Source of the DNA: a virus
Virus record (IMG/VR): IMGVR_UViG_3300009024_000013
Location: 1-61,090 of that record
Reading direction: 5' to 3' (one strand)
DNA length: 61,090 nucleotides
In this document: piece after piece, positions 1 through 61,090 of the stretch
How the letters are laid out: the number at the start of each line of letters is the position of its first letter
Position numbering within the stretch: position 1 is the first letter of the stretch
The notes under the pieces: model-generated
Seen by the model: only the letters and a program-made list of their open reading frames with translations
What the model was told of the DNA's origin: nothing
Databases searched by the model: none
Made by a program: the position numbers and the translations under genes

Positions 1-231
1 CTTATAGGGTTGGGTCGGGTTCCTGTCTAGATCTACCCGTTTCTGGTTCTAGAGATTACTCCGTAGTGGAAGTTTTCTTATAGAGGTTATTAAAGCAGGT
101 TTATCCTGATCTTTTTTTTATTTCTCTCTAGGTATAGAAGTATTATTATTATAATAAACGGGCGAGGGCAGGGTCTTCACGGCCCCGGACTCTTGTTTTA
201 CTCCGTAGCAGTTTAGATAAATAATCCAGTA
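1..231. other. Left-edge non-coding stretch with promoter-like module
   Basis: No convincing gene is visible here. One frame is open from the window edge to a stop near position 83 and could be the tail of an upstream gene, but it carries no recognisable motif. The stretch is more G+C-rich than most of the window. The sequence TACTCCGTAG occurs at about 57-66 and again at about 199-208. The second copy is followed by GTTTAGATAAATAA, a late-promoter-like string placed just before the first gene. Confidence 0.4.
197..223 (+). promoter_or_regulatory. CTCCGTAG + GATAAATA upstream module, copy 1
   Basis: The string TTTACTCCGTAG is followed by GTTTAGATAAATAA, ending 8 bases before the start codon at 232. 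A closely similar arrangement precedes the genes at 1414 and 1780. GATAAATA differs by one base from the T4 late promoter box TATAAATA. I infer a late-type promoter with a conserved upstream element; a transcriptional role is not proven by the sequence. Confidence 0.45.
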
Positions 232-1158
232 ATGAAATACCTAAAGACATATCTTAAACTAAACGAATCATGGCCTACAATGAAAGTAGATACGCTACTT
301 GTTCCTAAACCTAAACAGAGTCTTAGACAAAGGTTAATACAGAGCGCAACAGAGGAGGAACCAGAGAGAGGTAGCCGTGGAGGTACTCTTACTGGGGCGG
401 AGATAATGCAGGCCAGCCCGGATGGATACTATTACCATGGTAGTCATATGCCAGATTTAACCCGGGGTAACGTTAAACTATTTAGCGGTGAGGAGGCGAT
501 TGGTAATTCTGGAATTGGTGCTAGATATGGATTCTATATTACAAACGATATCTCTAATGCCTATCAATATAGTTTTACATGGATCAGTGGAGGTGAATCT
601 GCTCAACGACTCTTAGGGGAGGGTGAAGCCATTGTAGACCGGATGCGGAGAGATTCCCTAGAGGAGGAGGCAGCACTGGTTGAAGCAAACCGTTACGGTA
701 AACCCTATAGCCTAGTAGAGAGTTTTGCTAAGGAGTGGGGATTCACTGGGCGTGACATATATCAACTCCGGGTTGGTGACAAGAGATACTGGCCTTTTTA
801 TAGCGTGCTAGCCGGGGTTAAACGAGGTTTTTGGCCATCACTTTACAGGGTAAAGCTGAGACCCGGCGACAGGTATCTACCTCATCTAGACCTAGACATA
901 ACAGGGGAAGAAACAGTGGAGTATACCCAGGGCGGAGTGGTTGGAATATACAATGGAAAACTTGGTGGCAACAGTTTAGACAAGCGGGATGAAGTTGCTA
1001 TATTAAACCGACACGCTATTGCTAGTATGGAGCGGGCTGATGACGCAACTTTTGCCCGAGGCAGATGGCAGTTCTGGACAACACAGGGTCACGGTGACAA
1101 GCAGCATGCAATGTGGGAATTTGCTAAAGGGCTACTTAAAAAATATCCGGGTTACTAG
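232..1158 (+). CDS. Putative packaged ADP-ribosyltransferase (Alt-like by role)
   Basis: This 308-residue protein begins MKYLKTYLKLNE, matching the N-terminal signature shared by many proteins here and resembling a T4 capsid targeting sequence with a cut after LNE. Residues 66-72 (YYYHGSH) and 98-113 (RYGFYITNDISNAYQY) resemble the His-Gly-Ser/Thr and 'G-hydrophobic-Y-hydrophobic-T-D/N' motifs of ADP-ribosyltransferase folds. T4 packages such an enzyme (Alt) and injects it to modify host RNA polymerase. The gene is clearly more G+C-rich than the window, with many CGG, GGG and CTC codons, suggesting recent transfer. The stop is followed at once by the next start. The ART assignment rests on short motifs; the rest of the protein is unrecognised. 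Confidence 0.55.
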   Translation: MKYLKTYLKLNESWPTMKVDTLLVPKPKQSLRQRLIQSATEEEPERGSRGGTLTGAEIMQASPDGYYYHGSHMPDLTRGNVKLFSGEEAIGNSGIGARYGFYITNDISNAYQYSFTWISGGESAQRLLGEGEAIVDRMRRDSLEEEAALVEANRYGKPYSLVESFAKEWGFTGRDIYQLRVGDKRYWPFYSVLAGVKRGFWPSLYRVKLRPGDRYLPHLDLDITGEETVEYTQGGVVGIYNGKLGGNSLDKRDEVAILNRHAIASMERADDATFARGRWQFWTTQGHGDKQHAMWEFAKGLLKKYPGY

Positions 1159-1377
1159 ATGAGTTCAAAGTGGAATCAAAGAGATGAAGAGATGCGGGAG
1201 GCAAAGTCCCTGGAGACCCCAATGTCTAGGCTCGTTGAGCTGTGTAGATCCCAGGACCTAGTTGTGAGAATGATTGCTGTAACTAATCCTAAAATACAGC
1301 ATTATGGATCAGATGCACTAGACCCTAAAACCCATAGATTTTTTCAACAAGTGGAATTCTGGTTGCTTGCCCCGTAG
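1159..1377 (+). CDS. Small protein downstream of the ART-like gene
   Basis: A 72-residue acidic-then-hydrophobic protein starting at the base after the upstream stop codon, so the two genes are probably translationally coupled. The central stretch LVELCRSQDLVVRMIAVTNP resembles one helical repeat of the HEAT type. There is no capsid-targeting-like N-terminus, signal peptide or catalytic motif. The G+C-rich codon use matches the upstream gene. It could be an immunity or partner protein for the ADP-ribosyltransferase, but that is only suggested by the pairing. Confidence 0.5.
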   Translation: MSSKWNQRDEEMREAKSLETPMSRLVELCRSQDLVVRMIAVTNPKIQHYGSDALDPKTHRFFQQVEFWLLAP

Positions 1378-1392
1378 TGGTTTAGATAAATA
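1366..1392 (+). promoter_or_regulatory. CCCCGTAG + GATAAATA upstream module, copy 2
   Basis: The string CCCCGTAGTGGTTTAGATAA begins inside the last codons of the upstream gene and ends in GATAAATA at 1385-1392. It closely matches the module at 197-223. The start codon of the lipoprotein gene lies 21 bases further on, a spacing typical of a promoter with a short leader. Confidence 0.4.
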
Positions 1393-1413
1393 AAGATTAA
1401 AAACAAGACTATA

Positions 1414-1722
1414 ATGAGTGGAAAAATCAAAACGTTAATCGCTATTTCTGGAATATTATTAACAACTGCAATCAGCGCATGTGGATGGCAAAAGGCTGAT
1501 GCTTTAACCAACCTAACCGTGATGAGACAGGCACCAGGTTTTAATCAACATGCAGAGATGATAGAATACAAAGCAACACCTTTTAAAACAAGCTGGAAAT
1601 ATCAATGTGGTTATGGAAAACCTCTGACTCTAGTTTTTCAAGGCGCAACCCTGGAAGTCACCGTTAACGAGGCAGGACAAGGTCAATATACGCTCCTCGC
1701 AAAGGAACTGAATGGGCAATAA
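1414..1722 (+). CDS. Small putative lipoprotein
   Basis: A 102-residue protein with a textbook bacterial lipoprotein signal: a Lys-rich start, a hydrophobic segment (about residues 7-20) and the lipobox-like TAISAC, with the lipidated Cys near residue 23. The mature part is about 80 residues with one further Cys and no recognised domain. Phage-encoded lipoproteins often act in superinfection exclusion or lysis control; either is possible here and neither is shown. It belongs to the G+C-richer left island and has its own upstream promoter-like module. Confidence 0.65.
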   Translation: MSGKIKTLIAISGILLTTAISACGWQKADALTNLTVMRQAPGFNQHAEMIEYKATPFKTSWKYQCGYGKPLTLVFQGATLEVTVNEAGQGQYTLLAKELNGQ

Positions 1723-1746
1723 AAGTTTAGCCCGCTATCAACAACA

Positions 1747-1779
1747 GGTTTACTCCGTAGTAAAACAAATAAATAAATA
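1747..1779 (+). promoter_or_regulatory. CTCCGTAG + AAATAAATAA upstream module, copy 3
   Basis: TTTACTCCGTAG is followed by an AAATAAATAAATAA run that ends at the start codon of the DOT1-like gene. The first half matches copy 1 exactly. The second half is more degenerate and doubles as an A-rich translation leader. Confidence 0.35.
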
Positions 1780-2352
1780 ATGAAAGCAATACTAGATGCT
1801 ATATACAAGCAAAGTGCATATAAATCTCAATATTTACTATCTGAGAATGACAAGAAAAAATTCAAAGAAACAGGTTCTCACGCCACTTATGGAGAAATAA
1901 CACAAGAGGCCACTGATTCTATTTTAGAATTATTTCCAGACAAGTTTAATGAAAAAGCTGTGTTTTACGACCTAGGTTGCGGAGTAGGTAAAATGGTTTG
2001 TCATATAGGTTTAAAGACTGGTGCTAAATCGGTAGGGATAGAGCTTTCTGAAAAGCGGCTACAGGGTGCGCTTGATACCAAAGCTAGATTCTGTAAAGAA
2101 TTAAATAATATAGTTTTTCTAAAAGGCGATTTTTTAAAGCTAGACATAAGAGAAGCTACTGTGGTTTATTGCGATAACACCGTAATGCCAAATGAAATTA
2201 CCCTTGGTATATATGATAAATTGCAAACTGGATGTGTATTTATTTATAGAAAATCTATAAGTAACGAGATTGATGGGCAAGTTAGTTTAAATGGACCCGA
2301 TTGGGTTACTACTTATGGAACAACCAGAATAAGATACGTAATAAAAAAATAA
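1780..2352 (+). CDS. DOT1-like class I SAM-dependent methyltransferase
   Basis: A 190-residue protein with the DOT1 methyltransferase pattern: TYGE at 36-39, then motif I FYDLGCGVGK at 62-71, an acidic motif II GIELS at 86-90, and VYCDNTVMP near 148-156 where DOT1 proteins have their Asn-rich strand. DOT1 enzymes methylate lysine in folded proteins (histone H3K79 in eukaryotes); bacterial and viral relatives have largely unknown targets. It lies at the junction of the G+C-rich island and the AT-rich genome and is AT-rich itself. A second protein of the same length and motif layout is at 56325-56897. The fold is fairly clear; the substrate is unknown. Confidence 0.7.
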   Translation: MKAILDAIYKQSAYKSQYLLSENDKKKFKETGSHATYGEITQEATDSILELFPDKFNEKAVFYDLGCGVGKMVCHIGLKTGAKSVGIELSEKRLQGALDTKARFCKELNNIVFLKGDFLKLDIREATVVYCDNTVMPNEITLGIYDKLQTGCVFIYRKSISNEIDGQVSLNGPDWVTTYGTTRIRYVIKK

Positions 2353-2522
2353 TATAATTCACGAGATTTAATTAAATCTAATGTAATTGTTATGCGTAAT
2401 ACTGTATCTTATCTGTAAAAATAAAAAAGCCCTTAGATCACATTAATGGTGAAACTGGGGTATCTAAATACTGCAAAGTAAAGGTATGTTATTTAGATTT
2501 TAAAAATTAGTAAACATTAGAT
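2353..2522 (+). other. 170-base intergenic stretch with a stem-loop
   Basis: No gene is seen. ATCTAAATA at 2462-2470 is exactly complementary to TATTTAGAT at 2490-2498, giving a 9-bp stem with a 19-base loop followed by TTTTAAAAA. It could terminate transcription of the methyltransferase gene or form part of the leader of the next gene. The stem is all A/U except one G-C pair, so either call is weak. Confidence 0.3.
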
Positions 2523-2792
2523 ATGAGATGGCTAAAAATTAGACACAATGAAGGTTACGATTTAATAAATATTCAACACGTATATAGGTTAGAAATAAGA
2601 TCTGATAAACCTAGTGAAACAGAATACGACGAGTCTCTTAAAGAAAAAGCAGATGATACGCCAGTGTCATATGAAATAGTTTTATTTGATGCAAATTCTA
2701 TAATGCCAACTGTTTTTGCATGGAATACTTCAGAAGAAAGAAATATGGTTTTAAAAAAAATAGAAGAGGCTTTAAACGTAATAAACTTATAG
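2523..2792 (+). CDS. Hypothetical protein
   Basis: An 89-residue protein of unknown function. It has a beta-rich first half (MRWLKIRHNEGYDLI...) and a C-terminal amphipathic helix. I do not recognise a family. The stop codon is separated by one base from the start of the J-domain gene, so the two are probably co-translated. Confidence 0.6.
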   Translation: MRWLKIRHNEGYDLINIQHVYRLEIRSDKPSETEYDESLKEKADDTPVSYEIVLFDANSIMPTVFAWNTSEERNMVLKKIEEALNVINL

Positions 2793-2793
2793 A

Positions 2794-3381
2794 ATGAAAT
2801 CATTAAGCGGAAAAAATAAAAGTTTAATTCAGAAATTTAGATTTTTAAAATCAGATTTAGAATGGAGAAAGGTAATAGTAGAAGAATCCAGGCAGGAATT
2901 TTTAGATGAAGTAGCTAAAAACGTAGATGACGTACAGGAATTATTAGGAACAGATAAACCTGATTCTAATGAGAATCCAAACGTTGAAGATAAAGAAAGC
3001 ATTTTAGAAAATAATCACAGTGATCCTGAAAACAAAAGTCTCAAGAAAATATACTGGAATATATGCAAACTAACGCATCCAGATAAGGATAAAACCAACA
3101 AGTATGAAGATATATTTAAAAGAGCCAGCTTGGCTTATGAAACTTTAAATGCTTTAGAATTATTTGTAATATGTGATGAACTTAAAATAGAATATGAAAT
3201 ATCAAAAGCCAATATGAAAATAGTAGACATAAATATTGCAGATCTTGAAAAACAAATAAGCAATGTAACAGGTACTTACATATTTAAATTTAATGAGTCA
3301 GAGACCAGTAAAGAAAAACAAGACATCGTTAATATGTTTATTATTACTAATAAATTAAAAAACCTAAAACGTAATAGGTAA
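2794..3381 (+). CDS. J-domain (DnaJ-like) protein
   Basis: A 195-residue protein whose residues 84-130 contain a J-domain: helix II KKIYWNICKLT, the diagnostic HPDK loop at 95-98, and helix III with FKRASLAYETLNA. J-domains stimulate the ATPase of Hsp70 (DnaK). There is no Gly/Phe-rich or zinc-binding region, so this is a minimal, class III-type J-protein with a charged, probably disordered N-terminal half and a C-terminal helical extension. It may redirect the host DnaK to phage proteins; the client is unknown. Confidence 0.75.
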   Translation: MKSLSGKNKSLIQKFRFLKSDLEWRKVIVEESRQEFLDEVAKNVDDVQELLGTDKPDSNENPNVEDKESILENNHSDPENKSLKKIYWNICKLTHPDKDKTNKYEDIFKRASLAYETLNALELFVICDELKIEYEISKANMKIVDINIADLEKQISNVTGTYIFKFNESETSKEKQDIVNMFIITNKLKNLKRNR

Positions 3382-3418
3382 AATGTTTAGCAAATCTAAA
3401 AATTGTTATGTATAAAAA

Positions 3419-3444
3419 AGAGGCGTGTATTGCTACACGCCTCT
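3419..3444 (-). terminator. Strong Rho-independent terminator
   Basis: An exact 11-bp stem (AGAGGCGTGTA / TACACGCCTCT) closes a TTGC loop. On the minus strand it is followed by CTTTTTTATACA, a U-tract, so it best terminates the fibre gene transcript ending at 3475. It lies between convergent genes and may also act weakly on the plus strand. Confidence 0.8.
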
Positions 3445-3474
3445 ATAGAAAATAATACTATTTAAAGTATCTTA

Positions 3475-5436
3475 TTAACCTTCTGAATTTGGATCTACTA
3501 GTGGATCCAATGTTGCAACCTCCTTACTACGGAAGTCTCCGATTGCAGAAGCATAATCATTTTCACCTTCTATAGGTCTTACGAATTTACCTTGTCCAGC
3601 AAAAGGGCTAGTTAAATTAAATTCATATTGTTTTAATTCTCCTACTCTTCCTGAAATAGATAATCTACCACCATCTTTGTAAATGCCATTTAATGACCTT
3701 TCCATTGATATACCTACTACTCTTTCATTTAAGTATGTAGTTGTGTAGTCTTCTCCTTCGTATACTTCTACGCCATTCATTTTAACACTTAAAGTGTATT
3801 GATGAATTGATTCGGCTGGAATAATCATTCCATCTTGTTCTTGGTCTGCCGTAAAATCAATATCAGTTTTAGTACGAATGTTCATGACGTTGAAATCAGC
3901 CACTTCTGTAATATGATTAAATATCTCAGCAATACTGTTGACACTATCCTCATTTTTATCATCAACCAATTGATCAATAGATTCCATCATCATTGATCTT
4001 TCTTTTGAAGTCACAGCTTGTTCGTCCTCGAAAGTGCTTTGCATCATCTTCTTCCATTCGCTGTCTTTGTCTTTATAATCTTGGTACTCAGTAGCTTCTT
4101 CTTCACGTACATCGTTTAAGTTAGACCATTCAAGATCATTCTTATCTCTGTATAAAGCAGTTTCTGATTTAACCGTCTTAAATTGATCTTCGGTTTCTCC
4201 AACAAATTCAGACAAATCATCTTGTGTTGTTTTAATAACTGCCGAGAGTTCTGTTTTAGCTGATTCTAGTTTATCATCTGCTGCTGTTAAGCCAGTGTCT
4301 ATTTTACCATCAACTCTAGTGAATTCATCATTTTGAATAATTTGGTGTTCATCAACTTTAGCATCAAGATCACTGATATCACTATCTACTTCAGATTTAA
4401 GTGATACGTTTGCGTCACTTGCGTCTTTAACAGCTTTAGCAATTGAATCTGCATCAGCTTGCTGGGCGTTATTAACAAATGTTAAGAACTCAGATAATTT
4501 ATCATAAGCACCATCTCCATCTAAATCTAGATCTAAATTGGTTCTTACAAAAGTATCCAATGATTCGTGACTTGTCTTTAAAGCAGAATGATTGCTATCT
4601 TGTAAAGCTTGTTCTGAAGTAATAATTGCTCTATACTCACCTTCTTCTTTAAGAATCGCTGCTGCTGCTGCTACTCTAGCTGCTTCAACATTTGCTTCTT
4701 TTTCATCTCTATCCGCTTCAAGATTAGCTCTATACTGAGTTTCTTCTTCAAGAATTGACGCTGATGTTGCTACTCTAGCTGCTTCTACTGCTGCTTTTTC
4801 AGCTATTCTAGCTGCTTCTACTGCTGCTGCTTTTGCTTCAGTATCAGTTACTAAGTCAGCTCTGTACTGAGTTTCTTCTTCAAGAATTGCGTCAGCTAAT
4901 GCATCTGTTTGTTGATCAAGATTAGCTCTGTACTGAGTTTCTTCTTCAAGAATTGACGCTGCCGTTGCTACTCTAGTTGCTTCTACTGCTGCTTTTTCTG
5001 CTACTCTAGCTGCTTCTACTGCTGCTTTTTCTGCTATTCTAGCTGCTTCTACTGATGCTTCTTTTGCTTCAGTATCTTCGTTGTGTGAAGCTACATAGCT
5101 ATCATGTCTACTGTTAGATGCTGTTGCGTTATCTGCAATAGCTTGAAGAAGTGTTGCTGTACTAGCTTCATCTCCTGCAAGTGCGTCAGATATCTCTTTA
5201 AGAGTATCTAATTGTCCAGGAGCACCGTCTACTATTGATATCACTGCATCCGATACTGCTTTAGATACCGAACCTTCTACAGATTTATCTCCGTTTAAGA
5301 TATCAAAAAGATCCTGTGCACTTGCACCTGATGCATCTAAAATATCCTTCAACATTATACCTTTTGGGTCTAAAAACTGCTGATCGGTTTGTTTAATTAT
5401 GCTAATTAAATTAGCTACTTTATTTATTTCTGCCAT
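3475..5436 (-). CDS. Long coiled-coil virion (tail fibre-like) protein
   Basis: I choose the Met that begins MAEINKVANL (653 residues); the frame runs 19 codons further upstream but that part looks non-coding. The centre (roughly residues 130-300) is built from repeated Ala/Glu-rich units such as VEAARVAEKAA and ILEEETQYRA, followed by more coiled coil. The C-terminal part has beta-rich segments (YTLSVKMNGVEVYEGEDYTT). Such N-terminal helix, long coiled coil and beta tip layouts are typical of phage fibres or whiskers. It is followed by a strong terminator and sits in a minus-strand group with two more fibre-like genes. Confidence 0.6.
   Translation of the reverse strand: MAEINKVANLISIIKQTDQQFLDPKGIMLKDILDASGASAQDLFDILNGDKSVEGSVSKAVSDAVISIVDGAPGQLDTLKEISDALAGDEASTATLLQAIADNATASNSRHDSYVASHNEDTEAKEASVEAARIAEKAAVEAARVAEKAAVEATRVATAASILEEETQYRANLDQQTDALADAILEEETQYRADLVTDTEAKAAAVEAARIAEKAAVEAARVATSASILEEETQYRANLEADRDEKEANVEAARVAAAAAILKEEGEYRAIITSEQALQDSNHSALKTSHESLDTFVRTNLDLDLDGDGAYDKLSEFLTFVNNAQQADADSIAKAVKDASDANVSLKSEVDSDISDLDAKVDEHQIIQNDEFTRVDGKIDTGLTAADDKLESAKTELSAVIKTTQDDLSEFVGETEDQFKTVKSETALYRDKNDLEWSNLNDVREEEATEYQDYKDKDSEWKKMMQSTFEDEQAVTSKERSMMMESIDQLVDDKNEDSVNSIAEIFNHITEVADFNVMNIRTKTDIDFTADQEQDGMIIPAESIHQYTLSVKMNGVEVYEGEDYTTTYLNERVVGISMERSLNGIYKDGGRLSISGRVGELKQYEFNLTSPFAGQGKFVRPIEGENDYASAIGDFRSKEVATLDPLVDPNSEG
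4640..5065. repeat. Internal repeats in the fibre-like gene
   Basis: Imperfect direct repeats encode Ala-rich heptad units (AARVAEKAAVEA and SILEEETQYRANL variants) several times over. The DNA copies are close enough (for example the recurring ctctgtactgagtttcttctt) to allow length change by recombination or slippage. Confidence 0.7.
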
Positions 5437-5550
5437 TTTATTATGGTTTTTTTTAGCGTACGTAAACCTAAAATGCGTGCAATCTATCTTCAAAAATTAA
5501 TTTGAAAAATATGTAAATAAAAAATATTAGAAAATAATCCCTAAATGTTA

Positions 5551-5802
5551 TTATCTATTAAATAGCAAGTTTTTTAAGTTCTTGATGGAATTAGCGTACT
5601 GCAGTGGTTCTGTTGAACCTCCACCCATCAAATACTCATTTACATGCTCATCTAAATTAGGGGTCTTGTTGAATGAAAAGAAGGATTTTCTACCCTTTTT
5701 TTCTGTTGAAAACTTGTGACCTTTTACTATAAGATACGCTGACAAATATAAATCGGTTGTCGTGTATAAATCTAAATCTTTATTGTTTTCAGTGTTCTCC
5801 AT
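5551..5802 (-). CDS. Small DUF5659-like protein
   Basis: An 83-residue protein. The stretch LYTTTDLYLSAYLIVKGHKF matches the pattern I associate with the DUF5659 family of small phage and bacterial proteins ('T-x-D-L-Y-L-A-A-Y-L...G-H'), whose function is unknown. The C-terminal half ends in a short helix (YANSIKNLKNLLFNR). A TATAAATA late box lies 36 bases upstream, so it is probably a late, virion-associated gene. Confidence 0.55.
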   Translation of the reverse strand: MENTENNKDLDLYTTTDLYLSAYLIVKGHKFSTEKKGRKSFFSFNKTPNLDEHVNEYLMGGGSTEPLQYANSIKNLKNLLFNR

Positions 5803-5837
5803 TGTATAATTATAATTGTTTTTGCTTTATTCTAGTT

Positions 5838-5845
5838 TATTTATA
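5838..5845 (-). promoter_or_regulatory. Late promoter-like box TATAAATA
   Basis: An exact T4-type late box on the minus strand, 36 bases upstream of the start codon of the small DUF5659-like gene. T4 late transcription uses TATAAATA read by its own sigma subunit. The role here is inferred from this identity and from repeated occurrence before virion genes. Confidence 0.55.
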
Positions 5846-5895
5846 TGCGCTCTAGGGGCTGTTTTATTAAAAAAATGTATTATTTTAATGTTTTT

Positions 5896-6522
5896 TTAAA
5901 TTGCAGCATGATAGTCTATTTTTATGCTACTTTTTTCAGTTGGGGCTAAAAATAATTGCAAAATATTATTAATTATTATGTAATCTTTATCATTTCCTTC
6001 ATATAATCTTACACCATTAAAATAGATCGACTCAGTGTTTTGCACAGGTGTTGAAAATAATGTAAATGTTAGATTCACACCGTCCATTTCACCCACCGGT
6101 ATTTCATTAAATACTTCAACATGTGTTAATGTAGAATAATCACATATTAAAGAAGAATCTTCAGATATCTCAAAATTAAAATAAATAGTTTTTTCAATTA
6201 TGCTATAGTCATCTGCAGATAATAGTTGACCGTTCATGTATATAGATTCAGTTCCTCGTACTATAGAATTTTGAAGTTTAGCCATATTAGCAGAAGTTGA
6301 ATAATCTATAACCGGCTTCTCATTTAATATGTCCTTTGACATTTTTTTATGAAGACCCATTCTACCTTGATTAGGGTTATAATCATCGGGTTTCCTATCT
6401 ACGTATGGTTTTTTTAAAGCTGTCCACGTGATGCCATCCCATCTATAAGACCTTGATGAGTTGCCGTCTACTCTTACTATTTCGCCAACACTTGGATTTT
6501 TTGGAAATAAAGTTAAATCCAT
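5896..6522 (-). CDS. Tail fibre-like structural protein
   Basis: A 208-residue protein with an N-terminal tail-protein-like segment (VGEIVRVDGNSSRSYRWDGITWTAL). It also has two copies of the unit TESIY(M/F)NG(Q/V)-x-L...DY-x-I, near residues 90-110 and 165-185. Repeats of this kind occur in phage fibres and adhesins. It is adjacent (one base) to the next fibre-like gene and is probably expressed with it. Confidence 0.6.
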   Translation of the reverse strand: MDLTLFPKNPSVGEIVRVDGNSSRSYRWDGITWTALKKPYVDRKPDDYNPNQGRMGLHKKMSKDILNEKPVIDYSTSANMAKLQNSIVRGTESIYMNGQLLSADDYSIIEKTIYFNFEISEDSSLICDYSTLTHVEVFNEIPVGEMDGVNLTFTLFSTPVQNTESIYFNGVRLYEGNDKDYIIINNILQLFLAPTEKSSIKIDYHAAI

Positions 6523-6523
6523 A

Positions 6524-7018
6524 TTATAAGTCTTCAGTAATTATTTTTTTCCAAGATCTTCCATTGTAGAATACATACTCCTGATCTGTATTATTATATA
6601 TAAGTTCACCATCTATCGGATGATCTATGCTAAGTATTTGACTTTTAGATAAGCTTTCAAAAGAAGATTCAGTTTCATTAGACTGAAGCGATAGCCATAC
6701 GAAATGATCTACATCTATTTTAGTGTAAATATAAGGCATAGCGTTAACTGTATCGTACCATATGTTACCATGATGCAACTCAGTATCATTTTCTACGCTT
6801 GGAACGTCCGTCTGTGCAAAAAATTTAAAATTAGAACCAGAAGAATCAGACTTACTTTCGAATGATTCTATCACGGTAATAGTACCAGACCTGTCTATTT
6901 TAGATAGTCTATTGTTATTATTAGAATTAAAACCTATTAAAAAACCATTTTTAGGAATTCTAGAAAACTTGATTTTTGAAAAATCTATTTTTGGATAAAG
7001 TCTAGCTATTTCTGCCAT
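6524..7018 (-). CDS. Tail fibre-associated structural protein
   Basis: A 164-residue protein. Segments such as HHGNIWYDTVNAMPYIYTK and ELIYNNTDQEYVFYNGRSWKK are typical of the short beta units of phage fibre proteins ('G-x-hW-Y-x...W'). The start MAEIARLYP resembles that of the long fibre protein (MAEINK), perhaps a shared attachment end. It is first in the minus-strand fibre group, with AAATAAATAATA just upstream. Confidence 0.55.
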   Translation of the reverse strand: MAEIARLYPKIDFSKIKFSRIPKNGFLIGFNSNNNNRLSKIDRSGTITVIESFESKSDSSGSNFKFFAQTDVPSVENDTELHHGNIWYDTVNAMPYIYTKIDVDHFVWLSLQSNETESSFESLSKSQILSIDHPIDGELIYNNTDQEYVFYNGRSWKKIITEDL

Positions 7019-7064
7019 ATCAATATTATTTTGCTAATATTATTTATTTAAGAAAAAAAGCCAG

Positions 7065-7072
7065 TATAAATA
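7065..7072 (+). promoter_or_regulatory. Late promoter-like box TATAAATA
   Basis: An exact TATAAATA 23 bases upstream of the SleB-like hydrolase start codon, with A/T-rich flanks. It lies in the short divergent gap between the fibre genes (minus) and this gene (plus). Confidence 0.55.
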
Positions 7073-7095
7073 AATATAGAAATATATCATTAAAA

Positions 7096-7896
7096 ATGTA
7101 CATAAAAAATTATAATAATTGGAACCGCTTATTTGAAAATAAAGACGAGTATACTAAATATTACATATCTTCTAAACCAAAATATGTATATCGAAGATCG
7201 GGCTTAAATAAAGATAAAACACCTAATTGGCAGTATCAACTAAAGTCAGGGGAAAAATATTGGCATACTGTAGAAAACGCTAGTTCTATACAAAATCTAA
7301 ATGCTCAATATAAAAAAAACTTGTCTAAAGCAAAAACAGATAAACTTCAAGGCAATACCGACTATTGGACTTTAATTGTTATAATGGCTTGTGAAAACTA
7401 TACCACTAAAAATTATAGCGGTTCAAAACAAGCAATGGCAGATGTAGCTCAAGCTATATACAACAGATATAACACTCCTGGAAAACCTTATGGAAAAACA
7501 TTGCAAAAAGTAATACTTTCACCTGGACAATATCAACCTGTAAAAGATGGTAAAGCTAAAGGCGCAAAATGGAATAGTATTAATAATAAAGACGAGGCTA
7601 TTGAAGTATATCGTAAATCTAAAGGAAGAAGTTTAGAAGAATCTACTGTTCAAATTAATGACGCTATATCTGCTCAAAAATCAAGTTCACTCCGTAGTGC
7701 AGCTAGTAAACATGTAGGAAGTAGAACAGAATTTTTAGCCGCTACTCCTTCATCTAAAGGAGCAGCAGGTATTGCTGAAAGAAAACCTAAAGGGTTTAAT
7801 AATTGTTTTTATTGGAGATATGCTGGAAAAACAGAATTCTATAACAAAAAGAATACAGCTGCAACTTCTATTCCTAATTCTGTTAAAAACACCTAA
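7096..7896 (+). CDS. Putative packaged SleB-like cell wall hydrolase
   Basis: A 266-residue protein whose start MYIKNYNNWNRLFE fits the shared capsid-targeting-like signature, with a predicted cut after LFE (residue 14). Residues about 90-240 resemble the SleB-type hydrolase family (Hydrolase_2): a Glu in ACENYTT (E100), then MADVAQAIYNRYN (113-125) and the PGQYQPV block (143-149), with a C-terminal NNCFYWRY. SleB enzymes cut peptidoglycan glycan strands. A late box is upstream. If packaged, it could help DNA entry or act in lysis from without. The gene end overlaps the convergent thymidylate synthase by four bases. Confidence 0.65.
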   Translation: MYIKNYNNWNRLFENKDEYTKYYISSKPKYVYRRSGLNKDKTPNWQYQLKSGEKYWHTVENASSIQNLNAQYKKNLSKAKTDKLQGNTDYWTLIVIMACENYTTKNYSGSKQAMADVAQAIYNRYNTPGKPYGKTLQKVILSPGQYQPVKDGKAKGAKWNSINNKDEAIEVYRKSKGRSLEESTVQINDAISAQKSSSLRSAASKHVGSRTEFLAATPSSKGAAGIAERKPKGFNNCFYWRYAGKTEFYNKKNTAATSIPNSVKNT

Positions 7897-8999
7897 TTGC
7901 TAAGTGATGCTTTAATAGATGGATGTGATTGATAATCAACTAATTCAAAATCGGTTATATCATACCCATCCAACACGCTTTTAGTGAATGGTACACCGTT
8001 GTTATCAACTTCACCATTATTAATTAATACCTTCGGTAGTCTTTTAGGTTCTCTAGTTAGTTGTTCCTTCGCCTGTTCAATGTGATTCTTATACAAATGA
8101 ACATCACCTAAATTACCAATCAATTCATCAGGAACCATATTAACTTCTTTAGCGATGATTTCAAGTAGTAAACCATAGGATGCTATGTTGAATGGTAAAC
8201 CTAAGAAAGTATCTACTGAACGTTGACTCCACATTAGAGATAACTTTCGTTTAGGAACATTGCGTTCATCTAAATCGCTATCATTAAACTGCTTCCCATA
8301 AGATGGACTCTTACCTATAGAGGATGTCCAATATTCAATTCGTTCTTTAAAACTCATCTCTGTAGTATAACATTGGAATCCGTAGTGACAAGGTGGAAGT
8401 GTCATTTGGTCCAATTCGCCAACATTCCAAGCGTTAACCATTAGTCGTCTTGAGTCTGGATTTGTTTTGAGTTGTTCTATTAGGTTTTGAATTTGATTGA
8501 CTGTTCTTGGATAATCAACTTCATCGGGTGTCATAGGTGGACATTCCCACTCAACCCATTGTTTACCATACACTGGACCTAAATCACCCCATTTTCGAGC
8601 AAACTCATCATTGGTTTTGATTTGTTCAATAAACTCTTGTTGAGTCATGAGTCTGGTACAATTTTGACCTGGATCATCAACATGAATATCATAATCAGGT
8701 TCCTCCATAGCCCCTGCTATTTTACAATATTTCTTATAACAGTCTCCATTCCAGATATTACAACCATTATCGACTAAATATTTAATGTTTGTATCACCAC
8801 GTAAGAACCATAACAATTCTATTACAATTCCTTTCCAATACATTTTCTTGGTTGTTAGTAGAGGAAATCCTTGATTCATTTTGTGTCTGATTTGTCTACC
8901 AAACATGGAGATAGTACCTGTACCAGTACGGTCTTCTTTTTCTAATCCACTGTCTAGGATATCCTTAAGTAGAATTAGATATTGATGTTCTATATTCAT
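7893..8999 (-). CDS. thyA: Thymidylate synthase
   Basis: A 368-residue enzyme that methylates dUMP to dTMP using methylene-tetrahydrofolate. The family landmarks are present: EDRTGTGT (22-29), LLWFLRGDTN (62-71), GPVYGKQW (141-148), the catalytic LPPCHY with C204, RS.D.FLGLPFNIASY and GDVHLYKNH. It is about 80-100 residues longer than the shortest ThyA forms because of insertions around residues 90-135 and 150-180, as in many full-length bacterial enzymes. It ends an operon with the exonuclease and a small protein; its start overlaps the upstream stop by four bases. Confidence 0.95.
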   Translation of the reverse strand: MNIEHQYLILLKDILDSGLEKEDRTGTGTISMFGRQIRHKMNQGFPLLTTKKMYWKGIVIELLWFLRGDTNIKYLVDNGCNIWNGDCYKKYCKIAGAMEEPDYDIHVDDPGQNCTRLMTQQEFIEQIKTNDEFARKWGDLGPVYGKQWVEWECPPMTPDEVDYPRTVNQIQNLIEQLKTNPDSRRLMVNAWNVGELDQMTLPPCHYGFQCYTTEMSFKERIEYWTSSIGKSPSYGKQFNDSDLDERNVPKRKLSLMWSQRSVDTFLGLPFNIASYGLLLEIIAKEVNMVPDELIGNLGDVHLYKNHIEQAKEQLTREPKRLPKVLINNGEVDNNGVPFTKSVLDGYDITDFELVDYQSHPSIKASLSN

Positions 9000-9184
9000 T
9001 TTACTTTATAAGATTTGACTATAGATGCATAATAATAATCCCCTGTGGATTTAAATTTATACCATAGGTATTCAATAACCTTATTATCTTTAAAGTTATC
9101 TAAGAGCATTAAAGCACTTCTATGCTTAGCCAAAGTCCAGCTATTCCTATTTTCTATGATTGCAATTAGGTTTTCTTTTGTCAT
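8996..9184 (-). CDS. Small hypothetical protein between exonuclease and thyA
   Basis: A 62-residue basic protein (MTKENLIAIIENRNSW...). I place the start at the ATG one base after the exonuclease stop; a TTG four codons upstream would also be in frame but overlaps that gene. No domain is recognised. The stop overlaps the thyA start codon, so the three genes form a tightly coupled unit. Confidence 0.6.
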   Translation of the reverse strand: MTKENLIAIIENRNSWTLAKHRSALMLLDNFKDNKVIEYLWYKFKSTGDYYYASIVKSYKVK

Positions 9185-9185
9185 T

Positions 9186-9905
9186 TTATATTTCAATTAT
9201 GTTATGATTCCCTAATCTTAGAACAACGTTTGCAGTTGCAACTACATCTTTTTCACAATATGTTACGATATCATCCAGCTTGTCTTCGAACCAGTATGCT
9301 CCTGATACCATGCTACCATCCATTGCATCTTTAGGAGTAGGCACGTTTAAGCTAGCTGACATTAGGTCTAATGAAACTTTTGTTCCTCCCCATGCTCCGA
9401 AATTCCAAACGTCAGATGTATCTACAAAAGGCATTTCCCAAGGTTTAAGATTATGCAAATGCAAGAAACTAGGTATACTTATCCCATTTATAATAGCTCT
9501 TTTTAAAATAACAGGAATATCAAAACCTTTTATGTTATGTCCAACAAATTTAAATCCACTCGTGTAAAATTTTTCAAATACCTTTAATGTATTTTGTAAT
9601 ACTTCCTTTTCATCATGGCCACTGCATGTATGAACATTACTAGTTACTTCCCCCGTTGAATCTATTTCAACTCTACCAAAGGATACGCAAAGTACTTTAT
9701 TAAATTCAGGATGAAGAGCGCCTTTGTAACTATAAAGTTCGCTATCGGTTTTACCTTCGTTGTCTTCGTAATTTTTTCTAAGCCATTCGCATCTCTTTGA
9801 CCATAGCTTTTTCATTCTTTCTGATAATTCACTATGGTCTTTAAACGTAGTAGCCGTTTCAACATCAAAGAAAATCATTTTTGTAATTTCGTTTTTTGTA
9901 AACAT
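9186..9905 (-). CDS. Stand-alone PolB-type 3'-5' exonuclease
   Basis: A 239-residue DnaQ-fold exonuclease. Motif I is IFFDVETAT (11-19), motif II is FVGHNIKGFDIPVI, and motif III is DIVTYCEKDVVAT near the end. The block PTPKDAMDGSMVSGAYW matches the family of predicted polymerase-B-like exonucleases (DNA_pol_B_exo2) common in Bacteroidota. It carries no polymerase domain, so it is a separate proofreading or repair nuclease. This matters because the polymerase gene at 35326 lacks its exonuclease half, although this protein is not the T4-type exonuclease domain. An early-type element lies 19 bases upstream. Confidence 0.8.
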   Translation of the reverse strand: MFTKNEITKMIFFDVETATTFKDHSELSERMKKLWSKRCEWLRKNYEDNEGKTDSELYSYKGALHPEFNKVLCVSFGRVEIDSTGEVTSNVHTCSGHDEKEVLQNTLKVFEKFYTSGFKFVGHNIKGFDIPVILKRAIINGISIPSFLHLHNLKPWEMPFVDTSDVWNFGAWGGTKVSLDLMSASLNVPTPKDAMDGSMVSGAYWFEDKLDDIVTYCEKDVVATANVVLRLGNHNIIEI

Positions 9906-9923
9906 ATATCTGTAATTTTTAAT

Positions 9924-9934
9924 TATTATACTAA
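9924..9934 (-). promoter_or_regulatory. Early/middle-type element TTAGTATAATA, copy 1
   Basis: TATTATACTAA on the plus strand, which reads TTAGTATAATA for the exonuclease gene 19 bases downstream. The same 11-mer occurs exactly at 11720, 13868, 26269 and 27346, always just before a minus-strand gene. It contains a TATAAT -10-like core. Confidence 0.6.
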
Positions 9935-9978
9935 AATTTATTTAAAGTATTAAACCATTTTATTAAACTAAGTTCTCT

Positions 9979-9986
9979 TATAAATA
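9979..9986 (+). promoter_or_regulatory. Late promoter-like box TATAAATA
   Basis: An exact TATAAATA, 21 bases upstream of the start codon at 10008. It shares a 100-base divergent gap with the minus-strand element at 9924-9934, so the gap appears to serve two temporal classes in opposite directions. Confidence 0.6.
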
Positions 9987-10007
9987 ATAAAAAGATTTAA
10001 GTTTATT

Positions 10008-10412
10008 ATGGGAAAACATATAGTGTCATATAAATCATTTTTAGTTTTAGAAAACGATAATTCTTTAACTACAGATAATACTATAGCTCTTTTAGATAAA
10101 AAAGTAAGAGAAGTTGTCTCTTCTGATATGGATGCCATCGAAGCAACTGAAGAAATAAAATATTTTATAAAAGAAAACATGGGAGACCTGAAAGAAAAAA
10201 TGGGAGATCCTGCTTTTATAAAATCCTTTTATAATGTTTTAGAAAAATGGTACGACAAATATCATGAAAAACTAGATATGCAAGAAATAAACTATGTATC
10301 AGATACAGGAGCAATAGATAGCGAATTTGATAAGGATATCCCAACAGACGACAGTGAATCTGAATTAGAAGATTTCGAATCAAGCGAAGACGACTGGGAA
10401 ATAGATTTTTAA
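10008..10412 (+). CDS. Putative packaged acidic protein
   Basis: A 134-residue protein with start MGKHIVSYKSFLVLE, a good fit to the capsid-targeting-like signature with a cut after VLE. The middle is helical (KYFIKENMGDLKEKMGDPAF...YDKYHEKLD) and the last 35 residues are very acidic (DDSESELEDFESSEDDWEIDF). No enzyme motif is seen. A late box is upstream and it is followed after 12 bases by another tagged gene. Confidence 0.6.
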   Translation: MGKHIVSYKSFLVLENDNSLTTDNTIALLDKKVREVVSSDMDAIEATEEIKYFIKENMGDLKEKMGDPAFIKSFYNVLEKWYDKYHEKLDMQEINYVSDTGAIDSEFDKDIPTDDSESELEDFESSEDDWEIDF

Positions 10413-10424
10413 AAAAATAAAGCC

Positions 10425-11306
10425 ATGAAAACATACATTAAAATATTTGAAAATTTTGAAAATGATAGCATACTCGAAGCTATCTATGAATCTACAATGA
10501 ATGATTTATTAAACAGAGGAATATCCTTAGATTTTATATCAGGATGTAGGTTAAACGAAGACATTGATTTTAGCAATGAAGAAGGTGAATCGTGGGAAGA
10601 CACAGACGTAGAATATTCTTCAGGTGAAATGCGAGCTTATTCAAGAGGACTACAAATAATGACAAAACCTCAAATGGCTGCTATATATTTATTAGCAAAA
10701 GGAAGGTGTGAAGAAGTAGGAGCAGATTACGTAAAAATGATAGATGGAATACAGGCTTTTGGATACACTGATGAAACAGATGGAACTTTTAATATAACAG
10801 TACCTGCTCTCGCCGATGCAATAGGAATGGATTCTGACCGAACACTTAGTTATACATTAAAGAAGTTTGAAAATTTAATAGATGGAGTAGGTGAAACCTC
10901 TTCACAGTCTCTAAGTCAAAAATTAATAACAGCGTATTCAGCTCTTTCTGAAATGAATGACGTTAGTATAGCAAATATAGCATCATCATCTATACAGGAT
11001 ATAAGTTACACTAAAAATAGAGATGCCGCTGATTCTAGAAAATCAGTTGCTTCAGAAAAGTCAGCGCAACGAAGATCAGACATTAAGAAAGAGAATGAAA
11101 AAATAGGAGTGGCTATACATGAATTAGTAAAAGCCTTTCAGGCTAAACAAGTATCTCCTAACATGTATAGTAAAATTATATTCAGTTTATTATCAAAAGA
11201 TTACCCAGGATTAAGTAAAAGTAGAATGTACGATGCTTATGCTAAATGGCTCAGACAACGTGAAATGAAAATATCTGATTATATACTTAGACCTATGGTT
11301 GCGTAA
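10425..11306 (+). CDS. Putative packaged protein of unknown function
   Basis: A 293-residue protein starting MKTYIKIFENFE, very like the T4 internal protein start MKTYQEFIAE; a cut after NFE is predicted. The body is mostly helical with a Ser/Ala/Lys-rich, probably disordered stretch around residues 195-225 and a basic C-terminus. No catalytic motif is seen. The end overlaps the convergent membrane-protein gene by 28 bases. Confidence 0.6.
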   Translation: MKTYIKIFENFENDSILEAIYESTMNDLLNRGISLDFISGCRLNEDIDFSNEEGESWEDTDVEYSSGEMRAYSRGLQIMTKPQMAAIYLLAKGRCEEVGADYVKMIDGIQAFGYTDETDGTFNITVPALADAIGMDSDRTLSYTLKKFENLIDGVGETSSQSLSQKLITAYSALSEMNDVSIANIASSSIQDISYTKNRDAADSRKSVASEKSAQRRSDIKKENEKIGVAIHELVKAFQAKQVSPNMYSKIIFSLLSKDYPGLSKSRMYDAYAKWLRQREMKISDYILRPMVA

Positions 11307-11698
11307 TGTATTAAGAACATTAAAACTAAAGACTTAGCAATAAGAGCACCTCTAGTATATAGAAATCCTATATCATTTGTTTCATCACAACATATTTTAA
11401 ATATATCTTCTTTTTCTTCATTGGATATGTTGCCTTGATTATCCATTTCTAAGATAATACATCTTGATATTACCCTAGACTTAAATAAAGATCGTATTGT
11501 CAAAAATTGCGTAAAAGTCATAACTGCTAATGGAATTATAAAACGAGAATTATAGTATACTTCAAATATAGATGCGATTACAATCAGTGCATAATGATGA
11601 ATAATCATATTATTAGGAACTTTTAAAGTAAATTTTCTATTAAACTTATTTTCATAATAATTAAATACATTTACGGTCTGTGTAGCTTTTGAAGTCAT
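11279..11698 (-). CDS. Small membrane protein
   Basis: A 139-residue protein with hydrophobic segments at about residues 31-48, 52-68 and 118-135, suggesting three membrane helices or a pair plus a C-terminal anchor. A soluble segment with EEKEDIFKICCDETND lies between. No family is recognised. An exact early-type TTAGTATAATA element lies just upstream, so it is probably expressed early. Its C-terminal codons overlap those of the convergent gene. Confidence 0.6.
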   Translation of the reverse strand: MTSKATQTVNVFNYYENKFNRKFTLKVPNNMIIHHYALIVIASIFEVYYNSRFIIPLAVMTFTQFLTIRSLFKSRVISRCIILEMDNQGNISNEEKEDIFKICCDETNDIGFLYTRGALIAKSLVLMFLIHYATIGLSI

Positions 11699-11719
11699 AG
11701 TTTATGTTTAAGTCTTTAA

Positions 11720-11730
11720 TATTATACTAA
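11720..11730 (-). promoter_or_regulatory. Early/middle-type element TTAGTATAATA, copy 2
   Basis: Exact copy of the 11-mer, 21 bases before the membrane-protein start codon, lying in the gap after the gene at 11747. Confidence 0.55.
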
Positions 11731-11746
11731 TTTTAATATTAAAAGT

Positions 11747-12247
11747 TTATTCGAATCTGTTCTTAAAGTGAACTAGTAGGTCTTTTTGTGTGAGTCTCCA
11801 TCTACCGTCATCTCCTTTTGTACAAAAAGCTGGCATAGTGTAACTTAACCATGTTGAATAGTGACCTCGACTAGCTCTTACTTTATGTACTCTACCTGTA
11901 AACCCTCCATTATCGTGATCCCATTGTTGATCATCTACACGAGGAAGATTAGAAGGCCCTTTTTGAAGTTGATCCTCTCCTCCTAATATAAACATCTGTA
12001 TGTCGGTAAAAGTCAAACCTGTGTTTCCGGATTCCCATATACGTTTAAGTATACGGTATTGTACGGTATCAATCTTTAGTTTTTTAGAGATTTTTCTACT
12101 AAAATAACTTCCATCTGGAAAATTATTATCATCTATTTTTACCCACATATTACCATTAGCGGCGGCAACAGTGCCTCTTAGTTCAGGTGCTATGTAACGA
12201 TTTACATATTTGTTTACGATTAATCTTTTTTGAGTGTTTCTTTTCAA
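11747..12247 (-). CDS. Hypothetical protein, possibly winged-helix
   Basis: A 166-residue basic protein. The segment IDTVQYRILKRIWESGNTGLTFTDIQMFILGG has the spacing of a winged-helix DNA-binding unit, and the C-terminal part (DDGRWRLTQKDLLVHFKNRFE) could be a wing and final helix. I cannot name a family. It is the fourth gene after the sigma factor in a minus-strand run (sigma, nuclease-like, zinc protein, this gene), so a regulatory role is plausible but unproven. Confidence 0.55.
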   Translation of the reverse strand: MKRNTQKRLIVNKYVNRYIAPELRGTVAAANGNMWVKIDDNNFPDGSYFSRKISKKLKIDTVQYRILKRIWESGNTGLTFTDIQMFILGGEDQLQKGPSNLPRVDDQQWDHDNGGFTGRVHKVRASRGHYSTWLSYTMPAFCTKGDDGRWRLTQKDLLVHFKNRFE

Positions 12248-12256
12248 AATGTAAAA

Positions 12257-12574
12257 TTATTTTTTTATTTTTAGCTTCTTACGAATAGTTTGAGATCTAC
12301 TTTTTATTTTTTCATATTGCTCTAAAGAGTAGTTTAAGTCTATATATTTATCCAGGCTAGTTGGATTGAATAAAAAATCTTCAATAGAACCGCTTGTTAT
12401 AAAACTATCTATGTTATCTAATATAGTTTTTTCATCGATAGGTAGCATTTTATCTTTTAAAAAGCTAATTAATCCAATTCCATTTGTACATTCTGCACAC
12501 CATATATGATCTGTGTCTTCAGTAAGACCCATGCGTTTTCCGCATAATTTGCAACACTTTTTATCATCTTCCAT
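12257..12574 (-). CDS. Small zinc-ribbon protein
   Basis: A 105-residue protein with CCKLCG (residues 7-12) and, after 17 residues, CAEC, a four-cysteine zinc-ribbon pattern. The remainder is helical and basic at the C-terminus (SRSQTIRKKLKIKK). Such proteins often bind nucleic acid or act as adaptors on RNA polymerase. It follows the sigma factor and nuclease-like genes closely. Confidence 0.6.
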   Translation of the reverse strand: MEDDKKCCKLCGKRMGLTEDTDHIWCAECTNGIGLISFLKDKMLPIDEKTILDNIDSFITSGSIEDFLFNPTSLDKYIDLNYSLEQYEKIKSRSQTIRKKLKIKK

Positions 12575-12589
12575 TACTATATTATTTAT

Positions 12590-12958
12590 TTAAATACGGT
12601 AATTTAAAAAGCGTATAAGAGATTGTTGGTCTACTTTTGTTTTTTCTCTCGTTATCACATTTTCAAGATAAGCATGCTCGTATGGAGGGTTTCCTCTTAT
12701 TATAAAGACAGTTACTCTATATCCAGATATTTGCTTAAACAATGTACATAATAATTTTAATAACACACTTTGACCATATCCAGTTCTTTCGTTTTCATGT
12801 TTACTTTCTATTATTCTTATATGTTTTTTATCTCTATCATATGTTATTAAGTCTATATTCATAACTGTCATATCCTTTCTACAACGTTCAGCTATGAATT
12901 TATTTAATGATGAACCATAATATTTTTCTTCTGTACCTCTAATTTTATTATATGGCAT
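12590..12958 (-). CDS. PD-(D/E)XK nuclease-like protein
   Basis: A 122-residue protein. The segment NIDLITYDRDKKHIRIIESKHE has the core of the PD-(D/E)XK nuclease fold: an Asp at the end of one strand, then a second strand ending in E-S-K. The N-terminus carries a conserved-looking helix with an Arg (NKFIAERCRKD). It would be a minimal nuclease with an unknown target. Its start overlaps the 3' end of the sigma factor gene by 11 bases. Confidence 0.55.
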   Translation of the reverse strand: MPYNKIRGTEEKYYGSSLNKFIAERCRKDMTVMNIDLITYDRDKKHIRIIESKHENERTGYGQSVLLKLLCTLFKQISGYRVTVFIIRGNPPYEHAYLENVITREKTKVDQQSLIRFLNYRI

Positions 12959-13847
12959 GTCTTTCGTTTTTTAATTCATTAATTAATTTAGGACTAACGG
13001 TTTTTATCTTTCTAAGAATCTTAGTTACTTTTTTTCTAATACTATCCTGAGCTGCTAATCCAAAACGATCAGCTATTTGTTTATTTGAATAAATCTCGTT
13101 ATACGGAGGGAGTCCTAGTCTCATTGATATTATCTGTATTTCCATATTATTTAAAGGTTTAAACAATTCATTTAAAACAATACTTGAATCTCTACTGTTT
13201 ATGCTTTCCATATTATCGTTAGATTCTATGTAGTTAATTGGGGAATAATCGCTGCTTTCCGAAGAAGGTGATTCTAAGCCAACTGTCATAGTGTCTTGAC
13301 TTAATATTTTAGTAATAGATTCTATTGTCATTTTAACAGGAATATCTAATTCAAGTAATTTATCTTGTATTTCTTCAGGAGTTGGAAATCTATCAAACTC
13401 TTGTATATATGAAATTTGTATCTTTCCTATTTTTGCTGCGTATTGTATTTGATTTTCTGGTAATTTAATTTGTCTTGAGTTTTTAGATATACTTTCTCTT
13501 ATTCTTCTACGGATATGCCAAACCGCAAATGAAATAAACTTAAATCCCAGCGAAGGATCAAATTTTTCAGCAGCCTCTATCATGCCTAGGTTTCCTTCAT
13601 TTATTAAATCCTCTAATGATATAATAGAATTACTCCTTTGATACATTTTAGCTACACTTATCACAAACCTTAAATTAGATTTAACCAGTTTTTCTTTAGA
13701 AAGATTACATCCTTCTTTTACTTTTAATGCAAGTTCGTATTCCTCTTCTGTTGATATTTCGGGAATAGCCCTAACATCTTCTAAATATGAATTAATAGTA
13801 TTGTTTCTTACTGTATAAATCTCTTTAGATACTCTAAATTGTCTCAT
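12948..13847 (-). CDS. Sigma-70 family RNA polymerase sigma factor
   Basis: A 299-residue sigma factor. The start MRQFRVSKEIYTVRNNTINSY, with EISTEEEYELALKVKEG following, resembles the N-terminus of the Bacteroidota housekeeping sigma (region 1.2). Region 2 is clear: NLRFVISVAKMYQ, then EDLINEGNLGMIEAAEKFDPSLGFKFISFAVW and the -10-reading helix WHIRRRI. A region 3-like part follows, and region 4 (LFKPLNNMEIQIISMRLGL...SNKQIADRFGL) has an altered helix-turn-helix. It is much larger than T4 gp55 and looks captured from a host. It probably directs one of the phage promoter classes. Confidence 0.9.
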   Translation of the reverse strand: MRQFRVSKEIYTVRNNTINSYLEDVRAIPEISTEEEYELALKVKEGCNLSKEKLVKSNLRFVISVAKMYQRSNSIISLEDLINEGNLGMIEAAEKFDPSLGFKFISFAVWHIRRRIRESISKNSRQIKLPENQIQYAAKIGKIQISYIQEFDRFPTPEEIQDKLLELDIPVKMTIESITKILSQDTMTVGLESPSSESSDYSPINYIESNDNMESINSRDSSIVLNELFKPLNNMEIQIISMRLGLPPYNEIYSNKQIADRFGLAAQDSIRKKVTKILRKIKTVSPKLINELKNERHAI

Positions 13848-13867
13848 TTTAAATAATTAATTTAGAT

Positions 13868-13878
13868 TATTATACTAA
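13868..13878 (-). promoter_or_regulatory. Early/middle-type element TTAGTATAATA, copy 3
   Basis: Exact copy of the 11-mer, 20 bases upstream of the sigma factor start codon. It is 8 bases from the plus-strand TATAAATA at 13887, so this 59-base divergent gap holds one element of each class. Confidence 0.6.
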
Positions 13879-13886
13879 TTTTTTCA

Positions 13887-13894
13887 TATAAATA
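13887..13894 (+). promoter_or_regulatory. Late promoter-like box TATAAATA
   Basis: An exact TATAAATA followed by ATATTG, 12 bases before the ATG at 13907. It drives the run of putative internal head proteins that starts there. Confidence 0.6.
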
Positions 13895-13906
13895 ATATTG
13901 AACGTT

Positions 13907-14131
13907 ATGAAACACATAAACAGCATAGAAAACTTCAGTATACGATTAGACGAGCATAGAGAACCAAAGCTTAGTCAATTTGTATTAGATAACCTAAATG
14001 ATATTAGATCAAGATTACATCATTATAATGGGAATTTTGCATTTTTAAAATCAGTTAAAGATCAATATAAAAGAAAAGGTTACTTAACAGATACGCAATG
14101 GAAAGCTGTGTACAATTGTTTTTACAAATAA
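13907..14131 (+). CDS. Small putative packaged protein
   Basis: A 74-residue protein. I start at the ATG rather than an in-frame TTG three codons earlier, because the ATG start gives MKHINSIENFSIRLDE, a fit to the shared N-terminal signature. The remaining 58 residues form a compact basic unit (LNDIRSRLHHYNGNFAFLKSVKDQY...TQWKAVYNCFYK). No function is recognised. Confidence 0.55.
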   Translation: MKHINSIENFSIRLDEHREPKLSQFVLDNLNDIRSRLHHYNGNFAFLKSVKDQYKRKGYLTDTQWKAVYNCFYK

Positions 14132-14144
14132 TATTTTTAACAAT

Positions 14145-17100
14145 ATGAAGTATTTACTTAAACTTAACGAATATGTTCAGGAAATTGTAGAGAAGCCTCT
14201 TATCAAAAAAGCTTTGTCTACTCCCATGACCGCGGAGATGCTGCTGAGGAAAATATCTCAAAGGTTTAATAAGCTAATTAGTTTAGATTCTAATGAATCA
14301 CTAGAAGACAATCTAGGATTATCTGATGATTTTATGAGAAGTTTAAAGGGTCAGTTTAAACCAGAAGACGTCCAAGGAGCCATGCAAGATAGTAAAGATA
14401 TATTAGAATTATTATCTTCTATACGAAACGTTGAATCTGAAATGTCAAATGAGGATAAAGTTGAAAAAGCTATGGAAATAGTTTCTGAAATATTTGATGG
14501 AAAGGGATTCGACATTAACAAATTAGATTTTAAATTAAAAATTTTAAATGACTCTGATTTAATGGATGCTAAGTCTAATATAATAGGAGTTGAACCCGAA
14601 AGATTTAAAGAGGTTAAAAAAGAAATAGAAAGCGAAAATCCCAAATTAAAAAAAGAGATAGACGTAAGGGCTATACAAAATGCTTTAACACAGGGGTTTG
14701 CATCATCTATAAAAGATGATTTTATTACAGGAGATACTGAAATAGAAGGAGTTAGCTTTGGGGATTATTATAAACTAATGGATAAAACATTTGGTTTATA
14801 CTCAAAGGTTCCAAAAGAACTTATGCATCAAGTAATGACACAATCACCTGCATTAGGTAGAGCTGAGCTTGTATGGAACGAAGATACTAACAAATACACT
14901 ATTGAAGCAAGTGGATATACTATTTTAATATTAGTTCATGAAATAATAAAAGGTATACTTGAATTAATTTCAATGCATAGAGATCCTGAACTAAACGCAG
15001 AAGATGAGGATACGATGATGTCTTTATCTGGAACTCAATATTCAGAAAGAGAAGGTTTACAATATGGACCGGGTATGGTTAGTAAGTTTAAAGAGTTTTT
15101 TATAAAAGTAGAAGATAATTTATTAGAACAACGTGAAATACGTGAAAGAAATCCAGCGATGATGTTAAATGTACTTTCTAGGTTTTACAAATTAGACGAT
15201 GATCTTTTTTTAAGAGTAAGTAAAGCTATTTTTAGCGACGATTCAAACAAGCCATATGAACTATTTGAAGAATTTTATATAGACGGACTTGAAGGAACAG
15301 GCTTTAGAAGAAATGATGATGGTCCAGCTGGACCATCCAACGATCCAGATAACGAACCATATGCTCCAAGTGACGATGCTCTTAGAGACTTGCTTAATGG
15401 TGCAGGAATATCACTAAACCAAGACCCTTCATTAAGTGAAGTTAATAAACATATATTTGGATGGAACATATATCAATTATTAGAAAGTAAAAAGGATATT
15501 TTAGATAAATGGTCTCAAACAACTGAAAGAGATATAGTAGTTGATTATATTTCAAAATTCGATAGAATTACTAATAACCCAAAAGGAGAGTTAAAAGATA
15601 TATTAACATCTGATATACCTGGAGTTAGAGTAGACAATGATATAAACAATAGAAGAAATATTGAACAATATGATTTTTCAAGTTTAAGAGCATTAGTAGA
15701 TTATGTTTCTAGAATTGCAAAAATACCGGTTGTATCTTCACTTAAACAAGGTGACATAAACCCAGCGATATCTACTATACAAGATAAACTAGGTTTAGAA
15801 AAAACAGGATTTTATAATAGCGAGCTGGAGTCAAAGATAAGAGAGTTTCAACGAGGTTTCAAAGACAGTATATCAAATGATTACAATTGGCAAGAAATAT
15901 ACGACAAATATAAAAGTGTAGGATTAACTAATCTTTCAGCTAAAGAAAAAATACAGTTATCTAAAAGTGCAAGTTTTATAACTACAACTGAAGATATCAT
16001 TAGACAAAAAGAAGAGCAATTAAAAAATAAAGTTCAACAATCTACTCTTGAAGAAGATCCATCTATACGACAAGCAATCAATGACGATATAATAATAGAG
16101 TACGAAAAAATATCAAATATTAAAAAAGAATTAACGACTATAAAAGCTATTTTAAGCGGAGGTTTACAAAAACCTTCTGGTAAAATGGATCAAGCTACAA
16201 TAGGTGCGTTAACATTTGATAAAGGAATATCTAAATTAGAAGGCCTGGGGAACAATGGTACTCTTAAACCTGTCGGAGGAGAAATAGTTGAAGATAATGA
16301 ACACTATAGAATACATAGAATTTTAAGCTTTAAATTCTGTGTAGACACTAGAAAATCATTTGAAAAATTGTTAAGAGAAAATGGTGCAAATACTGGATCC
16401 TATTCATGGTGTATAGCAAGCGGCGATAGTTGGTATAGTACATATAGAAGAAACGCAAACGAAAGACAAACCATTTACTTCATAGAAAACAAAAAACGAG
16501 CTGTTTTTGAAGCTGAAAAGATATCAGAATACTTAAACACAGAAGATGGACAAGGTTTAGGAAGGTTGTATAGAACATGGAGAGGATCAAGTGCTACACC
16601 TAGATTAAGCCCTGAGACTACAGAATTAGTAGCAAATGAAAATGCAAGAGTATTCTATGATAATTATCATATTGCGGTTCTTTTTGTTAAGGATTGGAAA
16701 CCTAATGAAAATACATATTGGTTAGTAGGCGCATCTAATAATGGACAATGGGGAGACAAAGCTAAAGGCGACGGCGAGCATTTAACTTTAAAACAATGCG
16801 CTGAAAAAATATGGCCTTCAACTGAAAATGAAAGTATAAGAAGACAGCAGAGATCAACCGGAGGAGGAGGCTCTATAGATACATCGTCACCTCAAGTAAC
16901 TCAAGACATAATAGATCTTCCATTCTATTATGTACCTTCTGACGAGGAATTAGGTAAGTTAGAAAGAAATATACTCTTACCAATGGATGTATCTAAAAGC
17001 GAAAGAACACGAGATAATCAAGCAGGTAGTTCTGATGTCAATAATATTAATATTTCAGCGAATAGATTTGAAGCTATGAACTATGATGAAAAAGAAGAAT

Positions 17101-18296
17101 GGTTACAATTAAACTGGTTTACTCAACAAAAAATAACAGAATTTTTAAATAATAGAAATACAAAAGGTATTGATATTCGAATATGGAAAATTTTGCCAAC
17201 AGCTTTAAAGGAGCTATACATTAGAACAACTGTTGGTTCTAGTTTATCTAAGATGCATTTAGATGAAATAAAAGATAATAGTAAACTATTAAAGATGTAT
17301 CAAGATTTTATAAAGAGAAGATTGGTCGGAGAAGGCGGACAGGGTGGAATAATCGATACAATAAAAGATTCTAAAACCCTTGATGATTTACGAAGAAACT
17401 TTATTAGCGAAGAAGACATACGTTTAGTTAGTGAACCTTACGACTTTAATAAAATTAAAAAAGAATATGTAGAACTAAGAAATAAAATTAACGAACTTCC
17501 TCCTGATACTAAAGTTAGTACTAGAACTTCTTTATTAAAAGAATTAAGATCTAAAAAAATAAAGATAGATCAATACATGAACATAATATCTAGATACAGA
17601 GAATCTCTAAGTCAAGCTATAAAGAATATAAAGAAAGACAACCCCAAAGACATATTATCAAGTAATAAAAACATACAGGACTTTAAAGATATTATATATG
17701 GAATAGATTTATCTAAGATATTACAAAGCGCAAATTCTTTGTTAGATCAAAATACTACTAAAAAAGATGATAACGGAAATAAACTAAAACTTTTTAGTGA
17801 TATTATAGAAAAAGATAAGAATATAGATCAACTAGCAACTACATGGGAACTAGCGCCTAATCCTTTTGATAAGCTGGTTAAAATTAGAAGCATAGATACT
17901 AAAAAAGCAAACGCGCTAATTAATAAAATGGTTTCTATATTATTAACCAGAGCAGAGGTAGTGCCTGATTTGTCACTTAGATCAGGTTCCGCTGATTATA
18001 TAAATCAATTAGAAAACGTATTTCAATATATTAAGAACATGAACCCTGAGCATATGGATATTATTAATCTAATGCTAACTAGAGTAATGATTTATTATAA
18101 AATAAAGGATTATTCTAAGAAGTTAAATGGTTCAGACGCTAAGAAACTATATTCAATGTATGATTCAATATTTACAAAATTTCCAGAATTATTAACTAAA
18201 TTTAATTGGAGCAAATCTGATTCCTTTAAAGGAAAAAGAAAAGAATCATCTTCAACAGGAGCAACTAGACCCGGTCATACTGAAGAATTGGGATAA
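14145..18296 (+). CDS. Giant putative packaged protein (1383 residues)
   Basis: This is the largest protein in the window. It starts MKYLLKLNE, a short form of the capsid-targeting-like signature. Visible pieces: YTILILVHEIIKGILELIS (about 260-280), which resembles a conserved helix seen in other large phage virion proteins; INPAISTIQDKLG...KIREFQRGF (about 540-570), like a PG_binding_1 peptidoglycan-binding unit; and SYSWCIASGDSWYSTYRR with TIYFIENKKR (about 745-785), part of an uncharacterised 'WC..A' domain, with YWLVGASNNGQWGD near 860. Charged coiled coil fills the C-terminal third. It is probably a capsid-internal protein injected with DNA, perhaps multifunctional. No catalytic site is certain. 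Confidence 0.65.
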   Translation: MKYLLKLNEYVQEIVEKPLIKKALSTPMTAEMLLRKISQRFNKLISLDSNESLEDNLGLSDDFMRSLKGQFKPEDVQGAMQDSKDILELLSSIRNVESEMSNEDKVEKAMEIVSEIFDGKGFDINKLDFKLKILNDSDLMDAKSNIIGVEPERFKEVKKEIESENPKLKKEIDVRAIQNALTQGFASSIKDDFITGDTEIEGVSFGDYYKLMDKTFGLYSKVPKELMHQVMTQSPALGRAELVWNEDTNKYTIEASGYTILILVHEIIKGILELISMHRDPELNAEDEDTMMSLSGTQYSEREGLQYGPGMVSKFKEFFIKVEDNLLEQREIRERNPAMMLNVLSRFYKLDDDLFLRVSKAIFSDDSNKPYELFEEFYIDGLEGTGFRRNDDGPAGPSNDPDNEPYAPSDDALRDLLNGAGISLNQDPSLSEVNKHIFGWNIYQLLESKKDILDKWSQTTERDIVVDYISKFDRITNNPKGELKDILTSDIPGVRVDNDINNRRNIEQYDFSSLRALVDYVSRIAKIPVVSSLKQGDINPAISTIQDKLGLEKTGFYNSELESKIREFQRGFKDSISNDYNWQEIYDKYKSVGLTNLSAKEKIQLSKSASFITTTEDIIRQKEEQLKNKVQQSTLEEDPSIRQAINDDIIIEYEKISNIKKELTTIKAILSGGLQKPSGKMDQATIGALTFDKGISKLEGLGNNGTLKPVGGEIVEDNEHYRIHRILSFKFCVDTRKSFEKLLRENGANTGSYSWCIASGDSWYSTYRRNANERQTIYFIENKKRAVFEAEKISEYLNTEDGQGLGRLYRTWRGSSATPRLSPETTELVANENARVFYDNYHIAVLFVKDWKPNENTYWLVGASNNGQWGDKAKGDGEHLTLKQCAEKIWPSTENESIRRQQRSTGGGGSIDTSSPQVTQDIIDLPFYYVPSDEELGKLERNILLPMDVSKSERTRDNQAGSSDVNNINISANRFEAMNYDEKEEWLQLNWFTQQKITEFLNNRNTKGIDIRIWKILPTALKELYIRTTVGSSLSKMHLDEIKDNSKLLKMYQDFIKRRLVGEGGQGGIIDTIKDSKTLDDLRRNFISEEDIRLVSEPYDFNKIKKEYVELRNKINELPPDTKVSTRTSLLKELRSKKIKIDQYMNIISRYRESLSQAIKNIKKDNPKDILSSNKNIQDFKDIIYGIDLSKILQSANSLLDQNTTKKDDNGNKLKLFSDIIEKDKNIDQLATTWELAPNPFDKLVKIRSIDTKKANALINKMVSILLTRAEVVPDLSLRSGSADYINQLENVFQYIKNMNPEHMDIINLMLTRVMIYYKIKDYSKKLNGSDAKKLYSMYDSIFTKFPELLTKFNWSKSDSFKGKRKESSSTGATRPGHTEELG

Positions 18297-18304
18297 TTCA
18301 AATA

Positions 18305-18312
18305 GATAAATA
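18305..18312 (+). promoter_or_regulatory. Late promoter-like box GATAAATA
   Basis: TAGATAAATAAATAAG lies 35 bases upstream of the next gene. It matches the GATAAATA form in the left island. Confidence 0.35.
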
Positions 18313-18339
18313 AATAAGTAAAACAAAATACAATGCACC

Positions 18340-20247
18340 ATGATAGTAAAACATTTTAATGATTGGCAAGTTTTAAACGAACAAAAGAAGCTTAATAAAC
18401 CAGAGGCTTCAAAGAAGAAGCGTAATAAGTCAAACAAAAGAAAATATAGACGAGACAACTGGGTTTCTGATTCAGGTGCTCAGTATGTTCTTACTAAAAA
18501 AAGAAAATCTGGCAATAGCGAAACTGATACATTTGTTCTTAAAGGAAAAAGCAAAGACAGTCCAATATGGGATGATAATGGAGTTATAGTAAATGATATA
18601 ATGGATTTTCTATCTCACGAATTAATGTCAGGATCTAATGAAGGAAAATACGACGAAGATTCAATTGAAATAGAGAAATACAAAGATGGTAAAAATAAAG
18701 ATAAAGTAACGTTTACTATAGGATTTGCAACAGAAGATGAAGAAGAAGAAGAAGCACCAGATGAACTTAAAGACAATGGAAAGAAACCAGTACCTAAAGC
18801 TGGAACGTATAAACCTATTGAACTTCCTAAAAACGATGAAGGTGAAACCAGAATAGAAGTAGGACAAGAAAGCAATGCTTTACCCGAGTTAAAAGAAATA
18901 ATAAGAGTAGTATTTCGTAAAAAAGGATTAACTTTAGGAAATATATTTGGAATGGATTGGCTAGATACAACAAAATTAGAAGATAAAGATTTATTATGGG
19001 TAAAAGCACTTAGAGCAGGTTTTGGAATGAAAGACGCTAATTATATTTCACAAGGATTAGTTGATAAAATAGTAGAACAAGCTAATGAATGGAGCTCAAT
19101 TGAAGAACCCGAAGAAACAGAAGAAGTTGCTTCTAATGAATCTACTATATTTAAATTTTCAGATTATATTAAATTATTTGAAGACTTTGATATGACAGCT
19201 GCTATGAAAGTAATTAATAATGACCAAGTTAAAAAAGAAGAACCTACGTCAACTAAAACTAAAACTAAATCTAAGAGTTCAAGCACTGATAGCGAAGCTG
19301 AAGCTGTTGGAAAAAGCGGATTAACTAATGCTCAAGCTGTTGCATATAGAACATGGGCTAATAGCCAAGACAAATTAAAAGACTCATATGGTAAAACAAG
19401 TACATTTGATTTAGATGCAACAGGTACTAATAATAGTTTTGTAGCAAGATCATATGCTCAAGCAAAAATGGATTACGATTCCGGTGAAGGTTCAGCTAAT
19501 ATGTTAAAAAAGGTTTGGGCATCAACAGGTAAACCTAATGGATGGAGAGCTGAATTTGAAAAAATACTAGGTATAGAATCAGGAGCAGGAGATGTAGAAG
19601 GACTTCCAATGGGATACATACAATATAAAACAGGAAATAAAATAGCTGTACATTTCGCTAACCCTAGGCCAACGATAGGTACTGTAAAAGCCGGAGATGT
19701 AGTTACATTTACAAACGGATGGGATGCTGCGGATTTTGGATATCTAGTACAAAACATTTGGAAAGATTCATCCGGTAATATAGGAGCTATCTATATTGAA
19801 TCACCAAGTTACGTAAAAGAATTTGGAAAACCTAATAAAGATATGAACTTTGAAAATAAAGCGGGTATAGTAATTACCACTGCTGCTGAAACATCTAATT
19901 TAAAAGACATGTTCTTAAGAACAGCAGCCGATGATCAAATAGCTGAAAAAATATCTAGAAAAATACAAGCTTTATGGAATCCAAGTAATGGATATTTTAA
20001 TAAGTATAAAGGTACTTTTAATGATAACGAAGCAGGTGCAATTTCATATTTTACAACATGGTGGAATGGTCAAATCAATCCGCTAATGAACACTTTAAAG
20101 GAAAAAGACCCTAATAAAGCTAAATTATCAGCAGCATTTGATAGTATTATAGTAAAAGCGGAAGGAAGCACAATGAATGATACTGCGACATGGTACATAG
20201 ATACCTTAAGTGGAGGTAAAAAATATTCAGTAGATACTGATTTTTAA
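18340..20247 (+). CDS. Putative packaged protein with two targeting-like motifs
   Basis: A 635-residue protein. The N-terminus MIVKHFNDWQVLNE fits the signature with a cut after LNE. A second similar string, STIFKFSDYIKLFE, occurs at residues 268-281 after an acidic linker, so the protein may be a two-part precursor. Part 1 (15-267) has a very basic start (KKKRNKSNKRKYRR) and an acidic end. Part 2 (282-635) has a Ser/Thr/Lys-rich linker followed by a globular region (TNAQAVAYRTWANSQ...YIQYKTGNKIAVHF...TFTNGWDAADFGYLVQNI). No catalytic motif is recognised. Confidence 0.6.
   Translation: MIVKHFNDWQVLNEQKKLNKPEASKKKRNKSNKRKYRRDNWVSDSGAQYVLTKKRKSGNSETDTFVLKGKSKDSPIWDDNGVIVNDIMDFLSHELMSGSNEGKYDEDSIEIEKYKDGKNKDKVTFTIGFATEDEEEEEAPDELKDNGKKPVPKAGTYKPIELPKNDEGETRIEVGQESNALPELKEIIRVVFRKKGLTLGNIFGMDWLDTTKLEDKDLLWVKALRAGFGMKDANYISQGLVDKIVEQANEWSSIEEPEETEEVASNESTIFKFSDYIKLFEDFDMTAAMKVINNDQVKKEEPTSTKTKTKSKSSSTDSEAEAVGKSGLTNAQAVAYRTWANSQDKLKDSYGKTSTFDLDATGTNNSFVARSYAQAKMDYDSGEGSANMLKKVWASTGKPNGWRAEFEKILGIESGAGDVEGLPMGYIQYKTGNKIAVHFANPRPTIGTVKAGDVVTFTNGWDAADFGYLVQNIWKDSSGNIGAIYIESPSYVKEFGKPNKDMNFENKAGIVITTAAETSNLKDMFLRTAADDQIAEKISRKIQALWNPSNGYFNKYKGTFNDNEAGAISYFTTWWNGQINPLMNTLKEKDPNKAKLSAAFDSIIVKAEGSTMNDTATWYIDTLSGGKKYSVDTDF
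19132..19191 (+). other. Internal capsid-targeting-like motif
   Basis: These codons encode SNESTIFKFSDYIKLFEDFD, with the same alternation of aromatic, Lys and Glu residues and the same LFE-type end as the N-terminal signatures. If the prohead protease cuts here, the 635-residue protein would be split. Confidence 0.4.
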
Positions 20248-20262
20248 AAAATTTTAATAAAA

Positions 20263-20607
20263 ATGGCAAGTAAATATAAATTAAATTTAACAGATGAACA
20301 CATTAAGGAATTAATGGAAGATCCAGAAATGGATGGAATTACATTAGAAGCAACTACAGATGAAGGATCTAAAGTGATGATAACTTTAACTAAATCTAAT
20401 ATGATGCCTTCAGATGAAATGCCTTCAGATGAAATGTCTTCAGATGAAATGCCTTCAGATGAAATGTCTTCGGAAGAAGAAGGTGAATTAGGAAATGTTG
20501 CTCCAGAAGAACAAGCCGCCCTTGATGCAGCAATGACTCAAGAAAACGTAGGTTTTACTAATGAGAGTACAATTAAAACATTTAATAATTTTTTAAAAAC
20601 ATTATAG
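20263..20607 (+). CDS. Acidic repeat protein, scaffold-like
   Basis: A 114-residue, strongly acidic protein with five tandem (M/S)-(P/S)-S-(D/E)-E units in the centre. The C-terminus NESTIKTFNNFLKTL closely resembles the targeting signature, but sits at the end of the protein instead of the start. T4 prohead core proteins are small, acidic and cleaved during maturation, so a core or scaffold role is plausible. It lies among putative internal head proteins. Confidence 0.55.
   Translation: MASKYKLNLTDEHIKELMEDPEMDGITLEATTDEGSKVMITLTKSNMMPSDEMPSDEMSSDEMPSDEMSSEEEGELGNVAPEEQAALDAAMTQENVGFTNESTIKTFNNFLKTL
20404..20478. repeat. 15-bp minisatellite, five units
   Basis: Five tandem units of ATGCCTTCAGATGAA (third and fifth units with C-to-T changes, the fifth further diverged) encode MPSDE/MSSDE repeats. 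The unit number is likely to vary by slippage without breaking the frame. Confidence 0.85.
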
Positions 20608-20611
20608 ATAG

Positions 20612-20914
20612 ATGAAAAAGTGGATTTGTATATTAATTAACAAAATAACCTTTGGTAAAGTATGTTTAGATTGGTGTAAAACCGATGAGCCTAAAACTAA
20701 GAAGCCTACAACTAAAGTTGCAAAAACTGCAGTTAAACCTTTAACGTCAGCTAGTAAGATAAAGCCTTCAAAATCAAAGAAGACTTTAATAACATCTGAC
20801 ATGAAAAAGCAGTTTATTAAAGATAGAAAGAATGGAATGACTTATAAAGCAATAGGTAAAAAATATAACGTTGCCGCTAGTTCGGTAAGTTATCATATTA
20901 AAAAATCTAAGTAA
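20612..20914 (+). CDS. Lys-rich protein with C-terminal helix-turn-helix
   Basis: A 100-residue, very basic protein. The start MKKWICILINKITFGKVCLDW is hydrophobic, the middle (residues 26-60) is a Lys/Pro/Thr-rich linker like a nucleoid-protein tail, and residues 65-98 contain a resolvase-type helix-turn-helix (IKDRKNGMTYKAIGKKYNV followed by ASSVSYHIKK). It could condense or bind phage DNA in the head, or regulate transcription. The position between putative internal head proteins favours the former. Confidence 0.55.
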   Translation: MKKWICILINKITFGKVCLDWCKTDEPKTKKPTTKVAKTAVKPLTSASKIKPSKSKKTLITSDMKKQFIKDRKNGMTYKAIGKKYNVAASSVSYHIKKSK

Positions 20915-20916
20915 CA

Positions 20917-21300
20917 ATGGATAACAAAAGAATACTAAATTTTTCAGAATTTACAAAAGCCTATTCTAAAGGAGATCATTTCTCTGCTCCAGGTAATGAT
21001 GAACAGAGTGTTGAAAAGATGCAAAACGCATCTAATGAATTGACAGATTCCCCTAGCATACCAGATAGTAAAGGAGATATGGATTCTATTTCTAGTAAAC
21101 CGGCTACTAAGTTTATAAAAACAGATTATGAAAATAGCCCTACTATACCAAATGGACCTGTTAAGTTAGACGATATAGATGATGAAAAATCATCAGATAA
21201 GAAAGTTAAGTCAGATAAAAAGGTTAAGCCTTTAAAGAAAACTAAAAGTGATTCTAAAAAATCTAAAGAGGAAGAAAGAGAAGAATCTGGAGAATATTAA
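20917..21300 (+). CDS. Disordered putative internal protein
   Basis: A 127-residue, low-complexity protein with start MDNKRILNFSEFTKAYSK, a weaker version of the shared N-terminal signature lacking the final Glu. The rest is Ser/Asp/Lys-rich, ending in a basic tail (KKVKPLKKTKSDSKK) and an acidic cap. It is probably unstructured; the basic tail may contact DNA. Confidence 0.5.
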   Translation: MDNKRILNFSEFTKAYSKGDHFSAPGNDEQSVEKMQNASNELTDSPSIPDSKGDMDSISSKPATKFIKTDYENSPTIPNGPVKLDDIDDEKSSDKKVKSDKKVKPLKKTKSDSKKSKEEEREESGEY

Positions 21301-21301
21301 T

Positions 21302-21586
21302 ATGAAAAAGCAAGTAAAAGAAGGAATGGGGTACATTGAATTCATCAGATCTTCTGAACTTGGTGGTAACGGAAACCGTTATGAATTTGGAAAAGACCCA
21401 ATTCCTATGGAAGAAATGCAAACTATAAAAGAATTACTTGAACATATAAACGCTCTTTCAGGAGCAGCCTTAAATGCAATATCAGAAGACGATAATTTTG
21501 AAAATGTATATATCAAAAGAAGATTAATTCATGCAAAGAAAGAAGTGAGAGAAGCCTATCTTAGATTAATGGATTCTAAAAGATAA
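21302..21586 (+). CDS. Hypothetical helical protein
   Basis: A 94-residue protein. I use the ATG just after the upstream stop; the frame extends 18 codons further but that part overlaps the previous gene and is low complexity. The start reads MKKQVKEGMGYIEFIRSSELGG, and residues about 35-90 form two or three charged helices. No family is recognised. It is the last gene of the plus-strand run that begins at 13907. Confidence 0.55.
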   Translation: MKKQVKEGMGYIEFIRSSELGGNGNRYEFGKDPIPMEEMQTIKELLEHINALSGAALNAISEDDNFENVYIKRRLIHAKKEVREAYLRLMDSKR

Positions 21587-21626
21587 TTTGTTTATTCACA
21601 TTTAAAGCTGTTACTGTTTACATGCC

Positions 21627-21839
21627 TTAGCACATCCCCGATTCGTAGTCAAAATCATCTTCATTACTGTCTTTATTTACTATCCATCCGTTATTAGATA
21701 CGGCTATTTTTGCTCCCATTATAAACGCATTTAATATTGATGCTGTTGGTTTTTCACCAACTAAAACACACCAATGTTCTGCTATCTCCTTTAGTTCTTT
21801 ATCTGAACATATTAAGGGTTGGTAATTAGTTTTACTCAT
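21627..21839 (-). CDS. Cassette-array small protein 1 (last in array)
   Basis: A 70-residue protein, MSKTNYQPLICSD..., with a hydrophobic centre (ASILNAFIMGAKIAV) and an acidic end. It is the promoter-distal gene of the array, starting at a copy of the junction repeat but not ending in one. No function is recognised. Confidence 0.6.
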   Translation of the reverse strand: MSKTNYQPLICSDKELKEIAEHWCVLVGEKPTASILNAFIMGAKIAVSNNGWIVNKDSNEDDFDYESGMC

Positions 21840-21854
21840 CTTTTTTGTTTTGGT

Positions 21855-22079
21855 TTAGTTTATACATACTTCTACCCAACCTTTTTCAGAATGCTCTACA
21901 TCACAATCAATACCTTGATTCTTTAATTTATGTTCAAGCTTATGTGCTGCATCCCAAAGTCCCTTTTCAGGTACTTCATCATGTTCATCATCATAACAAA
22001 CATCTCCTCTACATTCGTAGAATTTATTTTCTGAATTATACTTAAAGGTATATCCATCTATTATTTCATCTTTACTCAT
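21855..22079 (-). CDS. Cassette-array small protein 2
   Basis: A 74-residue acidic protein (MSKDEIIDGYTFKYNSENKF...) with four Cys. It starts in one junction repeat and its stop codon lies at the edge of the next (AAC TAA ACC). No family is recognised. Confidence 0.6.
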   Translation of the reverse strand: MSKDEIIDGYTFKYNSENKFYECRGDVCYDDEHDEVPEKGLWDAAHKLEHKLKNQGIDCDVEHSEKGWVEVCIN

Positions 22080-22270
22080 CTTCTTTGTTTTGGTTTAATA
22101 CTTACTATTTTTTTACAATGATAGTTAAGTTGTCCCTTACCGTCCCATTCAATAGGACCTAATCTACCTGATCTTTCAAAAAACAAATCTCCTTTCTTAA
22201 AACTATCATCTCTGTCTTGTAGATGATAGGTATGATTTTTGTATTCAAATATCCATTCTCCTTTGCTCAT
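22076..22270 (-). CDS. Cassette-array small protein 3
   Basis: A 64-residue basic, beta-rich protein (MSKGEWIFEYKNHTYHLQDR...). It ends in SIKPKQRR, which is the junction repeat read in its second frame; the last bases overlap the next start. It resembles small protein-interaction modules in composition, but no family can be named. Confidence 0.6.
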   Translation of the reverse strand: MSKGEWIFEYKNHTYHLQDRDDSFKKGDLFFERSGRLGPIEWDGKGQLNYHCKKIVSIKPKQRR

Positions 22271-22511
22271 CTTTGTTTTGGTTTAATAGTTTCCACCAAT
22301 TATTAAAATGGTTTAAAACTTCATTTGTTGCATTGTTACCACCTTTGAAATATTCATAATGATAAGGTGATTTTGTAATACCATCAGCGTGTTTTAATCC
22401 ACTTCTTATTATACAATATCCTTTACCTTCTGAAACTTCAAACCAATCAGTCATAATCATTCCTCCAAATTTGAATGATGGTCTAAGTGTTTTTATTTCT
22501 TCTTCACTCAT
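22245..22511 (-). CDS. Cassette-array small protein 4
   Basis: An 88-residue protein (MSEEEIKTLRPSFKFGG...). It runs through the junction repeat (NQNKDE) and on for QRRMDI before stopping, because the following gene starts ATGAGCAAA instead of ATGAGTAAA, which removes the usual in-repeat stop. The overlap with the next gene is therefore 26 bases. Function unknown. Confidence 0.6.
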   Translation of the reverse strand: MSEEEIKTLRPSFKFGGMIMTDWFEVSEGKGYCIIRSGLKHADGITKSPYHYEYFKGGNNATNEVLNHFNNWWKLLNQNKDEQRRMDI

Positions 22512-22731
22512 CTTCTTTGTTTTGGTTTAATATTTCTAAAATCTTTTTTCTATTGTTAGACGAGAGTTTACTCTCTTTTTTAAGAATAAGTTCATATTCT
22601 TTTTGAATGTCTTCGAGGTCCCATTCTTCTACTTTTATAGATTTACCTTTAATAAAATCTTCTTCTCTTTGTTGTATATCACTAAGTACTTTAGCAACTT
22701 GGGGTGATACTGCAAATTCTCCTCTACTCAT
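22504..22731 (-). CDS. Cassette-array small protein 5
   Basis: A 75-residue charged helical protein (MSRGEFAVSPQVAKVLSD...), ending NQNKEDE within a junction repeat that carries one extra codon. Function unknown. Confidence 0.6.
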   Translation of the reverse strand: MSRGEFAVSPQVAKVLSDIQQREEDFIKGKSIKVEEWDLEDIQKEYELILKKESKLSSNNRKKILEILNQNKEDE

Positions 22732-22936
22732 CTTTGTTTTGGTTTAGTTCTTTTATTTTTTTAGCAACACTATCCCAGGCATTTTCTATTTGTTCAAATT
22801 CTTCTGGAAAATAGTCTTCAGATATTTCTAATCCATCTACAGTTACATAGGATCCCACACCTGGTCTTGTTGGTGTTATGTTGCTACTTAATAATTGTAG
22901 ATGTTGGTATTGTTCTTTAATATATTCTCTACTCAT
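22724..22936 (-). CDS. Cassette-array small protein 6
   Basis: A 70-residue protein (MSREYIKEQYQHLQLLSS...), ending in NQNKDE, the canonical first-frame reading of the junction repeat. A Gly/Pro-containing centre lies between two helices. Function unknown. Confidence 0.6.
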   Translation of the reverse strand: MSREYIKEQYQHLQLLSSNITPTRPGVGSYVTVDGLEISEDYFPEEFEQIENAWDSVAKKIKELNQNKDE

Positions 22937-23130
22937 CTTTGTTTTGGTTTAATCTCTTCTTCAATTATCTTTACCATTTCATCAAATGTAACTCCTTCTT
23001 CGTCTGCTCGTTGTTGTATGAATTTTGCTGGTAGATGTATATAATTTGCTTTAGCTAATCCTTTCTTATGAATTTCGTTAGCTGCTTTTAGTAACCTGCT
23101 GACTAATTCCTTATCTTCTTCTTTACTCAT
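22933..23130 (-). CDS. Cassette-array small protein 7
   Basis: A 65-residue helical protein (MSKEEDKELVSRLLKAANEI...). It ends in EIKPKQR, the second-frame reading of the junction repeat, and overlaps the next start by four bases. Function unknown. Confidence 0.6.
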   Translation of the reverse strand: MSKEEDKELVSRLLKAANEIHKKGLAKANYIHLPAKFIQQRADEEGVTFDEMVKIIEEEIKPKQR

Positions 23131-23551
23131 CTTTGTTTTGGTTTAGTTCTAATCTTAATACAAAATCTGGGTTCTTTTGCAAGTCTGTCATTGTTCTTAA
23201 TCTAAGTGTGGGATGTGGTGGCGTTACTAGTCTTGTACAATCACTAAACATACCATCACCTTCATATATTGCAAAATGAAATCCTACTGGTATATTTTTC
23301 CATTCAATAATACCGTTGTCATTTATAGTCCAAGGTAACCATTCCCATGTACTAGTTTTATCCCATAGAAGAATATCACCAACTTTTATTTTTTTTTGAT
23401 ACCTAGAAAATGTAAATTGATTAAAGTGTTCATGAAATGTTTCATAAGTACAAAAATCAGGCTCTAATCCCATTCGTCTTAAAACATAAGTTAAACAGGT
23501 TTCAGTTTTTGTTAATCTCACGGGTTTTAACTCTTCTTTAATTTTACTCAT
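23123..23551 (-). CDS. Cassette-array NlpC/P60- or CHAP-like protein
   Basis: At 142 residues this is the largest protein of the array. TETCLTYVLRRMG (about 16-28) followed by KVGDILLWDK (about 56-65) and GFHFAIYEGDGMFSDCTR (about 90-107) matches the Cys...GDI.hW...H.hIY order of papain-like NlpC/P60 or CHAP amidase folds, with C18 and the His before AIYEG as likely catalytic residues. It has no signal peptide, so a cytoplasmic target (a peptide or amide) or late use in lysis are both possible. It ends with NQNKDE from the junction repeat. Confidence 0.5.
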   Translation of the reverse strand: MSKIKEELKPVRLTKTETCLTYVLRRMGLEPDFCTYETFHEHFNQFTFSRYQKKIKVGDILLWDKTSTWEWLPWTINDNGIIEWKNIPVGFHFAIYEGDGMFSDCTRLVTPPHPTLRLRTMTDLQKNPDFVLRLELNQNKDE

Positions 23552-23718
23552 CTTTGTTTTGTTTTACTTAATCGTTTTAAATCATCTATACATTCACCCC
23601 AACCTTCCCAAAACCACTGAGGTAAATTAGAAAGATGACTAGGATGTCCTGGTTGTTCAGATAGCCATTCTTTAAGTTCAAATAATTGCTTACTTATTTT
23701 TTCAATTTCTTTACTCAT
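23548..23718 (-). CDS. Cassette-array small protein 9
   Basis: A 56-residue protein, MSKEIEKISKQLFELKEW..., with a Trp-rich centre (LPQWFWEGWGEC) and the ending SKTKQR from the junction repeat read in the KPKQR frame. It starts at a canonical repeat copy. Function unknown. Confidence 0.6.
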   Translation of the reverse strand: MSKEIEKISKQLFELKEWLSEQPGHPSHLSNLPQWFWEGWGECIDDLKRLSKTKQR

Positions 23719-23926
23719 CTTTGTTTTGGTTTGTAAATATTTGACCTAGTGCAAACATATTGTGTAATGCCTTAATTCTTTCCTCTTTGTCTTCACTAGT
23801 TAAATTGTCTAATTTTTCTGATAAGTTATGTATAAGTTCTTCCTCTATGAGTGAACTTTTAAACCCCTCTAAACTTTTAATGTCTTTTATTAATTCTAAT
23901 GATAAGTCTTCTATATTATTTCTCAT
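23711..23926 (-). CDS. Cassette-array small protein 10
   Basis: A 71-residue acidic helical protein (MRNNIEDLSLELIKDIKS...), one of two members not starting MS. It ends NQNKDE in the junction repeat. Function unknown. Confidence 0.55.
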   Translation of the reverse strand: MRNNIEDLSLELIKDIKSLEGFKSSLIEEELIHNLSEKLDNLTSEDKEERIKALHNMFALGQIFTNQNKDE

Positions 23927-23941
23927 CTTATTTGTTTTGGT

Positions 23942-24085
23942 TTAATATCTTCTACCTTTGAATCCTCCTATTAACATCTGCCACCATTTCAATTTAGGAA
24001 TAGGATGTGGCATTTGTTTTGGTTTAATCTTTTCTATGTTCTGCTTTTGTCTTTCTTCCGACTTATCTAAATAATCTTTACTCAT
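23942..24085 (-). CDS. Cassette-array small protein 11 (47 residues)
   Basis: A 47-residue basic protein, MSKDYLDKSEERQK... to GGFKGRRY. It contains an internal copy of the junction repeat, read as IKPKQM at residues 20-25, then a Pro/Trp-rich tail (PHPIPKLKWWQ). It may be a fusion of two former cassettes in which the internal repeat lost its stop codon. An in-frame ATG inside that copy could still start a 23-residue product. Confidence 0.55.
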   Translation of the reverse strand: MSKDYLDKSEERQKQNIEKIKPKQMPHPIPKLKWWQMLIGGFKGRRY

Positions 24086-24218
24086 CTTCTTTGTTTTGTT
24101 TTATTATATTTTCTAGCGTTTCTTTAATATACACTATATCAACAAATTCATCCTTTGGTGTTTCATCTATTTCATCTAATATATCGTATAAGGAATCTAT
24201 AATTTCTTCTTTACTCAT
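24078..24218 (-). CDS. Cassette-array small protein 12 (46 residues)
   Basis: A 46-residue acidic protein (MSKEEIIDSLYDILDEIDE...), ending KQNKEDE in a variant junction repeat and overlapping the next start by eight bases. It lies between canonical repeat copies and keeps the array spacing. Function unknown. Confidence 0.6.
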   Translation of the reverse strand: MSKEEIIDSLYDILDEIDETPKDEFVDIVYIKETLENIIKQNKEDE

Positions 24219-24471
24219 CTTTGTTTTGGTTTAATTGATTTCTGATTTCCTGCACGATTAAATGGCTGTATTCCATAGCCCAATCTTCAACTGAAAACAT
24301 CATCCTTTCTATTGGGTCTATTTCTGGTATTTTGAATTTTATTTTCTTATCATCAACATTCACATCAATACACATACCGAATTTACTGTGGATTTCAGTA
24401 TCAACTTTAATTTTGTTTTGTGGGAATAAACCAACTAATAACATTTCTAAATTATTGTCTTTTTTACTCAT
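24211..24471 (-). CDS. Cassette-array small protein 13
   Basis: An 86-residue protein (MSKKDNNLEMLLVGLFPQNK...) with a beta-rich middle (CIDVNVDDKKIKFKIPEID) and an amphipathic C-terminal helix, ending NQNKDE from the junction repeat. Function unknown. Confidence 0.6.
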   Translation of the reverse strand: MSKKDNNLEMLLVGLFPQNKIKVDTEIHSKFGMCIDVNVDDKKIKFKIPEIDPIERMMFSVEDWAMEYSHLIVQEIRNQLNQNKDE

Positions 24472-24483
24472 CTTTGTTTTGGT

Positions 24484-24804
24484 TTAATCTACCCACTTAA
24501 TGAAGTTAATATCTGATTCAACTTCTTCGACATCATTCCTATTTGGGTTTATTCTAAAGTCTAACTGTTGTATTCTTTTATCTTTATTAAAATCTTCCAT
24601 AAGATTCTCCCACTTTTTTATTTCTGACTGTCTCCATTCGGATAATGTTGTATTTTCATCAAACTTTAATTCTGGTCCCGCAATTGTCATATTAATACCT
24701 GAACCCCAGGTAAACTCTGTCATAGATTCTTTAGGGTGTTTTGGTTCACCATAAGACCATTTTAAAAAACATTTTAGGGGTTTAAATTCTTTTTTATTCA
24801 TCAT
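24484..24804 (-). CDS. Cassette-array protein 14
   Basis: A 106-residue protein beginning MMNKKEFKPLKCFLKW; either of the two adjacent Met codons may be the start. It contains an acidic, Trp-containing helical region and ends ...NFIKWVD with its stop codon formed by the first bases of the next junction repeat. The repeat upstream of this gene is degenerate. Function unknown. Confidence 0.6.
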   Translation of the reverse strand: MMNKKEFKPLKCFLKWSYGEPKHPKESMTEFTWGSGINMTIAGPELKFDENTTLSEWRQSEIKKWENLMEDFNKDKRIQQLDFRINPNRNDVEEVESDINFIKWVD

Positions 24805-24922
24805 CTTTTTGTTTAATTTTATGTTTTATCCAATCTTTAAAGACATCCCCACCCAAAACAGCTGTTACACCCATTAAAAATGGCACAAATAGGTATATAA
24901 TTACAATATCTATATTACTCAT
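24794..24922 (-). CDS. Cassette-array small membrane protein 15 (first in array)
   Basis: A 42-residue protein. MSNIDIVIIYLFVPFLMGV... gives one membrane helix (about residues 4-25), followed by DVFKDWIKHKIKQKDDE, a basic-acidic cytoplasmic tail. The end overlaps the next gene by 11 bases. It is preceded by a junction repeat that also carries the stop codon of DNA ligase. Confidence 0.55.
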   Translation of the reverse strand: MSNIDIVIIYLFVPFLMGVTAVLGGDVFKDWIKHKIKQKDDE

Positions 24923-24934
24923 CGTTGTTTTGGT

Positions 24935-26254
24935 TTATACATAATCAACTCTTCCGTTTTCATAAACTGCTTTAATCACTGGGAACCTAAGTGATTCTGT
25001 ACCTTGATTATTTTTTGTAGTTTCAAAGTACTGTACGGTTATGGTCTTACCTAATATTTTATTAGGATTTTTAAAATAACTTCTTCTTTCATCAATTGTA
25101 AAACCACTTCCAACCTGTACTCTGTTTCCTTTGTGTTCTATGATAACATTCTTTAGCATCATTTCTTCTACTTCAAGCCCATTGACAATTACACGGTTTG
25201 GGGAGTTCTCTAAGTCTACGACAATATACTCTTCATCATAGAATTTCTTTACTTTTAAGATATCAGTACTGCGTTTTCCCTGGTACTTATCGTCTTTTCT
25301 TAGCATTAGACCTTCCCAACCGCTTTGAACTGCATGGTCCATCTTAGACTCAAACATATCCCAACTGGTTAAGAGGTCCTGTTCAAGTACTCTGAAGTAT
25401 GTTGGTGGGACCATTGGGGTATAAACATGGTCGATTGACATTTGAAGGTTATCAAGCCTCTCACTTAATTTTTCCCTAGATGCCTTATTCTCAAAGTCTT
25501 CTAACGATATCATATCGAAAATTTGAAATAATGGGTTTTCGATGGTGTGGTCTTTTCTTTTAATTTCTTTGATGATTGATTGAAAATCTTCATCGCCATT
25601 TTCATCAACAATGCAAATCTCTCCATCCATTACAATGTTATAGAGTTTAAGACCTTCAAGTTCTTTGGCCACGTTTCCAAGTGTATCAAATGGTTTGCCA
25701 CTTCTACTTTTGAAAGTAACAGTTCCAAAATTGTCGAAGAATGCTAAACATCTGACTCCGTCCAATTTTCTAGAAAGGTACCATTCATCAGAATCAAGAT
25801 TGACTTTCTTTTTGGTTTTCTCATCATAAGTTGCGGCTAATGCTACATCGAATGTTGGAACCAAACCTGGTACAACTTTGTTAATCATTGAAGTTGTAGA
25901 ACGGGTCTTAAGATTCCGGTCGAAGATGTTATAAATAAGGTCTTCGTATTGTCTGTTTTCGAGAATAAATCTGTTTACGGCTGCAATGGCATCATGTCCT
26001 GTGATTATTCTATCATTTAACGTATCTAATAGGGTAAAGATGCTACCGTATTGGTTTCCGACTGGACTAACCAGGTCACTTCTCTTTTTAAGATTTTTTG
26101 AAGTAACATAATACTGTTTAAAGGGGGAATATACATACCTAAGGGCTTGAAGGACCTCCTGGTCTGATATATAGTCTCTTAAGACATTTAATTTATCAGT
26201 GTTTGAGTTTGTTGAGTTACTTCTCTCTACGAATTGCTGTAATCTATTAAACAT
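24935..26254 (-). CDS. ATP-dependent DNA ligase
   Basis: A 439-residue ligase. The adenylation motif SRKLDGVR (about 144-151, Lys nucleophile) is followed by motif III-like NIVMDGEICI, motif IV EGLMLRK and motif V DILKVKKF, and then an OB-fold region ending ...RVDYV. The N-terminal ~130 residues are a helical DNA-binding region, as in T4 gp30. It seals nicks during replication and repair. It has an early-type promoter element upstream and its stop codon lies in the first junction repeat, so it probably heads the transcript of the whole small-gene array. Confidence 0.92.
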   Translation of the reverse strand: MFNRLQQFVERSNSTNSNTDKLNVLRDYISDQEVLQALRYVYSPFKQYYVTSKNLKKRSDLVSPVGNQYGSIFTLLDTLNDRIITGHDAIAAVNRFILENRQYEDLIYNIFDRNLKTRSTTSMINKVVPGLVPTFDVALAATYDEKTKKKVNLDSDEWYLSRKLDGVRCLAFFDNFGTVTFKSRSGKPFDTLGNVAKELEGLKLYNIVMDGEICIVDENGDEDFQSIIKEIKRKDHTIENPLFQIFDMISLEDFENKASREKLSERLDNLQMSIDHVYTPMVPPTYFRVLEQDLLTSWDMFESKMDHAVQSGWEGLMLRKDDKYQGKRSTDILKVKKFYDEEYIVVDLENSPNRVIVNGLEVEEMMLKNVIIEHKGNRVQVGSGFTIDERRSYFKNPNKILGKTITVQYFETTKNNQGTESLRFPVIKAVYENGRVDYV

Positions 26255-26268
26255 TTTTTATTTTTTTA

Positions 26269-26279
26269 TATTATACTAA
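26269..26279 (-). promoter_or_regulatory. Early/middle-type element TTAGTATAATA, copy 4
   Basis: Exact copy of the 11-mer, 14 bases before the DNA ligase start codon. It probably drives ligase and the small-gene array, in which no other copy was seen. Confidence 0.6.
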
Positions 26280-26285
26280 ATAATA

Positions 26286-27107
26286 TTAACTATAGTATTT
26301 AGGATTAGGTAAACCTGAATAATGGTCCCACTGATCTTCATCTATTTTTTTCCATTGGTGTTCAGGTCTATACCATATCGTTCTTCCGGTTCCATCTTTT
26401 TCTCTAATCATGTCACTATTACCATAGCATTTCATAAAATTACCTGACTCTTTTAAAAATGGATTTTTCCAATCTTTAATGCTTCCTCCGCCCATGATAT
26501 AAGCTAATTCTGGCATATATTTACAAAGTTTTAATATGTCTGGATATTTTTCTATTGCTTCACTTGCTTTCATAAAAGGACTTAGTTCCTCGATTCTATA
26601 AATTATTTCAGCTCTTAAATAGTTACCTATACCATTAAAATACTTTTGATTCAAAAGTATTTCACATATAGGTTTATTAAATATTTTCTTATGTAAATTA
26701 GATTTAACATTACTAACAAATTCCTCAAAATCAAGAGTTGGGTCAGGGCCTCTGTCATTTGACCACTCCTGTCCTGGCCACCATTTACCAAATCTTCTCA
26801 TGTCAATAAATGATAATGACATTCCACAAGTTGATTCAAAAATAATATGCGAATGTTTATGCTCTTCACCTGTCTTAGTTATTCTAAAATAACCTGACAT
26901 ACCCATTGTCATTCTTATAGGATAATTGTTCATATATACTATTAACTCCTTACCTCTACTTTTGGCTTTAATAGTAAATGATGGATGTTTTTGAAATAAG
27001 GGTTTCCATTTATGTTCTGGATTATTCTTAACTTTATTAAAGGTTTTTCCTTTAACTGTTTGATTTATATAATCCGCTGTTAATCTAAGTTCTGCTAATT
27101 CAGGCAT
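26286..27107 (-). CDS. Fpg/Nei family DNA glycosylase (zincless finger)
   Basis: A 273-residue enzyme that excises oxidised bases and nicks the strand. It begins MPELAE, giving the catalytic Pro2 and Glu3, and has a basic segment (TIKAKSRGKELIVYM) with the conserved Lys. The helix-two-turn-helix is LLNQKYFNGIGNYLRAEIIYR. The C-terminal region (FMKCYGNSDMIREKDGTGRTIWYRPEHQW) has the strand order of the usual zinc finger but only one Cys, so the metal site is lost, as in NEIL1-type 'zincless' members. It sits between the ligase and a small gene on the same strand and probably serves repair of phage DNA. Confidence 0.9.
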   Translation of the reverse strand: MPELAELRLTADYINQTVKGKTFNKVKNNPEHKWKPLFQKHPSFTIKAKSRGKELIVYMNNYPIRMTMGMSGYFRITKTGEEHKHSHIIFESTCGMSLSFIDMRRFGKWWPGQEWSNDRGPDPTLDFEEFVSNVKSNLHKKIFNKPICEILLNQKYFNGIGNYLRAEIIYRIEELSPFMKASEAIEKYPDILKLCKYMPELAYIMGGGSIKDWKNPFLKESGNFMKCYGNSDMIREKDGTGRTIWYRPEHQWKKIDEDQWDHYSGLPNPKYYS

Positions 27108-27111
27108 AATT

Positions 27112-27327
27112 CTAATCTTTCCAATTTAATAAAATATCATCTAGGTCTTCTAGTATTATTCTAAGGTTTTGCTCGTAAGAAGCTCCATATGAGCAATTAT
27201 CTTCTTTATCTATGTGCATTCTTATCTGATTAAGTTTATTGATTACATCAGTCTTAAGTTTAGCTTTAAGTATTTCGCTTCTATATCCATCTGTTTCAGT
27301 AATTGTTTTACGTTTTTTAAAGAACAT
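27112..27327 (-). CDS. Small hypothetical protein upstream of the glycosylase
   Basis: A 71-residue charged helical protein (MFFKKRKTITETDGYRSE...). It ends four bases before the glycosylase start and has an early-type element upstream, so it probably leads a two-gene unit. No family is recognised. Confidence 0.6.
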   Translation of the reverse strand: MFFKKRKTITETDGYRSEILKAKLKTDVINKLNQIRMHIDKEDNCSYGASYEQNLRIILEDLDDILLNWKD

Positions 27328-27345
27328 ATTTGATTTATTTTATAA

Positions 27346-27356
27346 TATTATACTAA
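27346..27356 (-). promoter_or_regulatory. Early/middle-type element TTAGTATAATA, copy 5
   Basis: Exact copy of the 11-mer, 18 bases upstream of the start at 27327. A late-like TATAAAATA on the plus strand at about 27370 shares the same divergent gap. Confidence 0.6.
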
Positions 27357-27391
27357 ATAATTCTAAATATATAAAATAAACTCCTATTGAT

Positions 27392-27667
27392 ATGAAAAGT
27401 TGGAATAAAATATTTGAACATCACGACGAAGAATGGCCACAAGAAATACTATCAATGACCGTAGATCAGTTATTAGATAAACTAGAGGAAATGCAACTAG
27501 ATGCAGAATACAGTACAATTGAAAACATTCTAAAGATGCATCTTATGGAAAATCCAACGGTAGATGTTGAAATATCGAATAAAATACCGACATGGGATGA
27601 AATAGCAGATAGAGAACCTACTGCGTTTGATTCAATGATGGACAAAGATTCCTGGATGGATTTATAA
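27392..27667 (+). CDS. Small putative packaged protein
   Basis: A 91-residue acidic protein starting MKSWNKIFE, a short form of the shared N-terminal signature with a cut after IFE. The rest is helical and acidic (MTVDQLLDKLEEMQLDAEYSTIENILKM...) with a Trp-containing end. No enzyme motif. It starts a run of four tagged genes. Confidence 0.6.
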   Translation: MKSWNKIFEHHDEEWPQEILSMTVDQLLDKLEEMQLDAEYSTIENILKMHLMENPTVDVEISNKIPTWDEIADREPTAFDSMMDKDSWMDL

Positions 27668-27677
27668 ATCATTTAAT

Positions 27678-28733
27678 ATGGTAAAAAGTTACAAAGAATA
27701 TATCAAAGAGCATTTTGGGGCTATCACAATAGAATATCCTCCTGAGCATATGTTTGTTAGAAACCCTAGTGTACCGACTCCGCTATCTATAAACACTCAT
27801 GTAGGAGGAATAGGAAGAATGCCTATGCATTGGAATAATTCTCCTTATTTATCAGGCGGTTTTGGAGGTGCAGGAGGTGGAAGGTTTGGACAAGACCCAA
27901 CTGGTGAAGAAGATATCAATAATGATAAACGTAATGAAATATCAGACCTTCAGTCAGATAGAGCTTTAGACTATATGGTAGAGAAATTTACATCAATAGA
28001 AAAAAGCTTAGGTGAAACTGAATATGAAAATATATGCATGTCAATGTTAAACGACATAGATTCAGGTAACCTTAATCTAGAAGAAGACGATATAGATGGA
28101 ACTATAAATGATAAAATATTAGAAATAGGAGTAGAGATTTTTTACGATACGATAAACACTCCAACTGAAGGAGACCCCGGAGATTATTATAATCCTCCAG
28201 ATGGAGGAGATAGCGGTGAATATACATCAGAAATAGTAGGTCCTATAAACAGTGAAAACTCTAAAACATTTAATACTATTTTTAGAATAAATTCTACTAA
28301 CGATCTTCCTTCTTTAGATGAAATTGTAGTTAACTATACTAAAAATAAAATTTCAATATCAGCAGCTATCCTAAAAACTGGATTATCTAAACATGGAATA
28401 TTAGACATTTTAGATGCACAAGTTAATTATATTGGAAGAAGACTGGAATCAAAATATGAAAATTTAGATGAAGGTTATTTTGAAGGAAATGGATATTATG
28501 AAGATCATGAAGACATATATGAACAATTCGATGAATTAAATTTAGGTATTTTGCTATATTTAACTATGCTTTGTAAAAACTCATTAAACAACAACACAGC
28601 TGATACATCTAAGAAAATTCGTGAGATAAATAATAAATATAAAGACGTTTCATATTTTAAAAGAAAAGATAAAATAGAAGACGTAAATAGGATATTATCA
28701 ATGGTGATAAATATTCCAGAAAAATTAAAATAG
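27678..28733 (+). CDS. Putative packaged protein of unknown function
   Basis: A 351-residue acidic protein. The start MVKSYKEYIKE fits the targeting-like signature. It continues with a Pro/Gly-rich segment (residues 15-75, including GGFGGAGGGRFG), an acidic helical part, a second Gly/Pro/Asp-rich linker near 170-190 and a helical C-terminal domain. No recognised catalytic motif. It lies between two other tagged genes. Confidence 0.6.
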   Translation: MVKSYKEYIKEHFGAITIEYPPEHMFVRNPSVPTPLSINTHVGGIGRMPMHWNNSPYLSGGFGGAGGGRFGQDPTGEEDINNDKRNEISDLQSDRALDYMVEKFTSIEKSLGETEYENICMSMLNDIDSGNLNLEEDDIDGTINDKILEIGVEIFYDTINTPTEGDPGDYYNPPDGGDSGEYTSEIVGPINSENSKTFNTIFRINSTNDLPSLDEIVVNYTKNKISISAAILKTGLSKHGILDILDAQVNYIGRRLESKYENLDEGYFEGNGYYEDHEDIYEQFDELNLGILLYLTMLCKNSLNNNTADTSKKIREINNKYKDVSYFKRKDKIEDVNRILSMVINIPEKLK

Positions 28734-28738
28734 AGAAC

Positions 28739-28963
28739 ATGAAAAATTATATTAAAAATTTTAAAGGATTTGTATCAGAATCTATTGAAACTAATACTAA
28801 AGAAATTCAGTTATTAGATCAGAAAAAAGCTTTGCAAGAAAAACTAAAGCAAACTACAGATGACATTCAAAAAACTCAAATTGAGTCAGACATTTCTAAA
28901 TTAGACATAGAAATAGAGCAACTTAGACAAATAGAAGATCAGGAAGAAGCCAATGAAGCATAA
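28739..28963 (+). CDS. Small coiled-coil putative packaged protein
   Basis: A 74-residue protein with N-terminal signature MKNYIKNFKGFVSE and then a continuous coiled coil (about 22-70, heptads of Leu/Ile with Gln/Lys/Glu). It overlaps the next gene by 11 bases. No function is recognised beyond likely oligomerisation. Confidence 0.6.
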   Translation: MKNYIKNFKGFVSESIETNTKEIQLLDQKKALQEKLKQTTDDIQKTQIESDISKLDIEIEQLRQIEDQEEANEA

Positions 28964-29405
28964 AAGCAAACATATAAGCGACATAGAATCTTTTCTAAAT
29001 GAAGAAAAAGATAATGTAGTGTATAATACTAACTATACTGGAATGGTAAACAGCGCAGTAGCTAATATGTACACTAGTATAATGGCAATTGCTCAAGAAT
29101 TAGCTAATGAAAAGTTAGCAAGAGATCCTTATAACAACATAGGAGATATTGAAGAAGTTGATATATCAAGAGCTCTTAATTTAATATTTCATAGCGATTG
29201 GAAAAGAAATATAAAGGACAGATGTTTACAGGGGGTTCAATCTAACGCGGCTAGCAGAGCATCAAAAAGGGACGAGTTGTCTAATAAGAAAAATCATAGA
29301 GCTTTGGCTAAGCTTAAAAAAGAAGACGGTACTGTTGAGATAGATACCTCAGACATAAGATTTAGCGATAAAACCTCAGGAAACGGACCCGGTTCTAACC
29401 AATAG
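28953..29405 (+). CDS. Putative packaged protein of unknown function
   Basis: A 150-residue protein. The N-terminus contains SDIESFLNE within the first 17 residues, a good signature end with a cut after LNE. Helices follow (MVNSAVANMYTSIMAIAQEL...), then a basic Ala/Lys/Asn-rich segment. It is the last tagged gene before the structural genes at 29430. Confidence 0.6.
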   Translation: MKHKSKHISDIESFLNEEKDNVVYNTNYTGMVNSAVANMYTSIMAIAQELANEKLARDPYNNIGDIEEVDISRALNLIFHSDWKRNIKDRCLQGVQSNAASRASKRDELSNKKNHRALAKLKKEDGTVEIDTSDIRFSDKTSGNGPGSNQ

Positions 29406-29429
29406 ATTTTTTAAAATAAATAATACCAG

Positions 29430-30164
29430 ATGACTGAAGAAGATTTAATAAAAGACATTAATGAAGAAATAACATTTTCAGGAATGTTACCATATTCTTT
29501 ACCCGAGAAAGAGATTAAGAGGCAACTTGACATAGGTGCAAGGTATTTTTGGGATAATTGGAGACATGCCGTTGAGCCCAGATATTTAAGTCTTCCTAAA
29601 GAATTATTTGATTCTAAACAATTTAAGAAAATACGACAGATACAATTACCAGATTGTGTACAATTTGTTACACAATGTAAAGAACCTACTGGAGGTTCTA
29701 TTTTCGGAACAATGGATAGAGACTTTTCAGAGTCAAAATTTATAGGTTCAGAAGTGTTTCTAACACCTTTTATTGGAGAGAGTATAATGTATAGAACAGT
29801 AATCTTTAGCTTCTTAGATTTAACCAGAGGACTTGTATTAGACACATTAGCGTATGATTATAACAAAAATACTAAATTACTTACAATAGTGGGAAGAACT
29901 CCTAAGGTAGATGCAATTGTTCAGTTTTATAAAAAACTAGAAGTAGATAAGTTATATGAAGATGAAATCTTTCAAAGATGGGTAAGAGCTAAATGTAAAG
30001 TTAGACTAGCACATATGTTACAGACTTTTAAATATACTCTACCTGGTAATGTAGCTATTAGTTATGAATCTATAACATCTACGGCTGAAGCTGAGATAAA
30101 GGCAGTGGAAGACATGATGAGTAAGGAGAATACTCCTGATTGGATTTATCTATATAGACAATAA
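29430..30164 (+). CDS. Putative virion structural protein (connector or baseplate)
   Basis: A 244-residue protein directly upstream of the gp25-like gene and opposite the portal gene. It has a helical N-terminus (KEIKRQLDIGARYFWDNWRH), a beta-rich centre and two long C-terminal helices (FQRWVRAKCKVRLAHMLQTFKY...). The composition suggests a neck, connector or baseplate component, but I cannot assign it to a T4 gene. AAATAAATAATA precedes the start, a late-like leader. Confidence 0.5.
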   Translation: MTEEDLIKDINEEITFSGMLPYSLPEKEIKRQLDIGARYFWDNWRHAVEPRYLSLPKELFDSKQFKKIRQIQLPDCVQFVTQCKEPTGGSIFGTMDRDFSESKFIGSEVFLTPFIGESIMYRTVIFSFLDLTRGLVLDTLAYDYNKNTKLLTIVGRTPKVDAIVQFYKKLEVDKLYEDEIFQRWVRAKCKVRLAHMLQTFKYTLPGNVAISYESITSTAEAEIKAVEDMMSKENTPDWIYLYRQ

Positions 30165-30178
30165 AATAATGTATTAAA

Positions 30179-30553
30179 ATGGCATCAACACTTAAAGACT
30201 TTTATATGAGAACTGAAACTGATCCAAATTATAAAAAGGGAGTTTTACAAATATCGGATGATACCGAAGAAGCAATATCTCAAATTAAAATGACTGTTTT
30301 AACTGAAAGAGGAAGCGTGTTAGGAGAACCTGAGTTTGGGTTAGATGTAAATAAATATCTTTTTGATTTTGAAACAGACCCTTTTAATTTATCCAATGAG
30401 GCTAATAATCAGATAGAAAGATATGTTGCATCTGCTAAAATTAAAAATATAGACGTGGCTCCTTCTAAATATACAGACGAAAAAGACAGGGATGTATTTG
30501 TATTAAAAATAAATATCGATGGAGATAATCCATTTGGTATATTCTACGGATAA
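30179..30553 (+). CDS. Baseplate wedge protein, gp25/GPW family
   Basis: A 124-residue protein of the gp25-like lysozyme-related baseplate family. The hallmark is MTVLTERGSVLGEPEFGLDVNKYLFD (T-x-x-G-x-x-x-x-P-E-F-G), with a conserved second half (ISRYV-like QIERYVASAKIKNIDV). In T4 gp25 joins the wedge to the sheath and starts sheath polymerisation. It has 15 bases between it and the upstream structural gene and ends convergently to a small gene next to the portal. Confidence 0.88.
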   Translation: MASTLKDFYMRTETDPNYKKGVLQISDDTEEAISQIKMTVLTERGSVLGEPEFGLDVNKYLFDFETDPFNLSNEANNQIERYVASAKIKNIDVAPSKYTDEKDRDVFVLKINIDGDNPFGIFYG

Positions 30554-30560
30554 AAACGTA

Positions 30561-30770
30561 TTAAGATTTTAAATATTCTATCTTTTCAGTTGGAATAATT
30601 ACACTTCCGTTAGGTTCAAACCACTCAGCAGTTTTCCCTATAGACTTATCAATTAAATCGTCTACTGGATGCTTATGTACTTTATGAGTATTAGGTCCAT
30701 GTGTAACATTTAATTGCTCAGGATTACTTCCTTTTAAAACTTTGCCTGATATTATCCCTTTCTTTATCAT
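30561..30770 (-). CDS. Small protein downstream of the portal
   Basis: A 69-residue, His-containing protein (MIKKGIISGKVLKGSNPEQ...HGPNTHKVHKHPVDD). It starts two bases after the portal stop, so it is translated with it. No family is recognised; a minor head protein or assembly factor is possible from position. Confidence 0.55.
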   Translation of the reverse strand: MIKKGIISGKVLKGSNPEQLNVTHGPNTHKVHKHPVDDLIDKSIGKTAEWFEPNGSVIIPTEKIEYLKS

Positions 30771-30772
30771 AT

Positions 30773-32503
30773 TTATAATTGGCCTTCGCCTTTGGTTTCT
30801 CCACCATCCACTACTTCACTTCCTCCTTCAGGAGCCGCAGCTCCGCTACCAGCGGCCGCAGCTCCACCACCACCTACATCTGGCATAGCACCTCCTGCAC
30901 TTCCATCAGGCTTAGGGGGTTTGGAATTAGCTTCTTCCTGAGCTTCTTGCTCTTGTATGATGTAATTTTGGTTTGTTGAAATTTCATCATCTGACATTTT
31001 AAGTTCCTTTCTTATTAAATATTCAGTAGAGAAATATGGAGTACCATCATCGTTCATTACACCTTTCATGGCAGTGAAACTAGCTAATCTCTTATTAGCA
31101 ACTTCTCGTTCTTTCATTTCTTCAAACAAATTATCATTATTAAATTTAACGCCTATTGCGTTTTTAAATTTATGATCTCCTTTTATCTGAGGTATATCTA
31201 ATTCCATTTGTAACCAAAGAGGTTTAGTTATAAGTTCCTGTATAGTTGTTCTAATTCTATTTACGAATTTGTTATATCTTATTTCTTCTCTAGTAATACC
31301 TTCGGCATTGAGAGTAAATGCTCCCATTCCAGATTGACCTTCCCAACGAGAATATGGAATTTTAGAATCCATCTTTAATTTCTTTAAGAAGTGATTTAAT
31401 AATTCAGATCCAGATAGATTAGGTCCCGGATACTGTAATGGCTCAATCTTTACTTGTTCGTTTCTATCATTTACTGGTAAAACATAATTTTTATAAAATA
31501 AGATATTAGGTTGTCCGTTTACTTTTATTTCACCTGAATCATTGTCAAAGTTAATATCTTCCTTAAGAATATTTAAAAACTCTCTTACGTCTTCTTGTGC
31601 TTTTTGAATAGATTTAGAACCAACGGGAACAGTAGTGGTTAGTCTTATTGGAGCATTCATAACGTGCCATATAACCTTGCTTTGTTCAATAATTCTTAGT
31701 AGATTAAACGAACGTATTAGTCTTTCTACAAAGCTAACTCTTTTTGTTCTAAAATGATTCGAATAAGACAAGTATATTATTTGAGAATCTGTAAGCGTTC
31801 TAGTATGAGTACTATTTGGAGTATATTGGGTCCACTGTAAAAATAATTTACCTGCGTTATCTTTCGATAACTGGGGAACTATACTAGTAGGATCAAGTTC
31901 TTTATAGCCTATTATTTCCCTAGGGTTTTGAGGATTGTCATATATTATTTCAAACGCTAAATGACCTTCTACTAAATATTGATATACATATTGCCAGGCA
32001 GATATACCTTCACCAAACCCCCATGAATTATATATTTTATGAAAGTTTTCATTGTATTTTCGTATGACATTATCTTGATACTTTAATCGCTGTTCCTTTG
32101 AGTTTCCTTTGTACATCATTTTACCAATAGGATCAGACGGTTGGCAAAACATATTTTCATCATCATATACTATAACATCATCGGTTATAGTTTCTAATAC
32201 AAATTCTATTTCCCCATTGGATGCAATATCTCTAAGTCTTTCTCTTTTTATAGCATAGTCTAATTGAAAAAAGGCAACTGCTTTTGTTCTTAATTGAGAA
32301 GTAGTGTCAGATATAGCCATCGACATTCTCATCATCTCGTTCTGGCCATATTGTTCATTACTTCTAGCCATTAGTTGACTTTCTATGAATCCAATTGCCT
32401 GTGAATTCTTTAGTAAAAGATCTTCATGCCTAACATTGAATCTGCTTAATGCAGATAGTCTGCTGCTTAATCTATTTACTGTATTTTCTAAAAATCCTGC
32501 CAT
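30773..32503 (-). CDS. Portal vertex protein (gp20-like)
   Basis: A 576-residue portal. It has long helical segments, the T4-type core VIWHVMNAPIRLTTTVPVGSKSIQKA, the LNHFLKKLKMDSKIPYSR block that matches 'L.Y...KL..AL.VP.SR' of T4 gp20, and FVNRIRTTIQELITKPLWLQMEL in the stem/wing. The last ~50 residues are Pro/Gly/Ala-rich and disordered (PPKPDGSAGGAMPD...). The portal forms the dodecameric ring for DNA packaging. It is followed by a small gene and preceded by two more head genes on the same strand. Confidence 0.88.
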   Translation of the reverse strand: MAGFLENTVNRLSSRLSALSRFNVRHEDLLLKNSQAIGFIESQLMARSNEQYGQNEMMRMSMAISDTTSQLRTKAVAFFQLDYAIKRERLRDIASNGEIEFVLETITDDVIVYDDENMFCQPSDPIGKMMYKGNSKEQRLKYQDNVIRKYNENFHKIYNSWGFGEGISAWQYVYQYLVEGHLAFEIIYDNPQNPREIIGYKELDPTSIVPQLSKDNAGKLFLQWTQYTPNSTHTRTLTDSQIIYLSYSNHFRTKRVSFVERLIRSFNLLRIIEQSKVIWHVMNAPIRLTTTVPVGSKSIQKAQEDVREFLNILKEDINFDNDSGEIKVNGQPNILFYKNYVLPVNDRNEQVKIEPLQYPGPNLSGSELLNHFLKKLKMDSKIPYSRWEGQSGMGAFTLNAEGITREEIRYNKFVNRIRTTIQELITKPLWLQMELDIPQIKGDHKFKNAIGVKFNNDNLFEEMKEREVANKRLASFTAMKGVMNDDGTPYFSTEYLIRKELKMSDDEISTNQNYIIQEQEAQEEANSKPPKPDGSAGGAMPDVGGGGAAAAGSGAAAPEGGSEVVDGGETKGEGQL

Positions 32504-32529
32504 TGCTTATTATAGTTTTTATTTACGAT

Positions 32530-33207
32530 TTAAAAGAACTTAGATTCGAATCTTTCGAATATTCCTTCTATTCCACCTATTCTCTGGTTAAATATTATTC
32601 CATCTGAGGCTACTCCCATGTTGTATATATCGGGTAAAGCATTCCAGTCAAGTAATCTAACCTTCTTTATACTATTTATCTCATAGTTTTTTATTGCAAA
32701 ATTAACATTTGCATTAACAATCTTAGATATAAACGATTCGTTTACAGCAAAAAAGGGTTGCATATAAGATTGATCTCTTATTCTTTTACCAATAGGAGTA
32801 TCTATGGTTTTTAAATCTTCACTTACATATGGACTTATGAAATTATTTTTAACGTTCATAATAGCATAATATGAATCTAGTATAAGTCTTCGGTAAACAG
32901 GTGACATTAATTTTAAATTTAAAATAGATTGATAGTTTTCATTGTTTATATTTAATGCTATTCCAAATGGCATTGAATCATAATATGGTTTTTTCGTAAC
33001 AAAGAACTTATCGTCTTTATTGTCTACATAATCCTGCTTATCGTATGGAATAGTATCGGGAGATACTTGGGAACCTGTGTCTATACCGAGCGCGTATAAA
33101 TGACCTGGTATTAAACTAGGAGGCATGGGTTTTCCATACTCCTCTATTATTTTAAATGGATTATTTACAGGTGCTTTAATACTAATATCTCTAAGTAATT
33201 TCTTCAT
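32530..33207 (-). CDS. Putative head-tail or DNA-end protein
   Basis: A 225-residue protein between the gp4-like nuclease and the portal. The pattern PGHLYALGIDTGS...PYYDSMPFGIALNINNENYQSILNLKLMSPVYRRLI is one I loosely associate with small T4-like structural proteins, possibly the gp2 DNA-end-protector group, but the match is from memory and weak. In T4, gp2 and gp4 act together at head completion, which fits the neighbour. The N-terminus is basic (MKKLLRDISIK). Confidence 0.4.
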   Translation of the reverse strand: MKKLLRDISIKAPVNNPFKIIEEYGKPMPPSLIPGHLYALGIDTGSQVSPDTIPYDKQDYVDNKDDKFFVTKKPYYDSMPFGIALNINNENYQSILNLKLMSPVYRRLILDSYYAIMNVKNNFISPYVSEDLKTIDTPIGKRIRDQSYMQPFFAVNESFISKIVNANVNFAIKNYEINSIKKVRLLDWNALPDIYNMGVASDGIIFNQRIGGIEGIFERFESKFF

Positions 33208-33216
33208 AGTAATATC

Positions 33217-33729
33217 TTACAAATTCTTAAACAAAAAGTTTTCAGTTATTATTCCAAATTTTATACCTTTTGAATCTGCATAATCTTTAGCTGCTTCAAA
33301 TTTAGCTCTATTTATTAAATACGCCTTTGTATGACTAAGATAATGTTTCATTTGTTTTTCAGTCATTTTTTTTATAGGCTTAGGAGGTTGAGTGTATTTG
33401 AGAGGTTTTATTTCAAGTATCCACTTTTTTATATTTCCATTAGGGTCTCTTGTTACTATATAGGCGTCAACCCAATACTTACATGTTTTTTTAGTAACAG
33501 GATTCCAATAAGCAATACCAACAGGCTCCGATGAATATTTTAATATTTTTTCATTGTCGTCGCAGAACTTCAAAAATTTATATTCCCAACTAGATCTGTA
33601 TATTATCTGAGAAAGATCTCCATCGTATTTGTCAGGATTCTTAGGAATAAAATAACCCTGTCTTATCTTCCCCCTTCTAGGTTTTAAAGTATCTTTTATA
33701 CTTTTAGGTTTATTGTTTTTATTAGTCAT
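33217..33729 (-). CDS. Head completion nuclease-like protein (gp4-like)
   Basis: A 170-residue protein that fits the T4 gp4 (gp50) head-completion family. The pattern is G-x-(F/Y)-x-P-x-x-P-x-K-Y...IIYRSSWEYKFLKFCDDN...WNPVTKKTCKYWVDAYI...KWILEIKP, then a helical TKAYLINRAKFEAAKDYADSKGIKFGIITEN. The E-x-x-x-x-F...D...E-x-K arrangement is that of a PD-(D/E)XK nuclease. In T4 it is needed before tail joining. It overlaps the next gene by eight bases. Confidence 0.85.
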   Translation of the reverse strand: MTNKNNKPKSIKDTLKPRRGKIRQGYFIPKNPDKYDGDLSQIIYRSSWEYKFLKFCDDNEKILKYSSEPVGIAYWNPVTKKTCKYWVDAYIVTRDPNGNIKKWILEIKPLKYTQPPKPIKKMTEKQMKHYLSHTKAYLINRAKFEAAKDYADSKGIKFGIITENFLFKNL

Positions 33730-34153
33730 CTACGCTATCGCCTATGAATTTATCGGCTTTCTTAGGATCTAATTTTCCTTGTTCTACTAATTTTACAATA
33801 AGTGCAGACATTGCTAAATTTTCAGGAACTCCCTCTTTTTCCATCATTTCTATTTCATCAGACTCATATGCATCCTTTAAGTCGTTATACGCTTCTTCTG
33901 CAGCTTTTTCAACATCTTCTTCTGAACCTACTGCTTCTATCAACTCGTCTAAGATTTCTTCAGCTAGATTTAATTCGGATGCTATATCGTCCATATTGTT
34001 TGAATCTGGACCTTCTCCCATATTGTTCTCTATTGCTTTTCCTCTCGTTACTTCATAGCTAGATAGTTTATTATCATCATTTAAATCAGCTTTTTTAGGA
34101 TTTTTTAATCCGTGATTTTTGAATTCTGTTAAAGTTTTTACTAATTTTTTCAT
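33722..34153 (-). CDS. Acidic protein with EF-hand-like motif
   Basis: A 143-residue acidic protein. Residues 18-33 (NPKKADLNDDNKLSSY) contain a D-x-N-D-D-x-x-L calcium-loop-like motif as in dockerin or EF-hand repeats, followed by RGKAIENN. The rest is acidic helix (DIASELNLAEEILDELIEAVGSEEDVEKAAEEAYNDL). The start MKKLVKTLTE is a weak version of the targeting signature. Next to gp4- and gp20-like genes, it may be a prohead core or calcium-binding internal protein. Confidence 0.55.
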   Translation of the reverse strand: MKKLVKTLTEFKNHGLKNPKKADLNDDNKLSSYEVTRGKAIENNMGEGPDSNNMDDIASELNLAEEILDELIEAVGSEEDVEKAAEEAYNDLKDAYESDEIEMMEKEGVPENLAMSALIVKLVEQGKLDPKKADKFIGDSVDD

Positions 34154-34179
34154 TTAAAAAGTTATTTTTATTTATTTAT

Positions 34180-35322
34180 TTACAAATATAGTATGTCAAA
34201 CAGTGAATTTGTAAAATATGAGTCTAGTGTTTTATTAAACTCTTTTATACTAAAAAATGAAGAGTTTAATTTAATTAAAAACATGTAAAGCATATTCACA
34301 TCAGTTATTTTTTTAATATCTATTAAATGTTTTGGGAAGTCATTCTTTAAATCTTTTATCAACTTAGACCACATGAAGACTTCATATCCTTCTTGTAAAA
34401 GTTTAATAGATTGTGTTTTTCCAGCTTTGTCATTGTCGAATAATATCCTAACTTTAGCGTCCTCTGAGAGCATTGCTATAGTCTCCTTTATTTTACCTAC
34501 ACCGGTTGATGCTATACCATTATGTAAAAACATTGAATCAAATTGACCTTCGCATATTGTTATTTTTTTCTTAAAATCTATATTCAATATATTAAATATG
34601 TTATTGAGAGAATCTATTTCATTTAGCTCTTCTTCGGTCATTCCTAATTTAGAAACTTCTCTATTTATTTCTGAATAGTTCATCATTTTATATTTAGGGC
34701 CCCAATAATTATCGTCTATGGACCTGACGGAATATCCTAATATTTTGTTTGAAACATTATCTTTATTAAAAATAAATATCTTTTCAGATTTAGAATCTTC
34801 ATAGCAACATTCTGAAAAGGAATCGCACTTATCTAATTCTCTGCTTATTATGTATTTTGAACATTTTGAATTAGCTGAGTTAGTATCTATTTTATTTAAT
34901 GAAAACCTATCTGCAAAGTATTCTAAATCAACCAACTTATGTTTTAAATCTTGATTTATTAAGAAAGTAAGAAGAGATAATTTTTTCCTTGATTTAACAT
35001 TTGTTTTAAGACCGCCTTTAATAAAGAGGTCAGGTGGCATTAAACTATATTCATGACAATATCTAGATATAAATTTATCGAGATCCATAAATATCATGCA
35101 TCCATCGTTATAACATTTATAAGTATTGCTTTCCAAATAGATATTACCTCTACGTTTAGATTTCTTTTTTTCAGAATCTCCACATACTGGACATGCTAAG
35201 TTTATTTTTTTAGGATTAGCTTCGTCTATTTTATGCTTAATGGGATCATCAGGAAATCTATTTAGCATAACTTCTTTTAAGAACTCCGGAAGAGTAGTAT
35301 TAGTATCTAAATCTATATTCAT
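34180..35322 (-). CDS. DNA primase (T4 gp61-type)
   Basis: A 380-residue primase. The N-terminal zinc-binding unit is CPVCG...YKCYNDGC (C44, C47, C70, C75), and a Toprim core follows: ITICEGQFDSMFLHNGIASTG (Glu of the Toprim motif) and VRILFDNDKAGK (the DxD-like DND). It makes RNA primers for lagging-strand synthesis, normally with a gp41-like helicase, which is not in this window. It starts three bases after the stop of the polymerase half-gene, so the two are co-translated. Confidence 0.88.
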   Translation of the reverse strand: MNIDLDTNTTLPEFLKEVMLNRFPDDPIKHKIDEANPKKINLACPVCGDSEKKKSKRRGNIYLESNTYKCYNDGCMIFMDLDKFISRYCHEYSLMPPDLFIKGGLKTNVKSRKKLSLLTFLINQDLKHKLVDLEYFADRFSLNKIDTNSANSKCSKYIISRELDKCDSFSECCYEDSKSEKIFIFNKDNVSNKILGYSVRSIDDNYWGPKYKMMNYSEINREVSKLGMTEEELNEIDSLNNIFNILNIDFKKKITICEGQFDSMFLHNGIASTGVGKIKETIAMLSEDAKVRILFDNDKAGKTQSIKLLQEGYEVFMWSKLIKDLKNDFPKHLIDIKKITDVNMLYMFLIKLNSSFFSIKEFNKTLDSYFTNSLFDILYL

Positions 35323-35325
35323 GTT

Positions 35326-36777
35326 TTAAAAATTAAGTTCTACTTGCTGCTGTTCATCTTCATTGGAAGAGTATTCTTTTAATTCTATGTTTAATCTCTT
35401 AGCTGTTCTTTTTCTAAAAGGATGCAGTTTGGAATTAGGAACAACTTTTGTATTTAATCCATATTTAGATATTATACTTAGGTATTCTGTGAAATCATTA
35501 CTTTGTATTTCAGCATTAGGATTACCTATTATTTTCCAAAATCTTTCAGGTATCTCTTCGTATTCTAATGTTTTTTCATTTATTATATAAAGAGGATATT
35601 TGTCTTCGTCACTCAATGGCTTTTTAGAACCAGTTTTAACCATGTTTATATTTCTTTTTAAGTGAACATTGAATTCAGTTAAACCTAATGCAACTAATTG
35701 TCTATTAATAGGCTCAACTATCAGTGAAAAAAACTGTTTACTATAATCTAAAGGAAGAGCAACTTCTGTTGGATAATTACCAGGTGAATATGCAAACACA
35801 TCCCATTCCTTATTGTTTTCTTTAGGATAATAATACTTTATTTTTTCACCTTCTTTAACCTTTTGATATTTACCCGTTAATTCGTTGATTACTAAAAGGT
35901 GATTATAGTAAGCAGCTGCTCTTGCATATATAGGGATTCCTTTAAGTAAAGTTAGCTTAGTTTCATTTTTTACATATTTGTTATATACCCTACAACTAAA
36001 TGTTTGAGCCAATTCATCAGTTGTTTTTAATTTCATTTCTTTTTTTATAGATTCAAATAGAGGAATAAGATCCTCCTCTGGATTTATAGACGATCCTTTT
36101 TCTAAGATTATTTTTGTTAACTTAGATAAATGATTTCTAGCCCATATTGGATAAGAACCCTTTATCATTTCTAATCCCTTAAATACATCATACTCTTTAC
36201 CTTTTTCCTTTAAAAGAGTTTGATCAGAATTGGGTTCATATGAAACTCTAAGGGCGTAGTTTTTCTTTTTCAGCCACATGGCCTTAGCAGATAAGTTTTC
36301 AAGTTCAAAATTTTGTTGATTGACTGTATTAAAATGTTTTCCGTATTTGTCAAAAGCTGTATTAAAATATTCAGCTAACCTGTATTCATCAATTTTAATA
36401 CATAACTTTAAATATTGTTCTTCTGTTAATTTAGGTAGCCCTTGTATAGAATTAATAGCTGAACCAAACTCTACATATATAGAATCGGTATCTGTATAAA
36501 TAGCTGCTTCTGAATTTATAGGTTTAATATCATATTTGTCTATACCTAGTTTTTTATGAAGCTCGTTATCTAAATGCCACCTTTCTTTAAAATAAAAGTT
36601 AACGGCTTTAATTGTAAATTTAATAAGGTCTTGTCCTTGCAATGTTATACTTTGCGCTAAATCTACATTAAAGAAATAAAACCACTTATTTCCAAATGCA
36701 CCATATATGGAATTAATAAGTAGTTTAATTGCGAGTTGTTCTAAGTCTAATTTTTTGTATAAAGATTCTTTATTCAT
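35326..36777 (-). CDS. Family-B DNA polymerase, C-terminal half only
   Basis: A 483-residue protein with the C-terminal palm and thumb of a T4 gp43-type polymerase. Motif B is KLLINSIYGAFGNKWF (17-32) and motif C is YTDTDSIYVEF (about 94-104), with the third palm strand and thumb following. The N-terminal domain, the 3'-5' exonuclease and motif A (DxxSLYPS) are absent. Upstream is a divergent gene with its own promoter, not the missing half, so the polymerase is encoded in two pieces. The C-terminus QQQVELNF looks like a sliding-clamp binding tail. The partner must lie outside the window. Confidence 0.88.
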   Translation of the reverse strand: MNKESLYKKLDLEQLAIKLLINSIYGAFGNKWFYFFNVDLAQSITLQGQDLIKFTIKAVNFYFKERWHLDNELHKKLGIDKYDIKPINSEAAIYTDTDSIYVEFGSAINSIQGLPKLTEEQYLKLCIKIDEYRLAEYFNTAFDKYGKHFNTVNQQNFELENLSAKAMWLKKKNYALRVSYEPNSDQTLLKEKGKEYDVFKGLEMIKGSYPIWARNHLSKLTKIILEKGSSINPEEDLIPLFESIKKEMKLKTTDELAQTFSCRVYNKYVKNETKLTLLKGIPIYARAAAYYNHLLVINELTGKYQKVKEGEKIKYYYPKENNKEWDVFAYSPGNYPTEVALPLDYSKQFFSLIVEPINRQLVALGLTEFNVHLKRNINMVKTGSKKPLSDEDKYPLYIINEKTLEYEEIPERFWKIIGNPNAEIQSNDFTEYLSIISKYGLNTKVVPNSKLHPFRKRTAKRLNIELKEYSSNEDEQQQVELNF

Positions 36778-36798
36778 TATAAAATATTTAATATCTTT

Positions 36799-36806
36799 TA
36801 TAAATA
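36799..36806 (+). promoter_or_regulatory. Late promoter-like box TATAAATA
   Basis: An exact TATAAATA 20 bases before the start codon at 36827, followed by AAAGAAGG, one of the few Shine-Dalgarno-like strings in the window. Confidence 0.55.
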
Positions 36807-36826
36807 ATTTAAAGAAGGTTTTAAAT

Positions 36827-37381
36827 ATGTTATACGAATTATTTCCATTTTTAAAATCTTTTCCATTTGACCAATATATTATATCTGGAGGAAAAGGGGA
36901 AGAGGAAGAGGAAAATGAACAAAAAGATTCATTTGAAGACGAATTATTTAATTTTAAATATGTATATCGAGATAAAGATATAGTTATATCTTTTTACGAT
37001 ACTGATATACTATTTTTAGATGTGATATCTAAAGACATAACCGTATTAGACGGGATTAGAAAAAGCATAGACAAGGGGCTAGATTCTAATTCAATGACAG
37101 TTAAATTCACATCTATACGTAAAGCTAAAACGTTTCTAAAAAAGATAAAATCACCCGCTGAAAACGCTGATACTTTTAAAACAGTGTTAAACGGTCTTCA
37201 GGAAATGAACGAAGTTGAGCTTTCTGAAGATATTATAAATAAAATAGATGAATTAGATAAGAAGTTAAAAGATGAAAAACTAAACGTAAATGAATTAATT
37301 ACAATAGATTCATATTTAGATTTTCAATTACACCATGCTAAGATAATGTTAGGAATTGTCATAGCATCAAAAATACACTAA
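36827..37381 (+). CDS. Hypothetical protein upstream of phoH
   Basis: A 184-residue acidic protein. I start at the ATG that follows the late box and AAAGAAGG; the frame is open for another 40 codons upstream but that part runs antisense into the polymerase gene. It has a Gly/Glu-rich linker at residues 20-35, a beta-rich domain (YVYRDKDIVISFYDTDILFLDV) and a helical C-terminus. No family is recognised. Confidence 0.6.
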   Translation: MLYELFPFLKSFPFDQYIISGGKGEEEEENEQKDSFEDELFNFKYVYRDKDIVISFYDTDILFLDVISKDITVLDGIRKSIDKGLDSNSMTVKFTSIRKAKTFLKKIKSPAENADTFKTVLNGLQEMNEVELSEDIINKIDELDKKLKDEKLNVNELITIDSYLDFQLHHAKIMLGIVIASKIH

Positions 37382-37387
37382 TTATAC

Positions 37388-38149
37388 ATGAGTAAAAAAA
37401 GCAGAAGAAATAAAAGGCTATCTGAAGCCGAAATTCAAGAAGTTGAAGAATTTGTATGGAGCAGAAATGTAGAAGAAGATAAGTTTCTTCAAACAATGTC
37501 TATAAATACTAAATGCAAAACCACAAATCAAAAACTATTAGTTAATTCAATTAAACAAAATATGATAACTATATGTAACGGTTTTCCTGGATCTGGAAAA
37601 ACTTTTTTATCATGTTCTGAAGCTTTAAAACTAATTAAATCAAGACCTAAGTACAAAAGGATTGTCTTAATTAAATCAATCACTGCTTTAAAAGGCGAAG
37701 AAATAGGTCATTTACCAGGTGACTTAAAAGAAAAAATGGCGCCTATTATGGAATCATTTACTGACAATATTAGAAAGCTAATAGGTAGAAGTAGAATGGA
37801 AAAATTAATAGAATTAGGTGTAATAGAAATAGTACCAATAGCATTTGCTAGAGGTAGAAGCATTGACAATTCTATTATATTAATAGATGAAGCCCAAAAT
37901 ATATCAATGGATAACATAAGAACACTGATGACGAGAATAGGGGATAACTCTAAAATGGTAATAATGGGCGACGTTAGACAAAAGGACATTAAAAATAAAA
38001 GTGATAGTTCTTTAGAAATAGTATTAGAAAAATTTAAAAATGTAGAAGGATTCGGTTGTGTTGAATTAAGAGATCCTGACGATGTAGTTAGAAACCCAAT
38101 CATTAAAATTGTTGAGCAAATTTTTGACAAGATAGAAACAAATAAATAA
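37388..38149 (+). CDS. phoH: PhoH-like ATPase
   Basis: A 253-residue P-loop ATPase of the PhoH family. Walker A is GFPGSGKT (65-72) and Walker B is SIILIDEAQN (162-171), with GDVRQKDI (sensor-like) and a basic GRSRMEKL. PhoH is common in marine phages, and the family is linked to RNA metabolism, though the exact role in phages is unsettled. It follows the hypothetical gene by six bases. Confidence 0.88.
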   Translation: MSKKSRRNKRLSEAEIQEVEEFVWSRNVEEDKFLQTMSINTKCKTTNQKLLVNSIKQNMITICNGFPGSGKTFLSCSEALKLIKSRPKYKRIVLIKSITALKGEEIGHLPGDLKEKMAPIMESFTDNIRKLIGRSRMEKLIELGVIEIVPIAFARGRSIDNSIILIDEAQNISMDNIRTLMTRIGDNSKMVIMGDVRQKDIKNKSDSSLEIVLEKFKNVEGFGCVELRDPDDVVRNPIIKIVEQIFDKIETNK

Positions 38150-38169
38150 TAACATAAAAAAATAAAAGT

Positions 38170-38640
38170 ATGAAAAATTATATAAAAGACTTTATTCAAT
38201 TTCAGAAGATTAATGAAGCAGTTGCCTCAGAAGACCTTCTTACTAAGGACATGGTTGCACAGGAAATGGTCGGAGAAGTCTCTTCAGCTGAAAGAGCAGC
38301 TGCTTATAAGAAATTTGAAGTTAAAGACAGTAAAGGTAAATCTTTAGGTCCGCCAGATATTATTGTGCTAAATCCTGAAAATAATAACATATTTCTAAGA
38401 TATCAAAAGAACCCTCAGTTATTTGAGTATGCAGAAAAAATATCGCTTAGTTATAACGGAAAACCTTTAAGACTAACCAGTAAACTGGTAGAAGAACCAA
38501 ACAAAGTCTCTAGAGATCCAGACGAAACATTATGTGTTGCCAAATTTGCATACCAACCAAAAGGTCTACCAAGTCCTATGAAAATAACTGTTATTTTCAG
38601 CTATAGCAAAATGGAAACTGCTATGCAATCATGGCGGTAG
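38170..38640 (+). CDS. Putative packaged protein of unknown function
   Basis: A 156-residue protein. MKNYIKDFIQFQKINE is one of the clearest examples of the shared N-terminal signature, with a cut after INE. The rest is a probable beta-sheet domain (DIIVLNPENNNIFLRYQ...MKITVIFSYS). No enzymatic motif is seen. Confidence 0.6.
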   Translation: MKNYIKDFIQFQKINEAVASEDLLTKDMVAQEMVGEVSSAERAAAYKKFEVKDSKGKSLGPPDIIVLNPENNNIFLRYQKNPQLFEYAEKISLSYNGKPLRLTSKLVEEPNKVSRDPDETLCVAKFAYQPKGLPSPMKITVIFSYSKMETAMQSWR

Positions 38641-38643
38641 AGG

Positions 38644-38680
38644 AACTGGCTACTAAAAATTAATTCAATGGTAGCTAGTT
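38644..38680. terminator. Possible terminator hairpin between convergent genes
   Basis: AACTGGCTAC (38644-38653) can pair with GTAGCTAGTT (38671-38680), nine pairs plus one G-U, around a 17-base loop. It sits between two convergent stop codons and overlaps the last codon of the helicase gene. No clear U-tract follows, so the call is weak. Confidence 0.3.
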
Positions 38681-40388
38681 AAAGACTAACTTGATGTTTC
38701 TTAATAGGAAATGATTGTTCAGTATATATTTTTTCTCTGACTTCAGAGTGACGTACTGAATAACCATCTAATTTATCTACAAGGTCCCAGATGGTGACCT
38801 TGTTTTTGTTTGCAAGCTTTCTCATTCCTCGACCAATCGCTTGTCTAATTGTAATTTCAGCTTTAGTGGTTTCTGAAAAAACAATATGATGAACATTCTT
38901 AAGGTCAATACCAGTTGCAAAGGTACCAAAACTAGCAACTATAATAACACCTTCATTTTTTTCCATTGCATCTTTATATTCATCTCGCTGTTCACTCTCA
39001 ACACCCCCGTCGATGTAATAGGTGTCCTTGTTCCACTCTTGAAGTTTCTTGCATATATTCTTACCATATTCATTTTTAATGTCTGAGAAGAGAATTAAAG
39101 TATTCTTACCGAATTTTCTTATCATGCCGCTTATTAGGTCTAATCTCTCTTGACTTTCAAATATGATTCCTTTTTCAATAGTTAACATTTCTCTACCATA
39201 CTCTTTATTATCTCGATACATTCTTTTAATCTCATCTGGGCTCTTTCTCATTTTAATGTACTCCTGAGCAGCTGTGTTTGATTTATTATATGTTAAGTAA
39301 ACCATGCGAATAGATACATTAGGAGAGTACCCATGATCAATTAAATGCTTTGCTGAAAGAGTCATGACTAAAGGCCCAACCTTTTCCTGTATCTTATAGA
39401 AATCAGAATATTCTTCAGATACCTTTGCCGTTCCAGAAAGTCCCAGTTTATATCTCCAATTATTACAAGCTGATATTATATTAGAAATAGAAGATCCTCT
39501 TGATTTATGAGTTTCGTCAACATTAACTACACTATATGATTCAAACATTCTAAAAAGCTTTGCATAATCTATTTTTTCTTTTAAATTGCTTACTTTATTA
39601 ATTGCTTTTTCAAGTTCTTTTTCTTTAGGTTTTTTAAGTCTCTCTAACTTCATCTTTTTCTTAACTGCTGAAGTTAACTGAGAATCCAAGCTTTTTTCTT
39701 CAAAACTGATAAGGCTTTGATAAGTAGATATTACTAAGTCCGCTTCTCTGAATTCCTCTTCTGAGAACTTATTCCTACCTCCTATCATTAAAATATTCCA
39801 ATTAACTAATCCATTAGAGTACATTTTAAATTTTTCTTCAGTTTGGCCAACTAACGAAATATTAGGAACTATCATCAACGCTTTATTATGTCTACTAATT
39901 ATACCAGTATGTTTTAAATAAGAATTAAAAATATAAAAAATTAGAGTCTTACCTGCGGATGTCGCTAATTCCTGAGTACAGTACTTATACTGAAGCGCCT
40001 TATACGCTGCTTCAAATTGATAATCCCTAGGATATATGGTATTATTATGTTCATCAACTACACCATTGAAAAGCCTTTTTACAAATTCAGTGTAGTTTTC
40101 TTTTTGATATTCTAAATTTAAAGTTTCCTTTAGACCTGATATTTCGCATTTAATTTGATTTTTTTCAGAAAAAGAATATATTTCTTTCCAAAGTCCTATC
40201 GGTATTTCATTTTCCTTAGACATAAAATTGTCCATTCCGTCCCATATACCTCTATCTACTAATACGTTAAAATCTCCATCTTTTGATTTTTTAGTAAAAT
40301 GATCTCGCAACCTTCCTTTTTCAGAATCGCTATCCCATTCTACTAACTTTATACAATTTCTAGTTTTGAAGACTTTAAACTTTAACAT
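38679..40388 (-). CDS. uvsW: UvsW-like SF2 DNA/RNA helicase
   Basis: A 569-residue superfamily-2 helicase resembling T4 UvsW. An N-terminal ~100-residue domain precedes motif Q/I (YPRDYQFEAAYKAL, then ATSAGKT as Walker A), Ia (ALMIVPNISLVGQTEEKF), II (NVDETHKSRG), III (LGLSGTA), IV (NTLILFSDI), V (IIVASFGTFATGIDLKNVHHIVFSE) and VI (IRQAIGRGMRK). UvsW unwinds branched DNA and R-loops and helps the switch from origin- to recombination-dependent replication. The helix-rich insert at about 225-280 is long. Confidence 0.88.
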   Translation of the reverse strand: MLKFKVFKTRNCIKLVEWDSDSEKGRLRDHFTKKSKDGDFNVLVDRGIWDGMDNFMSKENEIPIGLWKEIYSFSEKNQIKCEISGLKETLNLEYQKENYTEFVKRLFNGVVDEHNNTIYPRDYQFEAAYKALQYKYCTQELATSAGKTLIFYIFNSYLKHTGIISRHNKALMIVPNISLVGQTEEKFKMYSNGLVNWNILMIGGRNKFSEEEFREADLVISTYQSLISFEEKSLDSQLTSAVKKKMKLERLKKPKEKELEKAINKVSNLKEKIDYAKLFRMFESYSVVNVDETHKSRGSSISNIISACNNWRYKLGLSGTAKVSEEYSDFYKIQEKVGPLVMTLSAKHLIDHGYSPNVSIRMVYLTYNKSNTAAQEYIKMRKSPDEIKRMYRDNKEYGREMLTIEKGIIFESQERLDLISGMIRKFGKNTLILFSDIKNEYGKNICKKLQEWNKDTYYIDGGVESEQRDEYKDAMEKNEGVIIVASFGTFATGIDLKNVHHIVFSETTKAEITIRQAIGRGMRKLANKNKVTIWDLVDKLDGYSVRHSEVREKIYTEQSFPIKKHQVSL

Positions 40389-40394
40389 ATAATA

Positions 40395-40832
40395 TTAGCC
40401 TAATAGTTTTTCTAGATCAAGACGAGTTTTTAAACCAAATAAAACATTGTCTACTGTTTTTATAGATCCATCCATGAAGGATATTTGATTTTCTATAACC
40501 TCAACAGTTTCTTGCATTTCGGTTGTTTTTCCTTCTACAATAACCTTTTTTTCATGAGATTGATATCTCATATTTTGATTAGAAACATTTTCCCACTCTT
40601 TACCTTTCTTCTGTCTATATGATTTCTTTAGCTTAGATAAAGTATCTATTAGCGTATGATTGTCTTCAAGAAGACGCTGTCTGACGCTTAGAAAAAATAT
40701 TTGAACTTCTTTAAGGTCTCGTATATTATTTAATTTTTCAACGTTTCTACGAATTTCTAAAGAGTAATGGTCTCTTTCTTTTTTAAATTTTTCAGATATG
40801 TTATCTGTATTACTTTTAACTGTGTTTTCCAT
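40395..40832 (-). CDS. Coiled-coil protein of unknown function
   Basis: A 145-residue, highly charged helical protein with long heptad stretches (about 10-75 and 100-140). It lies between the amidase and the UvsW-like gene on the same strand. No family is recognised; an assembly or accessory role is possible. Confidence 0.55.
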   Translation of the reverse strand: MENTVKSNTDNISEKFKKERDHYSLEIRRNVEKLNNIRDLKEVQIFFLSVRQRLLEDNHTLIDTLSKLKKSYRQKKGKEWENVSNQNMRYQSHEKKVIVEGKTTEMQETVEVIENQISFMDGSIKTVDNVLFGLKTRLDLEKLLG

Positions 40833-40846
40833 TGTATATTTTTTAA

Positions 40847-41695
40847 TTAGACTAGTTTTCTTTGTTCAACTTCTTTTATCATTTCAAAATGAATCTTAGC
40901 TATTCTATCTCTTCCTTCTTCACTTAGCTGTAATTTAGATTCTTCTCTATTTGTCATAAAGAAATTCTCTGAAAGAATAGATGGCATTACAACTTTACGT
41001 AAAACCCAAAAGTTAGCTTCTTTATCTGCATCTCCATCTCTAGTATCTCTTCTCATTTTGTGATCTGGAAATTCAACTCTTGCTTTTTCATATAGAATCT
41101 GAGCTATTTTATCTGAAACAGTTTCACCAACTGTTGTATATACAGACCATCCGTGAGCGCTTTCTTTATTAAAGCCATTTGCATGAACCGAAACGTATAT
41201 ACATTTCTTACCATCCAGTTGTTGACGTTTTCTATAAATATCATTTGCTTCATCAGTTCTCCACCTTAATGAAAGGTCCTTTTCAGTATCAACTAAGTTA
41301 ATGCATTCTATACCCTCAACTTTGCATAATTCAATGATCCTTTTTACAACTGCTCTATTAAATTCACCTTCGAATAATTGAGTGCCATCTTCCCATTTAG
41401 GAGACCTTTTACCTGCTGTTTGGTATATTCCATCTATGATTCCTCCGTGACCGTTATCTAATATCCAAACGTACCCTCTGTTATCTTCTGATTCTACTTC
41501 GTTTATAATTAAACTAGATTTTAATTTTTCCCAAGTGTTTGGTCCAACGATACCGTCTGGTTCTAAATTTCTTTGATTTTGAAATGCCACAACGGCTGTT
41601 TCTGTAGCTGGTCCAAAATGCCCATCTACTTTAATTTTTAATAAAGTTTGTAATTCTCTTACTCTAGTGCCGATACTTCCTTTTTTTAATAACAT
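40847..41695 (-). CDS. Endolysin: PG-binding domain + N-acetylmuramoyl-L-alanine amidase
   Basis: A 282-residue endolysin. Residues 1-60 form a PG_binding_1 domain (GTRVRELQTLLKIKVDGHFGPATETAVVAFQ). Residues 75-275 are an Amidase_3 zinc enzyme: DNGHGG and FEGEFNRAV supply the first His and Glu ligands, VSVHANGF the second His, and ILSENFFMTN the catalytic Glu. It cuts the lactyl-peptide bond of peptidoglycan. There is no signal peptide, so release needs a holin; a holin-like gene is at 47854. Confidence 0.9.
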   Translation of the reverse strand: MLLKKGSIGTRVRELQTLLKIKVDGHFGPATETAVVAFQNQRNLEPDGIVGPNTWEKLKSSLIINEVESEDNRGYVWILDNGHGGIIDGIYQTAGKRSPKWEDGTQLFEGEFNRAVVKRIIELCKVEGIECINLVDTEKDLSLRWRTDEANDIYRKRQQLDGKKCIYVSVHANGFNKESAHGWSVYTTVGETVSDKIAQILYEKARVEFPDHKMRRDTRDGDADKEANFWVLRKVVMPSILSENFFMTNREESKLQLSEEGRDRIAKIHFEMIKEVEQRKLV

Positions 41696-41698
41696 ATT

Positions 41699-42004
41699 TT
41701 AATGATTATTTTTATAGTCTACTAAAGCAGTTATTACATCTGCGAATTGAGAACTATTTAAGTCTGAATTTAAATGATAATGTTCTTTATCTATAAATGA
41801 TTTTGCTTCTAATCTTAACTCTTCTTGAGAAGCAGTTTTATTTGAGTTAGTGTAAGCATCATCTTTAGTTTGTCTAAGTTCGTTAAGAGCTTGTTTCTTA
41901 GTTGACCTTGATTTATAATCTGGCATTTCATGAAATAATTTTGATTTTTTACCAAAATTCATACCTGAAAAACCCTGTTGTATATCTTTATCTTTATTAC
42001 TCAT
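41699..42004 (-). CDS. Small hydrophilic hypothetical protein
   Basis: A 101-residue, charged, Ser/Lys-rich protein (MSNKDKDIQQGFSGMNFG...), ending three bases before the amidase start. No family is recognised. The N-terminal half looks disordered and the C-terminal half helical (EELRLEAKSFIDKEHYH...). Confidence 0.55.
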   Translation of the reverse strand: MSNKDKDIQQGFSGMNFGKKSKLFHEMPDYKSRSTKKQALNELRQTKDDAYTNSNKTASQEELRLEAKSFIDKEHYHLNSDLNSSQFADVITALVDYKNNH

Positions 42005-42033
42005 TTTATTTTAGTTTAGTATGTTATACCTAG

Positions 42034-42504
42034 TTAGGAGAAAAAGTTTATGAATTTGTAAAATACAGAATCTATTTTAAAATGATCTTCAGGATATACT
42101 TCATTTTGAGAAAGAGTAGATACTACTTCATTACCTATCACATTAGACTCTTTTTTAGATTTAACTAATATATTAGGCTTATTGTCTTTGCCAACTAAAT
42201 AATTTATTAAATTATATTTTTCAAAATCATCATCGTTTATTTTTAATTTACGATTAATAAACACGGATGGACATTTTTTTACACCATTTCCAAAGCCAGT
42301 ATAATAAGACTGTTTTACAACGTCGTCTTTACAATCAGTTAAAAACTCTAAATAACCTTCTCTATCTTTAAAGTTTATTATAGTAAAGCTTTTTAAAGAC
42401 TGTATGTGATCTCTTATGGAATTCCAATTTCCACTAGAGCCAGCTTTTAGGTCTTTTATCTCTGCTTTTTCAAAATATTCAAAAACTTTTATGTATTTGT
42501 TCAT
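42034..42504 (-). CDS. Putative packaged protein (minus-strand member)
   Basis: A 156-residue protein. MNKYIKVFEYFE fits the targeting-like signature, with a cut after YFE. It is the clearest tagged gene on the minus strand. A mixed alpha/beta body (FTIINFKDREGYLEFLTDC...SVFINRKLKINDDDFEKYNLI) follows. AAATAAATAA precedes it on the minus strand, a late-like leader. Function unknown. Confidence 0.55.
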   Translation of the reverse strand: MNKYIKVFEYFEKAEIKDLKAGSSGNWNSIRDHIQSLKSFTIINFKDREGYLEFLTDCKDDVVKQSYYTGFGNGVKKCPSVFINRKLKINDDDFEKYNLINYLVGKDNKPNILVKSKKESNVIGNEVVSTLSQNEVYPEDHFKIDSVFYKFINFFS

Positions 42505-42580
42505 AATAAAGTGTAAAACTTTTTTGTTATTTATTTGTAAAACATATAGTGTAATAGTATAGTTGTAAAATAAAACAATA

Positions 42581-43189
42581 ATGATAATAATTATAGAAGG
42601 GTCACAGGGCTCTGGTAAAACTCACATGGTAAACTATCTAAAATCTATTAGAAGAGATGGTGACGTAATATTTTACAAATATGGACACGTGTCTCATATG
42701 AAAAACTTAGATTTTGAAGACATTGAGCCAAAAGAAGCTTTTCATTATTTTACTATATCTAATACTCTTACTATTTTAGAGTTACATAAAACAGTTTTAA
42801 AAGATAAGGTTATAGTATTCGATAGAGGAATTTTTTCAGCATACGTTTGGTCTATTTTAAGAAATAGGTTAAACGTAAATAAATTAAACAAAGAATTGCA
42901 TAATTTACTAGATAGTACATTATATGAAAACTGTCATGTAATTAGAGTAACTTCAAATAATAAGGAGGAACGCGATCATAGCGATTTATTTGATAACTTT
43001 ACAGATAGTGCAAAAGAAAATTATCTATTTGATAAAGTATTTGAAGATAATATTAAAAACATAGAATGCAACACTAAAAATAATTCATATACTCACGTAA
43101 TTAACAATAAAGACTTTTTAAGCGAGGCTGTTATGATGAAGATGTTTGACAAAATAATATATAAAAATAATATAAATAAACTAAAATAG
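42581..43189 (+). CDS. P-loop nucleotide/nucleoside kinase-like protein
   Basis: A 202-residue protein with IIEGSQGSGKTHM (Walker A at 7-14) and KVIVFDRGIFSAYVWSIL (about 76-93), the D-R-x-x-x-S pattern of thymidylate and deoxynucleoside kinases. The lid region is short and basic. It probably phosphorylates a deoxynucleotide precursor, in line with the phage-encoded thymidylate synthase. AATAGTATAGTTG upstream resembles the early-type element imperfectly. Confidence 0.65.
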   Translation: MIIIIEGSQGSGKTHMVNYLKSIRRDGDVIFYKYGHVSHMKNLDFEDIEPKEAFHYFTISNTLTILELHKTVLKDKVIVFDRGIFSAYVWSILRNRLNVNKLNKELHNLLDSTLYENCHVIRVTSNNKEERDHSDLFDNFTDSAKENYLFDKVFEDNIKNIECNTKNNSYTHVINNKDFLSEAVMMKMFDKIIYKNNINKLK

Positions 43190-43199
43190 CATTTATTCG

Positions 43200-43730
43200 A
43201 TGAAAAATTTAGTAACTAAGTATAGCCAATTTATATTTGAAAAAAAGGAAATGGCCTTAAAAGGAATTTCTTCTGAAAACATTATAAAAAAGATAGAATC
43301 TGTTATGGAAGTATTGCCTAACGACATACAGTTTGGTGTTCCATCAGATAACCTAGGACAGTCTACTTCTTATAAAGATGCATCTGACGCTATTCAACGA
43401 ATAAAAGATATATCACATTATTATTCTAAAAGAAAAGAGGATGTAAAATTTTATTGTTGGTCGATTACCTTTAAAGGAGACTTTAATGCTTCTCAGGAAT
43501 TAGAAGATAAGATGATAGAAGCAGATGGACTTTTCCATGAGGATAAAGAAAAATATGGAAAAATAGACATGATAAAAGTTAAAGATTATGTTCAAACCAA
43601 TCCAGAAGACGCTGATGAATTTAAAAGTTTTTCCATATCACTAGACAGTAAATCATCTAAAAAGTTTGGAATGAAACTTTCAAATAAAACATCTGACGAT
43701 ACTGACGAAGAGGAGGAATCAGAAGATTAA
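43200..43730 (+). CDS. Putative packaged protein of unknown function
   Basis: A 176-residue protein with start MKNLVTKYSQFIFE, fitting the signature with a cut after IFE. The body contains a possible small alpha/beta domain (about 60-125) and ends in a very acidic tail (TSDDTDEEEESED). No enzymatic motif is seen. Confidence 0.55.
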   Translation: MKNLVTKYSQFIFEKKEMALKGISSENIIKKIESVMEVLPNDIQFGVPSDNLGQSTSYKDASDAIQRIKDISHYYSKRKEDVKFYCWSITFKGDFNASQELEDKMIEADGLFHEDKEKYGKIDMIKVKDYVQTNPEDADEFKSFSISLDSKSSKKFGMKLSNKTSDDTDEEEESED

Positions 43731-43759
43731 ATAAATCTATAAACAACCAATAATATATT

Positions 43760-45700
43760 ATGGCAGGACTAAGGCATCTAAAAGAAGTTTACGATAAAAT
43801 GGGAAATGACTTCTTAAATAAACTATTTAATGAATATCTTATAGTCAATGAGAAAGTAAACGGTAGCTTCTTAGGATTTAAAAAGGATCAAGCTACTGAT
43901 GAACTTAAATTTTTTAATAAGAAAAATGAAATAGGATATATCGATAGGGTTTTATCTAGATTTTATAACGATCCTATATCTCATATAAGTAACTTGGGAG
44001 ATAAAACAAATAGGATTCCTTCTAATATGTATTTTGGTATGGAATACATCTCAAACACGTCTGTTAATTTAAACGATTATGGAAGGCTTCCTAAAAACGG
44101 ACTTTTACTTAATTTTATTCATGAATTAGATGAAGAAGGAAGAGTAGTAAAGACTATACAGGACAAAGGTATACTTGACGAATGGGCAAGTTTTTTAGAA
44201 ATAGATGGACCAACCATAGTATTTGAAGGAAATTTAAATGATGATCAAAAGGTAGAGATAATGGACTTTATATATTGTCCTAAAGAAGACTTAATAGAAA
44301 AATTTAAAACAAAATCTTTTATAAAGCATATAATATCTATCTTGAATAGCGATTTTCGAGAAAGCTTTTTAGAAAATAGTATAATAAGAGATATAAATGG
44401 ATTAGTATTTAGATTTTACGAAGGCGATAGAGAAAATCCTAGTTCTAAATCATTCTTAGCAAAATTAATAGACCCTATTTTTCAGAATAAAATGGAAAAA
44501 GAAGAAGTTAAGCGTGAAGATAATAAATCTCAAGATTATATATGGTTAATTGTAATAGATCTCATGAATTTTATAGAATTATATGATTTAAAGACAATTA
44601 GTAAGTGGAAAATAACAGGAGATTCTTTTCAAGAAAGATATGTAAAATTCATAAACAAGGTATATAGAGACTTTATAGAAGAATATAAAAATAAGTATGA
44701 AGGTTTAGAATTGAATAAGCCTGATTTTTTAGACGCTGAAGAATTTGATTTAAACATGGATATGGTAAAAGATCCATACATCATAGATTTAATAAAGGAA
44801 AGTGATACTTATAAAGAAATTTATAAGATATTATTAAACTTTTTTAGAAAGAAAAGAAAAAAAGTTAACTCTAATTTATTTGACAGTAATTTAATAAATC
44901 AATTAAATTTGCAGGTTGACAAGATAAAAAAGATACTATTAAAGGAAAAGGTATTTGAAGGATTTTTTCCAACATTTAATGAATATGTAGGGGAATCTGG
45001 AGAATTTGAACCAATGACAATACAGGGTTTTTCAAAAGAAAAAAGATCTATTCAAAAACCAAAGAAAGTAAACTTATTAATAGGAGATTTTCAACCCATA
45101 CACTTAGGTCATATCAAAGCAGCTGAAAAATTAAAATCTAAAAATAACTTTCCTGTTATTCTAGTGTCAACTATCAAAAAAGAAAAAAACAATAACAATC
45201 CTTTTTCAGAACAACTTGTTAGGAAAATGCTAAACAACGTAGAACAGGAATATGGAAGTTTTATAGAGAAAGCAATTATCGTCAAAGGAGGAGGAATAGA
45301 AGAAATAATAGGTTCTTTAAAACCTTCGTATATTCCAGTACTATGGGGAACTAACAAAAATAGATTAAATAGGTACGCTATACAACTTGGATATTTAAAG
45401 AAAAGAGATGTATCTCTAGATTTAAACAAAGATTTCAAGTTAGTTGAGATACCTAAATACCAATCCTCATCTGAGTTAAGAGATAGTATAAAAGATGAAA
45501 ACTATGCTGAGTTTAAGAGGCTTGTTCCAGATTCAGTAGTGTCTGACTTCTATAATTTAAAAAAGGAGATGGATCAACTTAACGAATCTAACTTAGACAA
45601 ATTACCCGATGATTCTGAGATAAATAATATAAACGAAAAATCTAACTCAGAAGATGAACCAGAAAGCAAAGAAACAAAACAGCAGTCAGAAAAACTATAA
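43760..45700 (+). CDS. Fused RNA ligase-like and NMN-adenylyltransferase-like protein
   Basis: A 646-residue protein with two nucleotidyl-transfer domains. The N-terminal one has VNEKVNGSFLGF (K32, resembling motif I EKVHG of T4 Rnl2), FGMEYISN (motif III-like), DINGLVFRFYEG (about 209-220, motif IV-like) and SFLAKLIDP (motif V-like). After a helical linker, residues about 438-590 form a cytidylyltransferase-fold domain: LIGDFQPIHLGHIKAAEKL (the HxGH motif), ...PVILVSTIK, and SSSELRDSI (the S-x-T/S-x-I/L-R motif). It may join RNA repair with NAD metabolism. The linker FPTFNEYVGE resembles a targeting motif. Confidence 0.65.
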   Translation: MAGLRHLKEVYDKMGNDFLNKLFNEYLIVNEKVNGSFLGFKKDQATDELKFFNKKNEIGYIDRVLSRFYNDPISHISNLGDKTNRIPSNMYFGMEYISNTSVNLNDYGRLPKNGLLLNFIHELDEEGRVVKTIQDKGILDEWASFLEIDGPTIVFEGNLNDDQKVEIMDFIYCPKEDLIEKFKTKSFIKHIISILNSDFRESFLENSIIRDINGLVFRFYEGDRENPSSKSFLAKLIDPIFQNKMEKEEVKREDNKSQDYIWLIVIDLMNFIELYDLKTISKWKITGDSFQERYVKFINKVYRDFIEEYKNKYEGLELNKPDFLDAEEFDLNMDMVKDPYIIDLIKESDTYKEIYKILLNFFRKKRKKVNSNLFDSNLINQLNLQVDKIKKILLKEKVFEGFFPTFNEYVGESGEFEPMTIQGFSKEKRSIQKPKKVNLLIGDFQPIHLGHIKAAEKLKSKNNFPVILVSTIKKEKNNNNPFSEQLVRKMLNNVEQEYGSFIEKAIIVKGGGIEEIIGSLKPSYIPVLWGTNKNRLNRYAIQLGYLKKRDVSLDLNKDFKLVEIPKYQSSSELRDSIKDENYAEFKRLVPDSVVSDFYNLKKEMDQLNESNLDKLPDDSEINNINEKSNSEDEPESKETKQQSEKL

Positions 45701-45719
45701 GAAATATTTTGATTATAGA

Positions 45720-46163
45720 ATGGGTAAAGGAAAACCCGAAAAACTAAAGAACGCTGTTCTTCAACACCCAGACGATACTGACGATTCCATATATGGATAT
45801 ATGCAAAAAAATAAATCCAGAAACATGTGGGTCATGAACTTCGAGCAATATGATAAATTAGGAGGTGTTTCAGAATCTTTTGATAAAAATAATCAAGAAA
45901 CCGTGGTAATAGATTATAACAAGTTCAATGATGTAAATGAAGATGAATGGACAGATGATTTACTCAGTAATATAGAAGCGGAAGATAAGGGAGAAAATTG
46001 GTGGAGTGATGAAAAACCTGAACAATTAAACATGCAATCTCTAGAAAAAGATTTATCCGAATTAGTAAATAAATATTCTGGTAAAGTTGGAATAGATTCA
46101 TATGGAGTTTTAGATGCTATCTATCAAATAATGGATCAAATGTTTCCAAGAGTAGAAAAATAA
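45720..46163 (+). CDS. Acidic hypothetical protein, possibly tagged
   Basis: I use the ATG 20 bases after the upstream stop (147 residues). The frame also has an ATG at 45654 inside the previous gene and one at 45834 that would give MNFEQYDKLGGVSE, which fits the targeting signature. The start is therefore uncertain. The C-terminal part is acidic and helical (WWSDEKPEQLNMQSLEKDLSEL). No function is recognised. Confidence 0.5.
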   Translation: MGKGKPEKLKNAVLQHPDDTDDSIYGYMQKNKSRNMWVMNFEQYDKLGGVSESFDKNNQETVVIDYNKFNDVNEDEWTDDLLSNIEAEDKGENWWSDEKPEQLNMQSLEKDLSELVNKYSGKVGIDSYGVLDAIYQIMDQMFPRVEK

Positions 46164-46171
46164 TAAAGAAA

Positions 46172-47851
46172 ATGAATTTCATAGATAAAATAAAGGGATT
46201 TAATTTTTCAAAAAAGATTTTAGAGTCTACTCAAGAAGATATAGGCACAGATATCAAGTCTATAAGTAAAAGATTAACTGATGAAATAGGAGGGGTAGAA
46301 GATGAATCTATTATAGATTCTATACTTGACGATATTACATATGAAATATTAAATAGAAAAGAAGAAACAGATGTAGGAGATGTAATTAAATTATTTTCAG
46401 ATTCAAGTAAATTAAAAAGTTTTTCAGATTATAAAAATAAAAAATCAAGCAAAATAAACAATATAAGTAAAAATCTTAATAAGATATCTAAAAACTTATA
46501 TTCCAACACAGATAAAGAAAGAGAAAAGTCTAATAATGATTTTATAAGAGCAGCGACTGATTTAAATCTAGAATTAGATAGAGCTAATAAATTAGTTGAG
46601 ATTTATAAATTAAATTCCGAGATGAATCCTGAAGAAAAGGATAAAATAAAAGAATTGTCTAAAAGCGACAAAGTTTTTAGTAAAGTTATAGAATCGTATA
46701 AAAAATTAGCAAAAAAGGTAATTGATCATTTAAATAAAAAAGTAGATAAGGACGACGATGCTGATTTAATCATAGACGATATCAATAACACTTTTGAAGA
46801 AAGTGGAATTTCCATAATTAACATAAATATTGGTGGAAAAGAAACAACTGTAAAAGATCAAATAGAAAAAATAAAGGTAAAGGAAGATTCAACAAAACCA
46901 AAGGAAACAAAAAATCAAAGATCGTTTATAAAAGATACTATAACTAGGTTAAAATCTTCAAACATACCTGAATTAAGAGACGGTTTGATTATAAAAACCG
47001 GAGGATTTTATAATAATATTTTAAATATACAATCTTCTTATAAAGATGCTTTGCTTAATATAATACAAAGAAGAGCAATAAACCTAGGAGAAGACAACAT
47101 ATTTTTAGATAAAGAAAATGCAGATGTTAAGTATCAAATATCATACTTAGAAACAATACGTTATTTTTTAGATTACATGATAGATTCTTATATTTCTACA
47201 AAAAGAGATAGAGATAAGCTAAAGAGATTGGTAAATAGTCTATATGTAGATAAAGCCGCTTATATTAGAAATAAAAATCTTTCTAGAAAAATTAACATGA
47301 CGGACTTTGCAGGTCTAAAAATTAAAAGAGAGATTAAGATTCCATTATATAAAACTGTAAATATTCCTATAACTAATGAAGACATTGTTGCTAATTCTAA
47401 ATTTAGTAAATTTAAAGCGGCTTTAGGTAACTTAGGAGGATTGCTTGGGTGGCAAAAGAGTTACGTAGATCAAGGAATGGCTAAAGCAAATAAAATGCAA
47501 AATAGAGCTATACTTCAAGCTATTACTAATGTTTCTAAATCTATAGCGGGAGCTGTAGGAGGAGATAAGGCTAGGAATAAAACAGACTTAGCAGCTAGGA
47601 AAGTAGGAAATGCTTTAAATTTAGAATTAAAAGAAGATATGTTAGCACCCATGGATTCAGGAGGAGCTAATCAACCTGGAGCAATATTTGATACACCACA
47701 ATCCGTAGCAGGGGGAATGGATACTTTTTCTAAACTTGGCCCAGGTAAAGTTAAAAAGAAAAGTAAGAGAAAAAAGAAAAAGAAAAAGGCTAATAAGAGG
47801 TCTAGTTCAATTATATCATTTAACGATTTTATAAATAAAAATAAATACTAG
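46172..47851 (+). CDS. Large putative packaged protein with basic C-terminus
   Basis: A 559-residue Lys-rich helical protein. MNFIDKIKGFNFSKKILE fits the signature with a cut after ILE. Long charged coiled-coil segments fill residues 30-240, followed by helical regions and a polybasic stretch (KVKKKSKRKKKKKKANKR) near the end. The final residues SSIISFNDFINKNKY resemble the signature again, at the C-terminus. DNA condensation inside the head is a reasonable guess from the basic tail. No catalytic motif. Confidence 0.6.
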   Translation: MNFIDKIKGFNFSKKILESTQEDIGTDIKSISKRLTDEIGGVEDESIIDSILDDITYEILNRKEETDVGDVIKLFSDSSKLKSFSDYKNKKSSKINNISKNLNKISKNLYSNTDKEREKSNNDFIRAATDLNLELDRANKLVEIYKLNSEMNPEEKDKIKELSKSDKVFSKVIESYKKLAKKVIDHLNKKVDKDDDADLIIDDINNTFEESGISIININIGGKETTVKDQIEKIKVKEDSTKPKETKNQRSFIKDTITRLKSSNIPELRDGLIIKTGGFYNNILNIQSSYKDALLNIIQRRAINLGEDNIFLDKENADVKYQISYLETIRYFLDYMIDSYISTKRDRDKLKRLVNSLYVDKAAYIRNKNLSRKINMTDFAGLKIKREIKIPLYKTVNIPITNEDIVANSKFSKFKAALGNLGGLLGWQKSYVDQGMAKANKMQNRAILQAITNVSKSIAGAVGGDKARNKTDLAARKVGNALNLELKEDMLAPMDSGGANQPGAIFDTPQSVAGGMDTFSKLGPGKVKKKSKRKKKKKKANKRSSSIISFNDFINKNKY

Positions 47852-47853
47852 AT

Positions 47854-48111
47854 ATGAGATATATTAAAGATATTTTTACAGAAGACAAAAACGATGGAAA
47901 ATATTCATCAAAAAAAACATTAGGCATAATTTCAGGAATATTAGTATGCCTTGCATTTGTAGGAGACGGATTTCACTGGTTTACAGTTAACGAAGCTTTA
48001 TTTAACACTATGCTGATTTATTCAGGAACAATGCTAGGAGTATCAACAGCCAAGGCTATTTTTAAGAAAAGCGAACCTGTTAAAGATATAGAAACTGAAG
48101 TTAAAAAATAA
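47854..48111 (+). CDS. Tagged holin-like two-helix membrane protein
   Basis: An 85-residue protein. MRYIKDIFTE fits the targeting signature with a cut after FTE. Then KKTLGIISGILVCLAFVGDGF and NTMLIYSGTMLGVSTAKAIF give two membrane helices with a short loop and a charged tail, the layout of class II holins. The gene starts three bases after the upstream stop. Either it is the holin that releases the amidase, or it is a packaged membrane protein that helps DNA entry. Confidence 0.55.
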   Translation: MRYIKDIFTEDKNDGKYSSKKTLGIISGILVCLAFVGDGFHWFTVNEALFNTMLIYSGTMLGVSTAKAIFKKSEPVKDIETEVKK

Positions 48112-48120
48112 TAATTAAAC

Positions 48121-48546
48121 ATGGTTAAAGGTTACACAGATTACTTAAAAGAAAATTGCGGATATAATGGAGAAGAAACAAAAGCTGAAATAGCACCGTT
48201 AGAGATATTTAGCAAAATAGCAAATTCTTTACCTGTAAAACAGGACACTTGCCCTAGTTGTTCTAGATTTCCAGAAGAATGTGGATGCAAAGGAAATTGT
48301 GGAAACTGCAATGAACAAAATGGAAACTGCGATTGTAGCCTTAACCAAGATATTTCTATAGGAGACATGGTTAGAAACGTTAACCAGAGCTGTCCTCAAT
48401 TTAAGTCAATGGGTAGAGTAGTAGATATGCCAAATAATAATTCTGTTACATACACAGTAGTTAGACCAGGTGGTGATTCTTCAATAGGACAACTACTAAA
48501 TAAAACAAGAGATCAGATAACGATAGACGAAAAATATAGAATGTAA
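48121..48546 (+). CDS. Tagged cysteine-rich putative packaged protein
   Basis: A 141-residue protein starting MVKGYTDYLKE (signature, cut after LKE). Residues about 42-73 hold ten Cys in close pairs (CPSCSRFPEECGCKGNC, then GNCNEQNGNCDC), which could bind two or more zinc ions. A beta-rich end follows (GRVVDMPNNNSVTYTVV...). No known family; a packaged metal-binding or redox protein is possible. Confidence 0.55.
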   Translation: MVKGYTDYLKENCGYNGEETKAEIAPLEIFSKIANSLPVKQDTCPSCSRFPEECGCKGNCGNCNEQNGNCDCSLNQDISIGDMVRNVNQSCPQFKSMGRVVDMPNNNSVTYTVVRPGGDSSIGQLLNKTRDQITIDEKYRM

Positions 48547-48605
48547 ACTATAAAAACTCTATCTATATTTTTTTGTTAGATATATAATAAAAAGATACTA
48601 GACAC

Positions 48606-50621
48606 ATGGCAAAATTTCCAGGTTTAAATATAGGAAAAGACTCAGATATAGGCAATCTAATGTCTAAGAATATTTTAGGAGGGAAATCTTTTGATAAATT
48701 TAGAACCGGAGGAAACGGAACAGCCGGTGATAGTTTACTCTTAATGCAAGAAGAAGAGTTATCTACAGAAAGTGCAGGTGTAATAGGCAATACTGAGGGA
48801 GAATCAATAAAAGCAGCGCCTTCAAGATTTAATCCGTTTAATGTTTTTAGATATAGACAATTTGGACTAGCGCAAGGCGCATATGACTTAAAAAAGCATT
48901 CTGATACTAACCTTTACGGAGCAAGTGAAGGATTAACTAAGGCCAAGGAGGGAAATATATTTAATCAGGCCTTTAATTACATTAGCAATGTACCTATTAA
49001 TAAAGAAGATGATCTACAGCCTATTTCAGCTGGGGAATATCAAAAAACAGTAAGAAACCCAACAGCTGCTCAAATAATAGAACATTCTAGGAATATAGAT
49101 AATTCCAATATTCTTGGACCCACTCCTTTTGCGTATAACGACTTTATATTTTGTACACATTACGGTAAAATACCTAATAACAGATTAGTTGCTCTTAGGA
49201 GATATCCACAGCCTGTGGAAGATAGTTTAATAAATCCAAACGGGACAAGTGATGAGATTAAAGTTCCATTAGCACAAGCTCTTGCATATTACGGAGAAGG
49301 TACCGGTAACGACATAAATACTATTTTACCTATGGGATGGGATATGAAATGGATAGAAAAAGAAGCTAATGTACAAGACATTACGGGAAATGAAATCCTA
49401 GTAGATGATGTAATAGCAGGAGCCGGAGTAGAAGACGAAACTATTCAAAAAAGTATTAGAGCAGGGGTTGCTAGTCAAAGGGGAAATCTAGGAGCTCTTG
49501 AAGTTGCTGGATATGATAAGAAATTACAAGATTATATTAAAGGCGCGTATAAAAGCGACGGTCCTTATTGGAACAGGGTACTTGGACCAGTTAACGTTAT
49601 CAATAAAAATAGAATGAGAGATAGGGGAATGGGAAGTAGTATGTTTAACACAACCATAAAGGTTAAATTTAGTTATACTCTTAGATCTTTTAATTTTATT
49701 AATCCCAGGATAGCATTTCTTGATATGTTAAGTAATATATTGACTCTTACATATAATACTGCTCCTTTTTGGGGAGGTGGATATCGTTACTTTAAAAATC
49801 CAGGTGTAACTATTTCCAGTGCAGGTAGTGAATTAATAGAACAAGGTAGGGTAATTGAGGGTATAGCATTGACTTTAAATGAATGGCTAAAAACAGCAAC
49901 CGGAGCAACTAAACAATTACTAAATCAAGTAGCAAATGTTTTTGAAGCAGAAACTGGTGGAACAAAAAGTGAAGCAGATGACGCTGATCTTAAATTAAGA
50001 GACGCAAGTGGAAAAATTACAAAACAAGGAAAAGCAATTTTCAACGTACTTGCAGCTGGAAGGGCCTCTGCACTAATGCAAGCTCCTTTGAGTTATAGGT
50101 CTTTGTTAGAAGGTCGACCTGTTGGGGAATGGCATATGACTATAGGAAATCCATTAGATCCAATGGCAGTAATGGGTAATCTAGTATGTACTAATTGTGA
50201 TATGAAGTTTAGTAATGAACTTGGAGCTGATGATTTTCCAAAATCAGTTGATTTTACAGTAACCCTTCAACACGGAAGACCTAGAGCAAAACAAGACATA
50301 GAAAGTATGTTTAATTTAGGCGGAGGCCCAATGTCATTTAGTAAACTTAAACCTCCTTCTTCTACTAAAAATACATTTGCAACAGAACCCAAAGACTTGG
50401 GTAAAGGTAAAAGACAAGCCGGAGGGGTTTCCGGTGAATCAGGAGCAGGTAATATAGCAAACATGGATGAAATTAACACAACTGCTAAGCAATCGGATGT
50501 AGATGATTCAGTAGCAGGAGATGGAATAAACATATATAGAGGCAGGGTTACTACACATTATGGTAAAGTATATGGAGCTTCGTCTATGTTAGAAGACTAC
50601 ATATCAAAAACAGCAACTTAA
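48606..50621 (+). CDS. Large baseplate or tail-tube-associated structural protein
   Basis: A 671-residue protein that starts the baseplate cluster. The region about 330-370 (TTIKVKFSYTLRSFNFINPRIAFLDMLSNILTLTYN) and the C-terminal LLEGRPVGEWHMTIGNPLDPMAVMGNLVCTNCDMKF...FTVTLQHGRPRAKQDIESMF look like tube-like beta folds that join hub to tube, as in T4 gp48/gp54. A similar Cys-containing block is in the gene at 52679. It does not carry the targeting signature. The specific T4 equivalent is uncertain. Confidence 0.5.
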   Translation: MAKFPGLNIGKDSDIGNLMSKNILGGKSFDKFRTGGNGTAGDSLLLMQEEELSTESAGVIGNTEGESIKAAPSRFNPFNVFRYRQFGLAQGAYDLKKHSDTNLYGASEGLTKAKEGNIFNQAFNYISNVPINKEDDLQPISAGEYQKTVRNPTAAQIIEHSRNIDNSNILGPTPFAYNDFIFCTHYGKIPNNRLVALRRYPQPVEDSLINPNGTSDEIKVPLAQALAYYGEGTGNDINTILPMGWDMKWIEKEANVQDITGNEILVDDVIAGAGVEDETIQKSIRAGVASQRGNLGALEVAGYDKKLQDYIKGAYKSDGPYWNRVLGPVNVINKNRMRDRGMGSSMFNTTIKVKFSYTLRSFNFINPRIAFLDMLSNILTLTYNTAPFWGGGYRYFKNPGVTISSAGSELIEQGRVIEGIALTLNEWLKTATGATKQLLNQVANVFEAETGGTKSEADDADLKLRDASGKITKQGKAIFNVLAAGRASALMQAPLSYRSLLEGRPVGEWHMTIGNPLDPMAVMGNLVCTNCDMKFSNELGADDFPKSVDFTVTLQHGRPRAKQDIESMFNLGGGPMSFSKLKPPSSTKNTFATEPKDLGKGKRQAGGVSGESGAGNIANMDEINTTAKQSDVDDSVAGDGINIYRGRVTTHYGKVYGASSMLEDYISKTAT

Positions 50622-50623
50622 TA

Positions 50624-51223
50624 ATGATAATATTACGGACCTTAATAAACAAATACAGCAGCAAAAAGAAAAACGGAGACGTTTTCCCAGACTTGACTAG
50701 AAGCTCAATAGATGCTAATAAAAAAAGTGCGCTTAGATCATCTAGAACCTTTATAGTAGATAAAGATACTGTGATGAGACCTGACCTCGCCGCTGTTGCT
50801 TTATATAATGATCAAGGTATGTTAGATGTACTCTTAAAATATAATAGCGTATCTAACCCTTTTTCTTTATATGAAGGTCAGATATTATATGTACCTGCAA
50901 TTGATGATTTAAACGATATAATAAAGGCACCTAGTAGGATAGAAGATATAGGTAATGTAGAAATAACAGAAGTAGAATCTATTTTTATAAATCCAAAAAA
51001 TAATCAGGATAAGAAAAGACTTGAACTACTTAAAAAGCAAAATAGAGGTGGAGAAGTATTACCGAGTAATGTAAACAGAAAAGGTGATAAAAATATAAAG
51101 ATAAAAGATGGAAAAATAATATTTGGAGAAGACGTAACTTCTATAAATAGAAATGAATGTCCAGAACCAATATCCAGAGCAAATCTTAAAAAAGCACTAA
51201 TTAAAAATAACCTATTTGGATAA
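50624..51223 (+). CDS. Baseplate wedge protein, gp53-like
   Basis: A 199-residue protein. FIVDKDTVMRPDLAAVALYNDQGMLDVLLKYNSVSNPFSLYEGQILYVPA resembles the LysM-like fold of T4 gp53: 'R.DLIA...YG...W...L..N.I.NPF.L..G..L.IP'. gp53 binds neighbouring wedges in the T4 baseplate. It lies between the large tube-associated gene and the gp27-like hub gene, with stop-start contacts on both sides. Confidence 0.7.
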   Translation: MIILRTLINKYSSKKKNGDVFPDLTRSSIDANKKSALRSSRTFIVDKDTVMRPDLAAVALYNDQGMLDVLLKYNSVSNPFSLYEGQILYVPAIDDLNDIIKAPSRIEDIGNVEITEVESIFINPKNNQDKKRLELLKKQNRGGEVLPSNVNRKGDKNIKIKDGKIIFGEDVTSINRNECPEPISRANLKKALIKNNLFG

Positions 51224-52668
51224 TGGGGTTTAAACACGTTTTAAAATCTGCACTTAGTCCAAATATTCCATTAAAAGAAATGGCGATGTGGAACGACAGT
51301 GATGAAGGAAGCGCTCCTAGTGGAAAACACATCAAACGAAACAAAAATGATACTACAGCAAGTAACAAGGAATCAACTGGTAATAATAAACCGTTTATTC
51401 AAATAAACGACTTTAACGTAGATTCTGAAGACATAGATACTCTTGTAATAGACGAAACTGGTTTTTTACCAAAAATAACTTTAGTGTATGAAGATAGTAA
51501 AGGTTGGTTTTCTCCTGTTCAATTTCCTAATAAAAACCCAATACTAAGTTTATATGTAAAGTCTACTCATGAAAAAATGAAGCCTATTAGAAATGACTAC
51601 ATTATAACTAGTATTAAAGGTAATGAAACTAAGATAATAAAAGGTGAATTATTTATACCTGAAATATATACAAACGTATCTAGAAGTTATAGCAACCTTA
51701 CTTCAAAAGATTGTCTATATCAAGTATGTGAAGAATTAGGATTAGGCTTTCAATCTAACGAAACAACTCCTAATGATGTTATGAATTGGATCAATCCAAA
51801 TTGGAACTCTGAAAAATTTATTAAACATGTAGCAAAACATTCTTACCAGAATGATCAATCCTTTTTTCACGTATTTATAGATAAGTATTATCATTTAAAT
51901 TATGTAGAAGCAAACATACAACTAGAACAGGATGGAGAATTTGATAACACTATATTTGCCGGTGGCCAGAGTTATAACATATCTCAAAAATTACAAGCTG
52001 AAGCGGAAAAACAAGTAGAAGCTGTTCCCATGGGACTTATAGAAAATCCTAGAATAACAGAAGGTATTAATAATATAAAGGAAAGACATTTGATTACTGA
52101 AAATGGGGAAATATTAGTAAACGAAGGTTTTAAAAAAAGAGTATATTATTACGATACTACATTACAAGAGGAGGATCCTATGGATAAGTTAGTTGATTTT
52201 TATGTTAAACCTATAGAATCTAACATAACAAAGGGTAGAAAAAGAGACCTTTCTCCAATTAATGAAAGTTTAAAAAATACAGAATCTAGAGAATGGATTA
52301 ATATACAATATCCAAATACTCACAAAAATTTTGTAGCCGCAGACGCTATTAATTCTCACAACATATCAGAATTAAATAAAATAAAATTAAAGACGATAAC
52401 CGACGGTGTAAATTATAATACCACCAGAGGAATGCGAGTTCCCGTAGGTATATATGAAACAGACGTAGATCAAGAATATTCAAAATCATGGGATCCTACG
52501 CAAAATGAACAAGAACCTACGCAAACTATGAAAGGCTCATTATACAATGAGTTTTTATCAGGTATATATTACTCAATAGGAAATAAACATACTTATGAAA
52601 AAGGTGGAAGTTTTAAAACAGAGTTGTTGCTATCTAAAAGAGATTGGATTCCAAATCCTACGAAATAA
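51223..52668 (+). CDS. Baseplate hub protein (gp27/VgrG-N-like)
   Basis: A 481-residue protein. The N-terminal part (PFIQINDFNVDSEDIDTLVIDETGFLPKITLVYEDSKGWF...) and the hallmark end GSFKTELLLSKRDWIPNP fit the gpD/gp27/VgrG-N hub fold that makes the trimeric ring above the spike. Its position two genes before the spike gene supports this. It overlaps the gp53-like stop by one base. Confidence 0.7.
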   Translation: MGFKHVLKSALSPNIPLKEMAMWNDSDEGSAPSGKHIKRNKNDTTASNKESTGNNKPFIQINDFNVDSEDIDTLVIDETGFLPKITLVYEDSKGWFSPVQFPNKNPILSLYVKSTHEKMKPIRNDYIITSIKGNETKIIKGELFIPEIYTNVSRSYSNLTSKDCLYQVCEELGLGFQSNETTPNDVMNWINPNWNSEKFIKHVAKHSYQNDQSFFHVFIDKYYHLNYVEANIQLEQDGEFDNTIFAGGQSYNISQKLQAEAEKQVEAVPMGLIENPRITEGINNIKERHLITENGEILVNEGFKKRVYYYDTTLQEEDPMDKLVDFYVKPIESNITKGRKRDLSPINESLKNTESREWINIQYPNTHKNFVAADAINSHNISELNKIKLKTITDGVNYNTTRGMRVPVGIYETDVDQEYSKSWDPTQNEQEPTQTMKGSLYNEFLSGIYYSIGNKHTYEKGGSFKTELLLSKRDWIPNPTK

Positions 52669-52678
52669 ATATTAATAT

Positions 52679-53806
52679 ATGCCAGTAAATTTTTTAAATA
52701 CAGAAAGACACCTTAGTAATTTCAGAAAGGGAATAGTTAGAGATCAATTTGATGAACCTACTTACTTAACTTTTTCTTTAGACTTTACCTTTGATGATAT
52801 GTATAGAAACGATGACTTTTTAGCGATAAGTCCACTATTCAATGTTGCTGAGGGTAAAAGTCAAAGCGCAATAAATTATTTGATACAGAGAGGTCATACT
52901 GACAAAGCTAATCAACTATCTATTTTTTCTAAATTATTAAAGTATTTAAGGGACGATACTCCATGGTATTTTCAAGAAGTGGTAGGTTTAAATGCACTTT
53001 GGCAAAAAGCTACTAATATGGCAGAACCTATGAAAGGAGGTGAAATAACTGTAAAAACACTAGAAGCAGTTGATTTAAGAATGACAGAATTAGCTGATTT
53101 ATATAGAAATGCAGTATATGATAAACAATATATGAGAGAACGAGTTCCAGATAATCTAAGATGGTTCTCAATGGATATATGGGTAGCTGAATTTAGAAAC
53201 TTAAGAAACGTATTACCTTCTTTAGTTAACCTAGGAGCCGGAATAAATATCGGAGGCCCTAATTTAGCGGGAGCACTAGGAGCAGGTAATAACCTAGGAA
53301 ATGTATTAGATAACTTTGGTTATGTTAAAATGAAATGTAGACAATGTGAATTTGATTTTTCAGATTCATTTCCGGGAGGACCTTCAATGTCTATTGGCGG
53401 AAATAAGCAACCGGAAGCAAATCAATTTAAGATAAAAATAGGATGGATGGAAGAAGAAAACCACTACTCATCAGGAAGTGCTACTTATGATGACGCAACA
53501 TCGGCTAAAACAAGAGGAAGCAACACATGGGATAAAGCGGGTCTTGGAGCAAATTTAGATTCATTAGGAGGATTTTTAACAGGATTACCTATAATTGGAA
53601 ATAAAGCAAGCACTATTGGTGGAAAAGCATCTGAAGGAATTTCATCAGTTTTAAACACTCCAAATAAACTAATCAGTCAAGGTATAAGTGAATTAAGCCA
53701 ATTAGTAGATCAAGGTAATTTAGGAATAACAAATGTAGTAGGTTATGAATCGCAAGAAGGAAGAACTGCGCCTAGAAATACTGCAGTTCCTAAAAAACCT
53801 CTTTAA
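52679..53806 (+). CDS. Tail tube- or hub-associated structural protein
   Basis: A 375-residue protein between the hub and spike genes. The segment LTFSLDFTFDD with later YVKMKCRQCEFDFSDSFPGG and QFKIKIGWMEEENHY suggests a tube-like beta-barrel interrupted by a helical insertion. The Cys-containing block echoes VCTNCDMKFSNELGAD in the 671-residue protein, hinting at a common fold. The C-terminal 100 residues are Gly/Ser-rich and low complexity. It could be a tube initiator like T4 gp48/gp54. Confidence 0.5.
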   Translation: MPVNFLNTERHLSNFRKGIVRDQFDEPTYLTFSLDFTFDDMYRNDDFLAISPLFNVAEGKSQSAINYLIQRGHTDKANQLSIFSKLLKYLRDDTPWYFQEVVGLNALWQKATNMAEPMKGGEITVKTLEAVDLRMTELADLYRNAVYDKQYMRERVPDNLRWFSMDIWVAEFRNLRNVLPSLVNLGAGINIGGPNLAGALGAGNNLGNVLDNFGYVKMKCRQCEFDFSDSFPGGPSMSIGGNKQPEANQFKIKIGWMEEENHYSSGSATYDDATSAKTRGSNTWDKAGLGANLDSLGGFLTGLPIIGNKASTIGGKASEGISSVLNTPNKLISQGISELSQLVDQGNLGITNVVGYESQEGRTAPRNTAVPKKPL

Positions 53807-53827
53807 AAGAAATTGTAAAATATAAAC

Positions 53828-54598
53828 ATGGAAAGTAACTTAATAGATAAACAATTTCTAGGAACGGTTGAAGATTCAAGAGACCCTAATTTTGAAGGTA
53901 GATGTAAAGTTAGAGTATTTGGAATACATGGAGAAGCAATACCTATAGAAGATTTACCATGGTCATATCCAAAACAAAAACCACTGTATTTTGGAAAAGA
54001 TGGAAAAGCAGGATCGGTATCTATACCTAAGGACGGCTCTGTTGTAGCGATTAGGTTCGATAATGGAAATATATATTCACCTGAATATTATGCAATACAG
54101 GAGCTCGCAGATGATATTAAGGAAGAGCTTCAAAAAGAAGGAGAATATCACGGTTCTCACTTTTTACTTTTTGATGGAGATGAAGAATTGAAATTTTGGT
54201 TTACTAAAGAGAAAGGTATAACCATGCAACTAAAGGGTTCTAGGTTAAATATTGGCCAAGATAAAACAATTACCATAGAACACGCTGAAACACAGTCAGT
54301 GATAGAACTAAAAGGAACTGAAATAAACATAACAGCTGATAGTAAGATAATAGCTACATCTACTAGTAAAATAGAACTTAACTCTAACGACATACATGTA
54401 AATGGAAATAACGTGGTTGTTGGTCCAAATAAACCGCTAGCTCAACCTGCTGTTTTAGGAACTTCCCTATCTACTGCATTAACTACTTTAGCCGGCGTAA
54501 TAGATTCAAAATGGCCTCCAACTCCTGGAGCAACAGTTGCTTCAATAACACAGCTGCAACAAACTTTTTTATCTAAATCTACTAAGATAACTCCTTAA
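53828..54598 (+). CDS. Tail spike/needle protein (gp5/gpV-like, no lysozyme)
   Basis: A 256-residue protein. It has an N-terminal OB-fold (LGTVEDSRDPNFEGRCKVRVFGIHG...SVSIPKDGSVVAIRFDNGN) and a repetitive beta-helix region of short strands (about 110-195; ITMQLKGSRLNIGQDKTITIEH..VIELKGTEINITADSKII), which form the central membrane-piercing needle. The T4 lysozyme domain is missing; lysis of wall may be supplied elsewhere. It ends the plus-strand structural run and overlaps the convergent stop by four bases. Confidence 0.8.
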   Translation: MESNLIDKQFLGTVEDSRDPNFEGRCKVRVFGIHGEAIPIEDLPWSYPKQKPLYFGKDGKAGSVSIPKDGSVVAIRFDNGNIYSPEYYAIQELADDIKEELQKEGEYHGSHFLLFDGDEELKFWFTKEKGITMQLKGSRLNIGQDKTITIEHAETQSVIELKGTEINITADSKIIATSTSKIELNSNDIHVNGNNVVVGPNKPLAQPAVLGTSLSTALTTLAGVIDSKWPPTPGATVASITQLQQTFLSKSTKITP

Positions 54599-55203
54599 TT
54601 ATATAGATTTTCTATATGTTCATATCTAAATAAGCTATTTATTTTAGAACAAGGAGTACTTGATACAATATCAAATCCCCTATCTTTAAGATGTTTAAAA
54701 TTTTCTAAAGTTAACTTAAATCTTTTTTCATGCCATTTTTTGTCATTGGAATTACCAATACCGTCTATTGGATTTTTTTTCCAAAAATGACTAGGATTCT
54801 TCCAAATTAAACTAACACCTGCTATATAGAATGTAGTATTTCTTTTATTTAAAATATGCCTATCTAATATGTCTATAGCGGTAGTTACGCAGTCTACGTA
54901 TTTCTTTTTATTAGGACGACTGTATATAGTAGTGTATCCGGGAGGTTTTATATTTATTTTACTACAACCCGTCTGCAGCCAGTCACTTGAAATAATATGA
55001 GTATGCTTTTTTAATTCAGACAACCTGTCTTGATTATTATCTAATTCCAGGAATATTTTAGGATCATGAAAAAAAAGATAATTAGGTATTAATTTAAGCC
55101 ATGCTCTGTTTGTTCCAACTTTTATAATGTTAGGTTGTATTTTTGAAAAATCAATGCTATTTACATTTGAATCATTTCCTATTAGTAATACTTTATTTTT
55201 CAT
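54595..55203 (-). CDS. Glycan-region protein, glycosyltransferase-like
   Basis: A 202-residue protein. The start KNKVLLIGNDSNVNSIDFSKIQPNIIKVGTNRAWL resembles sialyltransferase/DUF115-like proteins (a nucleotide-sugar Rossmann fold with 'G.N.....L'), with YVDCVTTAIDILDRH later. Its location beside sialic-acid-type genes supports a glycan role. The function is not certain from sequence. Confidence 0.4.
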   Translation of the reverse strand: MKNKVLLIGNDSNVNSIDFSKIQPNIIKVGTNRAWLKLIPNYLFFHDPKIFLELDNNQDRLSELKKHTHIISSDWLQTGCSKINIKPPGYTTIYSRPNKKKYVDCVTTAIDILDRHILNKRNTTFYIAGVSLIWKNPSHFWKKNPIDGIGNSNDKKWHEKRFKLTLENFKHLKDRGFDIVSSTPCSKINSLFRYEHIENLYN

Positions 55204-55495
55204 TTAACCAATCATAAGAATTAATATTTTTATCATCTATAAAGAGATCATATGCAGGTTTCCCCATTTTTAATTCATGGAATTTTACACCCCATTCGTT
55301 TAATTGACACATTGTTAATATCTTGTGATCAATACCTGTTACAGTTCCTCGAGCAGTCCAAAATATTATAGTATGACCTTTTTCATATAAGGCGTTGACT
55401 TTTTCAACTGCTTCTGGAATAGGATAAGCTGTGTCATATTCCATAGGCTTTTTTAATCTACATATAGTATCATCAATATCAACGTATATTGTCAT
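55193..55495 (-). CDS. HAD-like phosphatase, capsule-type
   Basis: A 100-residue HAD-fold protein. Motif I is VDIDDT (D6 and D8) and motif II is FWTARG; the second half (HELKMGKPAYDLFIDDKNIN) contains the conserved Lys and acidic pair (motif III/IV). Such short enzymes occur in capsule and sugar phosphate pathways. It overlaps the next gene by 11 bases, suggesting translational coupling. Confidence 0.75.
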   Translation of the reverse strand: MTIYVDIDDTICRLKKPMEYDTAYPIPEAVEKVNALYEKGHTIIFWTARGTVTGIDHKILTMCQLNEWGVKFHELKMGKPAYDLFIDDKNINSYDWLNEK

Positions 55496-55528
55496 AGGTT
55501 TAGGATTTTTTATAATTATTATTTGTCA

Positions 55529-56233
55529 TTAATCTCCATAATATTCAGAATATCTAAAGTTTTTACATATCATAGTTGAAACAACTGTTTTATTTTCAGG
55601 TATATTATGTTCTTTCTTAATACTATTATTTATAACTACATTCATTGTTTTGTCATTTAATTGAGACAATATATTTTCATCTAATATTTCTCTAACTAGT
55701 TTATTATCGAAATATATAAATATTCCATGAGGGAACCATTCTACACTATATGTATGAAAATCTTTGCTTGGACATTTCCAGCCCAGCCAATGTTCTTTTG
55801 CTCCAATCATGTAATTATCAGGAGATTTTCCTAGATGAACATTCGTTTGCACTTTCCAGAAATCTCCTAGTAAAGCATTTATATTCCAATTAAAATAGCT
55901 TCCTTTATGATTTGAATATGCTTCGAAAACATCTATCTCAGGGGGCCATGACTCAAAGGCCCACATCCAAAAAGCTGGCCATAAACTAGGTCCCTTTGGA
56001 AGTTTAATATCTATGTCAAATCTACCATGTTTAAATTTAGTTGTACAGTTTATCAAACCTACTCCGAATGGTGAAATTACTCCATCTATTTTTTTAGGGT
56101 TATAGTGTGTCTTTAAGTATAATTCATCATCTATTATTTTAACTGCGCTTTTATCATACCAACATTCTGTTTTTTCAGGGTGCATTAATCCCCATCTTTC
56201 ACCCACTTGCCAATCATAGCCTTGCCATTTCAT
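55529..56233 (-). CDS. GH16 family glycoside hydrolase
   Basis: A 234-residue protein. HGRFDIDIKLPKGPSLWPAFWMW precedes the GH16 active site PPEIDVFEAY (nucleophile E99 and acid/base E104, pattern E-I-D-V-F-E), with HTYSVEWFPHGIFIYFDNKLV following. GH16 enzymes cut beta-glucans, agars and carrageenans. There is no signal peptide, so it may be a virion depolymerase that clears algal or capsular polysaccharide at the host surface, or an intracellular enzyme. It lies next to surface-glycan genes. Confidence 0.85.
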   Translation of the reverse strand: MKWQGYDWQVGERWGLMHPEKTECWYDKSAVKIIDDELYLKTHYNPKKIDGVISPFGVGLINCTTKFKHGRFDIDIKLPKGPSLWPAFWMWAFESWPPEIDVFEAYSNHKGSYFNWNINALLGDFWKVQTNVHLGKSPDNYMIGAKEHWLGWKCPSKDFHTYSVEWFPHGIFIYFDNKLVREILDENILSQLNDKTMNVVINNSIKKEHNIPENKTVVSTMICKNFRYSEYYGD

Positions 56234-56324
56234 AAATTATATTTTTTATATAGTACTGATGTATATTCAATAGGTTTTGTGCACACGCTGATTATGTAAA
56301 AAATAAGAAGGAATAAATAATAAT
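56234..56324. promoter_or_regulatory. Divergent intergenic region with late-like leader
   Basis: A 91-base A/T-rich gap between divergent genes. On the plus strand, GAAGGAATAAATAATA ends next to the start at 56325, resembling the AAATAAATAATA leaders of late genes. No exact TATAAATA or TTAGTATAATA is present. Confidence 0.35.
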
Positions 56325-56897
56325 ATGAAAAACTTAAATATATTAAAAGACTTAGAAGATTATATTAAAAATATGAGAAGCGAGGATAAGAGACATATTG
56401 AACATATGATTTCTTCAAATAATGCACTTTCCTATAAAGATTTTACATATGGGACTACTCCATATGAAACAGCTATAACGCTAATAGATTCAGTTAGTAA
56501 AAAGTACGATAGATTCGTAGTTGTTGGCGCAAGCATAGGGTGGATGAATTTTTACTTTAATGACAAATATCCAGATATAGAAACTTTAGGAATAGATATA
56601 CATAGAGGTAGAATAAGATTTGGAAAATCTCTAATAAAAAAATATAATTTATCTAATATATCATTAGATGTAGATGATTTATATAAATTTGAATTTAAAT
56701 CAACTGACTTAATATGGATGAGTAATTGCTGTTTTGATAAAAATAGTTTTGAAGATATTTTTAATAAGATCATAGGTGAACACCCTGAAATATCTATAAT
56801 ATCATATAAACCCTTCAGTGGAGCTAAATATAAGCGTTACAAGTTACCTGTTAGTTGGATGGAAAATCAACCGTTCTGGGTGTATGATGAGAAATGA
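56325..56897 (+). CDS. DOT1-like SAM-dependent methyltransferase 2
   Basis: A 190-residue protein with the same length and motif order as the DOT1-like enzyme at 1780: YGTTPYE at 42-48, VVVGASIGW at 65-73 (motif I, with the usual DLG replaced by VGA), GIDIHRGR at 89-96 (motif II) and LIWMSNCCFD near 134-143. The altered motif I leaves SAM binding less certain. It overlaps the SET-domain gene by four bases and so belongs to a methylation-related operon. Confidence 0.55.
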   Translation: MKNLNILKDLEDYIKNMRSEDKRHIEHMISSNNALSYKDFTYGTTPYETAITLIDSVSKKYDRFVVVGASIGWMNFYFNDKYPDIETLGIDIHRGRIRFGKSLIKKYNLSNISLDVDDLYKFEFKSTDLIWMSNCCFDKNSFEDIFNKIIGEHPEISIISYKPFSGAKYKRYKLPVSWMENQPFWVYDEK

Positions 56898-57526
56898 ATA
56901 TTAAAAAAGGAAATATCATACCGGAGGGTTTAGAACTAAAAGAATCACCTTTGCATGGACTTGGGGTTTTTGCAACAAAATTTATTCCAAAGGGTAGTAA
57001 TCTAGGCATCTGTCATTACTATGACTATAACGAAAGACCAGTTAAACATTTAAGAAACCCCTTAGTTGGTTTTTTTAATTACTCGGTCAATAAAAACGCA
57101 TGGTTACCTATAGTAAAAAAAGAATTTACAAATGGAATAGGTTCGGTTACTGAATTAATAACAACTAAAGATATAGAAAAAGGTGAAGAAATTTTATTAA
57201 GGTATAGTTGGTATGACCCTACAAAACCAGATACTAAAAAAAATAAACATTACGTTCCTTTACCGGATTGTGTTTCTATAGAGGAAAGAGATGGGGCCTA
57301 TACTCTTTATGCAACTAAAGATATTGTAAAAGATTTTGATTTTGGGTATTCTCATAGCTATTATAGTAAATCTGATTTATACGAACCTAATCCAGTAGGA
57401 GGATATTTAATAGAATCTGCTACGCCTAATTGTAATATCTTTAAAAAAGATAAAGAGTTACGTTTAAAATCAAAAAGAAAAATAAAAAAGGGAGAATCGA
57501 TAAGTGTAAGTTATGAAATATTATAA
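56894..57526 (+). CDS. Tandem SET-domain protein
   Basis: A 210-residue protein built from two SET-like units. Unit 1 (about 14-108) has SPLHGLGVFATKFIPKGSNLG, GFFNYSVNKNA and GEEILLRYSW. Unit 2 (about 127-209) has DGAYTLYATKDIVKDFDF, GGYLIESATPNCNIF and GESISVSYEIL. SET enzymes methylate lysines of proteins using SAM. Each unit is shortened and lacks some canonical residues (unit 1 has FNYS for the NHS motif; unit 2 lacks the N-terminal GxG), so catalysis may be shared or lost. It is adjacent to a DOT1-like methyltransferase and an ATP-grasp gene. Confidence 0.7.
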   Translation: MNIKKGNIIPEGLELKESPLHGLGVFATKFIPKGSNLGICHYYDYNERPVKHLRNPLVGFFNYSVNKNAWLPIVKKEFTNGIGSVTELITTKDIEKGEEILLRYSWYDPTKPDTKKNKHYVPLPDCVSIEERDGAYTLYATKDIVKDFDFGYSHSYYSKSDLYEPNPVGGYLIESATPNCNIFKKDKELRLKSKRKIKKGESISVSYEIL

Positions 57527-58271
57527 TTATTTACCGTCTAGCTTAACTCAATGGTCGCCTGAATTTGACTGTTCGTACATTCACACTAGGTATAAAACTC
57601 ATATTGAAGATAATTATATGTTAACGCTAAGGCGTAAAAACAAAATAGAATGTATAAATATGAAAAAACTTTATAATAAGTATGAAGTTAAAAAATTTTT
57701 TGAAAAACATGGTTTAAACGTACCTACATTATATTGTTATTCTACTAAAGATTCTGATATTTCACATGCATTAAGGGAACGGTATGTTGCTAAACCTGCT
57801 CATATGTCAGAAAACGATGGAGTTTTTATTAATGATAAAGACTTTAAAAAAGTAGATAGAAAACTTAGGGAATGTTTAAAGTCTTCATCAAGAGCAACTG
57901 AACCTGAGATGATGAAACAAACTGAAAAAGGAATAATAGTAGAAGAATATATCGAATACGATTATGAATTTAAAGTATTTGTTCTATATGGATGTCCAAT
58001 AGTTGGTGATTTAAGAAAAGGATCAAAAGAATGGCATAGAGTAGATATGATAGACAAAAGCAATACTTATTTTAATTGGGATAAAGAATATGACATTTGT
58101 AAAGCCATAGCAAGAGAATTAAAGATAGATTTCTTTAGAATAGATTTCTTTTACAATAAAAAAGAGGACAAACTTTACGCAGGTGAAATGGCTTTTAGAC
58201 CTTCTACACTACTTGGTAAAGAAATAGAAAAATATGTACTTTCTAAGTGGAAAGAAATGGCTAAATATTAA
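57513..58271 (+). CDS. ATP-grasp (TupA-like) ligase
   Basis: A 252-residue protein. YVAKPAHMSENDGVF (about 91-105), GIIVEEYIEYDYEFKVFVLYG and LYAGEMAFRPST match the TupA-like ATP-grasp pattern: nucleotide-binding Lys, E-x-(Y/F)-I, and a metal-binding Glu. These enzymes ligate acids to amines and act in teichuronopeptide or capsule-peptide synthesis. The N-terminal part (1-60) is not recognised. It overlaps the SET gene by 14 bases and is the last gene of the operon. Confidence 0.7.
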   Translation: MKYYNYLPSSLTQWSPEFDCSYIHTRYKTHIEDNYMLTLRRKNKIECINMKKLYNKYEVKKFFEKHGLNVPTLYCYSTKDSDISHALRERYVAKPAHMSENDGVFINDKDFKKVDRKLRECLKSSSRATEPEMMKQTEKGIIVEEYIEYDYEFKVFVLYGCPIVGDLRKGSKEWHRVDMIDKSNTYFNWDKEYDICKAIARELKIDFFRIDFFYNKKEDKLYAGEMAFRPSTLLGKEIEKYVLSKWKEMAKY

Positions 58272-58326
58272 GAAATTATAAGTTTTCCGCAAGCATTCAC
58301 TTTACCTGACTTAATAAATGCTTTTA

Positions 58327-59178
58327 CTATTTCCTAAGAGATTTCATTTTAGCCAGTTCTGAACCAATTACTGATCTTGGACCGTATCCTCCCATTGCTC
58401 TTTCAATATCGCGTATTCCTTTAACCAACTTCATTAGTCCGCTAGGTTCAACTGAGGACTCTTGATCGCTTCCCCAATTAGTTCTGTCTAAAGTAATATG
58501 TCTTTCAACCCACGTTGCTCCAAGAGTCACTGCAGCCATTGTGGTTGTTAAACCATATTCATGTCCAGAATAACCGATATCAGTATTATGTCCATATTTG
58601 TCTTTTAGCCACGTTATGTATTCTAACCTGAGTTCACCTACATTGGATGGGTAACTGGAATTAGTGTGCATTACAATATCAGGTTGGATTGCGTCCATGC
58701 ATCTAACCACTTCTTCTTCAGTACTCATTCCGGTACTTACTATCATATGATCAAATTTATGATCTGCATATAAACATAAATCGATATCAGTGATTAAAGC
58801 AGACGGTATCTTAGCTATCTGTGGACACATGCGCATCATAAAATCAACAGAAGGCTTATCCCATACTGATGCGAATAACCCAATCGGTTTATCTTCGCAA
58901 TATGCATATAATTCTTGCCACTGTTCCTCATTGAACTCGATGTCATGTTTGTATTGAATATAGGTGGTTTCTTCAGTTCTCCATGGAACTCTCTTAGGTT
59001 TAGTTTTTTGTTCTTCTGGAACACAGTGATCTGGTGATCTCTTTTGGAATTTAACCCAGTCACAACCTGCAACAACGGCTACGTCGATTAGTCTTTTTGC
59101 ATTGTCTAAGAATTTAGACCGGTCGTTACCATATGCAAAATTGATTCCTATTTCTGCTATTATTTTTGTGTGTTGCAT
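58327..59178 (-). CDS. NeuB-like sialic acid synthase (no SAF domain)
   Basis: A 283-residue TIM-barrel enzyme of the NeuB family. KIIAEIGINFAYG at 5-17, the VKFQKRSP block (42-49), SALITDIDLCLYAD, HMIVSTGMSTEEEV, MHTNSSYPSN and IGYSGHEYGLTTTMAAVTLGATWVERHITLDR are typical. It condenses a hexosamine with phosphoenolpyruvate to a nonulosonic acid. At about 280 residues it lacks the C-terminal SAF (antifreeze-like) domain usual in bacterial NeuB, which may be a separate gene or lost. It sits beside a glycosyltransferase-like and a sugar dehydrogenase-like gene. Confidence 0.85.
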   Translation of the reverse strand: MQHTKIIAEIGINFAYGNDRSKFLDNAKRLIDVAVVAGCDWVKFQKRSPDHCVPEEQKTKPKRVPWRTEETTYIQYKHDIEFNEEQWQELYAYCEDKPIGLFASVWDKPSVDFMMRMCPQIAKIPSALITDIDLCLYADHKFDHMIVSTGMSTEEEVVRCMDAIQPDIVMHTNSSYPSNVGELRLEYITWLKDKYGHNTDIGYSGHEYGLTTTMAAVTLGATWVERHITLDRTNWGSDQESSVEPSGLMKLVKGIRDIERAMGGYGPRSVIGSELAKMKSLRK

Positions 59179-59187
59179 GCGTTTATG

Positions 59188-60018
59188 TTATTGCCAAGTT
59201 GCATATGGAATTTTAAATATGTTATCTACAGTTTTAAGAGATACATTAGGGGTTTTTGGAAATATAATTTTATTAAATCCAAAAGTCTTGGTATCTTCAT
59301 TCACTAGTTTTATACTGTTTACCAATTCACTAGTTCTAGCTCTATTAAACACGGCTCTTGTAGTAGATGTGTATTTTTTATTGAGATCCTTTCTAATAGT
59401 TTCCATGTGGTGCATAGTTATATTTGATATAGGTAGCCTCACATCACCGCCTTTAGCAATTGCGTTTATTCCCCTAGTAGGGTCGCATCTAGTAAAGAAC
59501 GATTTGCTCATCCTAGAGGAAGCATTGACTTTGCATATAAAAGGAACTGACGAACTATCATATCCTCTATGATATATTGGGAGATTAACATAATTTATAA
59601 ATGAACATGAACTTCTTGTGATATTACGTTCTATGATGATATCTTTGGCATTTTTAAACTCATCGGCTTTATAAAATTCATCAACGTCCATTGATATAAA
59701 ATGAGTACAACCCTGCTTAACACATGCGTCTAATCCAAATTGTCTTTTACGCATTTCAAAAGCCTTAGATGTTTGTATATTAGATGCACATGCTCTATTT
59801 AGATTTTTGAAATCAGAGAATTTATCTAATGAGTTGATTAGTTTTTTTCTATGGAGCCTACTTAGTATGTCTTTATCACTCTGTGACATCTGTGATCCAA
59901 ACCATGAAATATCCTGATATGCTACGTGTATAAAATCAACGTGTTCTCTTATTTGCTTTATAGAATATTCCAATAGTTCTATTCCATCAAATACGGTATA
60001 TGATACTCCTAATTTCAT
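59188..60018 (-). CDS. Glycosyltransferase-like protein
   Basis: A 276-residue protein. It begins KLGVSYTVFDGIELLEYSIKQIREHVDFIHVAYQ, and FISMDVDEFYKADE contains a D-x-D metal motif of GT-A transferases such as GT2/GT92-like types. LPIYHRGYD and HHMETIRKDL follow. It probably adds a sugar in a surface-glycan pathway. It ends nine bases before the synthase starts on the same strand. Confidence 0.6.
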   Translation of the reverse strand: MKLGVSYTVFDGIELLEYSIKQIREHVDFIHVAYQDISWFGSQMSQSDKDILSRLHRKKLINSLDKFSDFKNLNRACASNIQTSKAFEMRKRQFGLDACVKQGCTHFISMDVDEFYKADEFKNAKDIIIERNITRSSCSFINYVNLPIYHRGYDSSSVPFICKVNASSRMSKSFFTRCDPTRGINAIAKGGDVRLPISNITMHHMETIRKDLNKKYTSTTRAVFNRARTSELVNSIKLVNEDTKTFGFNKIIFPKTPNVSLKTVDNIFKIPYATWQ

Positions 60019-60024
60019 TACTTA

Positions 60025-60936
60025 TTATTTATTATTTCTTATTTTGTAAGCTAATTCAACACTTGGAATAGCGTCTCTTAATTTAAATCCTTCTCCTATT
60101 AGTATTTTTTCATACGATTTAGTGTGCAGATCAGTAAATCCTGTGCTGAATTCAAATGAACTATCATCTATGCAAATTGAACGGTATACTGGCAACCCCT
60201 TTTGTTTATATTCTAAGGGTAAATCATCAGAATCAATGCTCAATTTCCATGTCACATTAGCCCGATCTAGTTCTAGATATCCACTAGCACTCGTTTCAGA
60301 ATGATTAGAAGTAGAATTTTTAACATTTCCAAATATCCAAATGAGCATGTCAAAGAAATGAATTCCTATATTAGTAGCAATTCCTCCCGATTTTGACATT
60401 TTATTTTTCCAGGATCTCAAATACCAATTACCTCGACTTGTAATATAATCTAAAGTAACTTCATACGTTTTATCAGAAGGCCCATTATCTATCTTTTCTT
60501 TTAATTCAATAACCGATGGATGCAAACGTAGCTGTAGAATATTGTTAATTTGCCTACCAGTTTCAATTTCTAATTTCATTAGTTCATCTATATTCCAAGG
60601 GTTCAATACTAGAGGTTTTTCACAAATAACATCTGCGTCATTTCTTAGCGCAAGTCTAATATGAGCATCGTGTAGATAATTAGGAGAACATATTGATATG
60701 TAATCTATTTTACGATCAGTATCTTTTAACTTATACATATGACGATCAAACATTTCAGATTCTAAGAAAAGTTCTGCTTTTGGAAAATACGTATCAATTA
60801 TTCCAACGCTATCATTTTTATCTAATATTGCAACTAGATTGTTTCCAGTTTCTTCTATAGCTTTCATGTGGCGAGGAGCAATATATCCAGATGCTCCAAT
60901 TATTGCAAAATTTTTCGTTTGTTTGTTATTTTTCAT
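60025..60936 (-). CDS. Gfo/Idh/MocA family sugar oxidoreductase
   Basis: A 303-residue NAD(P)-dependent dehydrogenase. The N-terminal Rossmann fold is NFAIIGASGYIAPRHMKAIEET, followed by IDYISICSPNYLHDAHIRLAL and the family signature EKPLVLN (about 105-111). SGGIATNIGIHFFDMLIWIFG holds the conserved His/Asp pair of the C-terminal domain. It resembles WlbA-type enzymes that oxidise UDP-hexosaminuronates. Likely role: surface-sugar precursor synthesis with its neighbours. Confidence 0.85.
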   Translation of the reverse strand: MKNNKQTKNFAIIGASGYIAPRHMKAIEETGNNLVAILDKNDSVGIIDTYFPKAELFLESEMFDRHMYKLKDTDRKIDYISICSPNYLHDAHIRLALRNDADVICEKPLVLNPWNIDELMKLEIETGRQINNILQLRLHPSVIELKEKIDNGPSDKTYEVTLDYITSRGNWYLRSWKNKMSKSGGIATNIGIHFFDMLIWIFGNVKNSTSNHSETSASGYLELDRANVTWKLSIDSDDLPLEYKQKGLPVYRSICIDDSSFEFSTGFTDLHTKSYEKILIGEGFKLRDAIPSVELAYKIRNNK

Positions 60937-61088
60937 GGTGTGAAATCTTTATAGAAGTTATTTTTACTTTTCATTTCCTGATGTTCTCGTGTGAAACTTG
61001 CTACATAATTTTTTCTAAAGGTTCCACCTATTGGAATCCTCTTAGTTAGATTATCATCGTGTAAATAAGCAGTAAGTAAAATTTCATT
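60933..61088 (-). CDS. Partial gene running off the right edge
   Basis: One minus-strand frame is open from the window edge to a stop that overlaps the start codon of the dehydrogenase gene by three bases (ATGA). The visible 51 residues are ...NEILLTAYLHDDNLTKRIPI then GGTFRKNYVASFTREH..., ending KDFTP. The 5' part lies outside. The stop-start overlap makes it a likely gene of the same operon. No family can be named from this fragment. Confidence 0.55.
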   Translation of the reverse strand, partial: NEILLTAYLHDDNLTKRIPIGGTFRKNYVASFTREHQEMKSKNNFYKDFTP

Positions 61089-61090
61089 TA

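Follow-up and report, generated by a model that had tools for sequence, protein, structure and literature searches.

A repeated stop/start element bounds single-gene cassettes shared among distantly related phages

An array of fifteen small genes

The window, by which we mean the whole 61,090-nucleotide stretch of viral DNA that was analysed, carries fifteen end-to-end ORFs of 42–142 aa on its minus strand, spanning positions 21627–24922 with no intergenic space at the junctions (Table 1). This confirms the packed array described in an earlier, sequence-only reading. A near-identical element with the consensus T-AAACCAAAACAAA-G-ATGAGTAA is found at 14 of the 15 gene starts, so that the same reading's claim of one sequence at every junction stands except at the start at 24804, where only a degenerate form remains. 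The first copy overlaps the stop codon of a DNA ligase gene, which constitutes the constant left border of the array in related phages.

Allowing at most one mismatch, the core AAACCAAAACAAA occurs 15 times in the window, all of them minus-strand copies located at 21844–24936, compared to 0.32 expected copies and no more than 2 in any of 100 shuffles, while the 20-mer with up to three mismatches yielded 11 copies against 0.03 expected. With up to two mismatches and an ATG close behind, three minus-strand sites and one plus-strand site outside the array were also retrieved. The spacer between core and ATG is variable, being mostly G and in other copies GAAG, TAAG or AAAG.

Table 1. Positions of the genes and junction elements of the array and of the neighbouring ligase gene.
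Feature	Position	Strand	Remarks
ATP-dependent DNA ligase gene	24935..26254	-	upstream of array; PF01068, E 3.2e-17
Entire cassette array	21627..24936	-	15 small genes and junction elements
Element 1, AAACCAAAACAACGATGAGT	24917..24936	-	starts gene 24794-24922
Gene, 42 aa	24794..24922	-	started by element 1
Degenerate junction, AAATTAAACAAAAAGATGATG type	24801..24816	-	
Gene, 106 aa	24484..24804	-	moves; no intact element at start
Element, exact 20-mer	24466..24485	-	
Gene, 86 aa	24211..24471	-	C-terminus NQNKDE
Element, exact 20-mer	24213..24232	-	
Gene, 46 aa, family F1	24078..24218	-	relatives in L015 and L055, flanks unrelated
Element, AAAACAAAACAAAGAAGATGAGT	24080..24102	-	
Gene, 47 aa	23942..24085	-	internal core copy
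Core copy within gene 23942-24085	24013..24025	-	probable decayed junction
Element, AAACCAAAACAAATAAGATGAG	23924..23943	-	
Gene, 71 aa	23711..23926	-	
Element, exact 20-mer	23713..23732	-	
Gene, 56 aa	23548..23718	-	C-terminus KTKQR
Element, 1 mismatch	23546..23565	-	
Gene, 142 aa, F8	23123..23551	-	L007 cassette 97% identical, flanks unrelated
Element, exact 20-mer	23125..23144	-	
Gene, 65 aa, F4	22933..23130	-	C-terminus KPKQR; relatives in L013 and L032
Element, exact 20-mer	22931..22950	-	
Gene, 70 aa	22724..22936	-	
Element, exact 20-mer	22726..22745	-	
Gene, 75 aa	22504..22731	-	L135 cassette 85% identical, flanks unrelated
Element, AAACCAAAACAAAGAAGATGAGT	22506..22528	-	
Gene, 88 aa	22245..22511	-	
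Element, 1 mismatch	22265..22284	-	
Gene, 64 aa, F0	22076..22270	-	L025 cassette 94% identical, flanks unrelated; 83% over 206 nt in L008
Element, AAACCAAAACAAAGAAGATGAGT	22074..22096	-	
Gene, 74 aa, F5	21855..22079	-	predicted small fold, confident, novel; relatives in arrays of L048, L076, L094, L096, L098 and L109, flanks unrelated
Last element, AAACCAAAACAAAAAAGATGAGT	21834..21856	-	
Final gene, 70 aa	21627..21839	-	no element at its end

Among the 15 array proteins no convincing paralogy was detected, in line with the earlier claim that they are otherwise unrelated; the best pair was 27% identical across 44 aa (E 4e-4, uncorrected for composition), and many of the other weak hits merely reflected shared ends encoded by the element. 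Repeated ends would be expected from tandem duplication, and short repeats can confuse assembly, so diverged paralogues with inherited ends, which the earlier reading had named as a refuting outcome, or an assembly artefact had to be considered. The lack of paralogy was however accompanied by recurrence of the window array in L010 and L142, and in L023 and L143 as far as the contig reaches, while the L144 array was found again in L145 and L148 and the L056 array in L085. This explanation is already disfavoured, and we regard it as barely tenable.

Ten of the 15 proteins were scanned against Pfam (one sub-threshold match, DUF6324, E 0.009), PHROGs (only weak matches of unknown function, best E 0.0076) and PADLOC (one weak match, E 0.0098), and none of the matches was trusted as a function. 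The 142-aa protein, modelled on its own, yielded no usable structure (pLDDT 40). A PDB search with the confident F5 family model (pLDDT 91.8) gave nothing at E 0.001, and a single viral relative emerged, an uncharacterised Virus NIOZ-UU157 protein; none of 25 F5 members matched a PHROG at E 0.01. The cassettes may represent early accessory genes, such as ones acting in host takeover or counter-defence, though this is inferred.

The window also encodes a T4-type portal (PF07230, E 3.5e-62), making the comparison with T4 drawn in the sequence-only reading an apt one, and such a portal is present in 14 of 45 other records. The portal matches listed include Tenacibaculum, Prevotella and Chryseobacterium phages. 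Only 3 of the 62 other genes in the window have a Shine-Dalgarno-like leader, and the element has A at positions -3, -6, -12 and -13, which the accessible part of one study reports as positive determinants in Flavobacterium johnsoniae (PMC6847099). The host, which was not observed, probably belongs to the Bacteroidota.

Stops in three frames and a start

One fixed module of approximately 24 bases, T-AAACCAAAACAAA-G-ATGAGTAA, links neighbouring cassettes; in its full form it holds stops in all three frames (TAA, ATGA and ATGAGTAA) as well as the start of the next gene. The first stop is a TAA at the 5' edge, the second a TGA overlapping the ATG and the third a TAA one base out of frame in ATGAGTAA. 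The upstream gene is closed as NQNKDE-stop, as KPKQR-stop or at the 5'-edge TAA, as had been claimed from the letters alone, and the downstream gene is provided with its leader and start.

Stops in three frames were present in 233 of 455 elements, compared to 21 of 4980 randomly placed stretches within cassettes (from a smaller set). Within a set of 310 cassettes, 43 end at the frame-1 stop, 54 at the frame-2 stop and 69 at the frame-3 stop, and the stops are largely kept where they are not needed: the T edge in 80% of frame-2 and 87% of frame-3 cases, and the third stop in 67% of frame-1 and 70% of frame-2 cases. A further 90 of the 310 end upstream of the element and 38 past it, which means that phase-neutral stopping is not always in use. 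The same protein body was found with different tails, KPKEDE in L004 and L050 and NQNKDE in L025 and L078.

In our reading, the element is a module that stops and starts translation regardless of phase, suited to hosts lacking Shine-Dalgarno signals. Ribosomes independent of Shine-Dalgarno pairing would take its A-rich leader as the cue to initiate, and termination at the ATGA may be coupled to reinitiation; both steps are inferred, and neither coupling nor expression has been observed. Its position at small-gene start codons in T4-type phages would also suit an operator at which an RNA-binding protein represses translation of early genes, as at the T4 RegA sites, but three stop frames are superfluous for an operator. 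A search for RegA (PF01818) matched none of 17 records; since the control genomes gave no match either, its absence is not demonstrated. We consider an operator improbable.

Distribution of the element and exchange of cassettes

The exact 24-mer was found in 87 IMG/VR stretches from uncultured viral contigs and two rearranged 24-mers of the same composition in 0 and 0, while 324 core copies before an ATG were counted in the loci, compared to 0–7 for 20 permuted cores (1 mismatch). In 50 records, all picked for holding the 24-mer, the element gave 325 sites and a reversed 18-mer 6; the reversed core at 2 mismatches (353 versus 444) was unsuitable as a control, being itself only 2 mismatches away from the core. 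Copies lie on one strand only in 46 of the 50 records. Searching 50,697 GenBank phage records returned nothing as good, and no description of the element was found in the literature searched. One other junction repeat was seen in each of L064 and L097.

Across bacterial and archaeal genomes totalling 257 billion bases, the 20-mer occurred in only 4 stretches: L091, a Chryseobacterium MAG, whose single copy inside an opposite-strand ORF is probably due to chance; L092 and L093, with one good copy apiece; and L094, a phage-like contig bearing an array and binned as Campylobacteraceae. These are not decisive as to the host.

Exchange was assessed on 93 non-redundant loci, using cross-locus cassette pairs of at least 75% identity. 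The relatives are all metagenomic contigs, many of them fragmentary, and most loci were selected for holding the 24-mer. Both flanks were unrelated in 66 of 68 testable pairs (75–100% identical, 25 families), 18 of the 66 sharing at least 95% identity. Among 80 alignments not tied to the element, 34 end in it on the left, 30 on the right and 15 on both sides, compared to 7.6, 7.4 and 0.8 expected from random placement. The cassettes thus share a short sequence at both borders, with homology ending there, and the pairs and the unforced alignment ends bear out the predicted gain, loss and reordering of cassettes with breakpoints in the repeat.

Near-identical cassettes were also found in strongly diverged phages. 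The portals of three lineages are 14–33% identical across lineages, whereas cassettes reach 98% (G005/G019) and 96% (G011/G019) identity, and the phages with these 96–98% identical cassettes have T4-type portals that are just 32–33% identical. A one-for-one swap was seen between L056/L085 and L045, whose arrays are otherwise near-identical and in which a 138-nt cassette takes the place of a 152-nt one, the 3' element variant also being changed. At the orthologous ligase locus, related phages keep the junction at the ligase stop while the genes beyond it differ, in agreement with the predicted turnover of cassettes; in L144-L148 the nucleotide homology with the window stops 5–15 nt past the ATG of the first element. 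Of 9 distant ligase loci 6 were examined, and the element was absent from all 6, though only 4 of these are informative, since L149 and L156 break off at the ligase gene or inside it. Taken from sequence comparison, single genes between element copies are swapped among distantly related viruses.

It is less clear what the element itself contributes. Homology ends at the element 174 times versus 47.1 expected (3.7-fold), and at element-free gene starts 22 times versus 8.2 (2.7-fold), so the breakpoints could arise from nothing more than selection for the exchange of whole genes. The cassette genes do not depend on the element: of 38 F5 protein relatives, 31 have no copy at either end, and the same holds for 2 of 9 F2 protein relatives. 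The occurrence of the same genes without the repeat, named beforehand as a refutation, is partly seen, in relatives of one cassette protein, though gene order there was not compared. A possible explanation is that the element merely acts as a strong signal for translation initiation, with whole genes moving by illegitimate or flanking recombination, selection keeping intact genes and newcomers bringing or evolving the leader. The enrichment at element-free starts, the match of the leader to known A-rich initiation determinants and the element variants that sometimes travel with a cassette (F2; L056) are all compatible with this. It does not account for two-sided homology stopping at the element, where most island ends inside arrays fall (174 of 233), nor for three stops kept where the upstream gene needs none, which a pure initiation signal would not require. 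Moreover, the scarcity of the 20-mer in bacterial and archaeal genomes and the absence of rearranged 24-mers from IMG/VR imply that the element is not a general host leader. We think this explanation unlikely, while keeping it as a possibility.

The exchange data support the earlier idea of a fixed junction element that lets open frames be inserted or swapped in any phase, and we are fairly confident that a T4-type phage with a probable Bacteroidota host here carries single-gene cassettes in an array, linked by the fixed phase-neutral module. As one junction is like another and none depends on phase in this proposal, recombination between any two modules would leave an intact, expressed operon, and single genes could be gained, lost or replaced at will. 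In mixed infections, modules may anneal over their short homology or undergo strand exchange by phage enzymes; recombination was not observed, short homology as its mechanism is inferred, and a role of the element as driver, as opposed to a boundary left by selection, has not been shown. We lean only slightly towards the broader notion of a recombinase-free cassette system, in which a universal phase-neutral socket common to deeply diverged phage lineages gives access to a shared pool of tiny accessory genes.

Relation to known systems

Integron cassettes hold one gene each, with a shared recombination-type sequence per gene, and are exchanged between arrays. The one element per gene, the array architecture and the movement of single cassettes across lineages might suggest a dedicated, integron-like site-specific recombinase targeting the element. 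The element is however asymmetric and lacks the dyad and structure of an attC-like site, its RNA being unstructured (minimum free energy 0 for the 33-mer), and we hold such a recombinase to be very improbable, though recombinase genes beside the arrays were not searched for and the explanation is not closed. T4-type mobile regulatory cassettes, which Arbiol et al. reportedly described in 2010 as an early promoter with a stem-loop, likewise shuffle small early genes tied to a repeated regulatory sequence. The unit seen here in contrast appears translational and is without a stem-loop, and sigma-70-like sites showed no excess (28 versus 33.0 expected) in a scan that does not cover Bacteroidota promoters.

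The closest known sequences are the Start-Associated Sequences (SAS) of cluster K mycobacteriophages, together with conserved boundary sequences. In the accessible portions of the sources, SAS are described as highly conserved, asymmetric 13-bp sequences directly before the starts of some non-structural genes, with 11–19 copies per genome, mostly in one orientation, and absent or rare in the host; the consensus, GGGATAGGAGCCC, includes a Shine-Dalgarno core, most copies lie in gaps >50 bp, some contain the upstream stop codon, about half have an upstream 17-bp inverted repeat (ESAS), and a similar motif occurs in cluster EF Microbacterium phages (PMC3203893, PMC12699233, PMC7302621). The element shares with SAS the conserved asymmetric motif before the starts of a subset of non-structural genes in one orientation, but its core, AAACCAAAACAAA, has no Shine-Dalgarno sequence, and unlike SAS it closes three frames and overlaps both genes. 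It also bounds cassettes exchanged singly among deeply diverged phages, an exchange not reported for SAS in those portions.

It is an old question how phages can take up single small genes and keep their operons intact. The border sequence is in this case visible, short and reused, and its phase neutrality means that insertion in any phase still works, which makes cassette exchange testable. If the broader notion of a common socket is true, any small gene between two copies would be exchangeable and expressed at once. The 24 bases could serve as a tag for finding small accessory genes, possibly for host takeover or counter-defence, in metagenomes, and suggest a stop/start linker that could be carried into hosts that do not use Shine-Dalgarno signals. 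As far as the available text of one source goes, borders in mosaic phage genomes usually lack a common sequence, and the short boundary sequences shared at some module borders have been proposed to support homologous recombination (PMC3029335). Compared to these, the element is a single sequence reused at nearly all borders of the array, doubling as stop and start signal.

The junction element in the array

The sequence-only reading had described fifteen short minus-strand genes packed end to end, and 15 such ORFs, encoding 42-142 aa, were confirmed. Its further claim of the same junction at every gene held only in part. The core of the junction element, AAACCAAAACAAA, was found in 15 copies at no more than one mismatch in the 61-kb window (0.32 expected), all within the array; 14 of these copies mark gene starts, but one gene begins at a degenerate form of the element and the remaining copy is intragenic. 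The first element copy overlaps the stop of the DNA ligase gene (PF01068). When two mismatches were allowed and an ATG had to follow closely, the window gave 4 further sites outside the array. In the 62 remaining genes of the window that encode 90 aa or more, the leaders were A-rich but not common to them, 3 being Shine-Dalgarno-like. The gene with the intragenic copy, which has a relative in comparison locus L014, suggests two cassettes (single genes between elements) fused across a decayed junction. Elsewhere in the window, DNA polymerase B may be split.

Features of the window and of comparison loci
Sequence	Position	Feature
Window	24,922 to 21,627	Array, minus strand
Window	24804	Gene start with degenerate element
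Window	23942-24085	Gene containing a core copy
Window	24013-24025	Intragenic core copy
Window	24218, 23551, 22731, 22270, 22079	Starts of cassettes with partners in unrelated flanks
Window	26286-27107	Fapy-DNA glycosylase-like gene (PF01149, E 4.6e-17), adjoins ligase gene
Window	35326-36777	483-aa ORF whose match to the DNA polymerase B model (453 positions) is confined to positions 148-238
L049	6616-6906	F2 protein body joined to longer tail ahead of element
L097	2970-2995, 3207-3232	Identical 26-base direct repeat flanking an element-less F5 relative

The full element, T-AAACCAAAACAAA-G-ATGAGTAA, has a TAA at its edge, a TGA across the ATG and a TAA one base out of frame beyond the ATG, and on paper it would supply a stop in each phase together with a start. 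All three stops were present in 233 of 455 elements (at most two core mismatches; 93 non-redundant loci) and, in a slightly smaller set, in 202 of 388 elements, compared with 21 of 4980 stretches drawn at random from within cassettes. They were mostly retained even where the upstream gene has no need of them. Among 310 cassette ends, 43, 54 and 69 fell at the three element stops, 90 before the element, 16 within core or spacer and 38 past the element. Proteins of cassette family F2 shared one body that carried either of two tails, KPKEDE (L004, L050) or NQNKDE (L025, L078); the longer-tailed F2 gene of L049 is possibly a cassette fusion. Translational coupling at the junctions is inferred.

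Occurrence of the element and its cassettes

The exact 24-mer occurred in 87 stretches of IMG/VR and a 27-mer variant with the spacer GAAG in 16; two 24-mers made by rearranging its bases had 0 occurrences there. A 32-base query against 50,697 GenBank phages gave nothing above 37 bits, which is below the score that a match to the full 24-mer would reach. In bacterial and archaeal genomes totalling 257 billion bases, a 20-mer was found in 4 stretches, one of them a phage-like contig bearing its own array (L094; CAKZOX010000136.1); this contig was binned to a Campylobacteraceae MAG and holds relatives of cassettes F5 and F55. Fifty whole records, selected for holding the 24-mer, contained 325 element copies (at most two mismatches) versus 6 for the reversed pattern, and in 46 of them the copies were confined to one strand. 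The element-bearing phage contig L064 (5824 bases) has a second leader, AAATAAAGGTT, before five ATGs, possibly another junction family.

Relatives of two cassette proteins weigh against the interpretation. The F5 protein had 38 relatives in IMG/VR, with the element at both ends in 7 and not in 31 as judged by eye (automatic flagging at 3 mismatches gave 12 with an upstream copy, including 5 judged spurious). Of nine F2 relatives, 7 had the element and 2, at 88% and 92% aa identity, did not. Cassette genes therefore also live outside arrays.

Exchange of cassettes and the ends of homology

Orthologous loci were picked by the ligase protein, not by the element. Two of them, L142 and L143, are like the window here, and the element lies at the ligase stop in L144, L145 and L148 (92% aa), L146 (88%) and L147 (85%). 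Content after the first junction differs between these related phages, as swappable cassettes had implied: in L144-L148, homology to the window (83-91% nucleotide) stops 5-15 nt past the element's ATG. Downstream of ligase the window has 14 elements, the L144 type has 4 and L146 has 5, while L147 has a single element and a second, decayed one. Beyond the junction, no more window homology was found in these loci save two short hits of 30-42 nt around an element in the L144 type. No element was found at four informative distant ligase loci (about 48-51% aa).

The final census covered 110 of 183 loci (L001-L087, L094, L096, L098, L109, L135, L136, L144, L146, L170-L183 and the window), 93 after removal of 17 redundant ones. 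With 10 between-locus cassette pairs set aside for short flanks and 79 for identity below 0.75, 68 were left. Both 150-nt flanks were below 0.60 identity in 66 of these (random flanks: mean 0.49, 95th percentile 0.537), which supports the cassette-exchange interpretation; flanks were related on one side in one pair and on both sides in another. The 66 pairs represent 25 families and 63 cassettes, 18 pairs being at least 95% identical, and include 5 of the 13 element-bounded window cassettes. Base-level viewing of 32 cassette pairs was also carried out. A recent swap was seen in L056 and L085, whose array is 99-100% identical to that of L045 save for a 138-nt cassette exchanged for an unrelated 152-nt one; the 5' element and next gene are unchanged, and the 3' element reads AAACCAAAAGAAG versus AAACCAAAACAAAG.

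A T4-type portal was detected in 14 of 45 records; twelve of these 14 and the window form three groups, 14-33% identical between groups. Cassettes are nevertheless shared across groups. Records G005 and G019, with portals 32% identical, share a 295-nt cassette at 98% identity, and G011 and G019, with portals 33% identical, share a 127-nt cassette at 96%. The window and G005, whose portals are 20% identical, share the F0 gene at 83% identity over 206 nt.

A set of 80 non-redundant local alignments was made without reference to the element. Of these, 34 had their left end in the element zone, 30 their right end and 15 both, compared with 7.6, 7.4 and 0.8 expected from random placement (largest of 500: 16, 15 and 5). 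In a second count of 233 ends inside arrays, 174 lay at elements (3.7-fold), 22 at element-less gene starts (2.7-fold) and 37 elsewhere (0.21-fold). Because ends concentrate at element-less gene starts as well as at elements, whole genes are the exchange unit. The case for the element being more than a gene border comes from how conserved it is and from its shape rather than from this count, and recombination driven by it is inferred.

Hosts and comparison with known systems

The best portal relatives were uncultured huge phages, Prevotella Lak phages and Tenacibaculum phages. At -3, -6, -12 and -13 the element carries an A, which at these positions is reported to favour initiation in Flavobacterium johnsoniae (PMC6847099). 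Bacteroidota are inferred as hosts.

The literature searched yielded no description of a phase-neutral stop/start junction or of single-gene arrays of this kind. Boundary sequences at module borders are an old proposal. Mobile regulatory cassettes of T4-type phages, reportedly the subject of Arbiol et al. in 2010, offer a comparison system. The nearest described system is the Start-Associated Sequences of cluster K mycobacteriophages, which a motif in Microbacterium phages of cluster EF resembles.
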